This document shows positions 1 to 47,154 of a DNA stretch of 47,154 bases, piece after piece (the stretch's first letter is position 1; every line of letters begins with the position of its first letter). The DNA comes from Novosphingobium capsulatum (GTDB lineage: Bacteria > Pseudomonadota > Alphaproteobacteria > Sphingomonadales > Sphingomonadaceae). A program made the position numbers and the translations under genes. The DNA lies in contig DQVI01000111.1 in assembly GCA_015661825.1 (NCBI GenBank), positions 1 through 47,154 of the forward strand, given 5' to 3'. Below the pieces are notes generated by a model, which worked only from the letters and a program-made list of their open reading frames with translations, had not been told where the DNA came from and did not search any database.

Positions 1-637
1 CCGCCATGACCGGCGCCACCGCGCCCGGCACGAACGAGCCGATCACGATCTCGAAGGCATAGAAGGCCCCGGCCAGCGGCGCGTTGAACGCCGCCCCCAC
101 CGCCGCCCCGGCCCCCGCGCCCACCAGCGTGCGCAAATCGGTCCGGCGCAGCTTCATCGCCTGCCCGATCAGCGAGGCCATGCCCCCGCCCATCTGGGCA
201 TAGGCCGCCTCAAGCCCGACCGAGGCCCCCACGCCGTTGGAAAGGACCGTCTGCCCGGCGATGATCAGGTTGTCGGCAGGCGGAATCCGCCCGCCATGAA
301 GCGCATTGGCCTCGACCACGTCGATCAGTCCACGCCCGCGCCGCCGCAAGTGGCGCGCCCAGAGCGCCAGCAAGGCGCCCCCCGCCGGAAGCGCCAACAG
401 ACGCCAGGGATGACGGATCTGCCCCAGCGCGCTCAGCCGGTTCCCGTCGAGGCCATAAAGCACCTGCTGGATGGCATGGGCCAGAAAGCCCAGGAAATTG
501 GTCGAGAACCCGGCAGCCAGTCCGGCCAGCGCGGCCAGCACGATGAACGCGGTTTCACTCTCGCGCAGCAGCCTCCGCTGGCGCGCCACCAACCGAATCG
601 CAAAGGAAAGACCCGCGTGAAAGAAACCGCGCCGCAT
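1..637 (-). CDS. ClC-family chloride channel/transporter (3' end cut by window edge)
   Basis: An inner-membrane anion channel or H+/anion antiporter of the ClC family; only the first 212 residues are visible. The start ATG at 637 follows a basic N-terminus, then hydrophobic helices at about 29-60 and 79-94. Landmarks seen: GRIPPADNL (116-124) in the place of the first selectivity loop; GASVGLEAA (137-145), where E143 aligns with the gating glutamate of E. coli ClC (GREGP motif); and FNAPLAGAFYAFE (184-196), a strongly conserved ClC helix. The GREGP motif is altered to GLEAA while the glutamate is kept. The remaining half, including the GxFxP loop, lies outside the window. The family assignment is firm; channel versus exchanger and the ion carried cannot be decided here. 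Confidence 0.88.
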   Translation of the reverse strand, partial: MRRGFFHAGLSFAIRLVARQRRLLRESETAFIVLAALAGLAAGFSTNFLGFLAHAIQQVLYGLDGNRLSALGQIRHPWRLLALPAGGALLALWARHLRRRGRGLIDVVEANALHGGRIPPADNLIIAGQTVLSNGVGASVGLEAAYAQMGGGMASLIGQAMKLRRTDLRTLVGAGAGAAVGAAFNAPLAGAFYAFEIVIGSFVPGAVAPVMA

Positions 638-815
638 GCCCAAGGTTCAACCCGCCAGGCCGCACCGGATCGCAAGGGAACAGGTTGCGGCAAAAATGCA
701 GGTGTGGCCCTATCGCGAAGGAAGGCGATGGGCAATCCTGTCTCGCCCGTCCGGCCAGTCCGGGAAAGCGGCATCTGGAAAAGAGAGAAAGGGGCCAGAC
801 CGCAAGTCCGGCAAA

Positions 816-899
816 TGGTGCCCCTGGCCCGACTCGAACGGGCACGTCTTTCGACAACCGATTTTGAGTCGGTCGCGTCTACCATTCCACCACAGGGGC
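816..899 (-). tRNA. tRNA-Leu (CAA anticodon)
   Basis: Read on the minus strand, an 84-nt class II tRNA. The acceptor arm GCCCCTG pairs with CAGGGGC, followed by discriminator A and an encoded CCA. The anticodon stem ACCGA/TCGGT closes the loop CTCAAAA, giving anticodon CAA. A variable arm of leucine-tRNA size and a TTCGAGT T-loop are present. Confidence 0.95.
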
Positions 900-956
900 A
901 CTGCGGCTTGCCCGCGCGGCTTAGCCGCACCGGCCCAAAGGATCAACGGGGGACCA

Positions 957-988
957 GCGGGTTTGCCGTAAAAATCCGGCAAACCCGC
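957..988 (-). terminator. Perfect 12-bp hairpin downstream of suhB
   Basis: The arms GCGGGTTTGCCG and CGGCAAACCCGC are perfectly complementary around an 8-nt A-rich loop. The hairpin lies 25 nt past the suhB stop and before tRNA-Leu. It lacks a downstream T-run (the T-run is in the loop on the minus strand), so it is either a factor-assisted terminator or an RNA 3'-end stabiliser. Confidence 0.5.
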
Positions 989-1013
989 CGTTCAAGGTCC
1001 CTCGTTCGCGCGA

Positions 1014-1832
1014 TCAGTCGCGGATCGCAGTGGCGACCAGCTTGTGCAGGCGCGAGTGGAGGCCATCGTTGGCCGCCAGCACCGTTTCGTCGCAGATCTG
1101 CGGCGAACGGCCACGATAGTCGGACACGAAACCGCCCGCCTCGCGCACGAGCAGGCAGCCTGCTGCCGTGTCCCAGGGCTTGAGGCTGCTTTCCCAGAAG
1201 CCGTCGTAACGGCCGGCAGCCACCCAGGCCAGATCGAGCGAGGCCGCGCCGAAGCGGCGGATGCCCGCCACGCGGGTGCCGATCTCGTGGTAGATGCGCG
1301 TCCATTCGCCCATGTCGCCCTGCCCGGCAAACGGGATGCCCGTGGCGATCACCGATTCGTCGAGATGGCGGCGCGCCGAAACGCGCAGGCGGCGGTCCTG
1401 AAGCCAGGCGCCGCGGCTCTTCTCGGCCCAGAAGCTCTCGTCGGTCATCGGCTGGTAGACCAGACCGGCGATCACCTCGCCCCAGCCCGAACCGTCGGGC
1501 AGGGCTTCCTGCACCGCGATGGAGATCGCAAAGTGCGGGATGCCGTGAAGAAAGTTGGTGGTGCCATCGAGCGGATCGATGATCCAGCGCGGCTTGGTCG
1601 GGTCGCCCTCGATCTTGCCGCTCTCTTCCATCAGGAAGTTCCAGTCGGGACGCGCGGCGCGCAGTTCCTCGTAGATCGTACGCTCAGCCGCCCTGTCCGC
1701 CTTCGACACGAAGTCGGCGGGGCCCTTGCGGCTCACCTGAAGGTGTTCGACTTCGCCGAAGTCACGGCGCAGACGCGTACCGGCTTTGCGCGCGGCACGC
1801 TCCATCACCCGGACAAGACCTGAAATCGCCAT
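1014..1832 (-). CDS. suhB: Inositol monophosphatase family protein (SuhB-like)
   Basis: A Mg2+-dependent phosphatase of the IMPase superfamily, 272 aa, cytoplasmic. The metal-binding signatures are complete: EE at 69-70, DPLDGTTNF (86-94, motif A) and WDTAAGCLLVREAGG (220-234, motif B). The usual substrate is inositol-1-phosphate; SuhB homologues also act in rRNA transcription antitermination. The ATG at 1832 lies 4 nt after the efp stop, so it is very probably co-transcribed with and translationally coupled to efp, an arrangement common in alphaproteobacteria. A second IMPase-family gene lies at 24776-25585; this copy is the closer match to SuhB because of its motif A spacing and its efp linkage. 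The physiological substrate is inferred. Confidence 0.9.
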   Translation of the reverse strand: MAISGLVRVMERAARKAGTRLRRDFGEVEHLQVSRKGPADFVSKADRAAERTIYEELRAARPDWNFLMEESGKIEGDPTKPRWIIDPLDGTTNFLHGIPHFAISIAVQEALPDGSGWGEVIAGLVYQPMTDESFWAEKSRGAWLQDRRLRVSARRHLDESVIATGIPFAGQGDMGEWTRIYHEIGTRVAGIRRFGAASLDLAWVAAGRYDGFWESSLKPWDTAAGCLLVREAGGFVSDYRGRSPQICDETVLAANDGLHSRLHKLVATAIRD

Positions 1833-1836
1833 GATC

Positions 1837-2400
1837 TCAGCCCGCCTTGCCGACGTACGTGCGTTCGTAGACGTCCACCACGATGCGCGTGCCGCTTTCG
1901 ATATGCGGCGGCACCAGAATGCGCACGCCGTTGTCGAGCACGGCGGGCTTGTACGACGAAGAAGCGGTCTGGCCCTTCACCACGGCGTCGGCCTCGACGA
2001 TGGTGGCTTCGACGGTTTCGGGCAGTTCGACCGAGATCGGGCGCTCGTCATACATTTCGAGCAGAACGGTCATGCCATCCTGAAGAAAGGCAGCGGCATC
2101 GCCCAGAAGATCGCGCGGCAGGGTGATCTGGTCGTAGGTTTCCACGTCCATGAACACGAGGTCTTCGCCCTCGGCATAGAGGAACTGGAAGTCCTTGGTG
2201 TCGAGACGCACGCGCTCGACCGTATCGGCGCTGCGGAAGCGCACGTTGGTCTTGCGCCCGTCGATCAGGTTCTTCATTTCGACCTGCATGAACGCGCCGC
2301 CCTTGCCGGGCTGGGTGTGCTGGGTCTTGGCAACCTTCCAGATGCCTTTTTCGTATTCCAGGATATTGCCCGGACGGATGTCCACGCCGCTGATCTTCAT
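1837..2400 (-). CDS. efp: Translation elongation factor P
   Basis: EF-P, 187 aa, binds between the ribosomal P and E sites and relieves stalling at polyproline stretches. The N-terminal KOW-like domain carries PGKGGAF with K33 at the tip of the loop, the position lysylated by EpmA in many bacteria. The two OB-fold domains follow, ending in a typical [13 protein letters not shown]-like tail. The length is normal for the family (185-190). It is the first gene of an efp-suhB pair. No epmA/epmB gene is in the window, so modification of K33 cannot be inferred here. Confidence 0.97.
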
Positions 2401-2493
2401 GATGGAAAGAGCCCTGACGAGTATGGGAAAGCGCGCGCCTTAGCCCAGGTCGCCGATTGCTTCAAGCCGGTGCTGCGTGCTAGCGGGTCGGAC

Positions 2494-2946
2494 ATGACAA
2501 AGCGCCCCGCTCTCTGTGCTGCTCTCCGCCCTGCTCTCGTGCCGGTTTCCTGCGTGCTGCTGGCGATTACCTCCGCCACCCCCGCCTTCGCAGCGCCCGG
2601 CGGCGACCTGAGCACGCTGCACAATGGCCGCTGGACTTGCGAAATGCCCGGAACCGCCGTGTCGCAGCCCAAGCCCGAAGCCGACGAAGGCTTCCGCATC
2701 ATGCCCGATTCCAGCTATCGCACGCCCGATGGCACCTCGGGCGGCGGCTATCTCCTGCTCGGGCGGGCGCTGACCTTCACGTCGGGGCCCTACAATGGCC
2801 GCCGGTTCGAGGCGCAGAGCGCCAGCACCGTCCTGCAACTCGACAGCGACGGGCGGCGCACGGGCCTGCGCTGCGTGCGCGTCGGCCCGCCCGTGGGCGG
2901 TTTCTCCGACGCGCCGCAGGCCGTCACCACCGACGGCAGCAACTGA
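2494..2946 (+). CDS. Small secreted protein of unknown function
   Basis: 150 aa, transcribed divergently from efp, with starts 93 nt apart. The N-terminus is a clear Sec signal peptide: a basic start, a hydrophobic core at about 14-28 and an Ala-x-Ala cleavage site near residue 33 (TPAFAAPG). The mature part contains WTCEMPG with one cysteine and a second cysteine near residue 130 (LRCVRVG), so a disulfide across a small beta-rich domain is plausible. It is rich in Gly and Ser and has no catalytic motif I recognise. Coding is supported by the signal peptide and by an uninterrupted frame from this ATG to the stop just before the OPT gene. It is probably periplasmic. Confidence 0.7.
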   Translation: MTKRPALCAALRPALVPVSCVLLAITSATPAFAAPGGDLSTLHNGRWTCEMPGTAVSQPKPEADEGFRIMPDSSYRTPDGTSGGGYLLLGRALTFTSGPYNGRRFEAQSASTVLQLDSDGRRTGLRCVRVGPPVGGFSDAPQAVTTDGSN

Positions 2947-2954
2947 TCAGCTGA

Positions 2955-4913
2955 TCATCGCGCGGCCCGCACCATCCGGGCATAGGCATAGGCGACCAGC
3001 GCGGCAAACAGCGCGAGCCCGAGCGGCATCGCCCAACCCTGCGTGCCCGCCACGGCCAGAATGTCGGCCTTGCCGCTTCCCGCCACGAGCGCGGCAAAAG
3101 CGATGTTGAACAGCCCGTCGCCCACGATCAGGCCCGTGGCGGTCAGCACGCCCATGCGCTCGGCCAGCGCCGGATCGCGCTGGCGTTCAGCCCAGCGATT
3201 GTAGACATGGCCCAGCACCGCGCCGACGACGACCGGCAGCGTGGTGGGCATCGGCAGATACATCCCCATGCCCACCGCCAGCGCGGGCAAGGAGCCCTTG
3301 CCGCGCGCGCGCAGGATCTCGTCGACGGCAATCGCCCCCGCGCCGATCAGCGCGCCCAGCCCCACCAGCGACCAGTCGAGCCCCTGCCCGAGCACGCCCT
3401 GAATGATCGCGGAAATCAGCGCGGCCTGGGGCGCGGCCAGTGCATCGGGCCCGGCACCGGGCGCGCCGACGAACCCGAACGTGCTGTTCAACAGCGAGAG
3501 GATCGGCGGGATCACCAGCGAACCGAACACCACGCCCAGCGCCAGCGCGACCTGCTGGCGCCACGGTGTCGCGCCGACCAGTTCACCGGTCTTGAGGTCT
3601 TGCAGGTTGTCGTTGGAAATGGTCGCCACGCCGAAGACCAGCGCGGTCACGAACAGGGCAAAGGCGACCAGCGCCTTGCCCGATGCCGGATCGGCCAGAT
3701 GCCCGAACAGCGCCAGCAGGACGAGCGCGATGCCCAGCGCCGCCAGAATGCCCACGCCCGAGATCGGGCTGTTCGAAGCCCCGATCAGCCCGGCCATATA
3801 GCCGCAGACCGAAGCAATGATCACGCCCGCGACCAGAACATAGAGCACCGTCGCCACGAGCGTCGCCACCAGATGATCGGCCGCCGGGCCCCCACTGGCA
3901 AAGCTCGCCAGAAGCCCCGCAATCGGCAGCATCAGCGCGAGGATCGTGCCCCCGACAAGGCCGATGGGCAAGTCGCGCTCGGTCAGGTCGAGCCCGGCAT
4001 AGCCCTGCGCCGCACGCGCCCGGCTCGCCGCCAGCGCGCCCGCGATCCCGCGCACGATCGGGCCGATCACCCGCAGCAGGGTCCAGATTGCGGCAACGCC
4101 GATGGTCCCCGCACCGATAAAGCGGATCTTGGCGCGAAATACGCCCGAGACGAAATCGGCCAGATCGGTGCCCGCTGGTGCGCCCCCGGCGGTATAGATC
4201 GGCAGCAGGACGCCAAAGCCGATGACGATCCCGCTCAAAATCGCAAGGCCCACGGCAAGGCCGACCAGATGGCCAACCCCGATCAGCGCGAGCGAAAGCC
4301 CGCCCCCCGCCGTTGTTGCCCCGCCGCCCAGACGGAATACCCCGCTCGCCTCCTCGGCCACCACGCCCAGCTTGGCCAGCAGCGGATACCCGGCGGACAG
4401 CGCCGTTCCGGTCGCCACGGCGGCCAGACCCTTGCGGTTTTCCTCCGAGCCCGCTTCGCCCGCGCCGACCTTGAGCACTTCGGCAGCAGCCACGCCCTCG
4501 GGATAGGGCAGGTCCGACCCGGTCACCAGCGCGCGGCGCAGCGGAACCGAATACATCACCCCCAGAATGCCGCCGATGGCGATCACCGCCATCGACTGCC
4601 AATAGGGAAAGCCACTCCACCAGCCGACCATGACCAGACCGGGCAGCACGAAGACAATCGCCGAAAGCGTGCCCGCCGAACTGGCGATGGTCTGGACGAT
4701 GTTGTTTTCCTGAATGGTCGATCCGGGCAGCAGCCGCAGGATCGCCATCGAGATCACCGCCGCGGGGATCGAGGTCGCAAAAGTCAGCCCGATGCGCAGG
4801 CCCAGATAGACATTGGCGGCGGTGAAGACCACCGTGAGCAGCGCGCCGAGCGCGACGCCGCGCCATGTCAGTTCTTTGGGCGGGGGTTCGTGTGGGTGGG
4901 TCTTGGCCGTCAT
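2955..4913 (-). CDS. OPT-family oligopeptide/metal-chelate transporter
   Basis: A polytopic inner-membrane protein, 652 aa, of the OPT (oligopeptide transporter/YSL) superfamily. It shows many hydrophobic helices and the family landmark NIVQTIASSAGTLSA near residues 70-85, with DLPYPEGVAAAEVLK further on, which is typical of the prokaryotic OPT group. It is thought to import peptides or metal-peptide complexes using a proton gradient. I chose the ATG at 4913 because AGGAG lies 8-9 nt upstream and the next residues (TAKTHPHEPPPKELT) are a normal cytoplasmic tail; an in-frame start at 5009 would add a Cys-rich segment without a ribosome binding site. It converges on the small secreted protein gene, with stops about 8 nt apart. 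The substrate is unknown. Confidence 0.88.
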   Translation of the reverse strand: MTAKTHPHEPPPKELTWRGVALGALLTVVFTAANVYLGLRIGLTFATSIPAAVISMAILRLLPGSTIQENNIVQTIASSAGTLSAIVFVLPGLVMVGWWSGFPYWQSMAVIAIGGILGVMYSVPLRRALVTGSDLPYPEGVAAAEVLKVGAGEAGSEENRKGLAAVATGTALSAGYPLLAKLGVVAEEASGVFRLGGGATTAGGGLSLALIGVGHLVGLAVGLAILSGIVIGFGVLLPIYTAGGAPAGTDLADFVSGVFRAKIRFIGAGTIGVAAIWTLLRVIGPIVRGIAGALAASRARAAQGYAGLDLTERDLPIGLVGGTILALMLPIAGLLASFASGGPAADHLVATLVATVLYVLVAGVIIASVCGYMAGLIGASNSPISGVGILAALGIALVLLALFGHLADPASGKALVAFALFVTALVFGVATISNDNLQDLKTGELVGATPWRQQVALALGVVFGSLVIPPILSLLNSTFGFVGAPGAGPDALAAPQAALISAIIQGVLGQGLDWSLVGLGALIGAGAIAVDEILRARGKGSLPALAVGMGMYLPMPTTLPVVVGAVLGHVYNRWAERQRDPALAERMGVLTATGLIVGDGLFNIAFAALVAGSGKADILAVAGTQGWAMPLGLALFAALVAYAYARMVRAAR

Positions 4914-5012
4914 GTCACGTTTCTCCTGCGCGCAAGCCGCCCGGTTGCGTGGACAAATTCGAAGTGTGCCGAGTTTGCAAAAGACAGTACGGAACGATGC
5001 TTGAGACATCTC

Positions 5013-5105
5013 TCGTCATTCCCGCGCAGGCGGGAATCCAGTTGCGAGGGTCGCGCATGCGAACGGGGCTCAAAAGCTGGATCCCCGCCTGCGCGGGGAT
5101 GACGA
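5013..5105. repeat. Dispersed palindromic repeat (MITE/REP-like)
   Basis: Two 29-nt arms, 5013-5041 and 5077-5105, are inverted copies with 27 of 29 positions matching, around a 35-nt centre. The arms start with TCGTCATTCCCGC and GC-rich palindromes lie inside each arm. Elements with the same arm consensus are scattered in intergenic DNA of many Proteobacteria and give spurious peptides of the 'RAGGDP...LDSRLRGNDE' type. It lies between the OPT gene start and thiE. Confidence 0.85.
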
Positions 5106-5184
5106 ATAAAGTTCAGGCAAACCATAAGGGCGCACATCAAAGATCAGAAGTTGTCCTCGTTGCCCACGTTTCGCGAAAAATGGA

Positions 5185-5234
5185 AAAAAGAAAAGGCTGA
5201 CGCAGGGGCCAAGGGCCCCTGCACCCCATTATCT
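5185..5234 (-). terminator. Hairpin/T-tract element downstream of thiE (repeat copy 1)
   Basis: On the minus strand a conserved AGATAATGGGGT block is followed by a 9-bp hairpin (5202-5222, GCAGGGGCC/GGCCCCTGC) and, after 7 nt, by a T-rich tract. It begins about 30 nt past the thiE stop and looks like its terminator. The same arrangement recurs at about 13425-13484. Confidence 0.6.
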
Positions 5235-5263
5235 TTGGCCGGTATGGCGCAAACTGGCCAGGT

Positions 5264-5923
5264 TCAGGCCAGACCTTCGGTCTCGCGTGGGGGGGCCGCC
5301 CTGATCGCCTCGATGAAGGCGGCCACGGCTTGGGCCTCGTTCATGCCATCGGCATTCCACACCGCCGCGCTCACCGCGAGGAAATCGGCGCCCGCACTCA
5401 CCAGCGGGGCGCAATTGGCCTGGGTGATCCCGCCAATGGCCACGCAGGGCAGTTCGAACAGGGTCGACCACCAGGTCAGGATGTCGGGCTCGGCGCGGTG
5501 CTTGGCATCCTTCGTCGTGCTCGGGAAAAAGGCGCCGAAGGCCACATAGTCGGCCCCGGCCTCACCCGCTTCCATCGCCAGATGGCGGCTGCCGTGGCAG
5601 GTCACACCGATCTGCACGTCGCGGCCCAGACGCTGGCGGGCCTCGGCCACGTCGCCGTCTTCCTGCCCCAGATGGACCCCGTCGGCGCCCAGACGCTTGG
5701 CCAGGCCCACCGAATCGTTGACGATGAAGGCCACGTTGCGGTCCGCGCAGATCCGCTGAAGCGGCTCGGCCAGACGCGCCGCGCCATGCTCGTCGATGTC
5801 CTTGACGCGGAACTGGAAGGCCGCAACGGGCCCGGCATCGAGCGCGCGGGCAAGGCGATCGGGGAAAGCGCCGGTCACATCGAGCGGCGAGATCAGATAA
5901 AGCTGGCTGGCAAGATCGGTCAT
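5264..5923 (-). CDS. thiE: Thiamine phosphate synthase
   Basis: 219 aa, TIM-barrel enzyme joining HMP-PP and the thiazole phosphate to make thiamine phosphate. The family signatures are present: FIVNDSVGLAKRLGADGVHLGQED (NDxxxLA...ADGVHLGQxD), VTCHGS in the GxSxH position, FGAFFPSTTK near the phosphate site, and AIGGI. The ATG at 5923 was chosen because the homologous region starts there (MTDLASQLYLISP); a longer frame upstream would cross the fda terminator. It is the last gene of the tkt-gap-pgk-fda set but is separated from fda by a strong terminator, so it may rely on partial read-through or its own promoter. I see no TPP riboswitch upstream. Confidence 0.93.
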   Translation of the reverse strand: MTDLASQLYLISPLDVTGAFPDRLARALDAGPVAAFQFRVKDIDEHGAARLAEPLQRICADRNVAFIVNDSVGLAKRLGADGVHLGQEDGDVAEARQRLGRDVQIGVTCHGSRHLAMEAGEAGADYVAFGAFFPSTTKDAKHRAEPDILTWWSTLFELPCVAIGGITQANCAPLVSAGADFLAVSAAVWNADGMNEAQAVAAFIEAIRAAPPRETEGLA

Positions 5924-6013
5924 TCTTGCGCCCCTAGCCCGTTCGCCCGTCCCAGTCCATTGGCCCAGTCCATTGGCCCCGTCCATCGCCCCCAAAACCG
6001 CACGACGCCCAAG

Positions 6014-6044
6014 AAAAAGCGCCCCGGAGTTTCCCCCGGAGCGC
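6014..6044 (-). terminator. Rho-independent terminator after fda
   Basis: On the minus strand, an 11-bp stem (two G-U pairs) with a GAAA tetraloop is followed directly by TTTTT. It lies 26 nt after the fda stop and is a textbook intrinsic terminator. Confidence 0.92.
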
Positions 6045-6070
6045 CTTTCACGCGTCAAGCCTGCAAAAAA

Positions 6071-6973
6071 TCAGGCTGCGACGAGCTTGTTCACCGAACC
6101 GGCGAAGATTTCGTCGATCGCGCCGCCCAGCGCCGCGTCGAATTCTTCCGGCGTCATCTGATAGCGCAGGTCTTCGAGCAGGGCGCGGCTGAAGCTGGCG
6201 ATGATGCCCTTGTTCTTGGCCAGTTCGGCGCAGGCTTCGGGGCGCGCAAAGCCGCCCGAGAGCGCCACGACGCGCAGCACCTTGGGGTGATCGACCAGCG
6301 CGTCGAACGTGCCGGGCACCTTGGGCAGCGAGAGCTTGAGCATCACCTGCACGCCTTCGGGCAGGGCATCGAGTTCCTTGAGGATCTCGGCGGCGAGGAT
6401 CGCGTCGCATTCGGCGCGGGTTTCGCTCTTGATGTTCACTTCGGGCTCGATGATCGGCATCAGGCCACCGGCAAGGATCTGCTTGCCGATCTCGAACTGC
6501 TGCTTGACCACGGCGGCAATGCCTTCGGCATTGGCCGAGTGGATCACCGAGCGTTCCTTGGTGCCGAACACACCCAGCGCCTTCGAGCGGGCGACGAGCG
6601 CGTCGAGTTCGGGCATCGGCTTCATCAGCTGCACGCCGTTGGCTTCGTCCTCAAGGCCCTTGTCGACCTTGATGAAGGGCACCACGCCCTTTTCGATCAG
6701 CGCGGCGGGAACCGGCTTGCCATCGACAGTGCCGTCCATGGTGCGTTCAAACAGGATCGCGCCGATCACCTTGTCGCCCGAAAAGGCGTCCGAGCGGATG
6801 ATGCGGCTGCGCATCTCGTGGATGAGGCCGAACATCTCTTCTTCGCTCGAATAGGCGTCGGCCTCGACGCCGTAGCCCTTGAGCGCCTTGGGGGTCGAGC
6901 CCCCGCTCTGGTCGAGAGCGGCGATGAAGCCATGTCCGGCGGCCATCTTTTCGGTCATTTCAGCGTGGTTCAT
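6071..6973 (-). CDS. fda: Fructose-bisphosphate aldolase, class I
   Basis: 300 aa. Reversibly cleaves fructose-1,6-bisphosphate to DHAP and glyceraldehyde-3-phosphate through a lysine Schiff base, without a metal. The frame shows the class I bacterial pattern: LDQSGGSTPKAL (20-31), LMPIIEPEV (171-179) and the Schiff-base lysine K213 in MLKLSLP. SD-like AGGAT lies about 7-8 nt upstream of the ATG. It sits downstream of pgk in the tkt-gap-pgk-fda series, supplying both glycolysis/gluconeogenesis and the pentose phosphate branch. The class I rather than class II enzyme in this cluster is usual for Sphingomonads and other alphaproteobacteria. Confidence 0.95.
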   Translation of the reverse strand: MNHAEMTEKMAAGHGFIAALDQSGGSTPKALKGYGVEADAYSSEEEMFGLIHEMRSRIIRSDAFSGDKVIGAILFERTMDGTVDGKPVPAALIEKGVVPFIKVDKGLEDEANGVQLMKPMPELDALVARSKALGVFGTKERSVIHSANAEGIAAVVKQQFEIGKQILAGGLMPIIEPEVNIKSETRAECDAILAAEILKELDALPEGVQVMLKLSLPKVPGTFDALVDHPKVLRVVALSGGFARPEACAELAKNKGIIASFSRALLEDLRYQMTPEEFDAALGGAIDEIFAGSVNKLVAA

Positions 6974-7131
6974 GGATCATCCTATGACTTGGAGGCCTGC
7001 GAACGAGCGCGCAACGCACGGAGTATCACCCCAAAGCGCCGCGAATCTGACTACGCATACCTATGCAGAGTACAAAAATAAACAGGCACGCGCTGCACTG
7101 CAACACGCGCCTGTCAGATCAGAACTGGAAA

Positions 7132-8328
7132 TCAGGCTTCCAGCGCCGCAACGCCGGGAAGCTCCTTGCCTTCCATCCATTCGAGGAAAGCGCCACCTGC
7201 GGTTGAAATATAGGAGAAATCAGCCGCAACACCGGCATGGTTGAGCGCGGCAACGGTATCCCCGCCCCCGGCCACCGAAACCAGCGAGCCTTCCTTGGTC
7301 AGCGCTGCCGCCGTGCGGGCCAGCGCCACCGTGGCCGCATCGAACGGCGCCATCTCGAACGCGCCCATCGGCCCGTTCCACACCAGCGTGCGGCAGGTCT
7401 TGAGCACGTCGCCCAGCGCTTCGACCGCAGCGGGCCCGACGTCGAGGATCATCTCGTCGGCGGCCACTTCGTGGACATTGGCGGTGCGCAGCGAGGCCGG
7501 GTTGGCCGCGAATTCCTTCGACACCACGACATCGTAGGGCAGGTGGACGGTGCAACCGGCCTTGTCGGCATTGTCGAGGATTTCCTCGGCGGTGCCGGTC
7601 AGGTCGTGTTCGCACAAGGACTTGCCCACATCCACGCCGCGCGCGGCGAGGAAGGTGTTGGCCATGCCGCCCCCGATGATCAGGTGGTCGACCTTGCCGA
7701 CAAGGTGCTTGAGCACGTCGAGCTTGGTCGAGACCTTGGCCCCCCCGACGACGGCTGCCACCGGCTTGACCGGGTTGCCCAGCGCCTTTTCGAGCGCTTC
7801 GAGTTCAGCCTGCATGGCGCGGCCCGCATAGGCGGGAAGCACATGGGCCAGCCCCTCGGTCGAGGCATGGGCGCGGTGCGCGGCGGAAAAGGCGTCGTTC
7901 ACATAGGCCTGGCCCAGCTTCGCCATGGCGGCGACGAGCTCGGGATCGTTCTTTTCCTCGCCCTTGTGGAAGCGGGTGTTTTCCAGAACGGCAATCGTGC
8001 CATCGGCCAGCGCGGCCACGGCCGCTTCGGCCTCGGCCCCGGCGCAATCGGCGATGAAGACCACTTCGCGGCCCAGCACATGGGCGAAGGCCGGAACGAT
8101 CTGGGCCAGCGAATTGGCTTCGCTGCGTTCGCCCTTGGGACGGCCGAAGTGCGCGAGGACGAGTACCTTGGCGCCCTTGTCGGCCAGTTCGGTCACCGTG
8201 GGGACAGCCGCGCGCAGGCGGGTATCGTCGCTCACCTTGCCATCGGCCATCGGCACGTTGAGGTCTTCACGCACCAGCACGGCCTTGCCGGCCACGTCAA
8301 CAAGATCGTCCAGAGTCTTGAAAGTCAT
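7132..8328 (-). CDS. pgk: Phosphoglycerate kinase
   Basis: 398 aa, cytoplasmic. Transfers phosphate between 1,3-bisphosphoglycerate and ADP. Signatures: VREDLNVPM near residue 20 (RxDxNVP site), [19 protein letters not shown], and the C-terminal [13 protein letters not shown] nucleotide loop. The start ATG at 8328 has AAGGGG about 7 nt upstream; the in-frame extension to 8418 covers an intergenic hairpin and is rejected. It lies 98 nt downstream of gap in the same orientation. Confidence 0.97.
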
Positions 8329-8352
8329 GCAATTTGCCCCTTTGGAAAGAGA

Positions 8353-8415
8353 AAGGCCCGGCGCCCGCCCCCGCCCCCTTTCGCAAGGAGGCAGGCGCGC
8401 GGGCAGCCGGGCCTT
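8353..8415 (-). other. Long intergenic hairpin between gap and pgk
   Basis: The arms at 8353-8368 and 8399-8415 (AAGGCCCGGC...GCCGGGCCTT with one bulge) form a stem of about 16 bp enclosing 30 nt. There is no T-run. It could be a partial terminator, an RNA processing site or an mRNA stabiliser that sets different gap and pgk levels. The role is inferred. Confidence 0.5.
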
Positions 8416-8426
8416 CAATCAGGCAA

Positions 8427-9434
8427 TCAGATCAGCGCGGCCATCGCGCCGGCGGTATCGACCATGCGGTTCGAGAAACCCCATTCGTTGTCGTACCACG
8501 AGAGCACGCGCACCAGCTTGCCGTCGATCACCGCGGTTTCGAGGCTGTCGATGGTCGACGAGTGCGAATCGTGGTTGAAGTCGATCGAGACCAGCGGTTC
8601 CTCGGTGTAGCCCAGGACGCCCTTGAGCGGGCCTTCCGCCGCTGCCTTGAGCAGGGCGTTGACTTCTTCCTTGGTGGTGTCGCGCTTGGGCTGGAAGGTC
8701 AGGTCGACGACCGAGACGTTCGGGGTCGGCACGCGGATGGCCGAACCGTCGAGCTTGCCCTTGAGTTCGGGCAGAACCTCGCCCACGGCGCGCGCGGCAC
8801 CGGTGGTGGTGGGGATCATGCTCATCGCCGCGGCGCGCGAACGGCGCGGGTCGGAGTGGATCTGGTCGAGGATCTTCTGGTCGTTGGTGTAGCTGTGGAT
8901 CGTGGTCATCAGGCCACGCTCGATGCCGATCGAATCGTTGAGCACCTTGGCGAACGGCGCGAGGCAGTTCGTGGTGCACGACGCGTTCGAGACGATCACG
9001 TGCTCGGCGGTCAGCTTGTCGTCGTTGACGCCGAAAACGACCGTGAGGTCGACGTTCTTGGCCGGAGCCGAGATCAGCACCTTCTTGGCGCCCGCGTCGA
9101 TGTGCTTCTGGCCGCCTTCACGGTCGCAGAAGAAGCCGGTGCATTCGAGCGCGATGTCGACGCCCAGTTCGGCGTGGGGCAGCTTGGCCGGATCGCGTTC
9201 GGCGGTCACCTTGATGCGCTTGCCGTCGATGACCAGGTCATCGCCGTCCACCTCGACAGTGCCGGGGAAGGCGCCGTGAACGCTGTCGCGCTTGAACAGC
9301 AGCGCGTTGGCCTTGGCGCTGGCCAGGTCGTTGATCGCCACCAGTTCGAGACCACAGTCGGGACGTTCAAGAATGGCACGGGCCACATTGCGGCCGATAC
9401 GCCCGAAACCGTTGATTGCAACCTTGGTCGCCAT
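8427..9434 (-). CDS. gap: Glyceraldehyde-3-phosphate dehydrogenase, type I
   Basis: 335 aa, NAD-dependent oxidative phosphorylation of glyceraldehyde-3-phosphate. The Rossmann motif GFGRIGR is at 9-15 and the catalytic Cys is C153 in [12 protein letters not shown]. The C-terminal [14 protein letters not shown] is also typical. A strong SD (GAGGGAG) lies about 8 nt before the ATG. It is the second gene of the tkt-gap-pgk-fda series, about 100 nt from tkt. Confidence 0.98.
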
Positions 9435-9534
9435 GGTCTTACTCCCTCGATTTGAAGAGACTGGAATATTTATAGAATTATCTGCCTGCCCGGCCCTGCA
9501 CGCCCGGCCCTGTCCGTCCGGCCCCGCCGGGCGC

Positions 9535-11502
9535 TCACCCGAGACGGGCGAGCACCTGGGGAACGATCTTGGCGACGGTCAGCCCGAAGTGATCGAACAG
9601 CACCGGCGCGGGGGCCGAGGCCCCGAAGCTGTCGATGCCGATGGTCAGGCCATCGCCGACATACTTCTGCCAGCCCAGCGTCACGCCAGCCTCGATCGAA
9701 ACCTTGAGCACGCCCGCGGGCAGCACGTCGGCCTTGTAGGCGGCGTCCTGCTTCTCGAACAGTTCCCAGCTCGGCATCGAGACGACATCGGCGCCGATAC
9801 CCTGCTCTTCCAGTGCCTTGGCGACATCGACCGCCAGCGACACTTCCGAACCGGTCGCCAGCAGCACGACCTTGCGCGCGGCCTGCGCCGAAACAAGGCG
9901 ATAGGCGCCCTGCGCGCTCAGCATTGCGCCATCGTGGCGCAACTGCGGCAGGTTCTGGCGGGTCAGCGCGAGGACCGAAGGCGTCTCGGGCGAAGCGAGC
10001 GCGATGTTCCAGCATTCGGCGGTTTCCACCGCGTCGGCGGGGCGGAAGACCTGAAGGTTGGGGATCATGCGCAGGCTCATGATCGTCTCGACCGGCTGGT
10101 GGGTCGGGCCGTCTTCACCCAGGCCGATCGAATCGTGCGTGAGCACGTAGATCACCCGCAGGTGCTGGAGCGCCGACATGCGGATCGCATTGCGGCAGTA
10201 GTCGGCAAAGATCAGGAAGGTGCCGCCATAGGGAATGATCCCGCCGTGCAGCGCCATGCCGTTCATCGCCGCAGCCATGCCGAATTCGCGAATGCCGTAA
10301 TAGACATAGCGACCGGCATAGTCGGCCGGACCGAACGGCGTGGTGGCCTTGGTCTTGGTGTTGTTCGAGCCGGTCAGGTCGGCCGAACCGCCAACCATTT
10401 CGGGCACGAGCGGGGTCAGCACCTCAAGCGCCAGCTCCGAAGCCTTGCGCGTGGCGATGTTCTGGCTCTTTTCGAGCCACTGGGCAAAGGCCTTGCCCGC
10501 TTCCTCGCCCGAGGGCAGCTCGCCAGCCATGCGACGCATGAATTCGGCGCCCTGCGGAGCGGCAGCGAGGCGCGCGTCCCACTCGGCATGGAGGTCGCGG
10601 CCAGCATCGCCCGTGGCGCGCCAGTCGGCCATGATCTGCGCCGGAATCTCGAAGGGAGCCGCGCTCCAGCCCAGATATTCGCGGGCTGCGGCGATCTCGT
10701 CCTTGCCCAGCGGCGAACCGTGGACATTGTGGCCGCCCTGCTTGTTGGGGGCGCCCTTGCCGATCACCGTGCGGCACGAGATCAGCGAGGGACGGCCATC
10801 GGCCATGGCCGCGGCAATCGCGCGCTCGATGTCGACGAAATCGTGACCGTCGCAATCCTCGGTGTGCCAGCCGCTGGCTTCATAGCGCGCGAGGACGTCT
10901 TCACTGGTCGAAAGCGAGGTGTCGCCGTCGATGGTGATCTTGTTGTTGTCCCACAGCACGATCAGGCGGCCAAGGCCGAGCGTACCGGCAAGGCCCACGG
11001 CCTCGTGGTTGATGCCTTCCATCAGGCACCCGTCGCCCGCGATCACCCAGGTGCGGTGATCGACCAGATCGCTGCCGAACTGGGCGTTGAGGTGGCGCTC
11101 GGCCATCGCCATGCCCACGGCCATGGCAAAACCCTGGCCCAGCGGGCCGGTCGTGCATTCGACGCCGGGCAGCAGGAAGTTTTCCGGGTGGCCGGCGCAA
11201 GGGCTGGTCAGCTGGCGGAAATCGCGGATGTCATCCATCGTGGGCTGGGCATAGCCCGAGAGATGAAGCAGCGAATAGAGCAGCATCGAGCCGTGCCCCG
11301 CCGACAGCACGAAGCGGTCGCGATCGGCCCACTTGGGCGCGCCAGGGTCGAACTTCAGGAAGCGCGACCACAGCACAGTGGCTACGTCGGCCATGCCCAT
11401 GGGCATGCCGGGGTGGCCGGATTCCGCTGCCTGGACCGCGTCCATCGCCAGCGCACGGATCGCGTTGGCCATGTTTGCCAGCGCGGTCGGATCGCTTGTC
11501 AT
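9535..11502 (-). CDS. tkt: Transketolase
   Basis: 655 aa, thiamine-diphosphate enzyme of the pentose phosphate pathway that moves two-carbon units between sugar phosphates. Seen in order: an N-terminal SGHPGMPMG motif, the ThDP motif [12 protein letters not shown] with the following N-rich DNNKITIDG, the central pyrimidine domain with the Glu region [12 protein letters not shown], and [18 protein letters not shown]. The start ATG at 11502 matches the normal N-terminus; an in-frame GTG at 11526 would add only eight residues. First gene of the glycolytic series; its promoter must lie in the 250 nt shared with the divergent zapA operon. Co-location with thiE is notable because the cofactor is thiamine diphosphate. 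Confidence 0.97.
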
Positions 11503-11756
11503 ACTCGAGTTAATGTCCTTTTGCACATCGAGGCCTTGCGCGCTCGGGCGCCGGTACGTGTTGATTCGGATAAATCGCCGCCTCTTTGGTTCCCCTGCCT
11601 GCCAGCGTCAAGAACAAGGGGCCCGGAATTGCGCGCAATTGGGCCATAGCTGCGATTGACAGCGCAGTCTGACCGCTTTTCACTTCACCGATCCTTCCCC
11701 ACATCCGTGCGCAGGGGGAATTTGCAGGGACGAGCCAGTGTGATACCGGTGAAGCC

Positions 11757-11996
11757 ATGGCTATATCAAATGGCACTTCAGACCTTTTTTCCGCAGTTGA
11801 ACGGATCGAACTGGCGCTGGCCCGCCTCGAAGGCGCGGTCGCCCAGCGCATGAACGAGCGCGAGACCCAGGCCGCAACGGCCCAGTCGACCCAGGTCGAG
11901 CTGAGCGAACTCAAGACCCGTCACCACAAGCTCAAGGAACGGGTCGATGCCCAGTTGCAACAACTCGACCTGCTGCTTTCCAGCCTGCCCCAATAA
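11757..11996 (+). CDS. Small coiled-coil protein upstream of zapA
   Basis: 79 aa, no signal peptide or membrane segment. Nearly the whole chain is predicted helix with heptad spacing of Leu/Val (LFSAVERIELALARLEGAV, and VELSELKTRHHKLKERVDAQLQQLDLLLS), i.e. a coiled coil. It lies 60 nt before zapA in the same direction. A small coiled-coil gene before zapA recurs in alphaproteobacteria and a role beside the Z-ring is plausible, but this is inference from context. Confidence 0.8.
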   Translation: MAISNGTSDLFSAVERIELALARLEGAVAQRMNERETQAATAQSTQVELSELKTRHHKLKERVDAQLQQLDLLLSSLPQ

Positions 11997-12056
11997 ATCG
12001 GCACCATCGACAACGACGCCTCACCCCCTGCTCCCTTCAAGGATCGCGATCCAGCC

Positions 12057-12404
12057 ATGCAGATGACCAACGTGACACTGGACATTGGCGGCCGGGCACT
12101 GACGATTGCGGTGGCCAGCGGCGAGGAAGCCCATGTCGAGATGCTCGGCCGGATGATCGACGAGCGCGTGCGACGCATGGGCACGATCGCCAACCAGGGC
12201 GAGGCGCGCATGATGCTGTTTGCCTCGCTCATGCTGGCCGACGAACTGCACGAACTGCACAGCCGCCCTGCCCCGGAGCCCGTCACCACCACGGTCGAAC
12301 CGCCGCCCGAACTGGTCGCCCGCGTGGCAGGCCTTGCCGAGCGGATCGAAAAACTCGCGCAAAATCTCGCCGCTCCCCTTGAGCCGGGCGAGTCCATGGC
12401 CTAG
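12057..12404 (+). CDS. zapA: Cell division protein ZapA
   Basis: 115 aa. ZapA binds and bundles FtsZ filaments at midcell. The N-terminal domain shows the family pattern VTLDIGGRALTIAVASGEE, followed by helix MLGRMIDERVRRM and the long ADELHELH coiled-coil helix. The C-terminal third is Pro/Glu rich, then another amphipathic helix. A second ATG two codons downstream (12063) is an alternative start; the only SD-like sequence (AAGGA) is rather distant. Its place before the 6S RNA and fthC matches the classic zapA-ssrS-ygfA order. Confidence 0.9.
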   Translation: MQMTNVTLDIGGRALTIAVASGEEAHVEMLGRMIDERVRRMGTIANQGEARMMLFASLMLADELHELHSRPAPEPVTTTVEPPPELVARVAGLAERIEKLAQNLAAPLEPGESMA

Positions 12405-12407
12405 ATC

Positions 12408-12545
12408 ACTCCCTGACGGGTTCTGCCCGGCACGCGCCGCATGAAACATCCCTGAGGCTATAAGCAAATCCAAGGGGGCTGTCCCTACCTGGGCCCTGGC
12501 ACAGGCACATGGTCCCCACCTGACGTTGAGGCGTCAGAGGATTTT
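12408..12545 (+). ncRNA. ssrS: Likely 6S RNA
   Basis: The region lies between zapA and fthC, the standard location of 6S RNA, the regulator that mimics an open promoter and binds sigma70-RNA polymerase. A closing stem can be drawn: TCC-CTGACG (12410-12418) with CGTCAG-A-GGA (12532-12541), nine pairs and one bulge. Inside is CCTGAGGCTATAAG (12450-12463), resembling the 5' side of the E. coli 6S internal region, and a GC-rich central part. The ends are estimates; a covariance-model search would settle the call. Confidence 0.58.
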
Positions 12546-12560
12546 CCCGGAGAACGACCC

Positions 12561-13205
12561 ATGGTGGGCCCGTCACCCCCCTTTTCCGAAGAAGCCGCTG
12601 CCAAAACGGACGCCGTGACCGACAAGCAGGCGGCAGCCGAAAAGCAGGCGCTGCGCAGCCGGTTGCGCGCCGCGCGCCGCGCCCATGTCGAAGGGCTCGA
12701 TCCGCGCACCCGCGCCCTGCTGTTTCGCCGACCACCGGCCCCGCTGCTCGACCTGATCCCCGCAAACGCGGTCATCGGCGTCTACAATGCCGGGCGCTGG
12801 GAAGCCCCCGCAGCAAGCTATGCGGCGTTCTTCCATGAAGCCGGGCACGCGGTCGCCCTGCCCTGGTTTGCCACGCGCGAAGCGCCGATGCAGTTCCGCC
12901 AGTGGCAAGTGCCCCCGCTCGAAGAAGATCTCGAAGCCGATCCCTGGGGCGTCAAACAGCCCCCCGCTCACGCGCCGGAAATGACCCCGAGTGTGCTGTT
13001 CGTGCCCCTCGTCGGCTTTACGGCGCAGGGCGCGCGCCTGGGCCAGGGCGGCGGCCATTACGATCGCTGGTTTTCCGCCAACCCCGGCGCCACCGCGATC
13101 GGCATGGGCTGGGACGCGCAATGCGTCGACGCCCTCCCCCACGAGGCCCACGACCACCCCTTGCGCGCCGTGGTCACGCCCACGCGCCTCTACGGTCCAT
13201 TCTGA
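12561..13205 (+). CDS. fthC: 5-formyltetrahydrofolate cyclo-ligase
   Basis: 214 aa (also called Fau, YgfA or MTHFS). Converts 5-formyl-THF to 5,10-methenyl-THF with ATP, returning the storage form to the folate pool. The family signature GQGGGHYDRWF is present around residue 160, with the upstream VPLVGFTAQGARLG strand and the N-terminal basic helix LRSRLRAARRAH. The ATG at 12561 has GGAG about 9 nt upstream. It is preceded by the 6S RNA candidate, an arrangement in which the two are often co-transcribed. Its stop codon overlaps the probable beginning of the DUF2842 gene. Confidence 0.92.
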   Translation: MVGPSPPFSEEAAAKTDAVTDKQAAAEKQALRSRLRAARRAHVEGLDPRTRALLFRRPPAPLLDLIPANAVIGVYNAGRWEAPAASYAAFFHEAGHAVALPWFATREAPMQFRQWQVPPLEEDLEADPWGVKQPPAHAPEMTPSVLFVPLVGFTAQGARLGQGGGHYDRWFSANPGATAIGMGWDAQCVDALPHEAHDHPLRAVVTPTRLYGPF

Positions 13206-13417
13206 TCCCCCCCACTCCGACGTGGCGCAAGCCGGTGGGCATCCTGCTGCTGCTGGCGGGACTGGCGGTCTATGCCGGTGTGATCATGGGGCTTTCGCCA
13301 TGGATCGGCGCCTTGCCGATTCTCGCGCAAGCGCCCGTCTATCTCGTCCTCGGGACGATCTGGCTGCTGCCCTTGCGCCGTTTCCTGATCTGGATGGAAA
13401 CCGGGCGCTGGGGCTGA
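13202..13417 (+). CDS. DUF2842-type small membrane protein (start codon unclear)
   Basis: About 71 aa with PTWRKPVGILLLLAG at the N-terminus and two hydrophobic helices, ending LIWMETGRWG. This matches the DUF2842 family of short alphaproteobacterial membrane proteins, in which the WRKP motif is near residue 5-8. No ATG, GTG or TTG exists in frame upstream of the motif close enough to fit; candidates are CTG 13202 or ATT 13199, which straddle the fthC stop, or a later GTG at 13235 that would cut off the WRKP motif. A run of seven Cs at 13207-13213 could also hide a one-base sequencing error. The function of the family is unknown. Confidence 0.65.
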   Translation: MIPPTPTWRKPVGILLLLAGLAVYAGVIMGLSPWIGALPILAQAPVYLVLGTIWLLPLRRFLIWMETGRWG

Positions 13418-13424
13418 GAGCCCG

Positions 13425-13484
13425 TCAAAAATAAAAAAGAAAAGAGAACAGCAAGGGGCCATTGCCCCTTGGACCCCATTATCT
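13425..13484 (-). repeat. Hairpin/T-tract element (repeat copy 2)
   Basis: The minus strand again has the AGATAATGGGGT block, an 8-bp hairpin (13452-13471, CAAGGGGC/GCCCCTTG) and a T-rich tract. The plan and flanks are shared with 5185-5234. It follows the tRNA-Asp terminator on that strand and also lies just after the DUF2842 stop on the plus strand. Confidence 0.6.
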
Positions 13485-13513
13485 GGCGCAAGATCGCCCG
13501 CCTTGCGCGCAAC

Positions 13514-13537
13514 AAAAAAGGCCCCCTTTCGGGGGCC
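13514..13537 (-). terminator. Rho-independent terminator after tRNA-Asp
   Basis: On the minus strand GGCCCCC-GAAA-GGGGGCC is followed by six Ts, 18 nt past the 3' end of the downstream tRNA-Asp. It probably ends the tRNA transcript. Confidence 0.9.
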
Positions 13538-13554
13538 TTCTTGTGCGATCCAAG

Positions 13555-13631
13555 TGGCGCGAGTGACGGGGCTCGAACCCGCGACCTCCGGCGTGACAGG
13601 CCGGCACTCTAACCAACTGAGCTACACCCGC
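13555..13631 (-). tRNA. tRNA-Asp (GTC anticodon), copy 1
   Basis: 77 nt on the minus strand. The acceptor GCGGGTG pairs with CACTCGC, with discriminator G and an encoded CCA. The anticodon loop CTGTCAC in a CCGGC/GCCGG stem gives GTC. The 6-nt flanks TCCAAG and CTTGGA are complementary and would extend the acceptor helix of the precursor. Confidence 0.97.
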
Positions 13632-13765
13632 GCATCTTGGAATGCTGCGCCTCTAAGGCGCGTCCATTTCACTGTCAACCGGCAATTTTTCATGAGAAAA
13701 ACAACCGAATGGAAAGGCTTAACCCTTTCCGCAACTGACGCCGTGAAACGGCATCCCCAAGGGAG

Positions 13766-13842
13766 TGGCGCGAGTGACGGGGCTCGAACCCGCGACCTCC
13801 GGCGTGACAGGCCGGCACTCTAACCAACTGAGCTACACCCGC
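13766..13842 (-). tRNA. tRNA-Asp (GTC anticodon), copy 2
   Basis: Identical in sequence to the copy at 13555-13631, 134 nt away in the same orientation; the two are probably cut from one precursor. Its flanks (13755-13764 and 13846-13855) are perfectly complementary over 10 bp and would close the precursor around the mature tRNA. Confidence 0.97.
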
Positions 13843-14003
13843 ACTTCCCTTGGGGTGACGCGGCCTCTATGCGCCCCTCGCATTTCTGTCAACAAACTGA
13901 CCCGCACAATTTTTACAACGAGCTGTGGATTACTGGGAAAGTGCCCGGAAACACGGGACCAAAATCGCATCGTCACAGGTGCATTTTCCTGTGACCCGCG
14001 CGC

Positions 14004-14966
14004 TCAAACCGCAACCGGCGCGGAAAGATGCCCTTGCGGATGGTAGCCCTCGACCGAAAAATCCTCGATCCGATAGTCAAAGATCGTCTCGGGGCGGCGC
14101 GCGATGGTCAGGCGCGGTGCGCCCGCAGGCACGCGCGTCAGTTGTTCGGCGATCAGATCGGCATGGTTGAGATAGAGATGGGTGTCCCCGCCCATCCACA
14201 CCAGCTCGCCCGGTTCAAGATCGCATTGCTGCGCCACCATGTGCACAAACAGCGCAGCACCCCACAAGTTGAACGGCAAACCCAGCACCACGTCGCAACT
14301 GCGCTGATAGAGCACGCAGGAGAGGCGATTGCCCGCGACATGGAACTGATAGGTCTTGTGGCACGGCGGCAGCGCCATCGCGTCCAGCTCGGCCACGTTC
14401 CAGCCCTCGACGATATGGCGGCGCCCGCCCGGATTGCTGCGCAGCCCCGCGATCAGCTGGGCCACCTGGTTGATCCCTTGCGGGCGGCGGCGGAACAGCC
14501 CGTCCTCGCCCGCCGGCTCATAGACCGGCCAATCGACCCACTGCTTGCCATAGACCGGGCCCAGATCGCCCCAGCGCGCGGCAAAGGCTTCATCAGCCAC
14601 GATCCGCTGCGAAAAGGCCTCGCGGCTGATCGCCTCGCCGGATTCGCGGCGATACCGGTCGAGCGGCCAGTCGGTCCAGATCTCCACCCCTTGTGCACAA
14701 AGCGCGCGGATATTGGTATCCCCGGTCAGGAACCACAGGAATTCGCGGGTCGCCGTTTTCCAGAACACGCGCTTGGTCGTCAGCAGCGGCACGCGCCCGT
14801 CGGCAAGGTCGAACCGCAACTGTGCGCCCAGCACCGCGCGCGTCCCCACCCCGGTCCGGTCCATGCGTTCGTCACCATGCTCCCAGATGCGGCGCATGAG
14901 GTCGAGATATTGCCCTTCATAATGAATATTCTGGGCGGCAGAGCGGGATTCGGAAGCCATCGTCAT
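14004..14966 (-). CDS. thyA: Thymidylate synthase
   Basis: 320 aa. Methylates dUMP to dTMP with 5,10-methylene-THF. The catalytic cysteine is in PPCHKTYQF, followed by QRSCDVVLGLPFNL (phosphate-binding Arg, dUMP-binding Asn) and HLYLNHADL. The N-terminal DRTGVGTRA includes the phosphate Arg. It is longer than the 264-aa E. coli enzyme owing to an insert around the WTDWPLDRYRRESGEAISREAF segment, as in other long-form ThyA proteins. The start is ATG 14966 or 14960; no strong SD marks either. With fthC nearby, two folate enzymes share this region. No folA is visible next to it. Confidence 0.95.
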   Translation of the reverse strand: MTMASESRSAAQNIHYEGQYLDLMRRIWEHGDERMDRTGVGTRAVLGAQLRFDLADGRVPLLTTKRVFWKTATREFLWFLTGDTNIRALCAQGVEIWTDWPLDRYRRESGEAISREAFSQRIVADEAFAARWGDLGPVYGKQWVDWPVYEPAGEDGLFRRRPQGINQVAQLIAGLRSNPGGRRHIVEGWNVAELDAMALPPCHKTYQFHVAGNRLSCVLYQRSCDVVLGLPFNLWGAALFVHMVAQQCDLEPGELVWMGGDTHLYLNHADLIAEQLTRVPAGAPRLTIARRPETIFDYRIEDFSVEGYHPQGHLSAPVAV

Positions 14967-15166
14967 GGCCGCAATGCATAGTCCGCCCCCGCCCGCAGGC
15001 CAACACGCTGGCCCGCATATTGCCCGCAAACAGGCCAAGTCACTGTTTTTACATATTTTTCTAAGCTGTTGATAAGTTTTTGAAAAACGAAGCTTGCGCG
15101 CCCGGAATCCCCCGCATATAGGGCGGGCCTGCCCAGCGGGGACGGCCTAGCCCGAACCGCTCCGGT

Positions 15167-15243
15167 CGGGGAGTAGCTCAGCCTGGTAGAGCACTGTCTT
15201 CGGGAGGCAGGGGCCGGAGGTTCGAATCCTCTCTCCCCGACCA
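15167..15243 (+). tRNA. tRNA-Pro (CGG anticodon)
   Basis: 77 nt. The acceptor CGGGGAG/CTCCCCG has the C1-G72 pair characteristic of bacterial proline tRNA; discriminator A and CCA are encoded. The anticodon loop TTCGGGA gives CGG. Confidence 0.96.
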
Positions 15244-15274
15244 TTTAAACCACTGGTTTCCAGCGGTTTGCAAG

Positions 15275-15299
15275 AGCCGGCCTTCGGGCCGGCTTTTTT
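15275..15299 (+). terminator. Rho-independent terminator after tRNA-Pro
   Basis: GCCGGCC-TTCG-GGCCGGC followed by a run of six Ts, 32 nt downstream of tRNA-Pro. The UUCG tetraloop makes this a very stable terminator. Confidence 0.93.
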
Positions 15300-15470
15300 G
15301 TTTCCGTCATCGGACCTTCCTTTATCCCCGGCACGGCCATTCTGTCCCAAGCGGCGACAAAAATGATGGCGCGGCAGGATTGACCGTTGCACCGCGCAGC
15401 AGCAGGGAAGCGATGGAAAACATCCACATGAGACCGGGACTCTCAAGGCATGGGCGGCTGACGCGGCGCG

Positions 15471-16385
15471 ATGGAATGGAAGAAGGACATCTGGCGCCCC
15501 ATGGTCGTTGGAGCCTCTGTCGATACGATCATCCGGCGAGGCAGCCTCGATGGCCTGCCTTGCCACTGGCTGCCTGCCGCGCCCGCCCTGCAATTTTCCG
15601 CCGACCCGTTCGGGATCTGGCGCAATGGCCTGCTCCACGTCTTCGTCGAGACGTTCGATTACCGCAGCGCCCATGGCGCCATCGCCGTCCATGTGCTCGA
15701 TGCCTCGCTGCGCGTGCTCGAAACGCGCGAAGTCCTGCGCGAGCCCTGGCACGTCTCCTATCCGTTGCTGGTCGAGCATGACGGCGCAACATGGATGATC
15801 CCCGAAACCAGCGCGAGCGGTGGCCAGTGGCTCTATCGCGCGCGCGCCTTTCCCTTCGAGTGGGAGCGGGTCGGCAGGATCGACCTGCCCGCGCTCGATG
15901 CGACGCCGCAATGGATCGGGGATCGCTGGTGGATGTTCTATTCCCCCGCCGGCACCCCCCGCGAACGGCTCACCCATCTTCATGCCGCCTGGGCCCCCGA
16001 CCTGGCCGGTCCGTGGACACCCCACCGGGCCAATCCGCTGCGAATCGACCCGCGCGGGGTGCGCCCGGCCGGACCGGTGGTACATATCGACGGCCAGATC
16101 GTGCTGCCGGTGCAGGACTGCACGCACTCCTATGGCTGCGCGATCCGCTTGCTGACCATCGAGCGCATCGACGAAACCGGGCTGGTCGCCAGCGAACGGG
16201 GCCTGCTGCGCCCGCCCGCTGCGGCGGCGCCCTTTCTTGATGGCCTGCACACGCTCTCGGGCGCGGGGCCGGTCACGCTGATCGATGTCAAGCAGCGGCT
16301 GTTTTCAGCCCCCGCCCTCTTCATGCGCCCGCGCCGGGAACTGGCCCGCATTCTGGCCCGGGTGTCCCCAAACAGGCTGAAATAG
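15471..16385 (+). CDS. GINT1 N-terminal-domain-like beta-propeller protein
   Basis: 304 aa, no signal peptide or membrane helix. The pattern (FSADPFGIW, LHVFVETFDY, HGAIAVHVLD, EPWHVSYPLL, ATWMIPETSASGGQWLYRA, DRWWMFYSP) repeats short strands with D/W/G signatures as in five-bladed propellers related to GH43/GH62 folds. It resembles the domain first named from the N-terminus of plant glucosamine inositolphosphorylceramide transferase (GINT1), which in bacteria often occurs in polysaccharide or lipid glycosylation loci. Here it stands alone, with no glycosyltransferase next to it. There is no clear SD; ATG 15501 is an alternative start, but it would remove the WRP segment. The biochemical role is unproven even for the family. 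Confidence 0.68.
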   Translation: MEWKKDIWRPMVVGASVDTIIRRGSLDGLPCHWLPAAPALQFSADPFGIWRNGLLHVFVETFDYRSAHGAIAVHVLDASLRVLETREVLREPWHVSYPLLVEHDGATWMIPETSASGGQWLYRARAFPFEWERVGRIDLPALDATPQWIGDRWWMFYSPAGTPRERLTHLHAAWAPDLAGPWTPHRANPLRIDPRGVRPAGPVVHIDGQIVLPVQDCTHSYGCAIRLLTIERIDETGLVASERGLLRPPAAAAPFLDGLHTLSGAGPVTLIDVKQRLFSAPALFMRPRRELARILARVSPNRLK

Positions 16386-16623
16386 CGGCAGGATTTTCCT
16401 GATCCCCCGCCCTGTTGCAAAGGCGGCAACGGCGAGCCTTGCCCGCCTGCATACCGGGCCATGCAGATGTGTTCTGAAACCTCGGGAAAGCCTCCTGCGC
16501 GTCGTCAGCCGCATAGGCCTCGCACAGCGCACGCAGCACCGAAATCCAGCTTATCGTTCCCGTGCCGATCGCCTACCAGAAAGTCCGACAAAAACCCCCG
16601 ATCAAGACAAGGAACTTCGTGCA

Positions 16624-17031
16624 ATGGACCGGCTTTTCACCGCCTTTGCCAATCGCATCTCGGCCTGGGCCGGCCAGCCCGCCAGCTTTGCCCTGGCCAC
16701 CATGATCATTCTGGGCTGGGGCATTTCCGGGCCGATCTTTCACTGGTCCGATACATGGCAACTGGTGATCAACACCGGGACCACCATCGTCACCTTCCTG
16801 ATGGTCTTCGTGATCCAGAACGCCCAGAACCGCGACGCGGCAGCCATGCAGGCCAAGCTCGACGAACTGATCCGCGCGCTCGAAGGCGCACGCGGCGAAT
16901 TCATCGGCATCGAGCACCTGCCCGACAGCCAGATCTCGCAGATCCGCACCGACATCGAACAGGAAACCGGCTTCGACGCCAAGCAGGCCACCGTGGCGAT
17001 CAGCGTCAAGACCCTGCTGCGACGTCGTTGA
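16624..17031 (+). CDS. Low-affinity iron permease family protein
   Basis: 135 aa. Two transmembrane helices (about 22-41 and 47-64) separated by HWSDTWQL, then INTGTTIVTFLMVFVIQNAQNRDAAAMQAKLDELIRAL. This is the hallmark of the Fet4-related low-affinity iron permease family (PF04120), in which the NTxTTIVTFLMVFxIQNxQNRD segment is highly conserved. The C-terminal half is an amphipathic cytoplasmic tail. Bacterial members carry only a portion of yeast Fet4, and iron transport by them is an inference from the name. Upstream (16386-16623) I see no gene. The downstream neighbour is a secreted M13 peptidase on the same strand, 101 nt away. Confidence 0.88.
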   Translation: MDRLFTAFANRISAWAGQPASFALATMIILGWGISGPIFHWSDTWQLVINTGTTIVTFLMVFVIQNAQNRDAAAMQAKLDELIRALEGARGEFIGIEHLPDSQISQIRTDIEQETGFDAKQATVAISVKTLLRRR

Positions 17032-17132
17032 TCGACCCCACTGTGCCGTCCATCGGGCACGGGTTGACCAGCCCGCCCGCGCCCCGCGCGATGCCCGGCC
17101 AAGACCGAGGCAATGCAAGGACAGGACCGGTA

Positions 17133-19211
17133 GTGAACGAAACTCGTTTGAACATGCGGCGTTTGAACAGGCAGGCGCTGCGCGCCAGAACAATGGCCTG
17201 CACCGCCCTTCTGGCCTTCGGCACGCCGGGTCTGGCGCTCGCCCAGACGCCCCTGCCTGCCTCCCCTGCTCCCGCCTCGGCGCCCATGCCCATCGGCGGC
17301 TGGGGCGTCGATCTGAGCGGCCGCGACCTTGCAATCAAGCCGGGCGACGATTTCGATGCCTATGCCAACGGCGCATGGAAGGCGCGCACGCCGATCCCCG
17401 CCGACCGTCCGCAGATCGGCACGCTCGCGCTGATGGACGAGCAGGTTCAGGGCCAGATGCGCGCGCTCGTCGAGCAGGCCCCGCGCGATGGCAAGGTCGG
17501 CGCGCTCTACGCCAGCTTCCTCGATGAGGCGGCCATCGAAAAGCGCGGCCTCGCCCCGCTGCTGGCCGATCTGGCGCCGATACGCGCGCTGTCCGACAAG
17601 ACCGCCTTCGCCCGCGCGATGGGCGCGGCGCACTATGGCCTGGGCAACAGCCTGTTCGGCTTCTACGTCGGGCCCGACACGGCAGACGCCACGCAATCGG
17701 TGCTGACCCTGGGCCAGTCGGGCCTTGGCCTGCCCGACCGCGACTATTACCTGCTGCCCCGCTTCGCCCGCCAGCGCGGCGCCTACCTCGCCTATATCGC
17801 CCGCACGCTCAAGGCCGTGGGCGAAAAGAACCCCGAGGCCGGCGCGCAGGCAATCCTGACCTTCGAGACCTCGATCGCCAGCCTGAGCTGGGACGTGGCC
17901 CGCCGCCGCGACCGCAACGCCACCAACAACCCGATGAGCCTTGCCGAACTGGAAGCCTTTGCCCCCGGCTTCGACTGGGCGGCCTTCTTCGAGGGCGGCA
18001 AGGTTCCCCCGCAAAAGCGCATGATCGTGCGCGAGAAGAGCGCGATTGCCGACCTCGCGAAGCTCTGTGACCAGACCAGCCTCGACACGCTGCGGCTCTG
18101 GCAGGTCTTCCACATGGCCGACGATGCCTCGCCCTACCTGACCCATGCGATGGTCGACAGCCAGTTCGCCTTTGCCCGCACGCTCAGCGGCGTCGACCAG
18201 ATCAAGCCACGCTGGAAGCGCGGGATCGAACTGGTCAACGCGCAGCTGGGCGAACTGGCCGGACAGGCCTATGTCGCCAAACACTTCCCGCCCGAAGCCA
18301 AGGCGCAGATGCAGGATCTGGTGGCCAACCTGCGCAAGGCCTTCGTCGTGCGGATCAATGCCAATACCTGGATGGAACCGGCTACCAAGCAGGCCGCCCT
18401 CGACAAGCTCGCGAAAATCGACGTCATGGTCGGCTATCCCGATGTCTGGCGCAATTATGACGGGCTGGAGATCAAGGCCGACGATCTCTATGGCAATGTC
18501 GTGCGCGGCGCGGCGTTCAATGCGGCCTATGGCATGGAAGACCTCGGCAAGCCGGTCAACCGCGCCAAGTGGAGCATGAACCCGCAGATCGTGAACGCCT
18601 ACAATGCCGGGGCCAAGCTCCAGATCGTGTTCCCGGCAGGCATCCTCCAGCCCCCGCTGTTCGATCCCAAGGCTGATCTGGCGGTCAACTATGGCGCCAT
18701 CGGCGCGGTCATCGGCCACGAGATCAGCCACAGCTTCGACGACCAGGGCCGCAAGATCGACGCCAAAGGCGCGATTACCGACTGGTGGACCGCGCAGGAC
18801 GGCGCCCGCTTCGACGCCGAGGCCAAAGTCTTCGGCGCGCAATATGCAAAATTCGAAGTCGCGCCCGGATCGTTCATCAATCCGGGCCTGACGATGGGCG
18901 AGAACATCGCCGATCTGGCCGGGCTTCAGGTCGCGCTGGTGGCCTATCACACCGCGCTGGGCGGCCACGAGGCCCCGCTGATCGACGGACTGACCGGCGA
19001 CCAGCGGTTCTTCCTCTCGTTCGCGCAGGCCTGGCGTTCACGCGCGCGCGAGGATTTCCTGCGCAGCCAGGTGACGACCGACCCGCACAGCCCGCCGCGT
19101 TTCCGCATCCTTGGCCCGCTGCCCAATATCGAGGGCTGGTATCAGGCCTTCGGCATCAAGCCGGGCGATGCGATGTACATTGCGCCCGACAAGCGCGCCC
19201 ACCTGTGGTGA
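17133..19211 (+). CDS. M13 family (neprilysin-like) secreted zinc metallopeptidase
   Basis: 692 aa including a Sec signal peptide (Arg-rich start, hydrophobic core, cleavage after ALAQ). M13 peptidases cut small peptides in the periplasm or at the cell surface. The zinc site is complete: HEISH at 529-533 and GENIADLAG with E590 and D594. NAYNAGAKLQIVFPAGILQPPLF is the substrate-binding stretch; the usual NAYY/NAFY reads NAYN here. The chain ends RAHLW, the family's typical terminal Trp. I prefer GTG 17133 because AGGA lies 6 nt before it; ATG 17154 is the alternative and keeps the signal peptide. Substrate unknown. Confidence 0.93.
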   Translation: MNETRLNMRRLNRQALRARTMACTALLAFGTPGLALAQTPLPASPAPASAPMPIGGWGVDLSGRDLAIKPGDDFDAYANGAWKARTPIPADRPQIGTLALMDEQVQGQMRALVEQAPRDGKVGALYASFLDEAAIEKRGLAPLLADLAPIRALSDKTAFARAMGAAHYGLGNSLFGFYVGPDTADATQSVLTLGQSGLGLPDRDYYLLPRFARQRGAYLAYIARTLKAVGEKNPEAGAQAILTFETSIASLSWDVARRRDRNATNNPMSLAELEAFAPGFDWAAFFEGGKVPPQKRMIVREKSAIADLAKLCDQTSLDTLRLWQVFHMADDASPYLTHAMVDSQFAFARTLSGVDQIKPRWKRGIELVNAQLGELAGQAYVAKHFPPEAKAQMQDLVANLRKAFVVRINANTWMEPATKQAALDKLAKIDVMVGYPDVWRNYDGLEIKADDLYGNVVRGAAFNAAYGMEDLGKPVNRAKWSMNPQIVNAYNAGAKLQIVFPAGILQPPLFDPKADLAVNYGAIGAVIGHEISHSFDDQGRKIDAKGAITDWWTAQDGARFDAEAKVFGAQYAKFEVAPGSFINPGLTMGENIADLAGLQVALVAYHTALGGHEAPLIDGLTGDQRFFLSFAQAWRSRAREDFLRSQVTTDPHSPPRFRILGPLPNIEGWYQAFGIKPGDAMYIAPDKRAHLW

Positions 19212-19235
19212 GCCTGCGCGCCAGAGCATGACACG

Positions 19236-19270
19236 AAAAAGGCCCCGGCTGGATCAGCCGGAGCCTTTTT
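19236..19270. terminator. Bidirectional terminator between the M13 peptidase and the 66-aa gene
   Basis: A 10-bp stem around GGATC with an A-run on the left and a T-run on the right. One pair is C-A on the plus strand but a T-G wobble on the minus strand, so it is slightly better for the minus-strand gene. It lies between two convergent genes. Confidence 0.85.
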
Positions 19271-19298
19271 TATTCAGGCTCGCGCAGTCCGGGGAGGA

Positions 19299-19499
19299 TC
19301 AGTCGAGCTTGGCGCGGATCTTGGCGATCAGCTTGCCGATGCGGTCAGCCGCTTCGGTGAACGTCTCGACATCGGCGCGGTTGCCGTTGCCGCGCGCTTC
19401 CTTGGCCGATTCGAGGTAGCCTTCGAGGTCCACTTCGAGAGCATCGACCAGCATCTCGGCTTCGTCTTCGCTAAAGGTCAACTTGATCGTCTTGTCCAC
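19299..19499 (-). CDS. Small acidic helical protein of unknown function
   Basis: 66 aa from GTG 19499: DKTIKLTFSEDEAEMLVDAL then a second helix EGYLESAKEARGNG and a third ending IRAKLD. It is acidic, without signal or membrane segments, and probably a three-helix protein. The GTG is chosen because AGGAG lies exactly 6 nt before it; an ATG at 19514 overlaps that SD and would add five residues. It follows secA on the same strand with a hairpin between, so it may be separately transcribed. I do not recognise a domain. Confidence 0.72.
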   Translation of the reverse strand: MDKTIKLTFSEDEAEMLVDALEVDLEGYLESAKEARGNGNRADVETFTEAADRIGKLIAKIRAKLD

Positions 19500-19518
19500 A
19501 AAGGGCTCCTGCATGTGC

Positions 19519-19546
19519 GGCCCGCCGGTCTTGTGGCGGGCCTTTT
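19519..19546 (+). terminator. GC-rich hairpin between secA and the 66-aa gene
   Basis: GGCCCGCC/GGCGGGCC with an 8-nt loop; on the plus strand it is followed by TTTT. On the minus strand it lies just upstream of the SD of the 66-aa gene without a T-run, so there it could act as a leader hairpin rather than a terminator. Confidence 0.5.
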
Positions 19547-19578
19547 CATATTATGTCCGGGTGGCGCGATGCGCCGTG

Positions 19579-22341
<2,763 letters not shown>

Positions 22342-22540
22342 GGCGGTGGTTCCCCGTTATGCGATGCATGAGATGCATGTGATGGTGGCGGCAAAGCCGG
22401 GCGCGAGGGCCTCAAAGGGCGCGCGCATGGAACCGGCAACGCGAAAGACAAGGATTGGTGCCCGCACAGCAAAGGCAGGGCCCCCAAATCAGGACAGCCC
22501 AAATCAGGACAGGGCGCGCAAGGCCGCCCTCAGGCGCGGC

Positions 22541-22807
22541 TCATTCCCGCGCGCGGTCCGAACGATGCGGCAGGCCCGGCGCCAGACCGAAAGACCGCGC
22601 CGATGCAGGCAGCACCCCCTGCGCGGGATCGAACACCGGACGGGCCGCCATGACCCGCGCCGCTGCGACCACGCAGGCCGTCGGCGCGGCTGCCGAAACG
22701 CTCGCCACAGCCGCGCATCCGGCCACTTCGGTGCGCGTGGTGGCATTGGCCACCTCGGGCAGCGACAGGCCGCTGAGCAGGGCAAACAGGACAAGCAGAA
22801 ACCGCAT
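22541..22807 (-). CDS. Putative small secreted protein
   Basis: 88 aa. MRFLLVLFALLSGLSLPEVANA is a convincing signal peptide with cleavage near residue 22. The remainder is Ala/Val rich with two cysteines (AGCAAVA and TACVVAA) and then VFDPAQGVLPASARSFGLAPG. There is no SD I trust and no known domain. The frame lies between secA and argJ, divergent from argJ. The low complexity of the region makes chance coding possible. Confidence 0.45.
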   Translation of the reverse strand: MRFLLVLFALLSGLSLPEVANATTRTEVAGCAAVASVSAAAPTACVVAAARVMAARPVFDPAQGVLPASARSFGLAPGLPHRSDRARE

Positions 22808-22937
22808 TGCGCTTTGAGATAGGCAAGCCGCAGCGAAACGTCCACCCGAAACGACGAAATTCCCCCCTTCTTCCCCTATGCCCCTCGCCTTTCTCACCCA
22901 TGGACGCCGCCCGGCCAAGCCGCTAGGGAACGGCGCC

Positions 22938-24164
22938 ATGTCCGACGCCATTTCACCGCTCGCCTCGCCCTTCCCCGCCCTCCCCGCGATTGCCGGGGTC
23001 ACCCCGCGCGTGGCCCGCGCCGGATACAAGGACTGGGGCCGCTGCGACCTGACGTATGTGGAGTTCGACGAAGGCACGAGCGTGGCCGGGGTCTTTACCC
23101 GCAATGTCTGCTGCTCGTCCGAGGTCGAACTGGGCCGCCAGAACGTGGCGCAAGGCGCGGCCCGCGCGCTCGTCGTCAATGCGGGCAATTCCAATGCCTT
23201 CACCGGCTATCGCGGGCGCGAGGCGGTCGAGGCGATCATGGATCAGGTCGCCGCCCACCGCGGCTGCCCGCGCGAGCAGGTCTTCGTGTCCTCGACCGGG
23301 GTGATCGGCGTGCCGCTCCCCAAGGACAAGGCCCGCGCCGGGATCGAGGCGGCCCTCCTTGCCCAGCCCTGCACCTGGGAAGAGGCCGCGAACACCATCG
23401 GCACGACCGACACGTTCGCCAAGGGCGCAACCGCGCAGGCGGTGATCGGCGAAACCACCGTGACCCTGAGCGCGATCATCAAGGGTTCGGGCATGATCGC
23501 GCCCGACATGGCCACGATGCTCGGCTACATCTTCACCGATGCCGCCGTTTCGCCCGCCTTCCTTCAGGAATGCCTGTCGGCGGCCAACACCCGCACGTTC
23601 TCGTGCATCACCGTCGACAGCGACACCTCGACGAGCGACACCGTGCTGGCCTTTGCCACCGGCAAGGCGGGCAATGCCCCGCTCACCAGCCGCGCCGACG
23701 CTGGCGCCGATGCCTTTGCTGCCGCCATCGAGGACATCTGCCGCCAGCTCGCCCACCTCGTCGTCAAGGATGGCGAAGGCGCGCAGAAGTTCATCGCGGT
23801 CAGCGTCACGGGCGCTGTTTCGGACGCCAGCGCGCGCACCGTGGGCCTGGCCATCGCCAATTCGCCGCTGGTCAAGACTGCCATCGCAGGCGAGGACGCC
23901 AATTGGGGCCGCGTGGTCATGGCCGTGGGCAAGGCGGGCGAACCGGCGGATCGCGACCGCCTGTCGATCGGCTTTGGCGGCATCTGGACAGCCAAGGACG
24001 GCCAGCCCGTCGCCGACTACGACGAAGCGCCCGTTGCCGCCCACCTCAAGGGCCGCGAAATCGCCATCACGGTCGATCTGGGCCTTGGCGAAGGCCGCGC
24101 CACGGTCTGGACCTGCGACCTCACCCACGGCTACATCTCGATCAACGCCGACTACCGGAGCTAA
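22938..24164 (+). CDS. argJ: Bifunctional glutamate N-acetyltransferase/amino-acid acetyltransferase
   Basis: 408 aa. Transfers the acetyl group from N-acetylornithine to glutamate, closing the cyclic arginine pathway; bifunctional members also use acetyl-CoA. The precursor self-cleaves at the Ala-Thr bond in SGMIAPDMATML, making T193 the new N-terminal nucleophile of the beta chain. Also seen: VVNAGNSNAFTG and SSTGVIGVPLP near the oxyanion site, and the C-terminal GYISINADYRS. The ATG at 22938 has AGGGAA about 8-11 nt upstream. Leads a set of three plus-strand genes; the next gene begins 10 nt after its stop. Confidence 0.96.
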   Translation: MSDAISPLASPFPALPAIAGVTPRVARAGYKDWGRCDLTYVEFDEGTSVAGVFTRNVCCSSEVELGRQNVAQGAARALVVNAGNSNAFTGYRGREAVEAIMDQVAAHRGCPREQVFVSSTGVIGVPLPKDKARAGIEAALLAQPCTWEEAANTIGTTDTFAKGATAQAVIGETTVTLSAIIKGSGMIAPDMATMLGYIFTDAAVSPAFLQECLSAANTRTFSCITVDSDTSTSDTVLAFATGKAGNAPLTSRADAGADAFAAAIEDICRQLAHLVVKDGEGAQKFIAVSVTGAVSDASARTVGLAIANSPLVKTAIAGEDANWGRVVMAVGKAGEPADRDRLSIGFGGIWTAKDGQPVADYDEAPVAAHLKGREIAITVDLGLGEGRATVWTCDLTHGYISINADYRS

Positions 24165-24173
24165 AACAAGACC

Positions 24174-24779
24174 ATGCTCATCATCTGGGGCCGCATCAAT
24201 TCGCACAACGTCAAGAAAGTGGTCTGGGCCGCGCAGGAATGCGGCCTGCCCTTCGAACGGCGCGAGATGGGCGGGAAATTCGGCTACACGCCCGACTATC
24301 TCGCCAAGAACCCCAACCATCTGGTCCCGATGATCGAGGATGGTGATGTTGTGGTGTGGGAATCGAACGCGATCCTGCGTTACCTGTTCGCCGCCCATGC
24401 TCCGGCGCTGTGGCCTGCCGATCCGGCGGTGCGCGCGCAGGGTGATCAGTGGATGGACTGGCAGTTCCTCTATGCCGACGCCCAGCGCGAGGCGTTCCTG
24501 GGCTGCGTGCGCGGCGGCAAGGACGGCTCCGATCCGGTCGTGGCCAAATCGGCGGCGGCCTGCGCCGAGTTGATGGCCCTGCTCGACGCGCAACTGGCCC
24601 GCACGCCCTGGCTCTCGGGCGACAGCTTCGGCGTCGCGGACATCCCGATGGGCACCTATGCCCACACCTGGTTCCACCTCCCCGTCGAGCGCCCCTCGCT
24701 GCCCCATGTCGAAGACTGGATGGCCCGCCTGCGCACGCGCCCCGGTTTTCAGGACATCGCCGCGGTCCCCTTCACATGA
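24174..24779 (+). CDS. Glutathione S-transferase
   Basis: 201 aa, cytoplasmic. The N-terminal thioredoxin-like domain begins LIIWGRINSHNVKKVVW, with S10 in the position of the catalytic serine of beta/theta/zeta-like classes. The cis-Pro follows (HLVPMIEDG) and then the glutathione gamma-Glu contact ES in WESNAILRYL. The helical C-terminal domain has the N-capping motif GDSFGVADIPMG. It lies 10 nt after argJ and overlaps the next start by 4 nt (ATGA). Whether it detoxifies electrophiles or has another glutathione-dependent role is unknown; the neighbours do not suggest a substrate. Confidence 0.92.
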   Translation: MLIIWGRINSHNVKKVVWAAQECGLPFERREMGGKFGYTPDYLAKNPNHLVPMIEDGDVVVWESNAILRYLFAAHAPALWPADPAVRAQGDQWMDWQFLYADAQREAFLGCVRGGKDGSDPVVAKSAAACAELMALLDAQLARTPWLSGDSFGVADIPMGTYAHTWFHLPVERPSLPHVEDWMARLRTRPGFQDIAAVPFT

Positions 24780-25585
24780 GCTGGACTCCCGCGCTCGACC
24801 AGGCTGTTTCAGCCCTGATCGCCAGCGTGGCCGATGAAGCCATCGCCCCGCGCTATCGCCAGCTTGCCGAACACGACGTGACCGCCAAGGCCGCCGACGA
24901 CGTGGTGACCGTGGCCGACACCCATGCCGAACGGCTGCTGGCCGAGGGCCTCGCGCGCATCCTGCCCGAGGCGCAGATCGTGGGCGAGGAAGCTGCCCAT
25001 GCCGATCCGTCGGTGTTCGAGCGGCTCAAACAGGGCCTGTGCTGGATCATCGACCCGCTCGATGGCACCAACAATTTCGCCGCCGGGCGCCCGCCCTTCG
25101 GCGTGCTGATCGCGCTGGCGCATGATGGCGTCTGTGTGGCAGGCTGGATCTACGACGTACTCACGCGCCGTCTGTGTACCGCGCAAGACGGGCGCGGTGC
25201 CTTTGTCGATGGCAAGCCGGTGCGCGCGCAGACGACCGGACAGACCCCGCCCGTCGCCGCGATTTCCACCGTGTTCATGGACGCCGCCCAGCGCGAGGCG
25301 ATGCGCCAGCACATCCTGCCCCACTACACCGTGGTCGACATTCCGCGCTGCGCGGCCGAGCAATATCCGCGTCTGGTGCTGGGGGTAAACGATGTCTCGA
25401 TCTTCGAGCGCACCCTGCCCTGGGACCATGCCGCCGGGGTGCTGTTCGTCAACGAGGCGGGCGGCAAGGCGGCAAGGCCAGACGGCACACCCTATCGCGT
25501 CGACCAGATCGGCCAGCGCGGGCTGATCGCCGCATCGAGCCCGGCCCTGTTCAACGCCATGGCCCAGCGCCTGCGCGACCTGTAG
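24776..25585 (+). CDS. Inositol-monophosphatase family phosphatase (second copy)
   Basis: 269 aa. IMPase-superfamily Mg2+ phosphatase: GEEAAH for the first metal Glu pair, WIIDPLDGTNNFAAG (motif A) and WDHAAGVLFVNEAGG (motif B). It is distinct from the suhB-like gene at 1014-1832: it has GTNNF rather than GTTNF and a different C-terminal half. Substrates of such paralogues include inositol phosphates, 3'-phosphoadenosine 5'-phosphate and histidinol phosphate. The start ATG overlaps the GST stop (ATGA), so translation is coupled. Followed by a repeat array. Confidence 0.85.
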   Translation: MSWTPALDQAVSALIASVADEAIAPRYRQLAEHDVTAKAADDVVTVADTHAERLLAEGLARILPEAQIVGEEAAHADPSVFERLKQGLCWIIDPLDGTNNFAAGRPPFGVLIALAHDGVCVAGWIYDVLTRRLCTAQDGRGAFVDGKPVRAQTTGQTPPVAAISTVFMDAAQREAMRQHILPHYTVVDIPRCAAEQYPRLVLGVNDVSIFERTLPWDHAAGVLFVNEAGGKAARPDGTPYRVDQIGQRGLIAASSPALFNAMAQRLRDL

Positions 25586-25586
25586 A

Positions 25587-25898
25587 AACCCCTCCACCAC
25601 CCGCTGCGCGGGCGGTCCCCCTCCCCGCAAGCGGGGAGGAACAACAGCAGGACAGACCCCAAAGATCCTCCCCACACCGTGGGGAGGTTGCAGGCCACAG
25701 GCCTGACGGAGGGGAGGAACCCCTCCACCACCCTCTACGCGGGCGGTCCCCTTCCCCGCGAGCGGGGAGGAACAACAGCAGTGCCCCAAAGATCCTCCCC
25801 ACACCGTGGGGAGGTGGCAGGCCACAGGCCTGACGGAGGGGAGGAACCCCTCCACCACCCGCTACGCGGGCAGTCCCCCTCCCCGCGAGCGGGGAGGA
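25587..25898. repeat. Composite A-B-A-B-A intergenic repeat array
   Basis: Unit A (AACCCCTCCACCACCCGC..., about 54-64 nt) occurs at 25587-25650, 25718-25781 and 25845-25898. Unit B (AAAGATCCTCCCCACACCG..., 57 nt) occurs at 25661-25717 and 25788-25844. Each unit contains internal palindromes such as CTCCCCGC/GCGGGGAG and CTCCCCAC/GTGGGGAG. The periods are 131 and 127 nt. It fills the 322 nt between two convergent genes, ending 10 nt before the trxA stop. The units resemble palindromic repeats common in Sphingomonad intergenic DNA. Confidence 0.92.
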
Positions 25899-25907
25899 GA
25901 AAGGGCC

Positions 25908-26228
25908 TTAGAGAACGCTTTCCAGCCAGCCCTTGAGCTGGCTCTTGGGCGCCGCACCCAGCTTCTGGGCGACTGGCTTGCCATCCTTGAAGAGGATCAG
26001 CAGCGGGATCGACTGCACGCCAAAGTTGCTGGCCGTGGCGGTGTTTTCCATGATGTCCACCTTGGCGATGGTCACCTTGTCAGCCAGTTCCTCGGCGATT
26101 TCTTCGAGCGCCGGGGCGATCATCTTGCACGGACCGCACCAGTCGGCCCAGAAATCGACGAGCACGGGCTTGCCCGATTCGAGGACATCGGCGGAAAAGC
26201 TAGCGTCGGTGACGGCCTTGGTCGACAT
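25908..26228 (-). CDS. trxA: Thioredoxin
   Basis: 106 aa, the small cytoplasmic disulfide reductase serving ribonucleotide reductase, methionine sulfoxide reductase and peroxiredoxins. The active site is WCGPC in FWADWCGPCKMIAP, with the cis-Pro in SIPLLILFKDG. A strong SD (AAAGGAG) precedes the ATG at 26228. It lies 116 nt downstream of addA in the same direction, as in other alphaproteobacterial addA-trxA neighbourhoods; the gap leaves room for its own promoter. Confidence 0.97.
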   Translation of the reverse strand: MSTKAVTDASFSADVLESGKPVLVDFWADWCGPCKMIAPALEEIAEELADKVTIAKVDIMENTATASNFGVQSIPLLILFKDGKPVAQKLGAAPKSQLKGWLESVL

Positions 26229-26322
26229 GAAACAGAACTCCTTTGAACGTTTGGATCAGTATCTAGGCGCTGGCGCGGCCCTGACAACCACGCAGTGCAG
26301 AAAGCTTTGCTCGTCCCCCCCG

Positions 26323-26350
26323 AGGCAAATCTAGACAGGCAAATCTAGAC
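26323..26350. repeat. 14-bp tandem duplication at the addA stop
   Basis: AGGCAAATCTAGAC occurs twice head to tail (26323-26336 and 26337-26350) and the next four bases start a third copy. The second unit contains the addA stop codon, so the duplication left the protein unchanged. Confidence 0.9.
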
Positions 26351-29300
26351 AGGCTGGGGCCGATGGAGCGCCAGAACCCCGGGCGGAACCGCGATCAGGT
26401 GCGGCGCATGGGTATAAAGGAGCGCGGCCTCGACCCGGCGGCCCGGATGGATCGCGCCGAGCGCCGCGGCATAGGCCGCCATCTGGCGCAAAGTCGCCAC
26501 CGGCACATCTTCAAGCCGTGCTGGCGGACGCCGCGCGGTCTTGAAGTCGACGATCAGCACGCGCTCGTCCTCGATCAGCAGGCGGTCGATCTTGCCCGAG
26601 ACCACGCGCCCCTCGACAACAGCAGCCAGCGGCACTTCGGCGAGCGACTGCGGCCCGAACACCCCCTGCCAGTCGGGATGGTTGAGCACGGCACAGGCCG
26701 CGCGCACCATGTCCTCGTGCTGGTCTGGCGCAAAATCGGCGGCCTGCCGCGCCAGCCAGCCGAGCGCAGCTTCTTCGCGCTCGTCACGCGGCACGGCGGG
26801 CATGCGTTCGATCAGGCGGTGGATCAGCGTCCCCCGCCGCGCCGCCATCAAGGCCCCCGGCCCCGGCTGCGTCGGCGGATCGGGGGCTTCGTCGTCGCCC
26901 AACGCCGAAGGGGCGAGCGGGCGCGGCGGGCGCGGTTCGGGGCCGATCGGAGTGGTCAGGACCGGCGGCAGAAGTGGCAGGCCCAGAGAGGTGGCGGGCT
27001 GATACCCCTGCGAAACCGGCGGCCCGGCCATGCCGATATCGCGCGCACCGTCCCAGATCGGATCGGGCGCCCAGCCCTCGCCGTCATCTTCTTCGCCCTC
27101 GAACAGCGGTTGCAGACGGGCATACCAACTGTCGGCGGGCAAATCCTTGCGGCTCTTGGGCCGCGCGCCGGCAATGAACAGCGCCTCTTCGGCGCGGGTC
27201 AGGGCCACATAGAGCAGGCGCCAGTGTTCGGCCCGTTCCTCCAGCGCGGCTTTTTCCTGCGCGGCGCGCACGGGGCCCGCTTTCTCGGCCTTGCGCAAGG
27301 GCGGCAGCGGCACCGCGCGCGCGGCCTGTCCGGGCACGACAACGCGCTCGTGCAGTTCGCCCCCGCGCGCCATGCTCGCGTCCGGGTCGTCGGCGGCATC
27401 GGCAAGGATCACGATCGGCGCCTGAAGCCCCTTCGAGCCATGGACGGTCATCACCCGCACCAGATTGGCGGCCTGCCCGGCCTCGCGCTTCAGCTCGCCA
27501 TCGCCGCTGTCGAACCACTGGATGAAGCCGACGAGGCTGGCCACCTGCCCCGAGGCATAGGCCATCGCCGCATTGAGCAGTTCGTCGATGGGGTCGTTGG
27601 CCTCGCGCCCCAGCCGCGCGACAAGGCGATAGCGCGCCTGCCACGGCCCCACCAGCAACCAGTGCAGCAACGACGCAGGCGGCTCGTAATCGGCGCGGCG
27701 CAGCAAATCGAGCAGCCGCTCGACACCCTCGACCGTGGCCGGATCACGCGAAGCGGCCAGATGGCTCCACAGCCGCACCCCGTCCTTGCGATAGCTGCGC
27801 GCCAGCAAGTCTTCCTGGCTCCACCCGATCAGCGGGGAAACCAGCAGATTGGCAAGGTTGAGGTCGTCGAACGGCTGCGCACAGAACCGCAGCGCGGCCA
27901 TCAGGTCCTTGACCGCCAGCGGCGCCCCCAGCCGCAGGCGATCGACCCCCGCCACCGGCACGCCATGGGCATGAAGCCGTGCCACGATCAGCCCGGCCAG
28001 ATCCTTGCGCTTGCGCACGAGGACCATGATGTCGCCCGGACCGGCATTGCGCGGCTTGCCCTTGTGCAGCGGGTATCCGGTGTCGATCCAGAGCCGCACC
28101 TGCCGTGCCAGCCGGTCGGCCAGATCGCGGTCGGGCCGCGAGAGCCAGTTTTCCGCGCCCTCCTCCCCGGCCTCGGGCGCGTCGTCATCCTCGCTACTCT
28201 CGTCCGAACCATCGCCGACCGTGCGCCAGAGCCGCACGAGACCGGGGCGCATGTCGCCCACATGCTGCTCGGGCGCCTCGGGCAGGCCGAACCGCTCGGG
28301 GCCGATGGTCTGGATCGCGCGGTCAACAAACGCCAGAATCGGCATCGCCGTGCGATAGGATTGCCCAAGGCCGAGCGAGAGCAGCTTGCGTGTTTCCTCG
28401 CCGGTGGCCTCGGCCAGCCCGGCCAGTTCGCGCCGCACCTGCTCGCGCGCTTTGGCAAAATTTTCCGGGCTGGTGCCCTGAAAACCAAAGATCGCCTGTT
28501 TGTAGTCGCCCACCACGAACAGCGTGCGCGCGCGTTCGCTCTCGCCGCTGAAGAAATCGTCGACCAGCCCCTTGAGCACGATGCGCCATTGCGCCTCGTT
28601 GGTGTCCTGCGCCTCGTCGACCAGCACATGGTCGAAACGCCGGTCAAGCTTGAAGCGGATCCACTCGGCCGAGGCCCGCTCGGTCAGAAGCGCAGCCGCA
28701 GCGCGGATCTGGTCGTCGAAATCGATGAAGCCTTCGCGCGCCTTGGCCGCGTCCCACGCGAGGGCAAAGCGCCGCCCGACGGTCAGCGCCGGGTCGAGCA
28801 GGTCGGCCAGTGCCAAGAGCGCCGCCCGCTCGCGCAAGGCGGCGATCCCGGCGATCACGCGCGCCTGATAGTCGCCATAGGCCGGTTCATGCTTGTCGAT
28901 GTTGCGGGTCGACTTGGCCTCGCCCTTGCCGGTCAGGAACAGCTTGGCAAAGTCGTCGATCCCGGCGAGGCGCGCCTGCGGGTTGCAGGCCAGCCAATCG
29001 CCCATCATGTTGGCCGCGTCGATCCCGGTCCTGGTGCCCCAGGCGGCATTGGCCTCCATGCAGCGGCGCACCGAGGCAATGTCAAAGGCCTCGTCCGAAC
29101 AGAACGCGGCCAGATCGCTGCCGTCCTCGTCGGCCTCAAGCCCCAGCAACCGGTTGATCTGCGGGCGCAGCGGCAGCTGCCAGCCGGTCGGCCCGGTCCA
29201 CAGCTCGATGGCCGAGGCACAGCGCAGCAGGAAGCCGATGACGCTCCCCTGATCCATCCGCAGCGCCAGCAGCGCGAGGGCGTCGAGCAGGCCCTCGTCG

Positions 29301-29815
29301 CCATGCTCCTCGGCCTCGACCAGCATCTGGGCGAGCACCTCGCGCACGAGCAGTTCGCGGTCGCGATCCTCCATCGCCCGCGTCCCCGGCAAAAGCCCGG
29401 ATTCGACCGGAAAGGCCGAGAGCAGCCACTGCGAAAAGGCGTGGATCGTCTCGATCCGCAGGCCGCCGCCGGGGCAATCGAGCACGGCGGCAAAGCGGCT
29501 GCGCGCGCGCGCCAGCTTGTCGGGCCCGGCCTGCGCGCCAATCGCCTCCAGATCGGCAAACAGCTCCACATCGGGCATCCGCACCCAGCGCGCCAGCACA
29601 TCGTTGACGCGCGTGGCCATTTCCGCCGCGCCCGCCTTGGTAAAGGTCAGGCACAGGATATTCTCCGGCTCGACATCGGGCTGAAGCAACAGGCGCAGCA
29701 CGCGCGCGGACAGCACCTGCGTCTTGCCCGTGCCTGCCGAAGCGGAAAGCCAGACCGTGCGATCAGGCGCGACCGCGCGGGCCTGGTTGCCCTGAAGCGG
29801 ATAGACCTTGCTCAC
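26345..29815 (-). CDS. addA: Double-strand break repair helicase-nuclease AddA
   Basis: 1156 aa. With AddB it resects double-strand breaks and responds to Chi-like sites before RecA loading; it replaces RecBCD here. A UvrD-type helicase with Walker A SASAGTGKT near residues 24-32, VDEAQDTNEAQW (motif II) and VMTVHGSKGLQAPIV (motif V-like). The C-terminal RecB-family nuclease has GKIDRLLIEDERVLIVDFKT (D and D-x-K). Starts at GTG 29815, overlapping the addB TGA by 3 nt in GTGA. The stop lies within a 14-bp tandem duplication. Confidence 0.96.
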   Translation of the reverse strand: MSKVYPLQGNQARAVAPDRTVWLSASAGTGKTQVLSARVLRLLLQPDVEPENILCLTFTKAGAAEMATRVNDVLARWVRMPDVELFADLEAIGAQAGPDKLARARSRFAAVLDCPGGGLRIETIHAFSQWLLSAFPVESGLLPGTRAMEDRDRELLVREVLAQMLVEAEEHGDEGLLDALALLALRMDQGSVIGFLLRCASAIELWTGPTGWQLPLRPQINRLLGLEADEDGSDLAAFCSDEAFDIASVRRCMEANAAWGTRTGIDAANMMGDWLACNPQARLAGIDDFAKLFLTGKGEAKSTRNIDKHEPAYGDYQARVIAGIAALRERAALLALADLLDPALTVGRRFALAWDAAKAREGFIDFDDQIRAAAALLTERASAEWIRFKLDRRFDHVLVDEAQDTNEAQWRIVLKGLVDDFFSGESERARTLFVVGDYKQAIFGFQGTSPENFAKAREQVRRELAGLAEATGEETRKLLSLGLGQSYRTAMPILAFVDRAIQTIGPERFGLPEAPEQHVGDMRPGLVRLWRTVGDGSDESSEDDDAPEAGEEGAENWLSRPDRDLADRLARQVRLWIDTGYPLHKGKPRNAGPGDIMVLVRKRKDLAGLIVARLHAHGVPVAGVDRLRLGAPLAVKDLMAALRFCAQPFDDLNLANLLVSPLIGWSQEDLLARSYRKDGVRLWSHLAASRDPATVEGVERLLDLLRRADYEPPASLLHWLLVGPWQARYRLVARLGREANDPIDELLNAAMAYASGQVASLVGFIQWFDSGDGELKREAGQAANLVRVMTVHGSKGLQAPIVILADAADDPDASMARGGELHERVVVPGQAARAVPLPPLRKAEKAGPVRAAQEKAALEERAEHWRLLYVALTRAEEALFIAGARPKSRKDLPADSWYARLQPLFEGEEDDGEGWAPDPIWDGARDIGMAGPPVSQGYQPATSLGLPLLPPVLTTPIGPEPRPPRPLAPSALGDDEAPDPPTQPGPGALMAARRGTLIHRLIERMPAVPRDEREEAALGWLARQAADFAPDQHEDMVRAACAVLNHPDWQGVFGPQSLAEVPLAAVVEGRVVSGKIDRLLIEDERVLIVDFKTARRPPARLEDVPVATLRQMAAYAAALGAIHPGRRVEAALLYTHAPHLIAVPPGVLALHRPQPV

Positions 29816-32800
29816 AATGCGTCCTGCCCTTCATCATCGCGCCCATCACGGCCCTGCCATTCTTCGAGCCGCATCAACTGGTCATAGTCGGCATAGCCGG
29901 GCAGATCGGGGTTGAGCCGCGCGGTGAACGGCTCGGTGCCCAGGATCCACCGGGCAATCGCCTCTTCGAGAAAACGCCGCGTCTCGGGCAGAAAATCCTC
30001 GCGCGGGATGCCCGATTTGCGCCGCCCTTCGAGGATCGGCTCGCGCATGAAGCCAAAGCCGCCGCCCTTGGGATCGCGTGCCAGCGACCAGTATTCAAAG
30101 CGCGAAGGGTCGCCCTCCACCCGCAGCTTGCCGTCCTTGTCGCGGAAGCCGCCCTCTTGCGCGATCAGGCCGATCAGCCCCAATTGCAGGGCAAAGCCTT
30201 CCTGAACCATCCGTCCCGAAGGCGGGGTGCCGGTCTTGTAGTCGACAATCGCCAGGGTGCCATCGGCCAGCCGGTCGATCCGGTCGGCGCGGCCAAAGAT
30301 GCGCACGCCCTCCACCCGCGTCTCGCCCCAGCATTCGAACGCGGCGACATCGCGGCCCTCGCCCGCCAGACGATCCTGTTCGTCCTCGATCCAGCCGAGC
30401 GCGGCAAGCAGGCGCGGACGCCACAGGCTGCGCATGAACGGATGCGCGCTCATCTGCGCCAGCGCGCGCTCGGCCAACGGGATCAGTTCGCCCGGCGGTG
30501 CGCCCGCGCGGTGCCAGGCTTCGAGAATGGCGTGAACCGCCGTCCCGCGCCAGGCCGGGGTCGGATCGGCGTCGCGCGGGTCAATCGTCTTGAGCCCCAG
30601 AATCGACGCGGCATAGAACTGGTACGGGTCGGACCGCAGGCGGTCGAGCGCGGTCACCGCAATATCGACCCGCCGCTGGTCGCGGCTCGGCAGGGGCCGG
30701 GGGCGGCGATAGGCCGGGGCTTGCGCCGCATGGTCGAGCGCCTTGCCCCATTGCACCGCGTCCGTTTCCCAGACGACGTCTTCCTCGTCGAGCAGGGCGT
30801 GGACGCGCAGCAAAAAGCGCGAAGGTATCGCCGGGCCGCTGGCATCACGTTCGGCATAGCTGAGCACGACTTCGGGCGCGCCGAGCATCGCGGCCAGATC
30901 GTGCGCGGCAAGGCCGATGCGGAAATCGGCCCCCGGAATGCCCAGCGCGCGCAGGATCGGCGGGGCCAGCAGCGGATCGGGCGTGGGCGCGGCGGGCCAT
31001 GAGCCTTCGGTCATCCCCGCGCAGATCACGAGGTCGGCCCGGCTCATCCGCGCTTCGAGCAGGCCATAGATCGCCAGACGCGGATGGCCGCCATAGGGCG
31101 GGCGCACCGAAACCTCGTCCATCGCATCGCGCAAGAGCGCGGGGATCTCGCGCGGGTCGACCGGCAGGCTGCCCGCCTGCGCCGCCGCCTCGCGCCATTG
31201 CTCGACAAACTGCGCCAGCGCGCGCCCGTCGGCATTGCCCCAGATGCTTGCGCCCGCCAGCGTTTCGGCCAGATCGGCCAGCATGGTCAGCGTGGCGGCC
31301 AGCGGCAAGCCATCGTCCTGCTCCAGCCCACTCGCGCCGAGCAGCGGCAGGAGCAGCAGTTCGACCCCGTCCCACCAGGCCGAAAGGCCCAGATAGCGCT
31401 TTTCGCGCTCGCGCACGGCCTCGCGGATCGGCTCCAGTCCGGGGCCGGGACGCGGGCCCCGCAAGACCAGGTCGAGTTGCCGCACGCGCTCCAGCCAGGC
31501 TGCGCGTGCCTCGCCCGCCATGACCAGCGGATGGCCGAGCAGCGCCAGCAGGGCGACGGGCGCGCAGCGTTCGGCGCGCACTTGCGCCAGTTGCAGGAAC
31601 AGGCGGCCGGCGACCGTCTGGGGCAAGGGCCGCCCGGCGGTATCGTCAGCCGCGATGTTCCAGCGTTCGAGATGCGCAATAACGCGCGAGGCCAGTCCGC
31701 GATCGGGGGTGACAACCGCCACCCGGCGTTCGGGCTGGGCCAGCGCCTGCCGCACGAGAACGGCAATCGCCTGCGCTTCTTCTTCCGGGTGCGTGCTGCG
31801 CATCAGGCGCACGCCGGTAAAGCGCCGGTCGCCCGGCGGCAGGTCGATCCACGCCGTGCTCGCCTCGGGCGGCAGGAACAGGTTGGAAATCGCCCGGCTG
31901 CGCGCAGGGGGCGCGGCGGACATCCCGGCGCGGTGCCACGGCTTCACGTCCTCGCGCGTCAGGCCCATGCGGGTGAGCAGCAGTTTGAGGTGATATTGCG
32001 GGTGGGTGAGTTGGTCCCCGCGCCCGAACACCGGGCCCGGTTCCCCCGTTTCGGCGTTCTCCTCGCTCGCCCCCGCCTGCCCCAGTGCGTCCCAGACGGC
32101 AGGATCGAGCGCGAGGTCGAGATCGGGCAGTACCACCGCCCCTTGCGGCAGATCGGCGACCGTGCGCAACAGCCGCGCAATCGCGGGCGCGCCCGAAGTC
32201 ACCCCGGCGGCGATCACCGGAAACGGCGGCGGCGCCAAGCGCCACGCCTGCGCGGCATGGTCGAGCAGAAGGTTGCGCCGCACCGGCGCATCGACCTGCC
32301 CGCGCTCCTCCAGTTCAAAGCGCCAGCGCATCTGCACCCGCGCGAACAGGCGCAGGCTGTCCTGCCAGTGTTCGGCCAGTTCGGGCAGCATGTCGATGGT
32401 GAGCAATTGCTCGGGCGCGACATCCTCGGCGGCCATGCGGTCGAGCGACTGGGCGAGGCTGCGCGCCTGACGGACCAGCCCGGCCTCGCCGCGCACGATC
32501 CCTTCGGCCTGCAATTCCCCGCGCAGCAATTCGGCCAGCCGCAAGAGGCGAAAAACCGGATCGCAGGCAGGCGGCGCCACGCTGCCCCCGCCCAGCGGAT
32601 CGAGCAGCGCGCCGAGCGTCTCGTCAAGATCGAGGTCGCCCACCACCGCCATGCGCGGCAGCAGCAGCCCCCCGCCCGAGGCGCGGACAAAGGCCTCGGT
32701 CAGGTTGCGCACCGCGCGCTGGCTGGGCAGCAGCAGGGTGAGCCGCGCAAGGCCGAACGTGTCCTCGCGATAGCGCGGCAAAAGCCCGGCCACGAGGGCA

Positions 32801-32856
32801 TCGGCAAAGCCGCGATGGGCGGCGATGGTATAGACGCTTGCGCCCCGGCTGCTCAC
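29812..32856 (-). CDS. addB: Double-strand break repair protein AddB
   Basis: 1014 aa, partner of AddA. The N-terminal half is a degenerate helicase fold: LTLLLPSQRAVRNL stands where a Walker A would be and no GKT is present, as in alphaproteobacterial AddB. The C-terminal nuclease domain shows FGRADRIDRLADGTLAIVDYKTG with the catalytic Asp and Lys, near residue 865-890. GTG start at 32856 within GTGA, overlapping the murU stop. The tight overlaps argue for coupled synthesis of the two subunits. Confidence 0.95.
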   Translation of the reverse strand: MSSRGASVYTIAAHRGFADALVAGLLPRYREDTFGLARLTLLLPSQRAVRNLTEAFVRASGGGLLLPRMAVVGDLDLDETLGALLDPLGGGSVAPPACDPVFRLLRLAELLRGELQAEGIVRGEAGLVRQARSLAQSLDRMAAEDVAPEQLLTIDMLPELAEHWQDSLRLFARVQMRWRFELEERGQVDAPVRRNLLLDHAAQAWRLAPPPFPVIAAGVTSGAPAIARLLRTVADLPQGAVVLPDLDLALDPAVWDALGQAGASEENAETGEPGPVFGRGDQLTHPQYHLKLLLTRMGLTREDVKPWHRAGMSAAPPARSRAISNLFLPPEASTAWIDLPPGDRRFTGVRLMRSTHPEEEAQAIAVLVRQALAQPERRVAVVTPDRGLASRVIAHLERWNIAADDTAGRPLPQTVAGRLFLQLAQVRAERCAPVALLALLGHPLVMAGEARAAWLERVRQLDLVLRGPRPGPGLEPIREAVREREKRYLGLSAWWDGVELLLLPLLGASGLEQDDGLPLAATLTMLADLAETLAGASIWGNADGRALAQFVEQWREAAAQAGSLPVDPREIPALLRDAMDEVSVRPPYGGHPRLAIYGLLEARMSRADLVICAGMTEGSWPAAPTPDPLLAPPILRALGIPGADFRIGLAAHDLAAMLGAPEVVLSYAERDASGPAIPSRFLLRVHALLDEEDVVWETDAVQWGKALDHAAQAPAYRRPRPLPSRDQRRVDIAVTALDRLRSDPYQFYAASILGLKTIDPRDADPTPAWRGTAVHAILEAWHRAGAPPGELIPLAERALAQMSAHPFMRSLWRPRLLAALGWIEDEQDRLAGEGRDVAAFECWGETRVEGVRIFGRADRIDRLADGTLAIVDYKTGTPPSGRMVQEGFALQLGLIGLIAQEGGFRDKDGKLRVEGDPSRFEYWSLARDPKGGGFGFMREPILEGRRKSGIPREDFLPETRRFLEEAIARWILGTEPFTARLNPDLPGYADYDQLMRLEEWQGRDGRDDEGQDAL

Positions 32857-33575
32857 GCTCCGGTGAGCGCCTGAACGGTCGGCGCGATCATCTCGGGCGC
32901 GCCCACCTCATACCACAGCCCGGTATGGGGCAGACCATAGAGCCGCCCTTCGGCAATCGCCCGGTCCCACAAGATCCCGGTCGAGAAGGCCCCTTGCGGC
33001 GCATCGCGCAAGAGCCGCTGCGACACGATCTGGATGCCGGTGAAGATATAGGGCGCCACCCGCCCCGGCTTGCGCCGCGCGACAAGGCCCATGGGATCGA
33101 GATGGAAATCACCGGGCCCGGCATAGTTGAAGGCCTGCGCATGGCTGACCATCAGCAAAAGCGCGTCCATCCGCGCCGGGTCCCAGGCATCGGACAGAGC
33201 GGCAAAGACATTGCGCGGCCCGTCGAGCCAGATATTGTCGCTGTTGAGGCAGAAGAACGTCTCGCGGCCGATCAGCGGCAGCGCCTTGACGAGGCCGCCC
33301 CCGGTTTCGAGCAAGGCCTCGCGTTCGTCCGAAACGACGATGGCCGGGGCCTCGCGCATCAGGACATGGGCTTCTAGCTGGTCGGCCAGATAGTGGGCAT
33401 TGACCACCGCGCGTGTCACGCCCGCCTCTGACAGCTTGTCGAGCGCATGGTCGATCAGCGCCTTGCCCGCCACGCGCACGAGCGGCTTGGGGCGGCTGAC
33501 AGTGAGCGGGCGCATCCGCTTGCCGATCCCGGCAGCCAGCACCATCGCGGTGTCGGAAACCAGAGGCTTGCTCAT
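32853..33575 (-). CDS. murU: N-acetylmuramate-1-phosphate uridylyltransferase (MurU-like)
   Basis: 240 aa nucleotidyltransferase with the signature LAAGIGKRMRPLT and RPKPLVRVAGKALI, then LLETGGGLVKAL and NSDNIWLDG (metal-binding Asp). In the AmgK-MurU route described from Pseudomonas, it converts MurNAc-1-phosphate and UTP to UDP-MurNAc, bypassing MurA and de novo synthesis. Its adjacency to an amgK-type kinase makes this specific call much better than the generic 'mannose-1-phosphate guanylyltransferase' label such proteins often receive. ATG 33575 overlaps the amgK stop by ATGA, with GGGGAG upstream. Confidence 0.85.
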   Translation of the reverse strand: MSKPLVSDTAMVLAAGIGKRMRPLTVSRPKPLVRVAGKALIDHALDKLSEAGVTRAVVNAHYLADQLEAHVLMREAPAIVVSDEREALLETGGGLVKALPLIGRETFFCLNSDNIWLDGPRNVFAALSDAWDPARMDALLLMVSHAQAFNYAGPGDFHLDPMGLVARRKPGRVAPYIFTGIQIVSQRLLRDAPQGAFSTGILWDRAIAEGRLYGLPHTGLWYEVGAPEMIAPTVQALTGA

Positions 33576-34567
33576 GCTGCAAACTCCCCACCCAGACGCC
33601 GCGCCGGATCGCGCAAGTCAGCCGGGATATTGGCATCAAACCAGCGCGCCACCGGGGCGAGCGCGGGATGGGCCAGATCGCGTTCGAGCATGGCCCAGAC
33701 ACGCGGGATATAATCGAGATAGCGCGGCTTGCCGTCGCGCTTCCACAGGCGCACGAAAATGCCCACGATCTTGGTGTTCCGCTGCGCGCCCAGTCGGGCA
33801 TAGTCGGCGAGGAAATCCCCCTGCGGCTGCGCCTTTTCGACATAATAGTCGAACATGCGCGCCTCCAGTTCGGGCGAAACCTCGCGCCGCGCGTCCTGCA
33901 ACAACGAGACGAGATCATAGGCCGGATGGCCGGTCAGCGCGTCCTGAAAGTCGAGCAGGCCCTGCGTTTCGAGCCCGCCGAGCAGCATGATGTTCTCGGC
34001 GTGATAATCGCGCAGCACGGTCACGCCGGGGCGCTGGTTGGGCAGCAAGGGCGCGAGCACCTCTTCCCAGGCCTTCTGCCAGCCCTCCACGTCGACATAG
34101 AGCGCGCGCGCCGGGCAGAACCATTCGATGAACAGCTTCACCTCGCGCAAGTACTCGCTCATGCCATAGGCGGTGAACGGCCCGGCAGGCAGGTGCGCCA
34201 GTTCGACCAGAACGTCGATCGCCGCGCGATAGACCGCGTCCTCGTCCTGCGGCCAGGCGTCGAGATATTCGCGGCAGCGGACATTCCCGAAATCTTCGAG
34301 CAAGACCCAGCCATTGCCCGCATCTTCAGCCAGAATCGCGGGCGCGCGCAAGCCATTGGCGTCGAGCCAGCGCGCCGCGCGCAGGAACGGCTGCGGGTCT
34401 TCCTGCGGCGGGGGCGCGTGCATCAGCATCGCGCTGCTGCCATCGCTTCGCACCACGCGGAAATAGCGGCGGAACGAGGCATCGCCGGGCAAAGGTTCGA
34501 TTGCGGCGCCCGCCCAGCCCGCATGGGCCAGGAACGCCTCGATTCCCATCGGAAGATCGCTGCTCAT
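33572..34567 (-). CDS. amgK: N-acetylmuramate/N-acetylglucosamine anomeric kinase (AmgK-like)
   Basis: 331 aa, aminoglycoside-phosphotransferase fold. Catalytic loop VLRDYHAENIMLL (usually HGDxxxxN; the aligned Asp and Asn are present) and metal motif LLDFQDALTGHPAYDLV. Predicted to phosphorylate MurNAc at C1 for recycling of peptidoglycan sugars, handing the product to MurU encoded next to it. Its start ATG at 34567 overlaps the tsaE stop (ATGA). Older annotation often calls this gene 'phosphotransferase' only. The AmgK role is inferred from gene pairing and fold. Confidence 0.85.
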   Translation of the reverse strand: MSSDLPMGIEAFLAHAGWAGAAIEPLPGDASFRRYFRVVRSDGSSAMLMHAPPPQEDPQPFLRAARWLDANGLRAPAILAEDAGNGWVLLEDFGNVRCREYLDAWPQDEDAVYRAAIDVLVELAHLPAGPFTAYGMSEYLREVKLFIEWFCPARALYVDVEGWQKAWEEVLAPLLPNQRPGVTVLRDYHAENIMLLGGLETQGLLDFQDALTGHPAYDLVSLLQDARREVSPELEARMFDYYVEKAQPQGDFLADYARLGAQRNTKIVGIFVRLWKRDGKPRYLDYIPRVWAMLERDLAHPALAPVARWFDANIPADLRDPARRLGGEFAA

Positions 34568-35013
34568 GGCAAACGCTCTAGCCAGCCAGTGCCCGGCAAG
34601 ACAATGGCCTGCCGTCCGTTTTCCGCTATTTCCAGACGCAGCGTCAGGCACCCGGCCTCGTGGGCAAACCCCCCGGCATGGTCGGGCCATTCGGCAATCA
34701 GCACCGCGCCATACCGATAATCGTCCAGCCCGAGCTCTTCGGCCTCAGCCGGGTCGTTCAAGCGATAGAAATCGGCATGGACCACCGGCAGGCGCACGGC
34801 GGGCGGATCATACGTCTCGACGATGGTGAAGCTGGGCGAAGGCACCTCGCCCTCGTGGCCCAGCGCTTCGAGCAGGGCGCGCGCCAGCGTGGTCTTGCCC
34901 GCCCCCAGCGTCCCTTCGAGGGCCAGAACATCGCCCGCGCGCAGCAGGGGGGCAAGGCGCCGGGCAAAGGCCTGCGTTGCGGCCAGATCGGGCAAGGGAA
35001 CGACTGAAGACAT
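34564..35013 (-). CDS. tsaE: tRNA t6A biosynthesis ATPase TsaE
   Basis: 149 aa. Partners TsaB and TsaD in making N6-threonylcarbamoyl-adenosine at position 37 of ANN-decoding tRNAs. P-loop GTLGAGKTTLARALL at about 34-48, then PSPSFTIVETY and HADFYRL, the TsaE signatures. ATG 35013 chosen because the conserved region begins soon after; a long upstream extension overlaps the divL 3' end and is Arg-rich shadow sequence. It lies 35 nt past the divL stop. Confidence 0.95.
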   Translation of the reverse strand: MSSVVPLPDLAATQAFARRLAPLLRAGDVLALEGTLGAGKTTLARALLEALGHEGEVPSPSFTIVETYDPPAVRLPVVHADFYRLNDPAEAEELGLDDYRYGAVLIAEWPDHAGGFAHEAGCLTLRLEIAENGRQAIVLPGTGWLERLP

Positions 35014-35048
35014 GCTAAAACAACGCCTTACTGGAAAAACGGAAGAAA

Positions 35049-37382
35049 TCAGGGCAGCGTGACAATCGCGCTGGTGCCCGCGCCCGGCTCGGACAGCAGT
35101 TCGAACTGCCCCCCATGCGCGGCGATCAACTGGCGCACGAGCGGCAGGCCCAGCCCCAGCCGGCGCTCGACCGGGCGGCCATCGGCACTCAGGCTCAGGC
35201 CCTCCATCGCGCGGGCCAGCGCGGCCGCATCCATGCCCTTGCCATTGTCGGAGACGACCACGCGCACGTCGTGCGCCTGCCGCGTGCATTCGACGAGAAT
35301 GCGCCCACCCTCCGGCGTGGCAGCCATGGCATTGTCGATCAGCAGGCCAAAAACCTTGCGCAGGCGGCGCACGTCGCCCGTCACTTTGCCCACAGCCGAC
35401 GTGCCGCGCAAATCGAGGGTCAGCCCTGCGGCGGTGATCTTCTCGGCCCGTTCGCGCACGACATCGGCCAGCAGCGGGAAAATATCGACCGGCTCGCGCG
35501 CGAGGGGCAACATGCCCGCCTCGCTCTGCGACAGGTCGAGCACGTTCTCGATCTGCTCGCCCAGCCGCGCCACCGAGGCCAGAATGGCGGCGACATAGTC
35601 GCGCGCCTGCGGGGTCAGTTCCCCGGCAAGGCCGCTGTCGAGCATTTCGGCAAAGCCGCCGATGGAATTGAGCGGATTGCGGAATTCATAGCTCATGTTG
35701 GCCATGAACCGCGACTTGACCGCGTCGGCCTCGATCAGCGCGGCATTGCGCTCGCGCAGGGCGGCTTCGGCCTTCTGGGAATCGGTGATGTCGAGGACGG
35801 TCAGCAGGCCATTGCCATCGGGCAGCGGCACGCCGGAAAATTCGAGGTGGCGCCCATCGGCCAGCGCCAGACGCCCGCTGGTCTGCTTGCGTTCGAGCGT
35901 GGCGGCCTGAATCACCTGCCCGATCTGCCCCACTTGCGCCGGGCGGCGCAGCGAGGGCGCCAGACGGGTGAGCAGGTGATCGGCACGCGGATGGGTGGCG
36001 AGGAACTCCTCGTCGAGCGCCCAGTCGGTGGCAAAGCGGCGGTTCCACAGTTGCACGCGGCTGTCCGGCCCGAACACCGCGAGCGATTCGAACAAGTTGT
36101 CGAACGTGGCCGTGCGCGTGCGCAGCAGGGTGTCGCGCGTGGCCGAAAGCTGCAACTGCTCGGTCCGGTCCTCGAAGATCAGCAGCAGCCCGCCGTCGGG
36201 CATCGGCTGGGCGACGACGCGCAAATGCGTGCCGTCCGACAGGTGCCATGGCTCCTCGCGCGGCTCGCGCGCGTGAAACCATGCCTGCCGCTCGCGCCGC
36301 CACTCGGGAAAATCGCGCACTTCTGGCACCTTGCCGCCATCGCGCAGCCGGTCGAGCACGCGGTCGAAGGGCGGCGTATCGGCAACCCAGGCGGGCGGAA
36401 TGGCAAAGATGCGCAGGAACGGCTGGTTGGCAAAGACCAGATTGCGGCCTGCGTCGAACTGGGCGATCCCCGCCGAAAGGGTGTCGAGCGTCTGCCGCTC
36501 GGCCTCGCGGAAGCGGCGGAACTGGCGGGTCAGTTCCTCCATCTGCTCGATATCGACGGCATAGCCGGCCACGCCTTCGGCACCGATGGGAAGGTCGCTC
36601 ACCCGCATCGTGCGGCGCTGGCCGTTGATCGTGGCCGACACCACCCGTTCGAGCGGGCGCCCGCTGGCAAAGACATCGGCGGCCACTTTGGCCGGGGTCG
36701 GCCCCTCGCCCGCCTCGACCAGCTCGATCCCCTGCTCGACGACATCGACCGCGCTGGCCGCGCCCACGGCCCGGACATAGGCCGAATTGACCAGCCGCAG
36801 GCGCATGGCCGCATCGCGAAACCACATCGGCAGGGGCGCGGCCTCGATCAGCCCGGCCAGCCCCGAAAAATCGGCATGGGCCTGCGCGGATTCAGCTTCC
36901 AGCGCGCGAACCCGGCTTTCGCTGTCGGTCGCATCGAAGACCCAGAGCAGCGCCGCATCGGCAGGGGCCACTTGCGGATCGGCCAGCCCGCCACGCACGG
37001 ACAGCGTGCGGGTACCCCCACGCGGAACCAGCACCATGGCCAGCGGCGCCCCGGTCTTCTGGGTGTGGCGCACGGCCTGCGTCAAGGCGCCCAGCGTCTG
37101 GGCGTCGAGCACATCTTCCAGCTCGGTCAGGTAATCGGGCAGGGCATCGCGCCCCAGCCATCCGGCCAGCCGCGAGGCGCCCTCGATCCGCCCGTCGGCG
37201 CGGACCAGCAGCGGCAGGGCGGGCGCTTCCTCGACCATGCGGGCCAGCTTGCGCGCGAGTTGCTGCGCCCCTTGCGCACGGGCCATGCGCGCGCGCGCGG
37301 CCAGCACCGCCCAGCCAGCCACCAGCGTCCAGACCGCCAGAAGCAGCGCCACGGCCACGAGTGCAAGGGAATGGGACTGCAT
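35049..37382 (-). CDS. divL: DivL-type PAS sensor kinase with Tyr in place of the H-box His
   Basis: 777 aa. One N-terminal membrane helix (about 5-28), several PAS-like segments through about 540, then a kinase core. The dimerisation helix reads FMANMSYEFRNPLNSIGG: Y565 replaces the phospho-acceptor histidine of ordinary kinases. The ATP-binding domain is intact (IDNAMAAT, SDNGKGMD, GLGLPLVRQL). This is the defining feature of DivL, which in Caulobacter crescentus works with CckA and DivK to control CtrA activity. Linkage to tsaE-amgK-murU-addBA supports the call. I chose ATG 37382; a TTG at 37418 would add 12 residues. The N-terminal sequence differs greatly between species, so orthology rests on Tyr, architecture and context. 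Confidence 0.82.
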   Translation of the reverse strand: MQSHSLALVAVALLLAVWTLVAGWAVLAARARMARAQGAQQLARKLARMVEEAPALPLLVRADGRIEGASRLAGWLGRDALPDYLTELEDVLDAQTLGALTQAVRHTQKTGAPLAMVLVPRGGTRTLSVRGGLADPQVAPADAALLWVFDATDSESRVRALEAESAQAHADFSGLAGLIEAAPLPMWFRDAAMRLRLVNSAYVRAVGAASAVDVVEQGIELVEAGEGPTPAKVAADVFASGRPLERVVSATINGQRRTMRVSDLPIGAEGVAGYAVDIEQMEELTRQFRRFREAERQTLDTLSAGIAQFDAGRNLVFANQPFLRIFAIPPAWVADTPPFDRVLDRLRDGGKVPEVRDFPEWRRERQAWFHAREPREEPWHLSDGTHLRVVAQPMPDGGLLLIFEDRTEQLQLSATRDTLLRTRTATFDNLFESLAVFGPDSRVQLWNRRFATDWALDEEFLATHPRADHLLTRLAPSLRRPAQVGQIGQVIQAATLERKQTSGRLALADGRHLEFSGVPLPDGNGLLTVLDITDSQKAEAALRERNAALIEADAVKSRFMANMSYEFRNPLNSIGGFAEMLDSGLAGELTPQARDYVAAILASVARLGEQIENVLDLSQSEAGMLPLAREPVDIFPLLADVVRERAEKITAAGLTLDLRGTSAVGKVTGDVRRLRKVFGLLIDNAMAATPEGGRILVECTRQAHDVRVVVSDNGKGMDAAALARAMEGLSLSADGRPVERRLGLGLPLVRQLIAAHGGQFELLSEPGAGTSAIVTLP

Positions 37383-37462
37383 CGGCCCATGGCTAGGCCC
37401 AGCGCCCGCAATTGACAACTGTACGAACCTTCAAAAATGGCCAAAACCGGCGCAACAGGCCC

Positions 37463-37502
37463 CAAAGCAAACGCCCCGCATCCTCTTGAAGGATGCGGGG
37501 CG
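37463..37502 (-). terminator. Terminator after ahcY
   Basis: A perfect 13-bp stem (CGCCCCGCATCCT/AGGATGCGGGGCG) with a 5-nt loop, followed on the minus strand by TTTGCTTT. It lies about 32 nt past the ahcY stop and before the divL start, separating the two transcription units. Confidence 0.88.
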
Positions 37503-37533
37503 CTGTCACGCCTCATGATGCGCTGGCGCGCGA

Positions 37534-38940
<1,407 letters not shown>

Positions 38941-39067
38941 GAGGCTTTTCTCCGTCAAATGAGGTATTTTCACGTCCCAGAGCCGCGCGCGAAATCCGCG
39001 CCAGGCGGATCACGGCGGATCGTTGATGGCTGCCTCTTAGCCGCTCCCCACCGGCAGGGCAACGTTA

Positions 39068-39087
39068 ATATAAAGATGTCTTTATAT
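39068..39087. promoter_or_regulatory. Palindromic operator candidate upstream of ahcY
   Basis: ATATAAAGA-TG-TCTTTATAT, a perfect 9-bp inverted repeat with a 2-nt spacer, in an AT-rich island of otherwise GC-rich DNA between divergent ahcY and the peroxiredoxin gene. The form fits sites of ArsR-family SahR regulators that control S-adenosylhomocysteine recycling genes; the regulator itself is not in the window, so this is inference. Confidence 0.6.
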
Positions 39088-39215
39088 CAGGTCTTTTCGC
39101 AGGGCCACGCGCCTGCGCCCCACCGCGCGCCGGTTGCGGAACGCCGCGCCCGGCCTATATCCGGGTATCCGGCGCGCACCCCCGCCGTGCCGCATCAGTG
39201 AAAGGAATTTTGGGC

Positions 39216-39695
39216 ATGACGATTTCTGTTGGCGACACCCTGCCCGACGTCAAGCTGGTCAAGGCCACTGCGCAAGGCCCCGAAGCCGTCCAGTCGACCG
39301 AGTTCTTCAAGGGCAAGCGCGTGGCGCTGTTCGCCGTGCCCGGCGCCTTCACCCCCACCTGCTCGGCCAAGCACCTGCCCGGCTTCGTCGAGAAGGCCGA
39401 CGCGATCAAGGCCAAGGACATCGACGAGATCGCCTGCATCTCGGTCAACGATGCTTTCGTGATGAAGGCCTGGGGCGCGGCCAATGGCGCCGACACCGTC
39501 ACCATGCTGGCCGACGGCAATGGCGACTTCGCCAAGGCCGTGGGCCTGACCATGGACGGCAGCGGCTTTGGCATGGGCCTGCGCAGCCAGCGTTATGCGA
39601 TGGTGGTGAACGACGGCGTGGTCGAGCAGCTTCACGTCGAAGCGCCCGGCGATTTCAAGGTCAGCTCGGCCGAATACCTGCTTGAACAGCTCTGA
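39216..39695 (+). CDS. Peroxiredoxin (Prx5-type)
   Basis: 159 aa. Reduces hydroperoxides with thiol donors. The peroxidatic cysteine is C49 in VPGAFTPTCS, the diagnostic Prx5/AhpC-TSA redoxin motif, with the Arg-containing GLRSQRYAMVVNDGVVEQLHVE at about 125-145. The start ATG at 39216 has AAAGGA about 9-10 nt upstream; an in-frame ATG at 39198 is rejected for lack of an SD. Shares its promoter region with ahcY. Confidence 0.93.
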   Translation: MTISVGDTLPDVKLVKATAQGPEAVQSTEFFKGKRVALFAVPGAFTPTCSAKHLPGFVEKADAIKAKDIDEIACISVNDAFVMKAWGAANGADTVTMLADGNGDFAKAVGLTMDGSGFGMGLRSQRYAMVVNDGVVEQLHVEAPGDFKVSSAEYLLEQL

Positions 39696-39726
39696 TCGGA
39701 CAACTCTGATCGCATTGTGATCAGGA

Positions 39727-39761
39727 CATCCTGCCCCCTGCTTCGCGCCGGGGGCAGGATG
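39727..39761. terminator. 12-bp perfect hairpin between the peroxiredoxin gene and folE
   Basis: CATCCTGCCCCC and GGGGGCAGGATG flank an 11-nt loop. It sits between convergent stops (39695 and 39776). There is no T-run on either strand, so if it terminates it would need a protein factor. Confidence 0.55.
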
Positions 39762-39775
39762 CCTGCTCATCCCGG

Positions 39776-40399
39776 TCAATAGCCCATCAGGCTCATCACT
39801 TCCTTGCGGCTGCGCGAATCTGCCAGGAAGCAGCCGTGCAGGCGGCTCGTCACCATGCCCACGCCCGGCGTGCGCACGCCGCGCCCTGTCATGCAGCCAT
39901 GCTGCGCCTCGATCACCACGGCCACGCCCTCGGGCTGGAGGTGGTCCCAGATGCACTGCGCGACTTCGGCGGTCAGGCGCTCCTGAATCTGGAGGCGGCG
40001 GGCATAGCCGTGAAGCACGCGCGCCAGCTTGGAAATGCCAACAACCCGGTTCTTGGGAAGGTAGGCGATTGCCGCCTTGCCGGTGATCGGCGCCATGTGG
40101 TGCTCGCAGTGCGACTGGAACGGGATGTCCTTGAGCACGACGATCTCGTCATAGCCGCCCACTTCCTCGAACGTGCGGCTCAGGTGGATGGCCGGGTCTT
40201 CCCGGAAGCCCTGACAATATTCGGCCCAGGCGCGGGCCACGCGCTTGGGGGTGTCGCGCAGGCCTTCGCGCGTCGGATCGTCGCCCGCCCAGCGCAGCAG
40301 CGTGCGGATCGCCTCCTGTACATCGTCGGGAACCGGCATCTTGCCGCGCAGGGCGTCCTCGTCGGCCTCATCATGGCCGCAGCCGGGCAGTTTGCTCAT
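39776..40399 (-). CDS. folE: GTP cyclohydrolase I
   Basis: 207 aa. Converts GTP to dihydroneopterin triphosphate, the first step of tetrahydrofolate synthesis. Zinc site CEHHMAPITGKAAIAYLP and the second Cys in EAQHGCMTGRGVRTPG are present; the preceding RLQIQERLTAEVAQ is the usual helix. ATG 40399 with an AGGA about 11 nt upstream. With fthC and thyA this is the third folate-linked gene in the window, though not in one operon. The 200 nt upstream to the ftsB-like gene show nothing I can name. Confidence 0.97.
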   Translation of the reverse strand: MSKLPGCGHDEADEDALRGKMPVPDDVQEAIRTLLRWAGDDPTREGLRDTPKRVARAWAEYCQGFREDPAIHLSRTFEEVGGYDEIVVLKDIPFQSHCEHHMAPITGKAAIAYLPKNRVVGISKLARVLHGYARRLQIQERLTAEVAQCIWDHLQPEGVAVVIEAQHGCMTGRGVRTPGVGMVTSRLHGCFLADSRSRKEVMSLMGY

Positions 40400-40596
40400 T
40401 GTCGTCCAGTCCTCAACTCACCATCAGGAAACCGCCCGCGCCACGCGTTTTCACGCCGCTCGCGGGCAAAGTCCACGCGCAAGCCGCTACCCGCTCCGCG
40501 AACGCTTCGCAATGCTCTGTCGGCAAACAAGCCATGGCGGGGAAACGTTCCCGCCCCCGCCGTTGCAGGATTATTGCCAGCATTATTCTTGCTGGG

Positions 40597-40911
40597 TCAC
40601 GGCTGGCGCGGGATCACCACTTCGTCAGGGTGGGCGACGTTGAGGTCCGCGCGCAGCAATTCGCCCACCAGATCGGGATCGGCATGGCGCGGATCGAGCA
40701 GGTTGACGCGGTTGGAAAGCCGGTCCCGCTCGGCGGTGAGGAGCACGACTTCCTTCTGGCGCTGTTCGAGCAGGCGCGCGTTCTCGCTCCACGCGAGCAG
40801 CCCGCTGGGGCCCGCCACGGCGAAAGCACCCATCATCAACAGCGCGAGCAAAGCCAGAGACTCGGTCATGCTGTTGCGGGGCATCTTGAGGTTTGGACGG
40901 CGCCGCTTCAT
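40597..40911 (-). CDS. ftsB: FtsB/DivIC-like septum formation initiator
   Basis: 104 aa. Basic cytoplasmic start (MKRRRPNLKMPRN), one membrane helix (about 16-36), then a coiled coil (ENARLLEQRQKEVVLLTAERDRLSNRVNLLD) and a short tail PDLVGELLRADLNVAHPDEVVI, which is typical of FtsB in alphaproteobacteria. FtsB joins FtsL and FtsQ in the divisome and helps activate septal cell-wall synthesis. ATG 40911 preferred; TTG 40917 would add two residues. Often located near enolase; that gene is not visible here. Confidence 0.85.
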   Translation of the reverse strand: MKRRRPNLKMPRNSMTESLALLALLMMGAFAVAGPSGLLAWSENARLLEQRQKEVVLLTAERDRLSNRVNLLDPRHADPDLVGELLRADLNVAHPDEVVIPRQP

Positions 40912-41292
40912 GGTCAAACGAGATCACATTGCTTTCGTTTTGGCAAGAACGCCTCGTCGCAAATGCGATGGAAAACCCGCGTGTGACGCGAGGCTTCAGG
41001 ACGGGCTCGCGCAAGGAACCGGAACGGTCAATCTTCGCCATATACCTGTTGCGTGCCTGCTGCCCCAAAACCGATGACATCAGCGTGGTTCCTCGCGCAT
41101 TCCCGCGCCGCGCCCGCGCCTTTCCCGGCCATGCCGAGCCGAGCCCCTGCGTAGCAATCCGGGGGAAATTTTCGGCAGACATTAACCCGTCCGAAGCACT
41201 TGCGCATGCATGATCGCCGCTGCGGGGAAGTTCTCCCCGAGGACGCGGCGCCTTGTCGCGTGCCGAATTTGCGGGAAGGCTCTGTTCAGCTC
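40912..41292. other. Intergenic region between ftsB-like and tad genes
   Basis: About 380 nt between divergent genes. It must hold the promoters of both. I see no RNA gene, no strong repeat and no convincing short gene; a TTAACC half-site near 41183 is too weak to call. The 5' boundary of the tadG-like gene is itself uncertain. Confidence 0.5.
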
Positions 41293-43158
41293 ATGCGTCT
41301 TGGTTGGTTTGGTCCAGGTATCATGCGCCAGTTGGGTTCGAGGCGCACGCACCGGGACGGTTGCACGCGCCGAAACGAACGCGGCTTTTTCGCCCGCCTC
41401 GCCTGCGAACTGGCCGCCGATCGTGCGGGCAATGCCTGGGCCATCGTCGCCCTCACCGCCTTTCTGGTGATCACCCTGGCGGGCCTGGGCACCGACGCGT
41501 CGCGCGCCTATCTGGTCAAGACCAGCCTGCAAAACGCATGCGACGCCGGCGTGCTGGCCGGGCGCAAGGCCATGGCCGCCTCGGGCACCTATGGCACGAG
41601 CGAAACTGCCAAGGCCAACAAGATGTTCGCCTTCAACTTCCACCAGAGCGAGACAGGCTCCAGCACCCCGGTCTTCAGCAGTTCGGCCGATTCCACCGGC
41701 CACGTCAACGGCACCGCCAGCACGACGATGCCCACCACCCTGATGCAGATGGCCGGCTATACCAGCGTGCCGGTCTCGGTGGTCTGCAGCGCCGAATTGC
41801 AGATGGCCAACGCCGACGTGATGTTCGTGCTCGACACCACCGGCTCGATGGCCTGCGACGTCAATGGCAACAACTGCAACTCGGGCTCCTCGTCCAAGAT
41901 CGTGGGCCTGCGCGCGGCTGTCCGCTCGTTCTACCAGACCGTTGCCTCGGCGGTGACCGACAAGGCCAATACCCGCATCCGTTTCGGCTTCGTGCCCTAT
42001 GGCATGACGGTCAACGCCAAGAACCTGCTGACATCAGGCGCGATGCCGACAAGCTATTTCGCCGACAGCGCGCCCTACCAGACGATGATGGTCAAGTTTT
42101 CGACGAGCCCGACCTATGTCACCGTGAACGGGGTGAGGCAGGCCCGCTACCTTGCCATCGCCTACAAGTATATCCAGAGCACGATCCCGGTTTCCGACTT
42201 CAAGGGCTTTGGCAACGTGGCACTGGGCACCGGGGTCACGCTCTACACGCAATCCAATGGGTGGTGGGGCTATTACGACAATGCCTCGAGCGCGACCTAT
42301 GTGACCAACCAGCCGTCGAGTTCCAACCCGTATTACAACCTGCGCGACCTGGCCATCGGCACCAACGTGACAGGCACCGTCGGGAACCTGACCACCACCA
42401 ACAGCAGCTGGGGGGGATGCATCGAAGAACGCGCGACCGTGCCGCAGCTCTCGATGTCGCCCATTCCCAGCGGCGCGACCGACATGGACCTGACCAGTGC
42501 GCCGACCAATGATGACACGCGCTGGAAGCCCTATCTTGCAGACCTCGAATACTATCGGTCGAACTATACGACCTCGACGCCCGATACCACATCGGTGTTT
42601 GACAGGCAGGTCGGTTATTGCCCTTCGCCGATGATGCCGTTCACCACCGTCGATACCACGGCCCCCAATACCGTGCCCGACTGGCTCAATACCTATCTCA
42701 GCGGCCTCGTCGCCAATGGCGGCACCTATCACGACATCGGCATGATATGGGGCGGACGCCTGGGCAACCCCAGCGGGATCTTCGCTGCCAATGTGAATGC
42801 CGGCAACCTCTCCTCGGTCAGCCGTCACATCATCTTCATGACCGACGGCACGATGGAAAACTATCCCAGCAACTATACCGCCTGGGGCGTAACCGCCTAC
42901 GACGGTCGCGATGCACCGACGAACACCTCGAACACCAGTCTCGTCAACTATCACAACAACCGCTTCTTGGCCGCCTGCAACACGGTCAAGGCGATGGGCT
43001 ACACGATCTGGGTGATCGGCTTTGGCCAGACGCTTACCCCGCAGATGACCTCGTGCGCCACGGCGGGCCGCGCCTACTACGCCTCGGACACCTCGACGCT
43101 GACCACCACGTTCCAGTACATTGCCGGTCAGGTCGCCGACCTGCGGATCAACAAGTGA
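41293..43158 (+). CDS. TadG-like pilus assembly protein with vWA domain
   Basis: 621 aa. The N-terminal TadE/G-type hydrophobic helix (AWAIVALTAFLVITLAGLGTDASRAYLVKTSLQNACDAGVLAGRKAM) is followed by a long extracytoplasmic part containing a von Willebrand A fold: the metal site FVLDTTGSM with D181 and later IIFMTDGTMENY. Between these is a stretch rich in Ser, Thr, Asn and Tyr. Such proteins belong to Tad/Flp pilus clusters and are thought to act in pilus anchoring or surface adhesion. ATG 41293 is uncertain (41323 also has a weak SD). The next start overlaps its stop by one base. Confidence 0.87.
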   Translation: MRLGWFGPGIMRQLGSRRTHRDGCTRRNERGFFARLACELAADRAGNAWAIVALTAFLVITLAGLGTDASRAYLVKTSLQNACDAGVLAGRKAMAASGTYGTSETAKANKMFAFNFHQSETGSSTPVFSSSADSTGHVNGTASTTMPTTLMQMAGYTSVPVSVVCSAELQMANADVMFVLDTTGSMACDVNGNNCNSGSSSKIVGLRAAVRSFYQTVASAVTDKANTRIRFGFVPYGMTVNAKNLLTSGAMPTSYFADSAPYQTMMVKFSTSPTYVTVNGVRQARYLAIAYKYIQSTIPVSDFKGFGNVALGTGVTLYTQSNGWWGYYDNASSATYVTNQPSSSNPYYNLRDLAIGTNVTGTVGNLTTTNSSWGGCIEERATVPQLSMSPIPSGATDMDLTSAPTNDDTRWKPYLADLEYYRSNYTTSTPDTTSVFDRQVGYCPSPMMPFTTVDTTAPNTVPDWLNTYLSGLVANGGTYHDIGMIWGGRLGNPSGIFAANVNAGNLSSVSRHIIFMTDGTMENYPSNYTAWGVTAYDGRDAPTNTSNTSLVNYHNNRFLAACNTVKAMGYTIWVIGFGQTLTPQMTSCATAGRAYYASDTSTLTTTFQYIAGQVADLRINK

Positions 43159-43781
43159 TGGGAAGGCGCGCCATCCCCCTCGCCCGCGCAGGACGCCGGT
43201 TGCGGCGCGACCGGCTTTTACGCGACCGGGCAGGCGTCACCGCCGTCGAATTCGCGCTGGTCGTGCCGTTCCTCCTGCTGATCATGTCGATGGGGGTCGA
43301 ACTGGGCATGGCCTATTATGTCGATACGGTTCTGAACGGCACGATCAATGCGGCGGGCCGGGCCTCCTCGCTCCAGAGCGGGCAAACCGGGACAAGCGCA
43401 ATCGATGCCCAGGTCACGGCCCAGATCCGCAATGCCGTGCCCTGGGCGCAGGTGACCACGTCACGAAAAAACTACACCAATTTCACCAATATCGGCACGC
43501 CGGAAGACTTCACCGATTCCAACCACAACGGCCAGTATGACCAGGGCGAATGCTTTGCAGATGCCAATGGCAACGGTGTGTGGGACGCCGATATGGGCGC
43601 ATCGGGCATCGGCGGCGCCAACGACGCCGTGCTCTACACCGTCAGGGTCACCTATGCGCCGATCTTCCCGTTCACGCCGATGCTCGGCCTGCCTTCGCAG
43701 ATGAGCCTGTCCGCCAGCACGATCATGCGAAACCAGCCTTTCGCCACCCAGTCCACGCGCACGACGACCCAGATATGCTGA
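43158..43781 (+). CDS. TadE-like pseudopilin with Ca2+-loop-like motifs
   Basis: 207 aa. DRAGVTAVEFALVVPFLLLIMS (23-44) is the TadE-type prepilin segment with Glu at +5 after a Gly, the pattern cut by a TadV/CpaA-type peptidase. The soluble part contains D120-x-N-x-N-G-x-x-D-x-G-E131 and D135-x-N-x-N-G-x-x-D143, two adjacent D-x-N/D-x-N-G loops like EF-hand or dockerin calcium sites. Two Cys (C132 and the terminal C). ATG 43158 overlaps the stop of the previous gene (TGATG); the following gene starts 7 nt before its end. Function as minor pilin is inferred. Confidence 0.85.
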   Translation: MGRRAIPLARAGRRLRRDRLLRDRAGVTAVEFALVVPFLLLIMSMGVELGMAYYVDTVLNGTINAAGRASSLQSGQTGTSAIDAQVTAQIRNAVPWAQVTTSRKNYTNFTNIGTPEDFTDSNHNGQYDQGECFADANGNGVWDADMGASGIGGANDAVLYTVRVTYAPIFPFTPMLGLPSQMSLSASTIMRNQPFATQSTRTTTQIC

Positions 43782-44461
43782 ACATTCGCTCTTCCTTCCT
43801 GAAACGGCAGCGCCAGACCGGGATCGCGCGCCTGCTCACGCGCCTCATCCGCGACCGCGGGGCCGTGACCGTCATCGAACTGGCGGTGAGCCTGCCGTTC
43901 CTGATGGTCATGATCCTCGGTACGCTCGAAATGGTGAACCTGGGCATTCTCCATGACCGGCTCAACCAGCTGGCGATCTCGGTGGCCGACAATGCCTCGC
44001 GCGCGAAGCAATCGGTTGTGGGCGGCGCGCCGGTCTTCCGCGAGTTCGACGTCAACCAGGTCTTCACCGGCGCCTCGCTCTCGGTGCGGGATCTCGATTT
44101 CCCCACCAACGGGCGCGTGATCCTCTCCAGCCTGGAAACCAATTCGCAAGGCGGCCAGTGGATTCACTGGCAGCGCTGCTGGGGCAATACGTCCTATGCC
44201 TCGCGCTATGGCGTTGAGGGAACGGGCGAGAGCGGCACCTCGTTTGCGGGAATGGGCCAGTCGGGCCACGTGATGACCGTGGAATATCCCAATGCCATCA
44301 TGTTCGTCGAGGTGGTCTATCAGTATCGCCCGATGTTCTTCGGCTCGCTGTTCACCCCCCAGTTGCTGCACAAGGACGCCGCGATGTACGTGCGCGACGA
44401 CCGCAATCTGAACGCTGGGGTCAAGAACCCGAGTCCCATGGTCGCCGAAGAGGACTGCTGA
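43775..44461 (+). CDS. TadE-like pseudopilin
   Basis: 228 aa. After a basic start, RGAVTVIELAVSLPFLMVMILGTLEM forms the prepilin-like helix with the Glu a few residues after the cleavage site. The rest is a beta-rich extracytoplasmic domain with paired aromatics (WIHWQRCWGNTSY, VVYQYRPMFFGSLFTPQLL) and ends EEDC. Overlaps the preceding TadE-like gene by 7 nt, so the three genes form one operon. No Tad secretion ATPase (TadA), platform protein or CpaA peptidase lies within the window; they must be elsewhere or the genes are used by another system. Confidence 0.85.
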   Translation: MLNIRSSFLKRQRQTGIARLLTRLIRDRGAVTVIELAVSLPFLMVMILGTLEMVNLGILHDRLNQLAISVADNASRAKQSVVGGAPVFREFDVNQVFTGASLSVRDLDFPTNGRVILSSLETNSQGGQWIHWQRCWGNTSYASRYGVEGTGESGTSFAGMGQSGHVMTVEYPNAIMFVEVVYQYRPMFFGSLFTPQLLHKDAAMYVRDDRNLNAGVKNPSPMVAEEDC

Positions 44462-44468
44462 CTGCGAT

Positions 44469-45773
44469 CTAGAGCCGGTCGAGCAGCGAATACCAGGCCA
44501 TGCCCAGCACCAGCAGGGGCAGGCGCGCCTCGTAGCCGCCGGGAATTCTGGCGGTGGGCACGCGGGCCATCAGGTCGAACCGCTCGGCACTGCCGGCAAT
44601 CGCCTGTGCAGCCACGGCCCCGCCCCAGGTCGCCATGGCTACCCCCTGCCCCGAATAGCCCCCGATGGTCAGGATATTGGGGGCGAGGAAATCGAAATAG
44701 GGCATCCGGTTCATCGTGATGCCCAGCGTCCCCCCCCAGCCATAATCGATCCGGGTTCCCGCCAGTTGCGGATAGACGCCCAGCATGGCCTTGCGCACAT
44801 AGGCGGGGATGTCGGCCGGAAAACGATAGCCATAGCTCTCGCGCCCGCCAAAGATCAGGCGATGGTCGCCCGACAGGCGGAAATAGTTGATCACGAACTT
44901 TGAATCAGCCACCGCCGCATCGTTGGCGACCAGCGAACGGGCCAGATCCTCGCCCAGGGGCTCGGTCGCGATGATGTAGTTGTTGATCGGCATGACCCGG
45001 TCGGCGACCTTGCGATCAAGCTTGCCCAGATAGCCGTTGCCCGCCAGAATCACATGACCCGCGCGCAGGCTTCCGCCAGGGGTCTTGACCAGCGGCTTTG
45101 CGCCCCGTTCGAGGGCCAGGACTTCCGACTTTTCATGAACCCGCACGCCCGCCGCGATGCAGGCCCGCGCCAGCCCGAAGACATAGCGCAAGGGCTGAAG
45201 GTGAACCCCTTGCGCATCGAACGAGCCGTTGTGATAGGCCTGCGTTCCCAGCAAGGCGCCAATGTCCTCGCGCCCGAGCCAGTCGATCGCCTCGTAGCCA
45301 TAGCGCGTGCGCAGCAGGTCCACTTCGGCGCGGGTATGCGCGCCCAGCCGTGCGCGGTGGTTGGCATGGATGATCCCGCGCTTGAGGTCGCAGGCAATGC
45401 CCAGTTCGTCGACCAGATCGAGCACGAGTTGCCTTGCCGCCAGCCCCGCATCCCACAGCGCGCGCGCGTCCTCGCGCCCGACCATCGCTTCAAGGGCGAT
45501 CTGGTCGACCCGCTGCCCCGGCCCGATCTGTCCACCGTTGCGCCCCGAAGCCCCCCAGCCCAGCCGGTGTGCGTCGAGCACGACCACGTCATAGCCGCGC
45601 CGCCGCAGATGAAGCGCTGCCGAAAGCCCCGAAAGCCCCCCGCCCACGATGCACACATCGCAAGTGCCCTCGCCCGCCAGCGCCGGAAAGGCAGGCAGCG
45701 GCGGCGTGGTGGCCGCATAGAACGAGGGGGGAAATTGGCCGACAGTCTCGTTCGCATGGAGAGCACTGGTCAT
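44469..45773 (-). CDS. FAD-dependent amine/amino-acid oxidoreductase (DadA/PuuB-like)
   Basis: 434 aa. FAD-binding dinucleotide fold CIVGGGLSGLSAALHLRRRGYDVVVLDA (about 42-70), WGASGRNGGQIGPGQ close behind (the DAO-family flavin contact), then the substrate-domain and the C-terminal GYSGQGVAMATWGG motif. The GRNGGQ and C-terminal features point to the gamma-glutamylputrescine or glycine/D-amino-acid oxidase group, which oxidises a C-N bond. No puuA or dad partner is adjacent, so the substrate is open. ATG 45773 chosen; GTG 45779 would add two residues. Converges on the tad operon with 7 nt between stops. Confidence 0.87.
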   Translation of the reverse strand: MTSALHANETVGQFPPSFYAATTPPLPAFPALAGEGTCDVCIVGGGLSGLSAALHLRRRGYDVVVLDAHRLGWGASGRNGGQIGPGQRVDQIALEAMVGREDARALWDAGLAARQLVLDLVDELGIACDLKRGIIHANHRARLGAHTRAEVDLLRTRYGYEAIDWLGREDIGALLGTQAYHNGSFDAQGVHLQPLRYVFGLARACIAAGVRVHEKSEVLALERGAKPLVKTPGGSLRAGHVILAGNGYLGKLDRKVADRVMPINNYIIATEPLGEDLARSLVANDAAVADSKFVINYFRLSGDHRLIFGGRESYGYRFPADIPAYVRKAMLGVYPQLAGTRIDYGWGGTLGITMNRMPYFDFLAPNILTIGGYSGQGVAMATWGGAVAAQAIAGSAERFDLMARVPTARIPGGYEARLPLLVLGMAWYSLLDRL

Positions 45774-45807
45774 GCACACCCGCTCCAGCCCAGATTTCGA
45801 CGAGAAA

Positions 45808-45884
45808 TGGTGCGCCCGACGGGATTCGAACCCATGGCCCCAAGATTAGGAATCTTGTGCTCTATCCTGCTGAGCTACGGGCGC
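45808..45884 (-). tRNA. tRNA-Arg (CCT anticodon)
   Basis: 77 nt on the minus strand. The acceptor GCGCCCG pairs perfectly with CGGGCGC; discriminator A and CCA encoded. The anticodon stem CAAGA/TCTTG closes loop TTCCTAA, giving CCT. A minor-codon arginine tRNA, a class often used as integration sites; I see no integrase or attachment repeat next to it. Confidence 0.95.
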
Positions 45885-45951
45885 CCGCGCCTCTCTTAGG
45901 CAAGGCGTGCCGCCAAGGCAATGCGCGTTTGAACAGGAGACTTGCAGGCCC

Positions 45952-46470
45952 TCAATTGGCCTGCTCGGGCGGCACCACGGGCACCAGCAGCGGGGCGATC
46001 TCGATCCCTTCGTCGAGCAGGTCGCGCGCCTCGCCGGGGGTCGCCTGTCCGTGGATCGGGGCCACTTCCTTGTCGCCATAGTGCATCGCGCGGGCCTCGT
46101 CGGCGAAAGTATCGCCCACCCAGGTCGAACGCTTGAGCGCCTCGGCCTGCGCCTGCACGACCGCCTTGAGCATTGCCACGGCTTCGGGCGGAAGCGGCGG
46201 AGGAGCCGGCGGCGCAACGGGGGCCGGTGCAGAGGGCGCAGCAGGCGCGGCTCCTTCCGGCCCGCTTTTGTCCGGCTCGGCCCGGACCGGCGCCTGATTG
46301 CCCTTGCGCCCCACTGCCGGGGCCATGACCGCCTTGCCCACCGTCGCGCTGCCACAGACCGGACAGGCCAGCAGCCCGCGCGCCTGCTGGTCGGCATAGT
46401 CGCCCGACGAGCCGAACCAGCCCTCGAACCGGTGCCCTTCAGGCGTGCATTGCAGATCGAAGACAATCAT
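45952..46470 (-). CDS. DUF1178 family zinc-ribbon-like protein
   Basis: 172 aa. N-terminus MIVFDLQCTPEGHRFEGWFGSSGDYADQQARGLLACPVCGS is diagnostic of DUF1178: C8 and the CPxC pair form a rubredoxin- or zinc-ribbon-like site. A Pro/Ala-rich linker (about 75-105) leads to a C-terminal helix (AMLKAVVQAQAEALKRSTWVGDTFADEARAMHYGD) and ends near PPEQAN. Function unknown. Its ATG lies 10 nt after the nitrilase-family gene stop, an order (amidase then DUF1178) seen in many alphaproteobacteria. Confidence 0.92.
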   Translation of the reverse strand: MIVFDLQCTPEGHRFEGWFGSSGDYADQQARGLLACPVCGSATVGKAVMAPAVGRKGNQAPVRAEPDKSGPEGAAPAAPSAPAPVAPPAPPPLPPEAVAMLKAVVQAQAEALKRSTWVGDTFADEARAMHYGDKEVAPIHGQATPGEARDLLDEGIEIAPLLVPVVPPEQAN

Positions 46471-46480
46471 GGCGCGCCCG

Positions 46481-47154
46481 TTACGTGCAGGCGAGCCGGC
46501 TTGGCAAGTCCCCTCCGAGGGACCGTTTGTTGGCAAGACTGGGCACTTGCCCGCGCACCGCCGCCGTGCGGGCCGGGTCGATCGTGGCAAAGCCAAGTCC
46601 CGCAGCCTGCCCCATATCGAGCACGACCTCGCCCCAGGGATCGACGACGAGGCTGTGGCCATACGTCTCGCGCCCGTCCTCGTGGAGGCCCGATTGCGCC
46701 GCCGAGATCACATAGGCGCTCGCCTCGACCGCGCGGGCGCGCTGCATCAGGTGCCAGTGCGCCGCGCCCGTGGGCACGGTAAAGGCGGCAGGCGCCGCGA
46801 TGCAATCGCAGCGCGCGCGGCCCAGCGCCTCGAACAGGGCGGGAAAGCGAATGTCATAGCAGATCGCCAGCCCCAGCCTGCCGACCGGGCATTCGACCGT
46901 GACGACCGCCTCGCCGGGTCGATAGGCTGCCGATTCGCGCCATGTCTCGCCGCTCGCCAGATCGACATCGAACATGTGGATCTTGTCGTAGCGCGCGGCA
47001 ATCGCACCGGTATCGTCGATCACGAAGGCCCGGTTGGCCAGCCGGGTATCGTCGGCGCGCCCATCGGGCCCGGTTTTGGTCCCGGGCCGGATCGCCAGCG
47101 AGCCGAGATGGACCCACAGGCCCAGCCGCGCCGCCGCCTCGCGCGCGGCGGCCA
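46481..47154 (-). CDS. Nitrilase-superfamily amidase (5' end cut by window edge)
   Basis: The last 224 residues of a carbon-nitrogen hydrolase. Catalytic Lys in ARYDKIHMFD and the nucleophile Cys in LAICYDIRFP; the third residue of the Glu-Lys-Cys triad lies upstream, beyond the window. GWLWVHLG-like text (GLWVHLGSLAIRP) and YGHSLVVDPWGEVV place it with Nit1/deaminated-glutathione or omega-amidase homologues, which repair deaminated glutathione. The DUF1178 gene follows 10 nt after. The sub-family is inferred. Confidence 0.9.
   Translation of the reverse strand, partial: AAAREAAARLGLWVHLGSLAIRPGTKTGPDGRADDTRLANRAFVIDDTGAIAARYDKIHMFDVDLASGETWRESAAYRPGEAVVTVECPVGRLGLAICYDIRFPALFEALGRARCDCIAAPAAFTVPTGAAHWHLMQRARAVEASAYVISAAQSGLHEDGRETYGHSLVVDPWGEVVLDMGQAAGLGFATIDPARTAAVRGQVPSLANKRSLGGDLPSRLACT

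Follow-up and report, generated by a model that had tools for sequence, protein, structure and literature searches.

A DivL orthologue with tyrosine in place of the phospho-accepting histidine in a Novosphingobium-like sphingomonad

The closest described system is the DivL protein of Caulobacter crescentus, for which the available text of PMC4211667 reports an absence of autokinase activity, weak binding of TNP-ATP (57 uM) and binding of DivK~P via a docking face. The Introduction of that paper describes the tyrosine at the phospho-acceptor site as conserved throughout alphaproteobacterial DivL homologues, with the alanine of Magnetospirillum as the exception; conservation of the tyrosine is already known, and in the part of the paper available only Ala, not His, is named as an exception. 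The short DivL of Rhodobacterales, which has PAS domains only and no kinase core, belongs to the same CckA-ChpT-CtrA pathway, as far as the accessible text of PMC9430884 goes. A literature search on DivL together with Sphingomonas, Sphingomonadales or Novosphingobium gave no apparent study of sphingomonad DivL in the partial texts returned. A phosphorelay of Sphingomonas melonis was reportedly described by Francez-Charlot in 2015.

We analyzed a gene in a window of 47,154 nucleotides, by which we mean the whole stretch of DNA studied, and consider it almost certain that this gene encodes the DivL of a Novosphingobium-like sphingomonad. It is a sphingomonad copy of a known cell-cycle pseudokinase and, because its tyrosine is old and common to most relatives, the finding is genuine but ordinary. 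Unlike the short Rhodobacterales proteins, the window protein keeps the whole core, and its genome keeps a DivK homologue.

Identity, domain layout and neighborhood of the gene

The divL orthologue lies at 35049..37418 on the minus strand, the frame encoding 777 residues from the ATG at 37382, or 789 from the TTG at 37418 that opens the ORF. The plus strand reads ATA at 35688..35690, within FMANMSYEFRNPLNS, giving a TAT codon on the minus strand for a tyrosine numbered 565 from the ATG (577 from the TTG); the sequence, the residue count and the pairwise alignment to C. crescentus DivL (PDB 4q20), in which Tyr565 sits on Tyr550, all place it at the phospho-acceptor site, as the initial annotation had proposed. 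The protein thus lacks the phospho-accepting histidine of an ordinary HisKA histidine kinase, while matching Pfam HisKA (E 3.5e-17) and HATPase_c (E 8.9e-19).

An AlphaFold2 model (45 sequences, mean pLDDT 88, pTM 0.41), which given its pTM we trust for the domains and not for their arrangement, predicts a helix at the N terminus, four PAS-like folds that were recognized by inspection, and then the DHp hairpin and the CA domain. The hydrophobic N-terminal segment in the translation (residues 5-29; 37296..37370, minus strand, as are all features below), part of a helix modeled over residues 3-52, is a probable membrane anchor. The first two PAS-like folds are predicted at residues 55-150 (36933..37220), named from the order of strands and helices, and residues 182-277 (36552..36839), the latter with a weak Pfam PAS match at 177-216 (E 0.0043, below cut-off). 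The third and fourth, also modeled, correspond to PAS_7 (residues 302-405, 36168..36479; 1.2e-26) and PAS_4 (residues 430-531, 35790..36095; 3.2e-9). The DHp hairpin (residues 533-621, 35520..35786), carrying Y565, E566 and R568, is assigned from HisKA, the model and structural alignment to 4q20_B, and the poorly conserved CA (ATP-binding-like) domain (residues 630-777, 35052..35495) from HATPase_c and column counts. The DHp-CA core thus stands behind several PAS domains, and the N terminus is rich in PAS, as the available text of PMC4211667 has it for the Caulobacter protein.

The best PDB sequence match is 4q20 itself (E 1.7e-36, over residues 547-787 of the 789-residue form), which shares both the tyrosine and the DHp-CA core; the runner-up scores 5.2e-22. 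RetS and GacS kinases (6dk7, 7z8n), of the same DHp-CA fold and about 30% (RetS) and 29% (GacS) identical over the aligned part, hold ranks 2-4 with much weaker E-values than DivL (5e-22 to 2e-18). In a DHp-CA tree, built by a quick method from hand-picked rows with the Tyr column removed and containing several long kinase branches, 46 DivL rows including the window protein fall on one side of a branch and 17 kinases on the other (SH-aLRT 99). The fold alone is not specific for DivL, since 4q20 ranked ninth by E-value in Foldseek, after long multi-domain kinases and phytochromes, and first in VIA-align (4q20_B, Z 23.8, 223 aligned, rmsd 4.3) but tied within 1 Z with the next row (23.4). PDB sequence match, tree and synteny agree in upholding the DivL signature that had first been noticed at the tyrosine.

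The proposal that the PAS region is sphingomonad-specific, also made in the initial annotation, did not survive comparison at class level and is ruled out. Over residues 166-545, 92 of 95 class-level rows align, with median identity 0.26-0.35, and over residues 1-165, 72-75 of the 95 align at a median of 0.20; among 45 orthologues Pfam finds PAS_7 in 45 and PAS_4 in 44.

Both genes that commonly accompany divL adjoin it in the window, a supporting rather than a strict feature: ahcY upstream (37534..38973; TIGR00936 4.3e-176, above cut-off) and, 35 bp downstream, tsaE (34564..35013, ATG at 35013; Pfam TsaE 1.1e-34). Among Tyr rows with room for it, tsaE lies directly 3' of divL in 98 of 116 from the family and 38 of 39 from the order; at class level it does so in just 23 of 68 Tyr rows. 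Immediately behind tsaE, at 32853-34690, are cell-wall recycling genes: an amgK-like sugar kinase gene (33572..34690; NCBIfam AmgK 1.2e-69) and a murU-like nucleotidyltransferase gene (32853..33575; NCBIfam MurU 1.9e-73), each below the cut-off of its model. Farther on come addB (29812..32856; TIGR02786 2.5e-222) and addA (26345..29815; TIGR02784 3.9e-290), both above cut-off.

Age and spread of the tyrosine

DivL was sampled in overlapping sets of genomes, 119 from the family, 60 from the order and 190 from the class, and in named contigs, and most of the places found were fetched. The resulting alignment covers 253 loci, two of which (L257 and L258) are identical over the last 250 residues, and its named and unnamed collections may share species. 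In the column of Tyr565, 246 of 256 ORFs have a residue, namely 226 Tyr, 3 His, 3 Phe and 14 others; the ten with a gap are the second piece of L231, the first pieces of L327 and L329, and L233, L325, L326, L328, L330, L331 and L332. Seven class places with E < 1e-60 (a second copy in G184, and G014, G019, G162, G099, G139 and G096) lie outside the alignment. By sample, Tyr occupies the column in 117/117 family rows, the window included, 40/42 order rows and 69/87 class rows.

The corresponding column in 93 rows taken from other loci, most of them ordinary kinases but with two DivL remnants among them (L333 and L334, both with a gap), holds 58 His, 33 gaps and one each of Tyr and Asp, and in the Novosphingobium source genome five of six aligned kinases have His, the sixth (L006) having a gap. 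With 226 Tyr in 246 class-wide DivL rows, as opposed to 1 in the 60 rows from other loci with a residue, the occurrence of Tyr in DivL is far beyond chance.

The notion that an otherwise ordinary histidine kinase recently acquired Tyr by an isolated change from His, or that an assembly error masks a CAT codon, can draw on the fact that Tyr does occur outside DivL, in a kinase of a Methanothrix MAG; its probability is nevertheless negligible, because Tyr stands in all 117 family rows, the tree parts DivL from the kinases instead of setting the window protein among them, and three separately assembled relatives (L011-L013, 84-85% identical by tblastn) carry the same residue. A recent origin of the tyrosine in the window protein and a sequencing error are both refuted by the family alignment and the tree.

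Some rows are of interest in their own right. Three DivL orthologues have His at the Tyr site, L291 (G168, 2926-5019, minus strand), L298 (G041, 2770-4887, plus strand) and L099 (G093, 1387-3780, plus strand), and all three keep the nine scored core residues. In both members of family f41, tsaE follows the gene, ahcY is within reach and the genome encodes a 77-78% DivK; the short flanks of L099 contain neither of the two neighbors. A sensor tree that nests f41 next to a Tyr row requires two separate changes to explain His, and these proteins possibly represent a return to His. The Methanothrix kinase (L031, 294-2336, plus strand, on a contig labeled archaeal), which falls outside the DivL set, has its Tyr at the H-box, FMANMSYEIRTPMNA; it came from a search whose peptides included FMANMSYE. 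In G141, DivL (L329, 2985-5350, minus strand) is encoded by two overlapping ORFs, a 543-residue sensor and a 280-residue core; in its family mate G005 it is a single ORF.

Kinase core, pathway partners and proposed mode of action

The ATP-binding motifs, initially described as intact, are so with respect to the nucleotide-contact residues N684, D712, G714, G716, G743 and G745, but not at the positions that we take to be the N-box Lys site, now Ala687, and the two F-box Phe sites, now Met726 and Leu729. Since 101 of the 117 family rows retain all six N/D/G residues, ATP may still be bound weakly; the N-box site holds Lys or Arg in 24 of 117, and the F-box sites hold Phe in 49 and 46 of 117. With 4q20 residues counted from Tyr550, the window protein differs from Caulobacter DivL in having Glu612, Ser618 and Phe577 at the sites of D595, A601 and Y562, and in the Met and Leu at the F-box sites, which are Phe in 4q20 (HIFDRF).

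The tyrosine, E566 and R568 (R553 in C. crescentus) are present in 117/117 family rows, and the position of A601 is S, T or A in 117/117. The retention of R553 as R568, with a small residue at the A601 site, is suggestive of DivK~P docking by the window protein.

Conservation by domain was compared as median identity to the source-genome protein over ten hand-picked other family genomes. For DivL the medians were 0.60 and 0.55 for PAS, 0.59 for DHp and 0.39 for CA, and for CckA, in the same ten genomes, 0.56 for PAS, 0.85 for DHp, 0.70 for CA and 0.64 for the receiver. In DivL, then, CA has diverged more rapidly than PAS, and in CckA less rapidly, an inexpensive argument against residual catalysis. 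A DivL orthologue in which Tyr565 is phosphorylated, or the CA domain phosphorylates another target, would find some encouragement in the kept N/D/G residues of the N-, G1- and G2-boxes, both in the window protein and in the same 101 family rows, in the invariance of E566 directly after the tyrosine, and in the title of 4q20, which names DivL a tyrosine kinase. We regard this as very improbable, given that the Lys of the N-box and the Phe at each F-box site are replaced, that CA shows the lowest conservation among the four domains compared in DivL, which is not the case in CckA, and that the Caulobacter protein lacked autokinase activity and bound TNP-ATP only weakly, according to the text available from PMC4211667. 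Residual catalysis in the window protein appears unlikely from its residues, and, as between an allosteric partner and a catalyst, its sequence taken with the part of the Caulobacter biochemistry available to us in PMC4211667 leans toward the former.

Homologues of the partners are present in the source genome: ChpT (PF10090, 2.9e-28), a regulator resembling DivK (51% to the C. crescentus protein, 4.7e-36; a 151-residue frame whose end the match overruns), CtrA (80%) and CckA (66%, with PAS, HisKA, HATPase_c and receiver domains). Searching the source genome at the DNA level for the CckA H-box as AHDFNNLL gave no match; the H-box there is AHDFNNVL, and this CckA was recovered with a protein search.

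We favor, as a likely reading with its mechanism included, that the window protein is an allosteric regulator of CckA that reads DivK~P; the binding of DivK~P, the effect on CckA and the position at the membrane are taken over from Caulobacter. The N-terminal helix would hold DivL to the membrane and the DHp helices would dimerize, offering a face around Tyr565 and Arg568 on which DivK~P may dock by analogy with Caulobacter. The bound state would be relayed through the PAS region to CckA, shifting its kinase/phosphatase balance and so altering the CckA-ChpT-CtrA relay. Owing to the tyrosine, the core would read DivK~P and would not be a phospho-donor. Among the points counted against this mechanism are the identity of only 51% between the DivK-like regulator and that of Caulobacter and the low class-level count for tsaE given above.

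Co-occurrence with DivK and loss of DivL in the family

A DivL match at 1e-60 was missing from 4 of 60 order genomes, of 66-88% completeness, and from 14 of 119 family genomes. The first scan scored five candidates per class genome and eight per family genome; absence of DivL from the 14 rests on a rescan in which all candidates were scored. Remnants were found in two of them, a 626-residue frame without H-box in G202 and a piece near a contig end in G303, and G280, which has DivK, ChpT and CtrA, may owe its lack of DivL to an assembly gap. The other eleven are G192, G209, G219, G227, G251, G260, G284, G288, G293, G297 and G300.

In these eleven genomes DivK matches did not exceed 36% identity; ChpT was absent at E 0.001 from eight and, in three, had a low score of 33.5-43.9 bits that is still above Pfam's cut-off. 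CtrA had no match at 1e-55 in two and was 50-67% identical in nine; elsewhere in the family it was mostly 71-81%, with none in G202, G237 and G270, 67% in G196 and 47% in G211. CckA had no match at 1e-50 in three of the eleven. In six (G192, G284, G251, G260, G209 and G293; L385-L390) the H-box of CckA is located at ORF residue 159-230, compared with 343-608 in 14 other hand-picked family genomes, positions that are rough because the ORFs run from stop to stop; on the N-terminal side of the kinase core, CckA in these six is roughly 100-450 residues shorter. Orthology is less sure for G209 and G293, whose CckA is 51-54% like the query. In a CckA-core tree, which carries a warning of long branches meeting, the six fall on one branch side (100/100) and are accordingly counted as one event. 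G297 has no matches for DivL, DivK, ChpT or CtrA, in contrast to G217 of the same genus, which has a match for each of them; this hints at a second loss. The loss of DivL and DivK in the family thus largely traces to a single clade, at any rate among the six genomes in the CckA tree.

DivK is missing from 12 of the 14 family genomes without a DivL match and from 6 of the 105 with one (Fisher 1.6e-10, a value that is only descriptive, as the genomes are not independent); two of these six are 66-67% complete. In G233 (L233), DivL matches only to residue 553, and both this genome and G202, with its shortened DivL without H-box (L333/L379), have no DivK match at 1e-18; the available parts of PMC2877005 and PMC9430884 likewise associate core-less DivL with missing DivK. 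Across 95 class genomes, with DivK counted at 100 bits or more and split genes by their core piece, DivK was present/absent in 64/7 with Tyr, compared with 10/14 with a non-Tyr residue or no core (raw Fisher 4.6e-6). Among tree-independent pairs, with the fragmentary L325 and L327 left outside, the median p for Tyr with DivK was 0.375, or 0.625 with the traits exchanged, and, these being non-significant, we do not claim a class-wide association as shown.

These counts bear on whether DivL, in the lineage of the window, acts on CckA with no part played by DivK, whose wiring would then be degenerate and DivK docking illusory. Brilli 2010 (PMC2877005) describes DivJ-PleC-DivK, in the text available, as degenerate or lost in Sphingomonadales, which, together with the six DivL-bearing genomes without DivK, speaks for such an arrangement; a DivK-like regulator is, however, present in 101 of 119 family genomes by the rule applied in these counts, the source genome included, and R568 is invariant, so that we judge it improbable. 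Returning to a DivL that reads DivK~P, we tentatively raise the idea, itself rather doubtful, that sphingomonads possess a single removable input module made up of DivL, DivK and an N-terminal portion of CckA, to which the window protein would belong and in which that portion of CckA would receive the DivL signal.

The overall results extend the pseudokinase design of DivL to Novosphingobium and its family, where the tyrosine is without exception in the 117 rows with a residue, although the single gene matters little by itself. More interesting than the gene are two natural experiments, the His-bearing DivL proteins of other families and the sphingomonads without DivL and DivK, with a shorter CckA where it was seen, which could show the purpose of the tyrosine and that of the DivL input.
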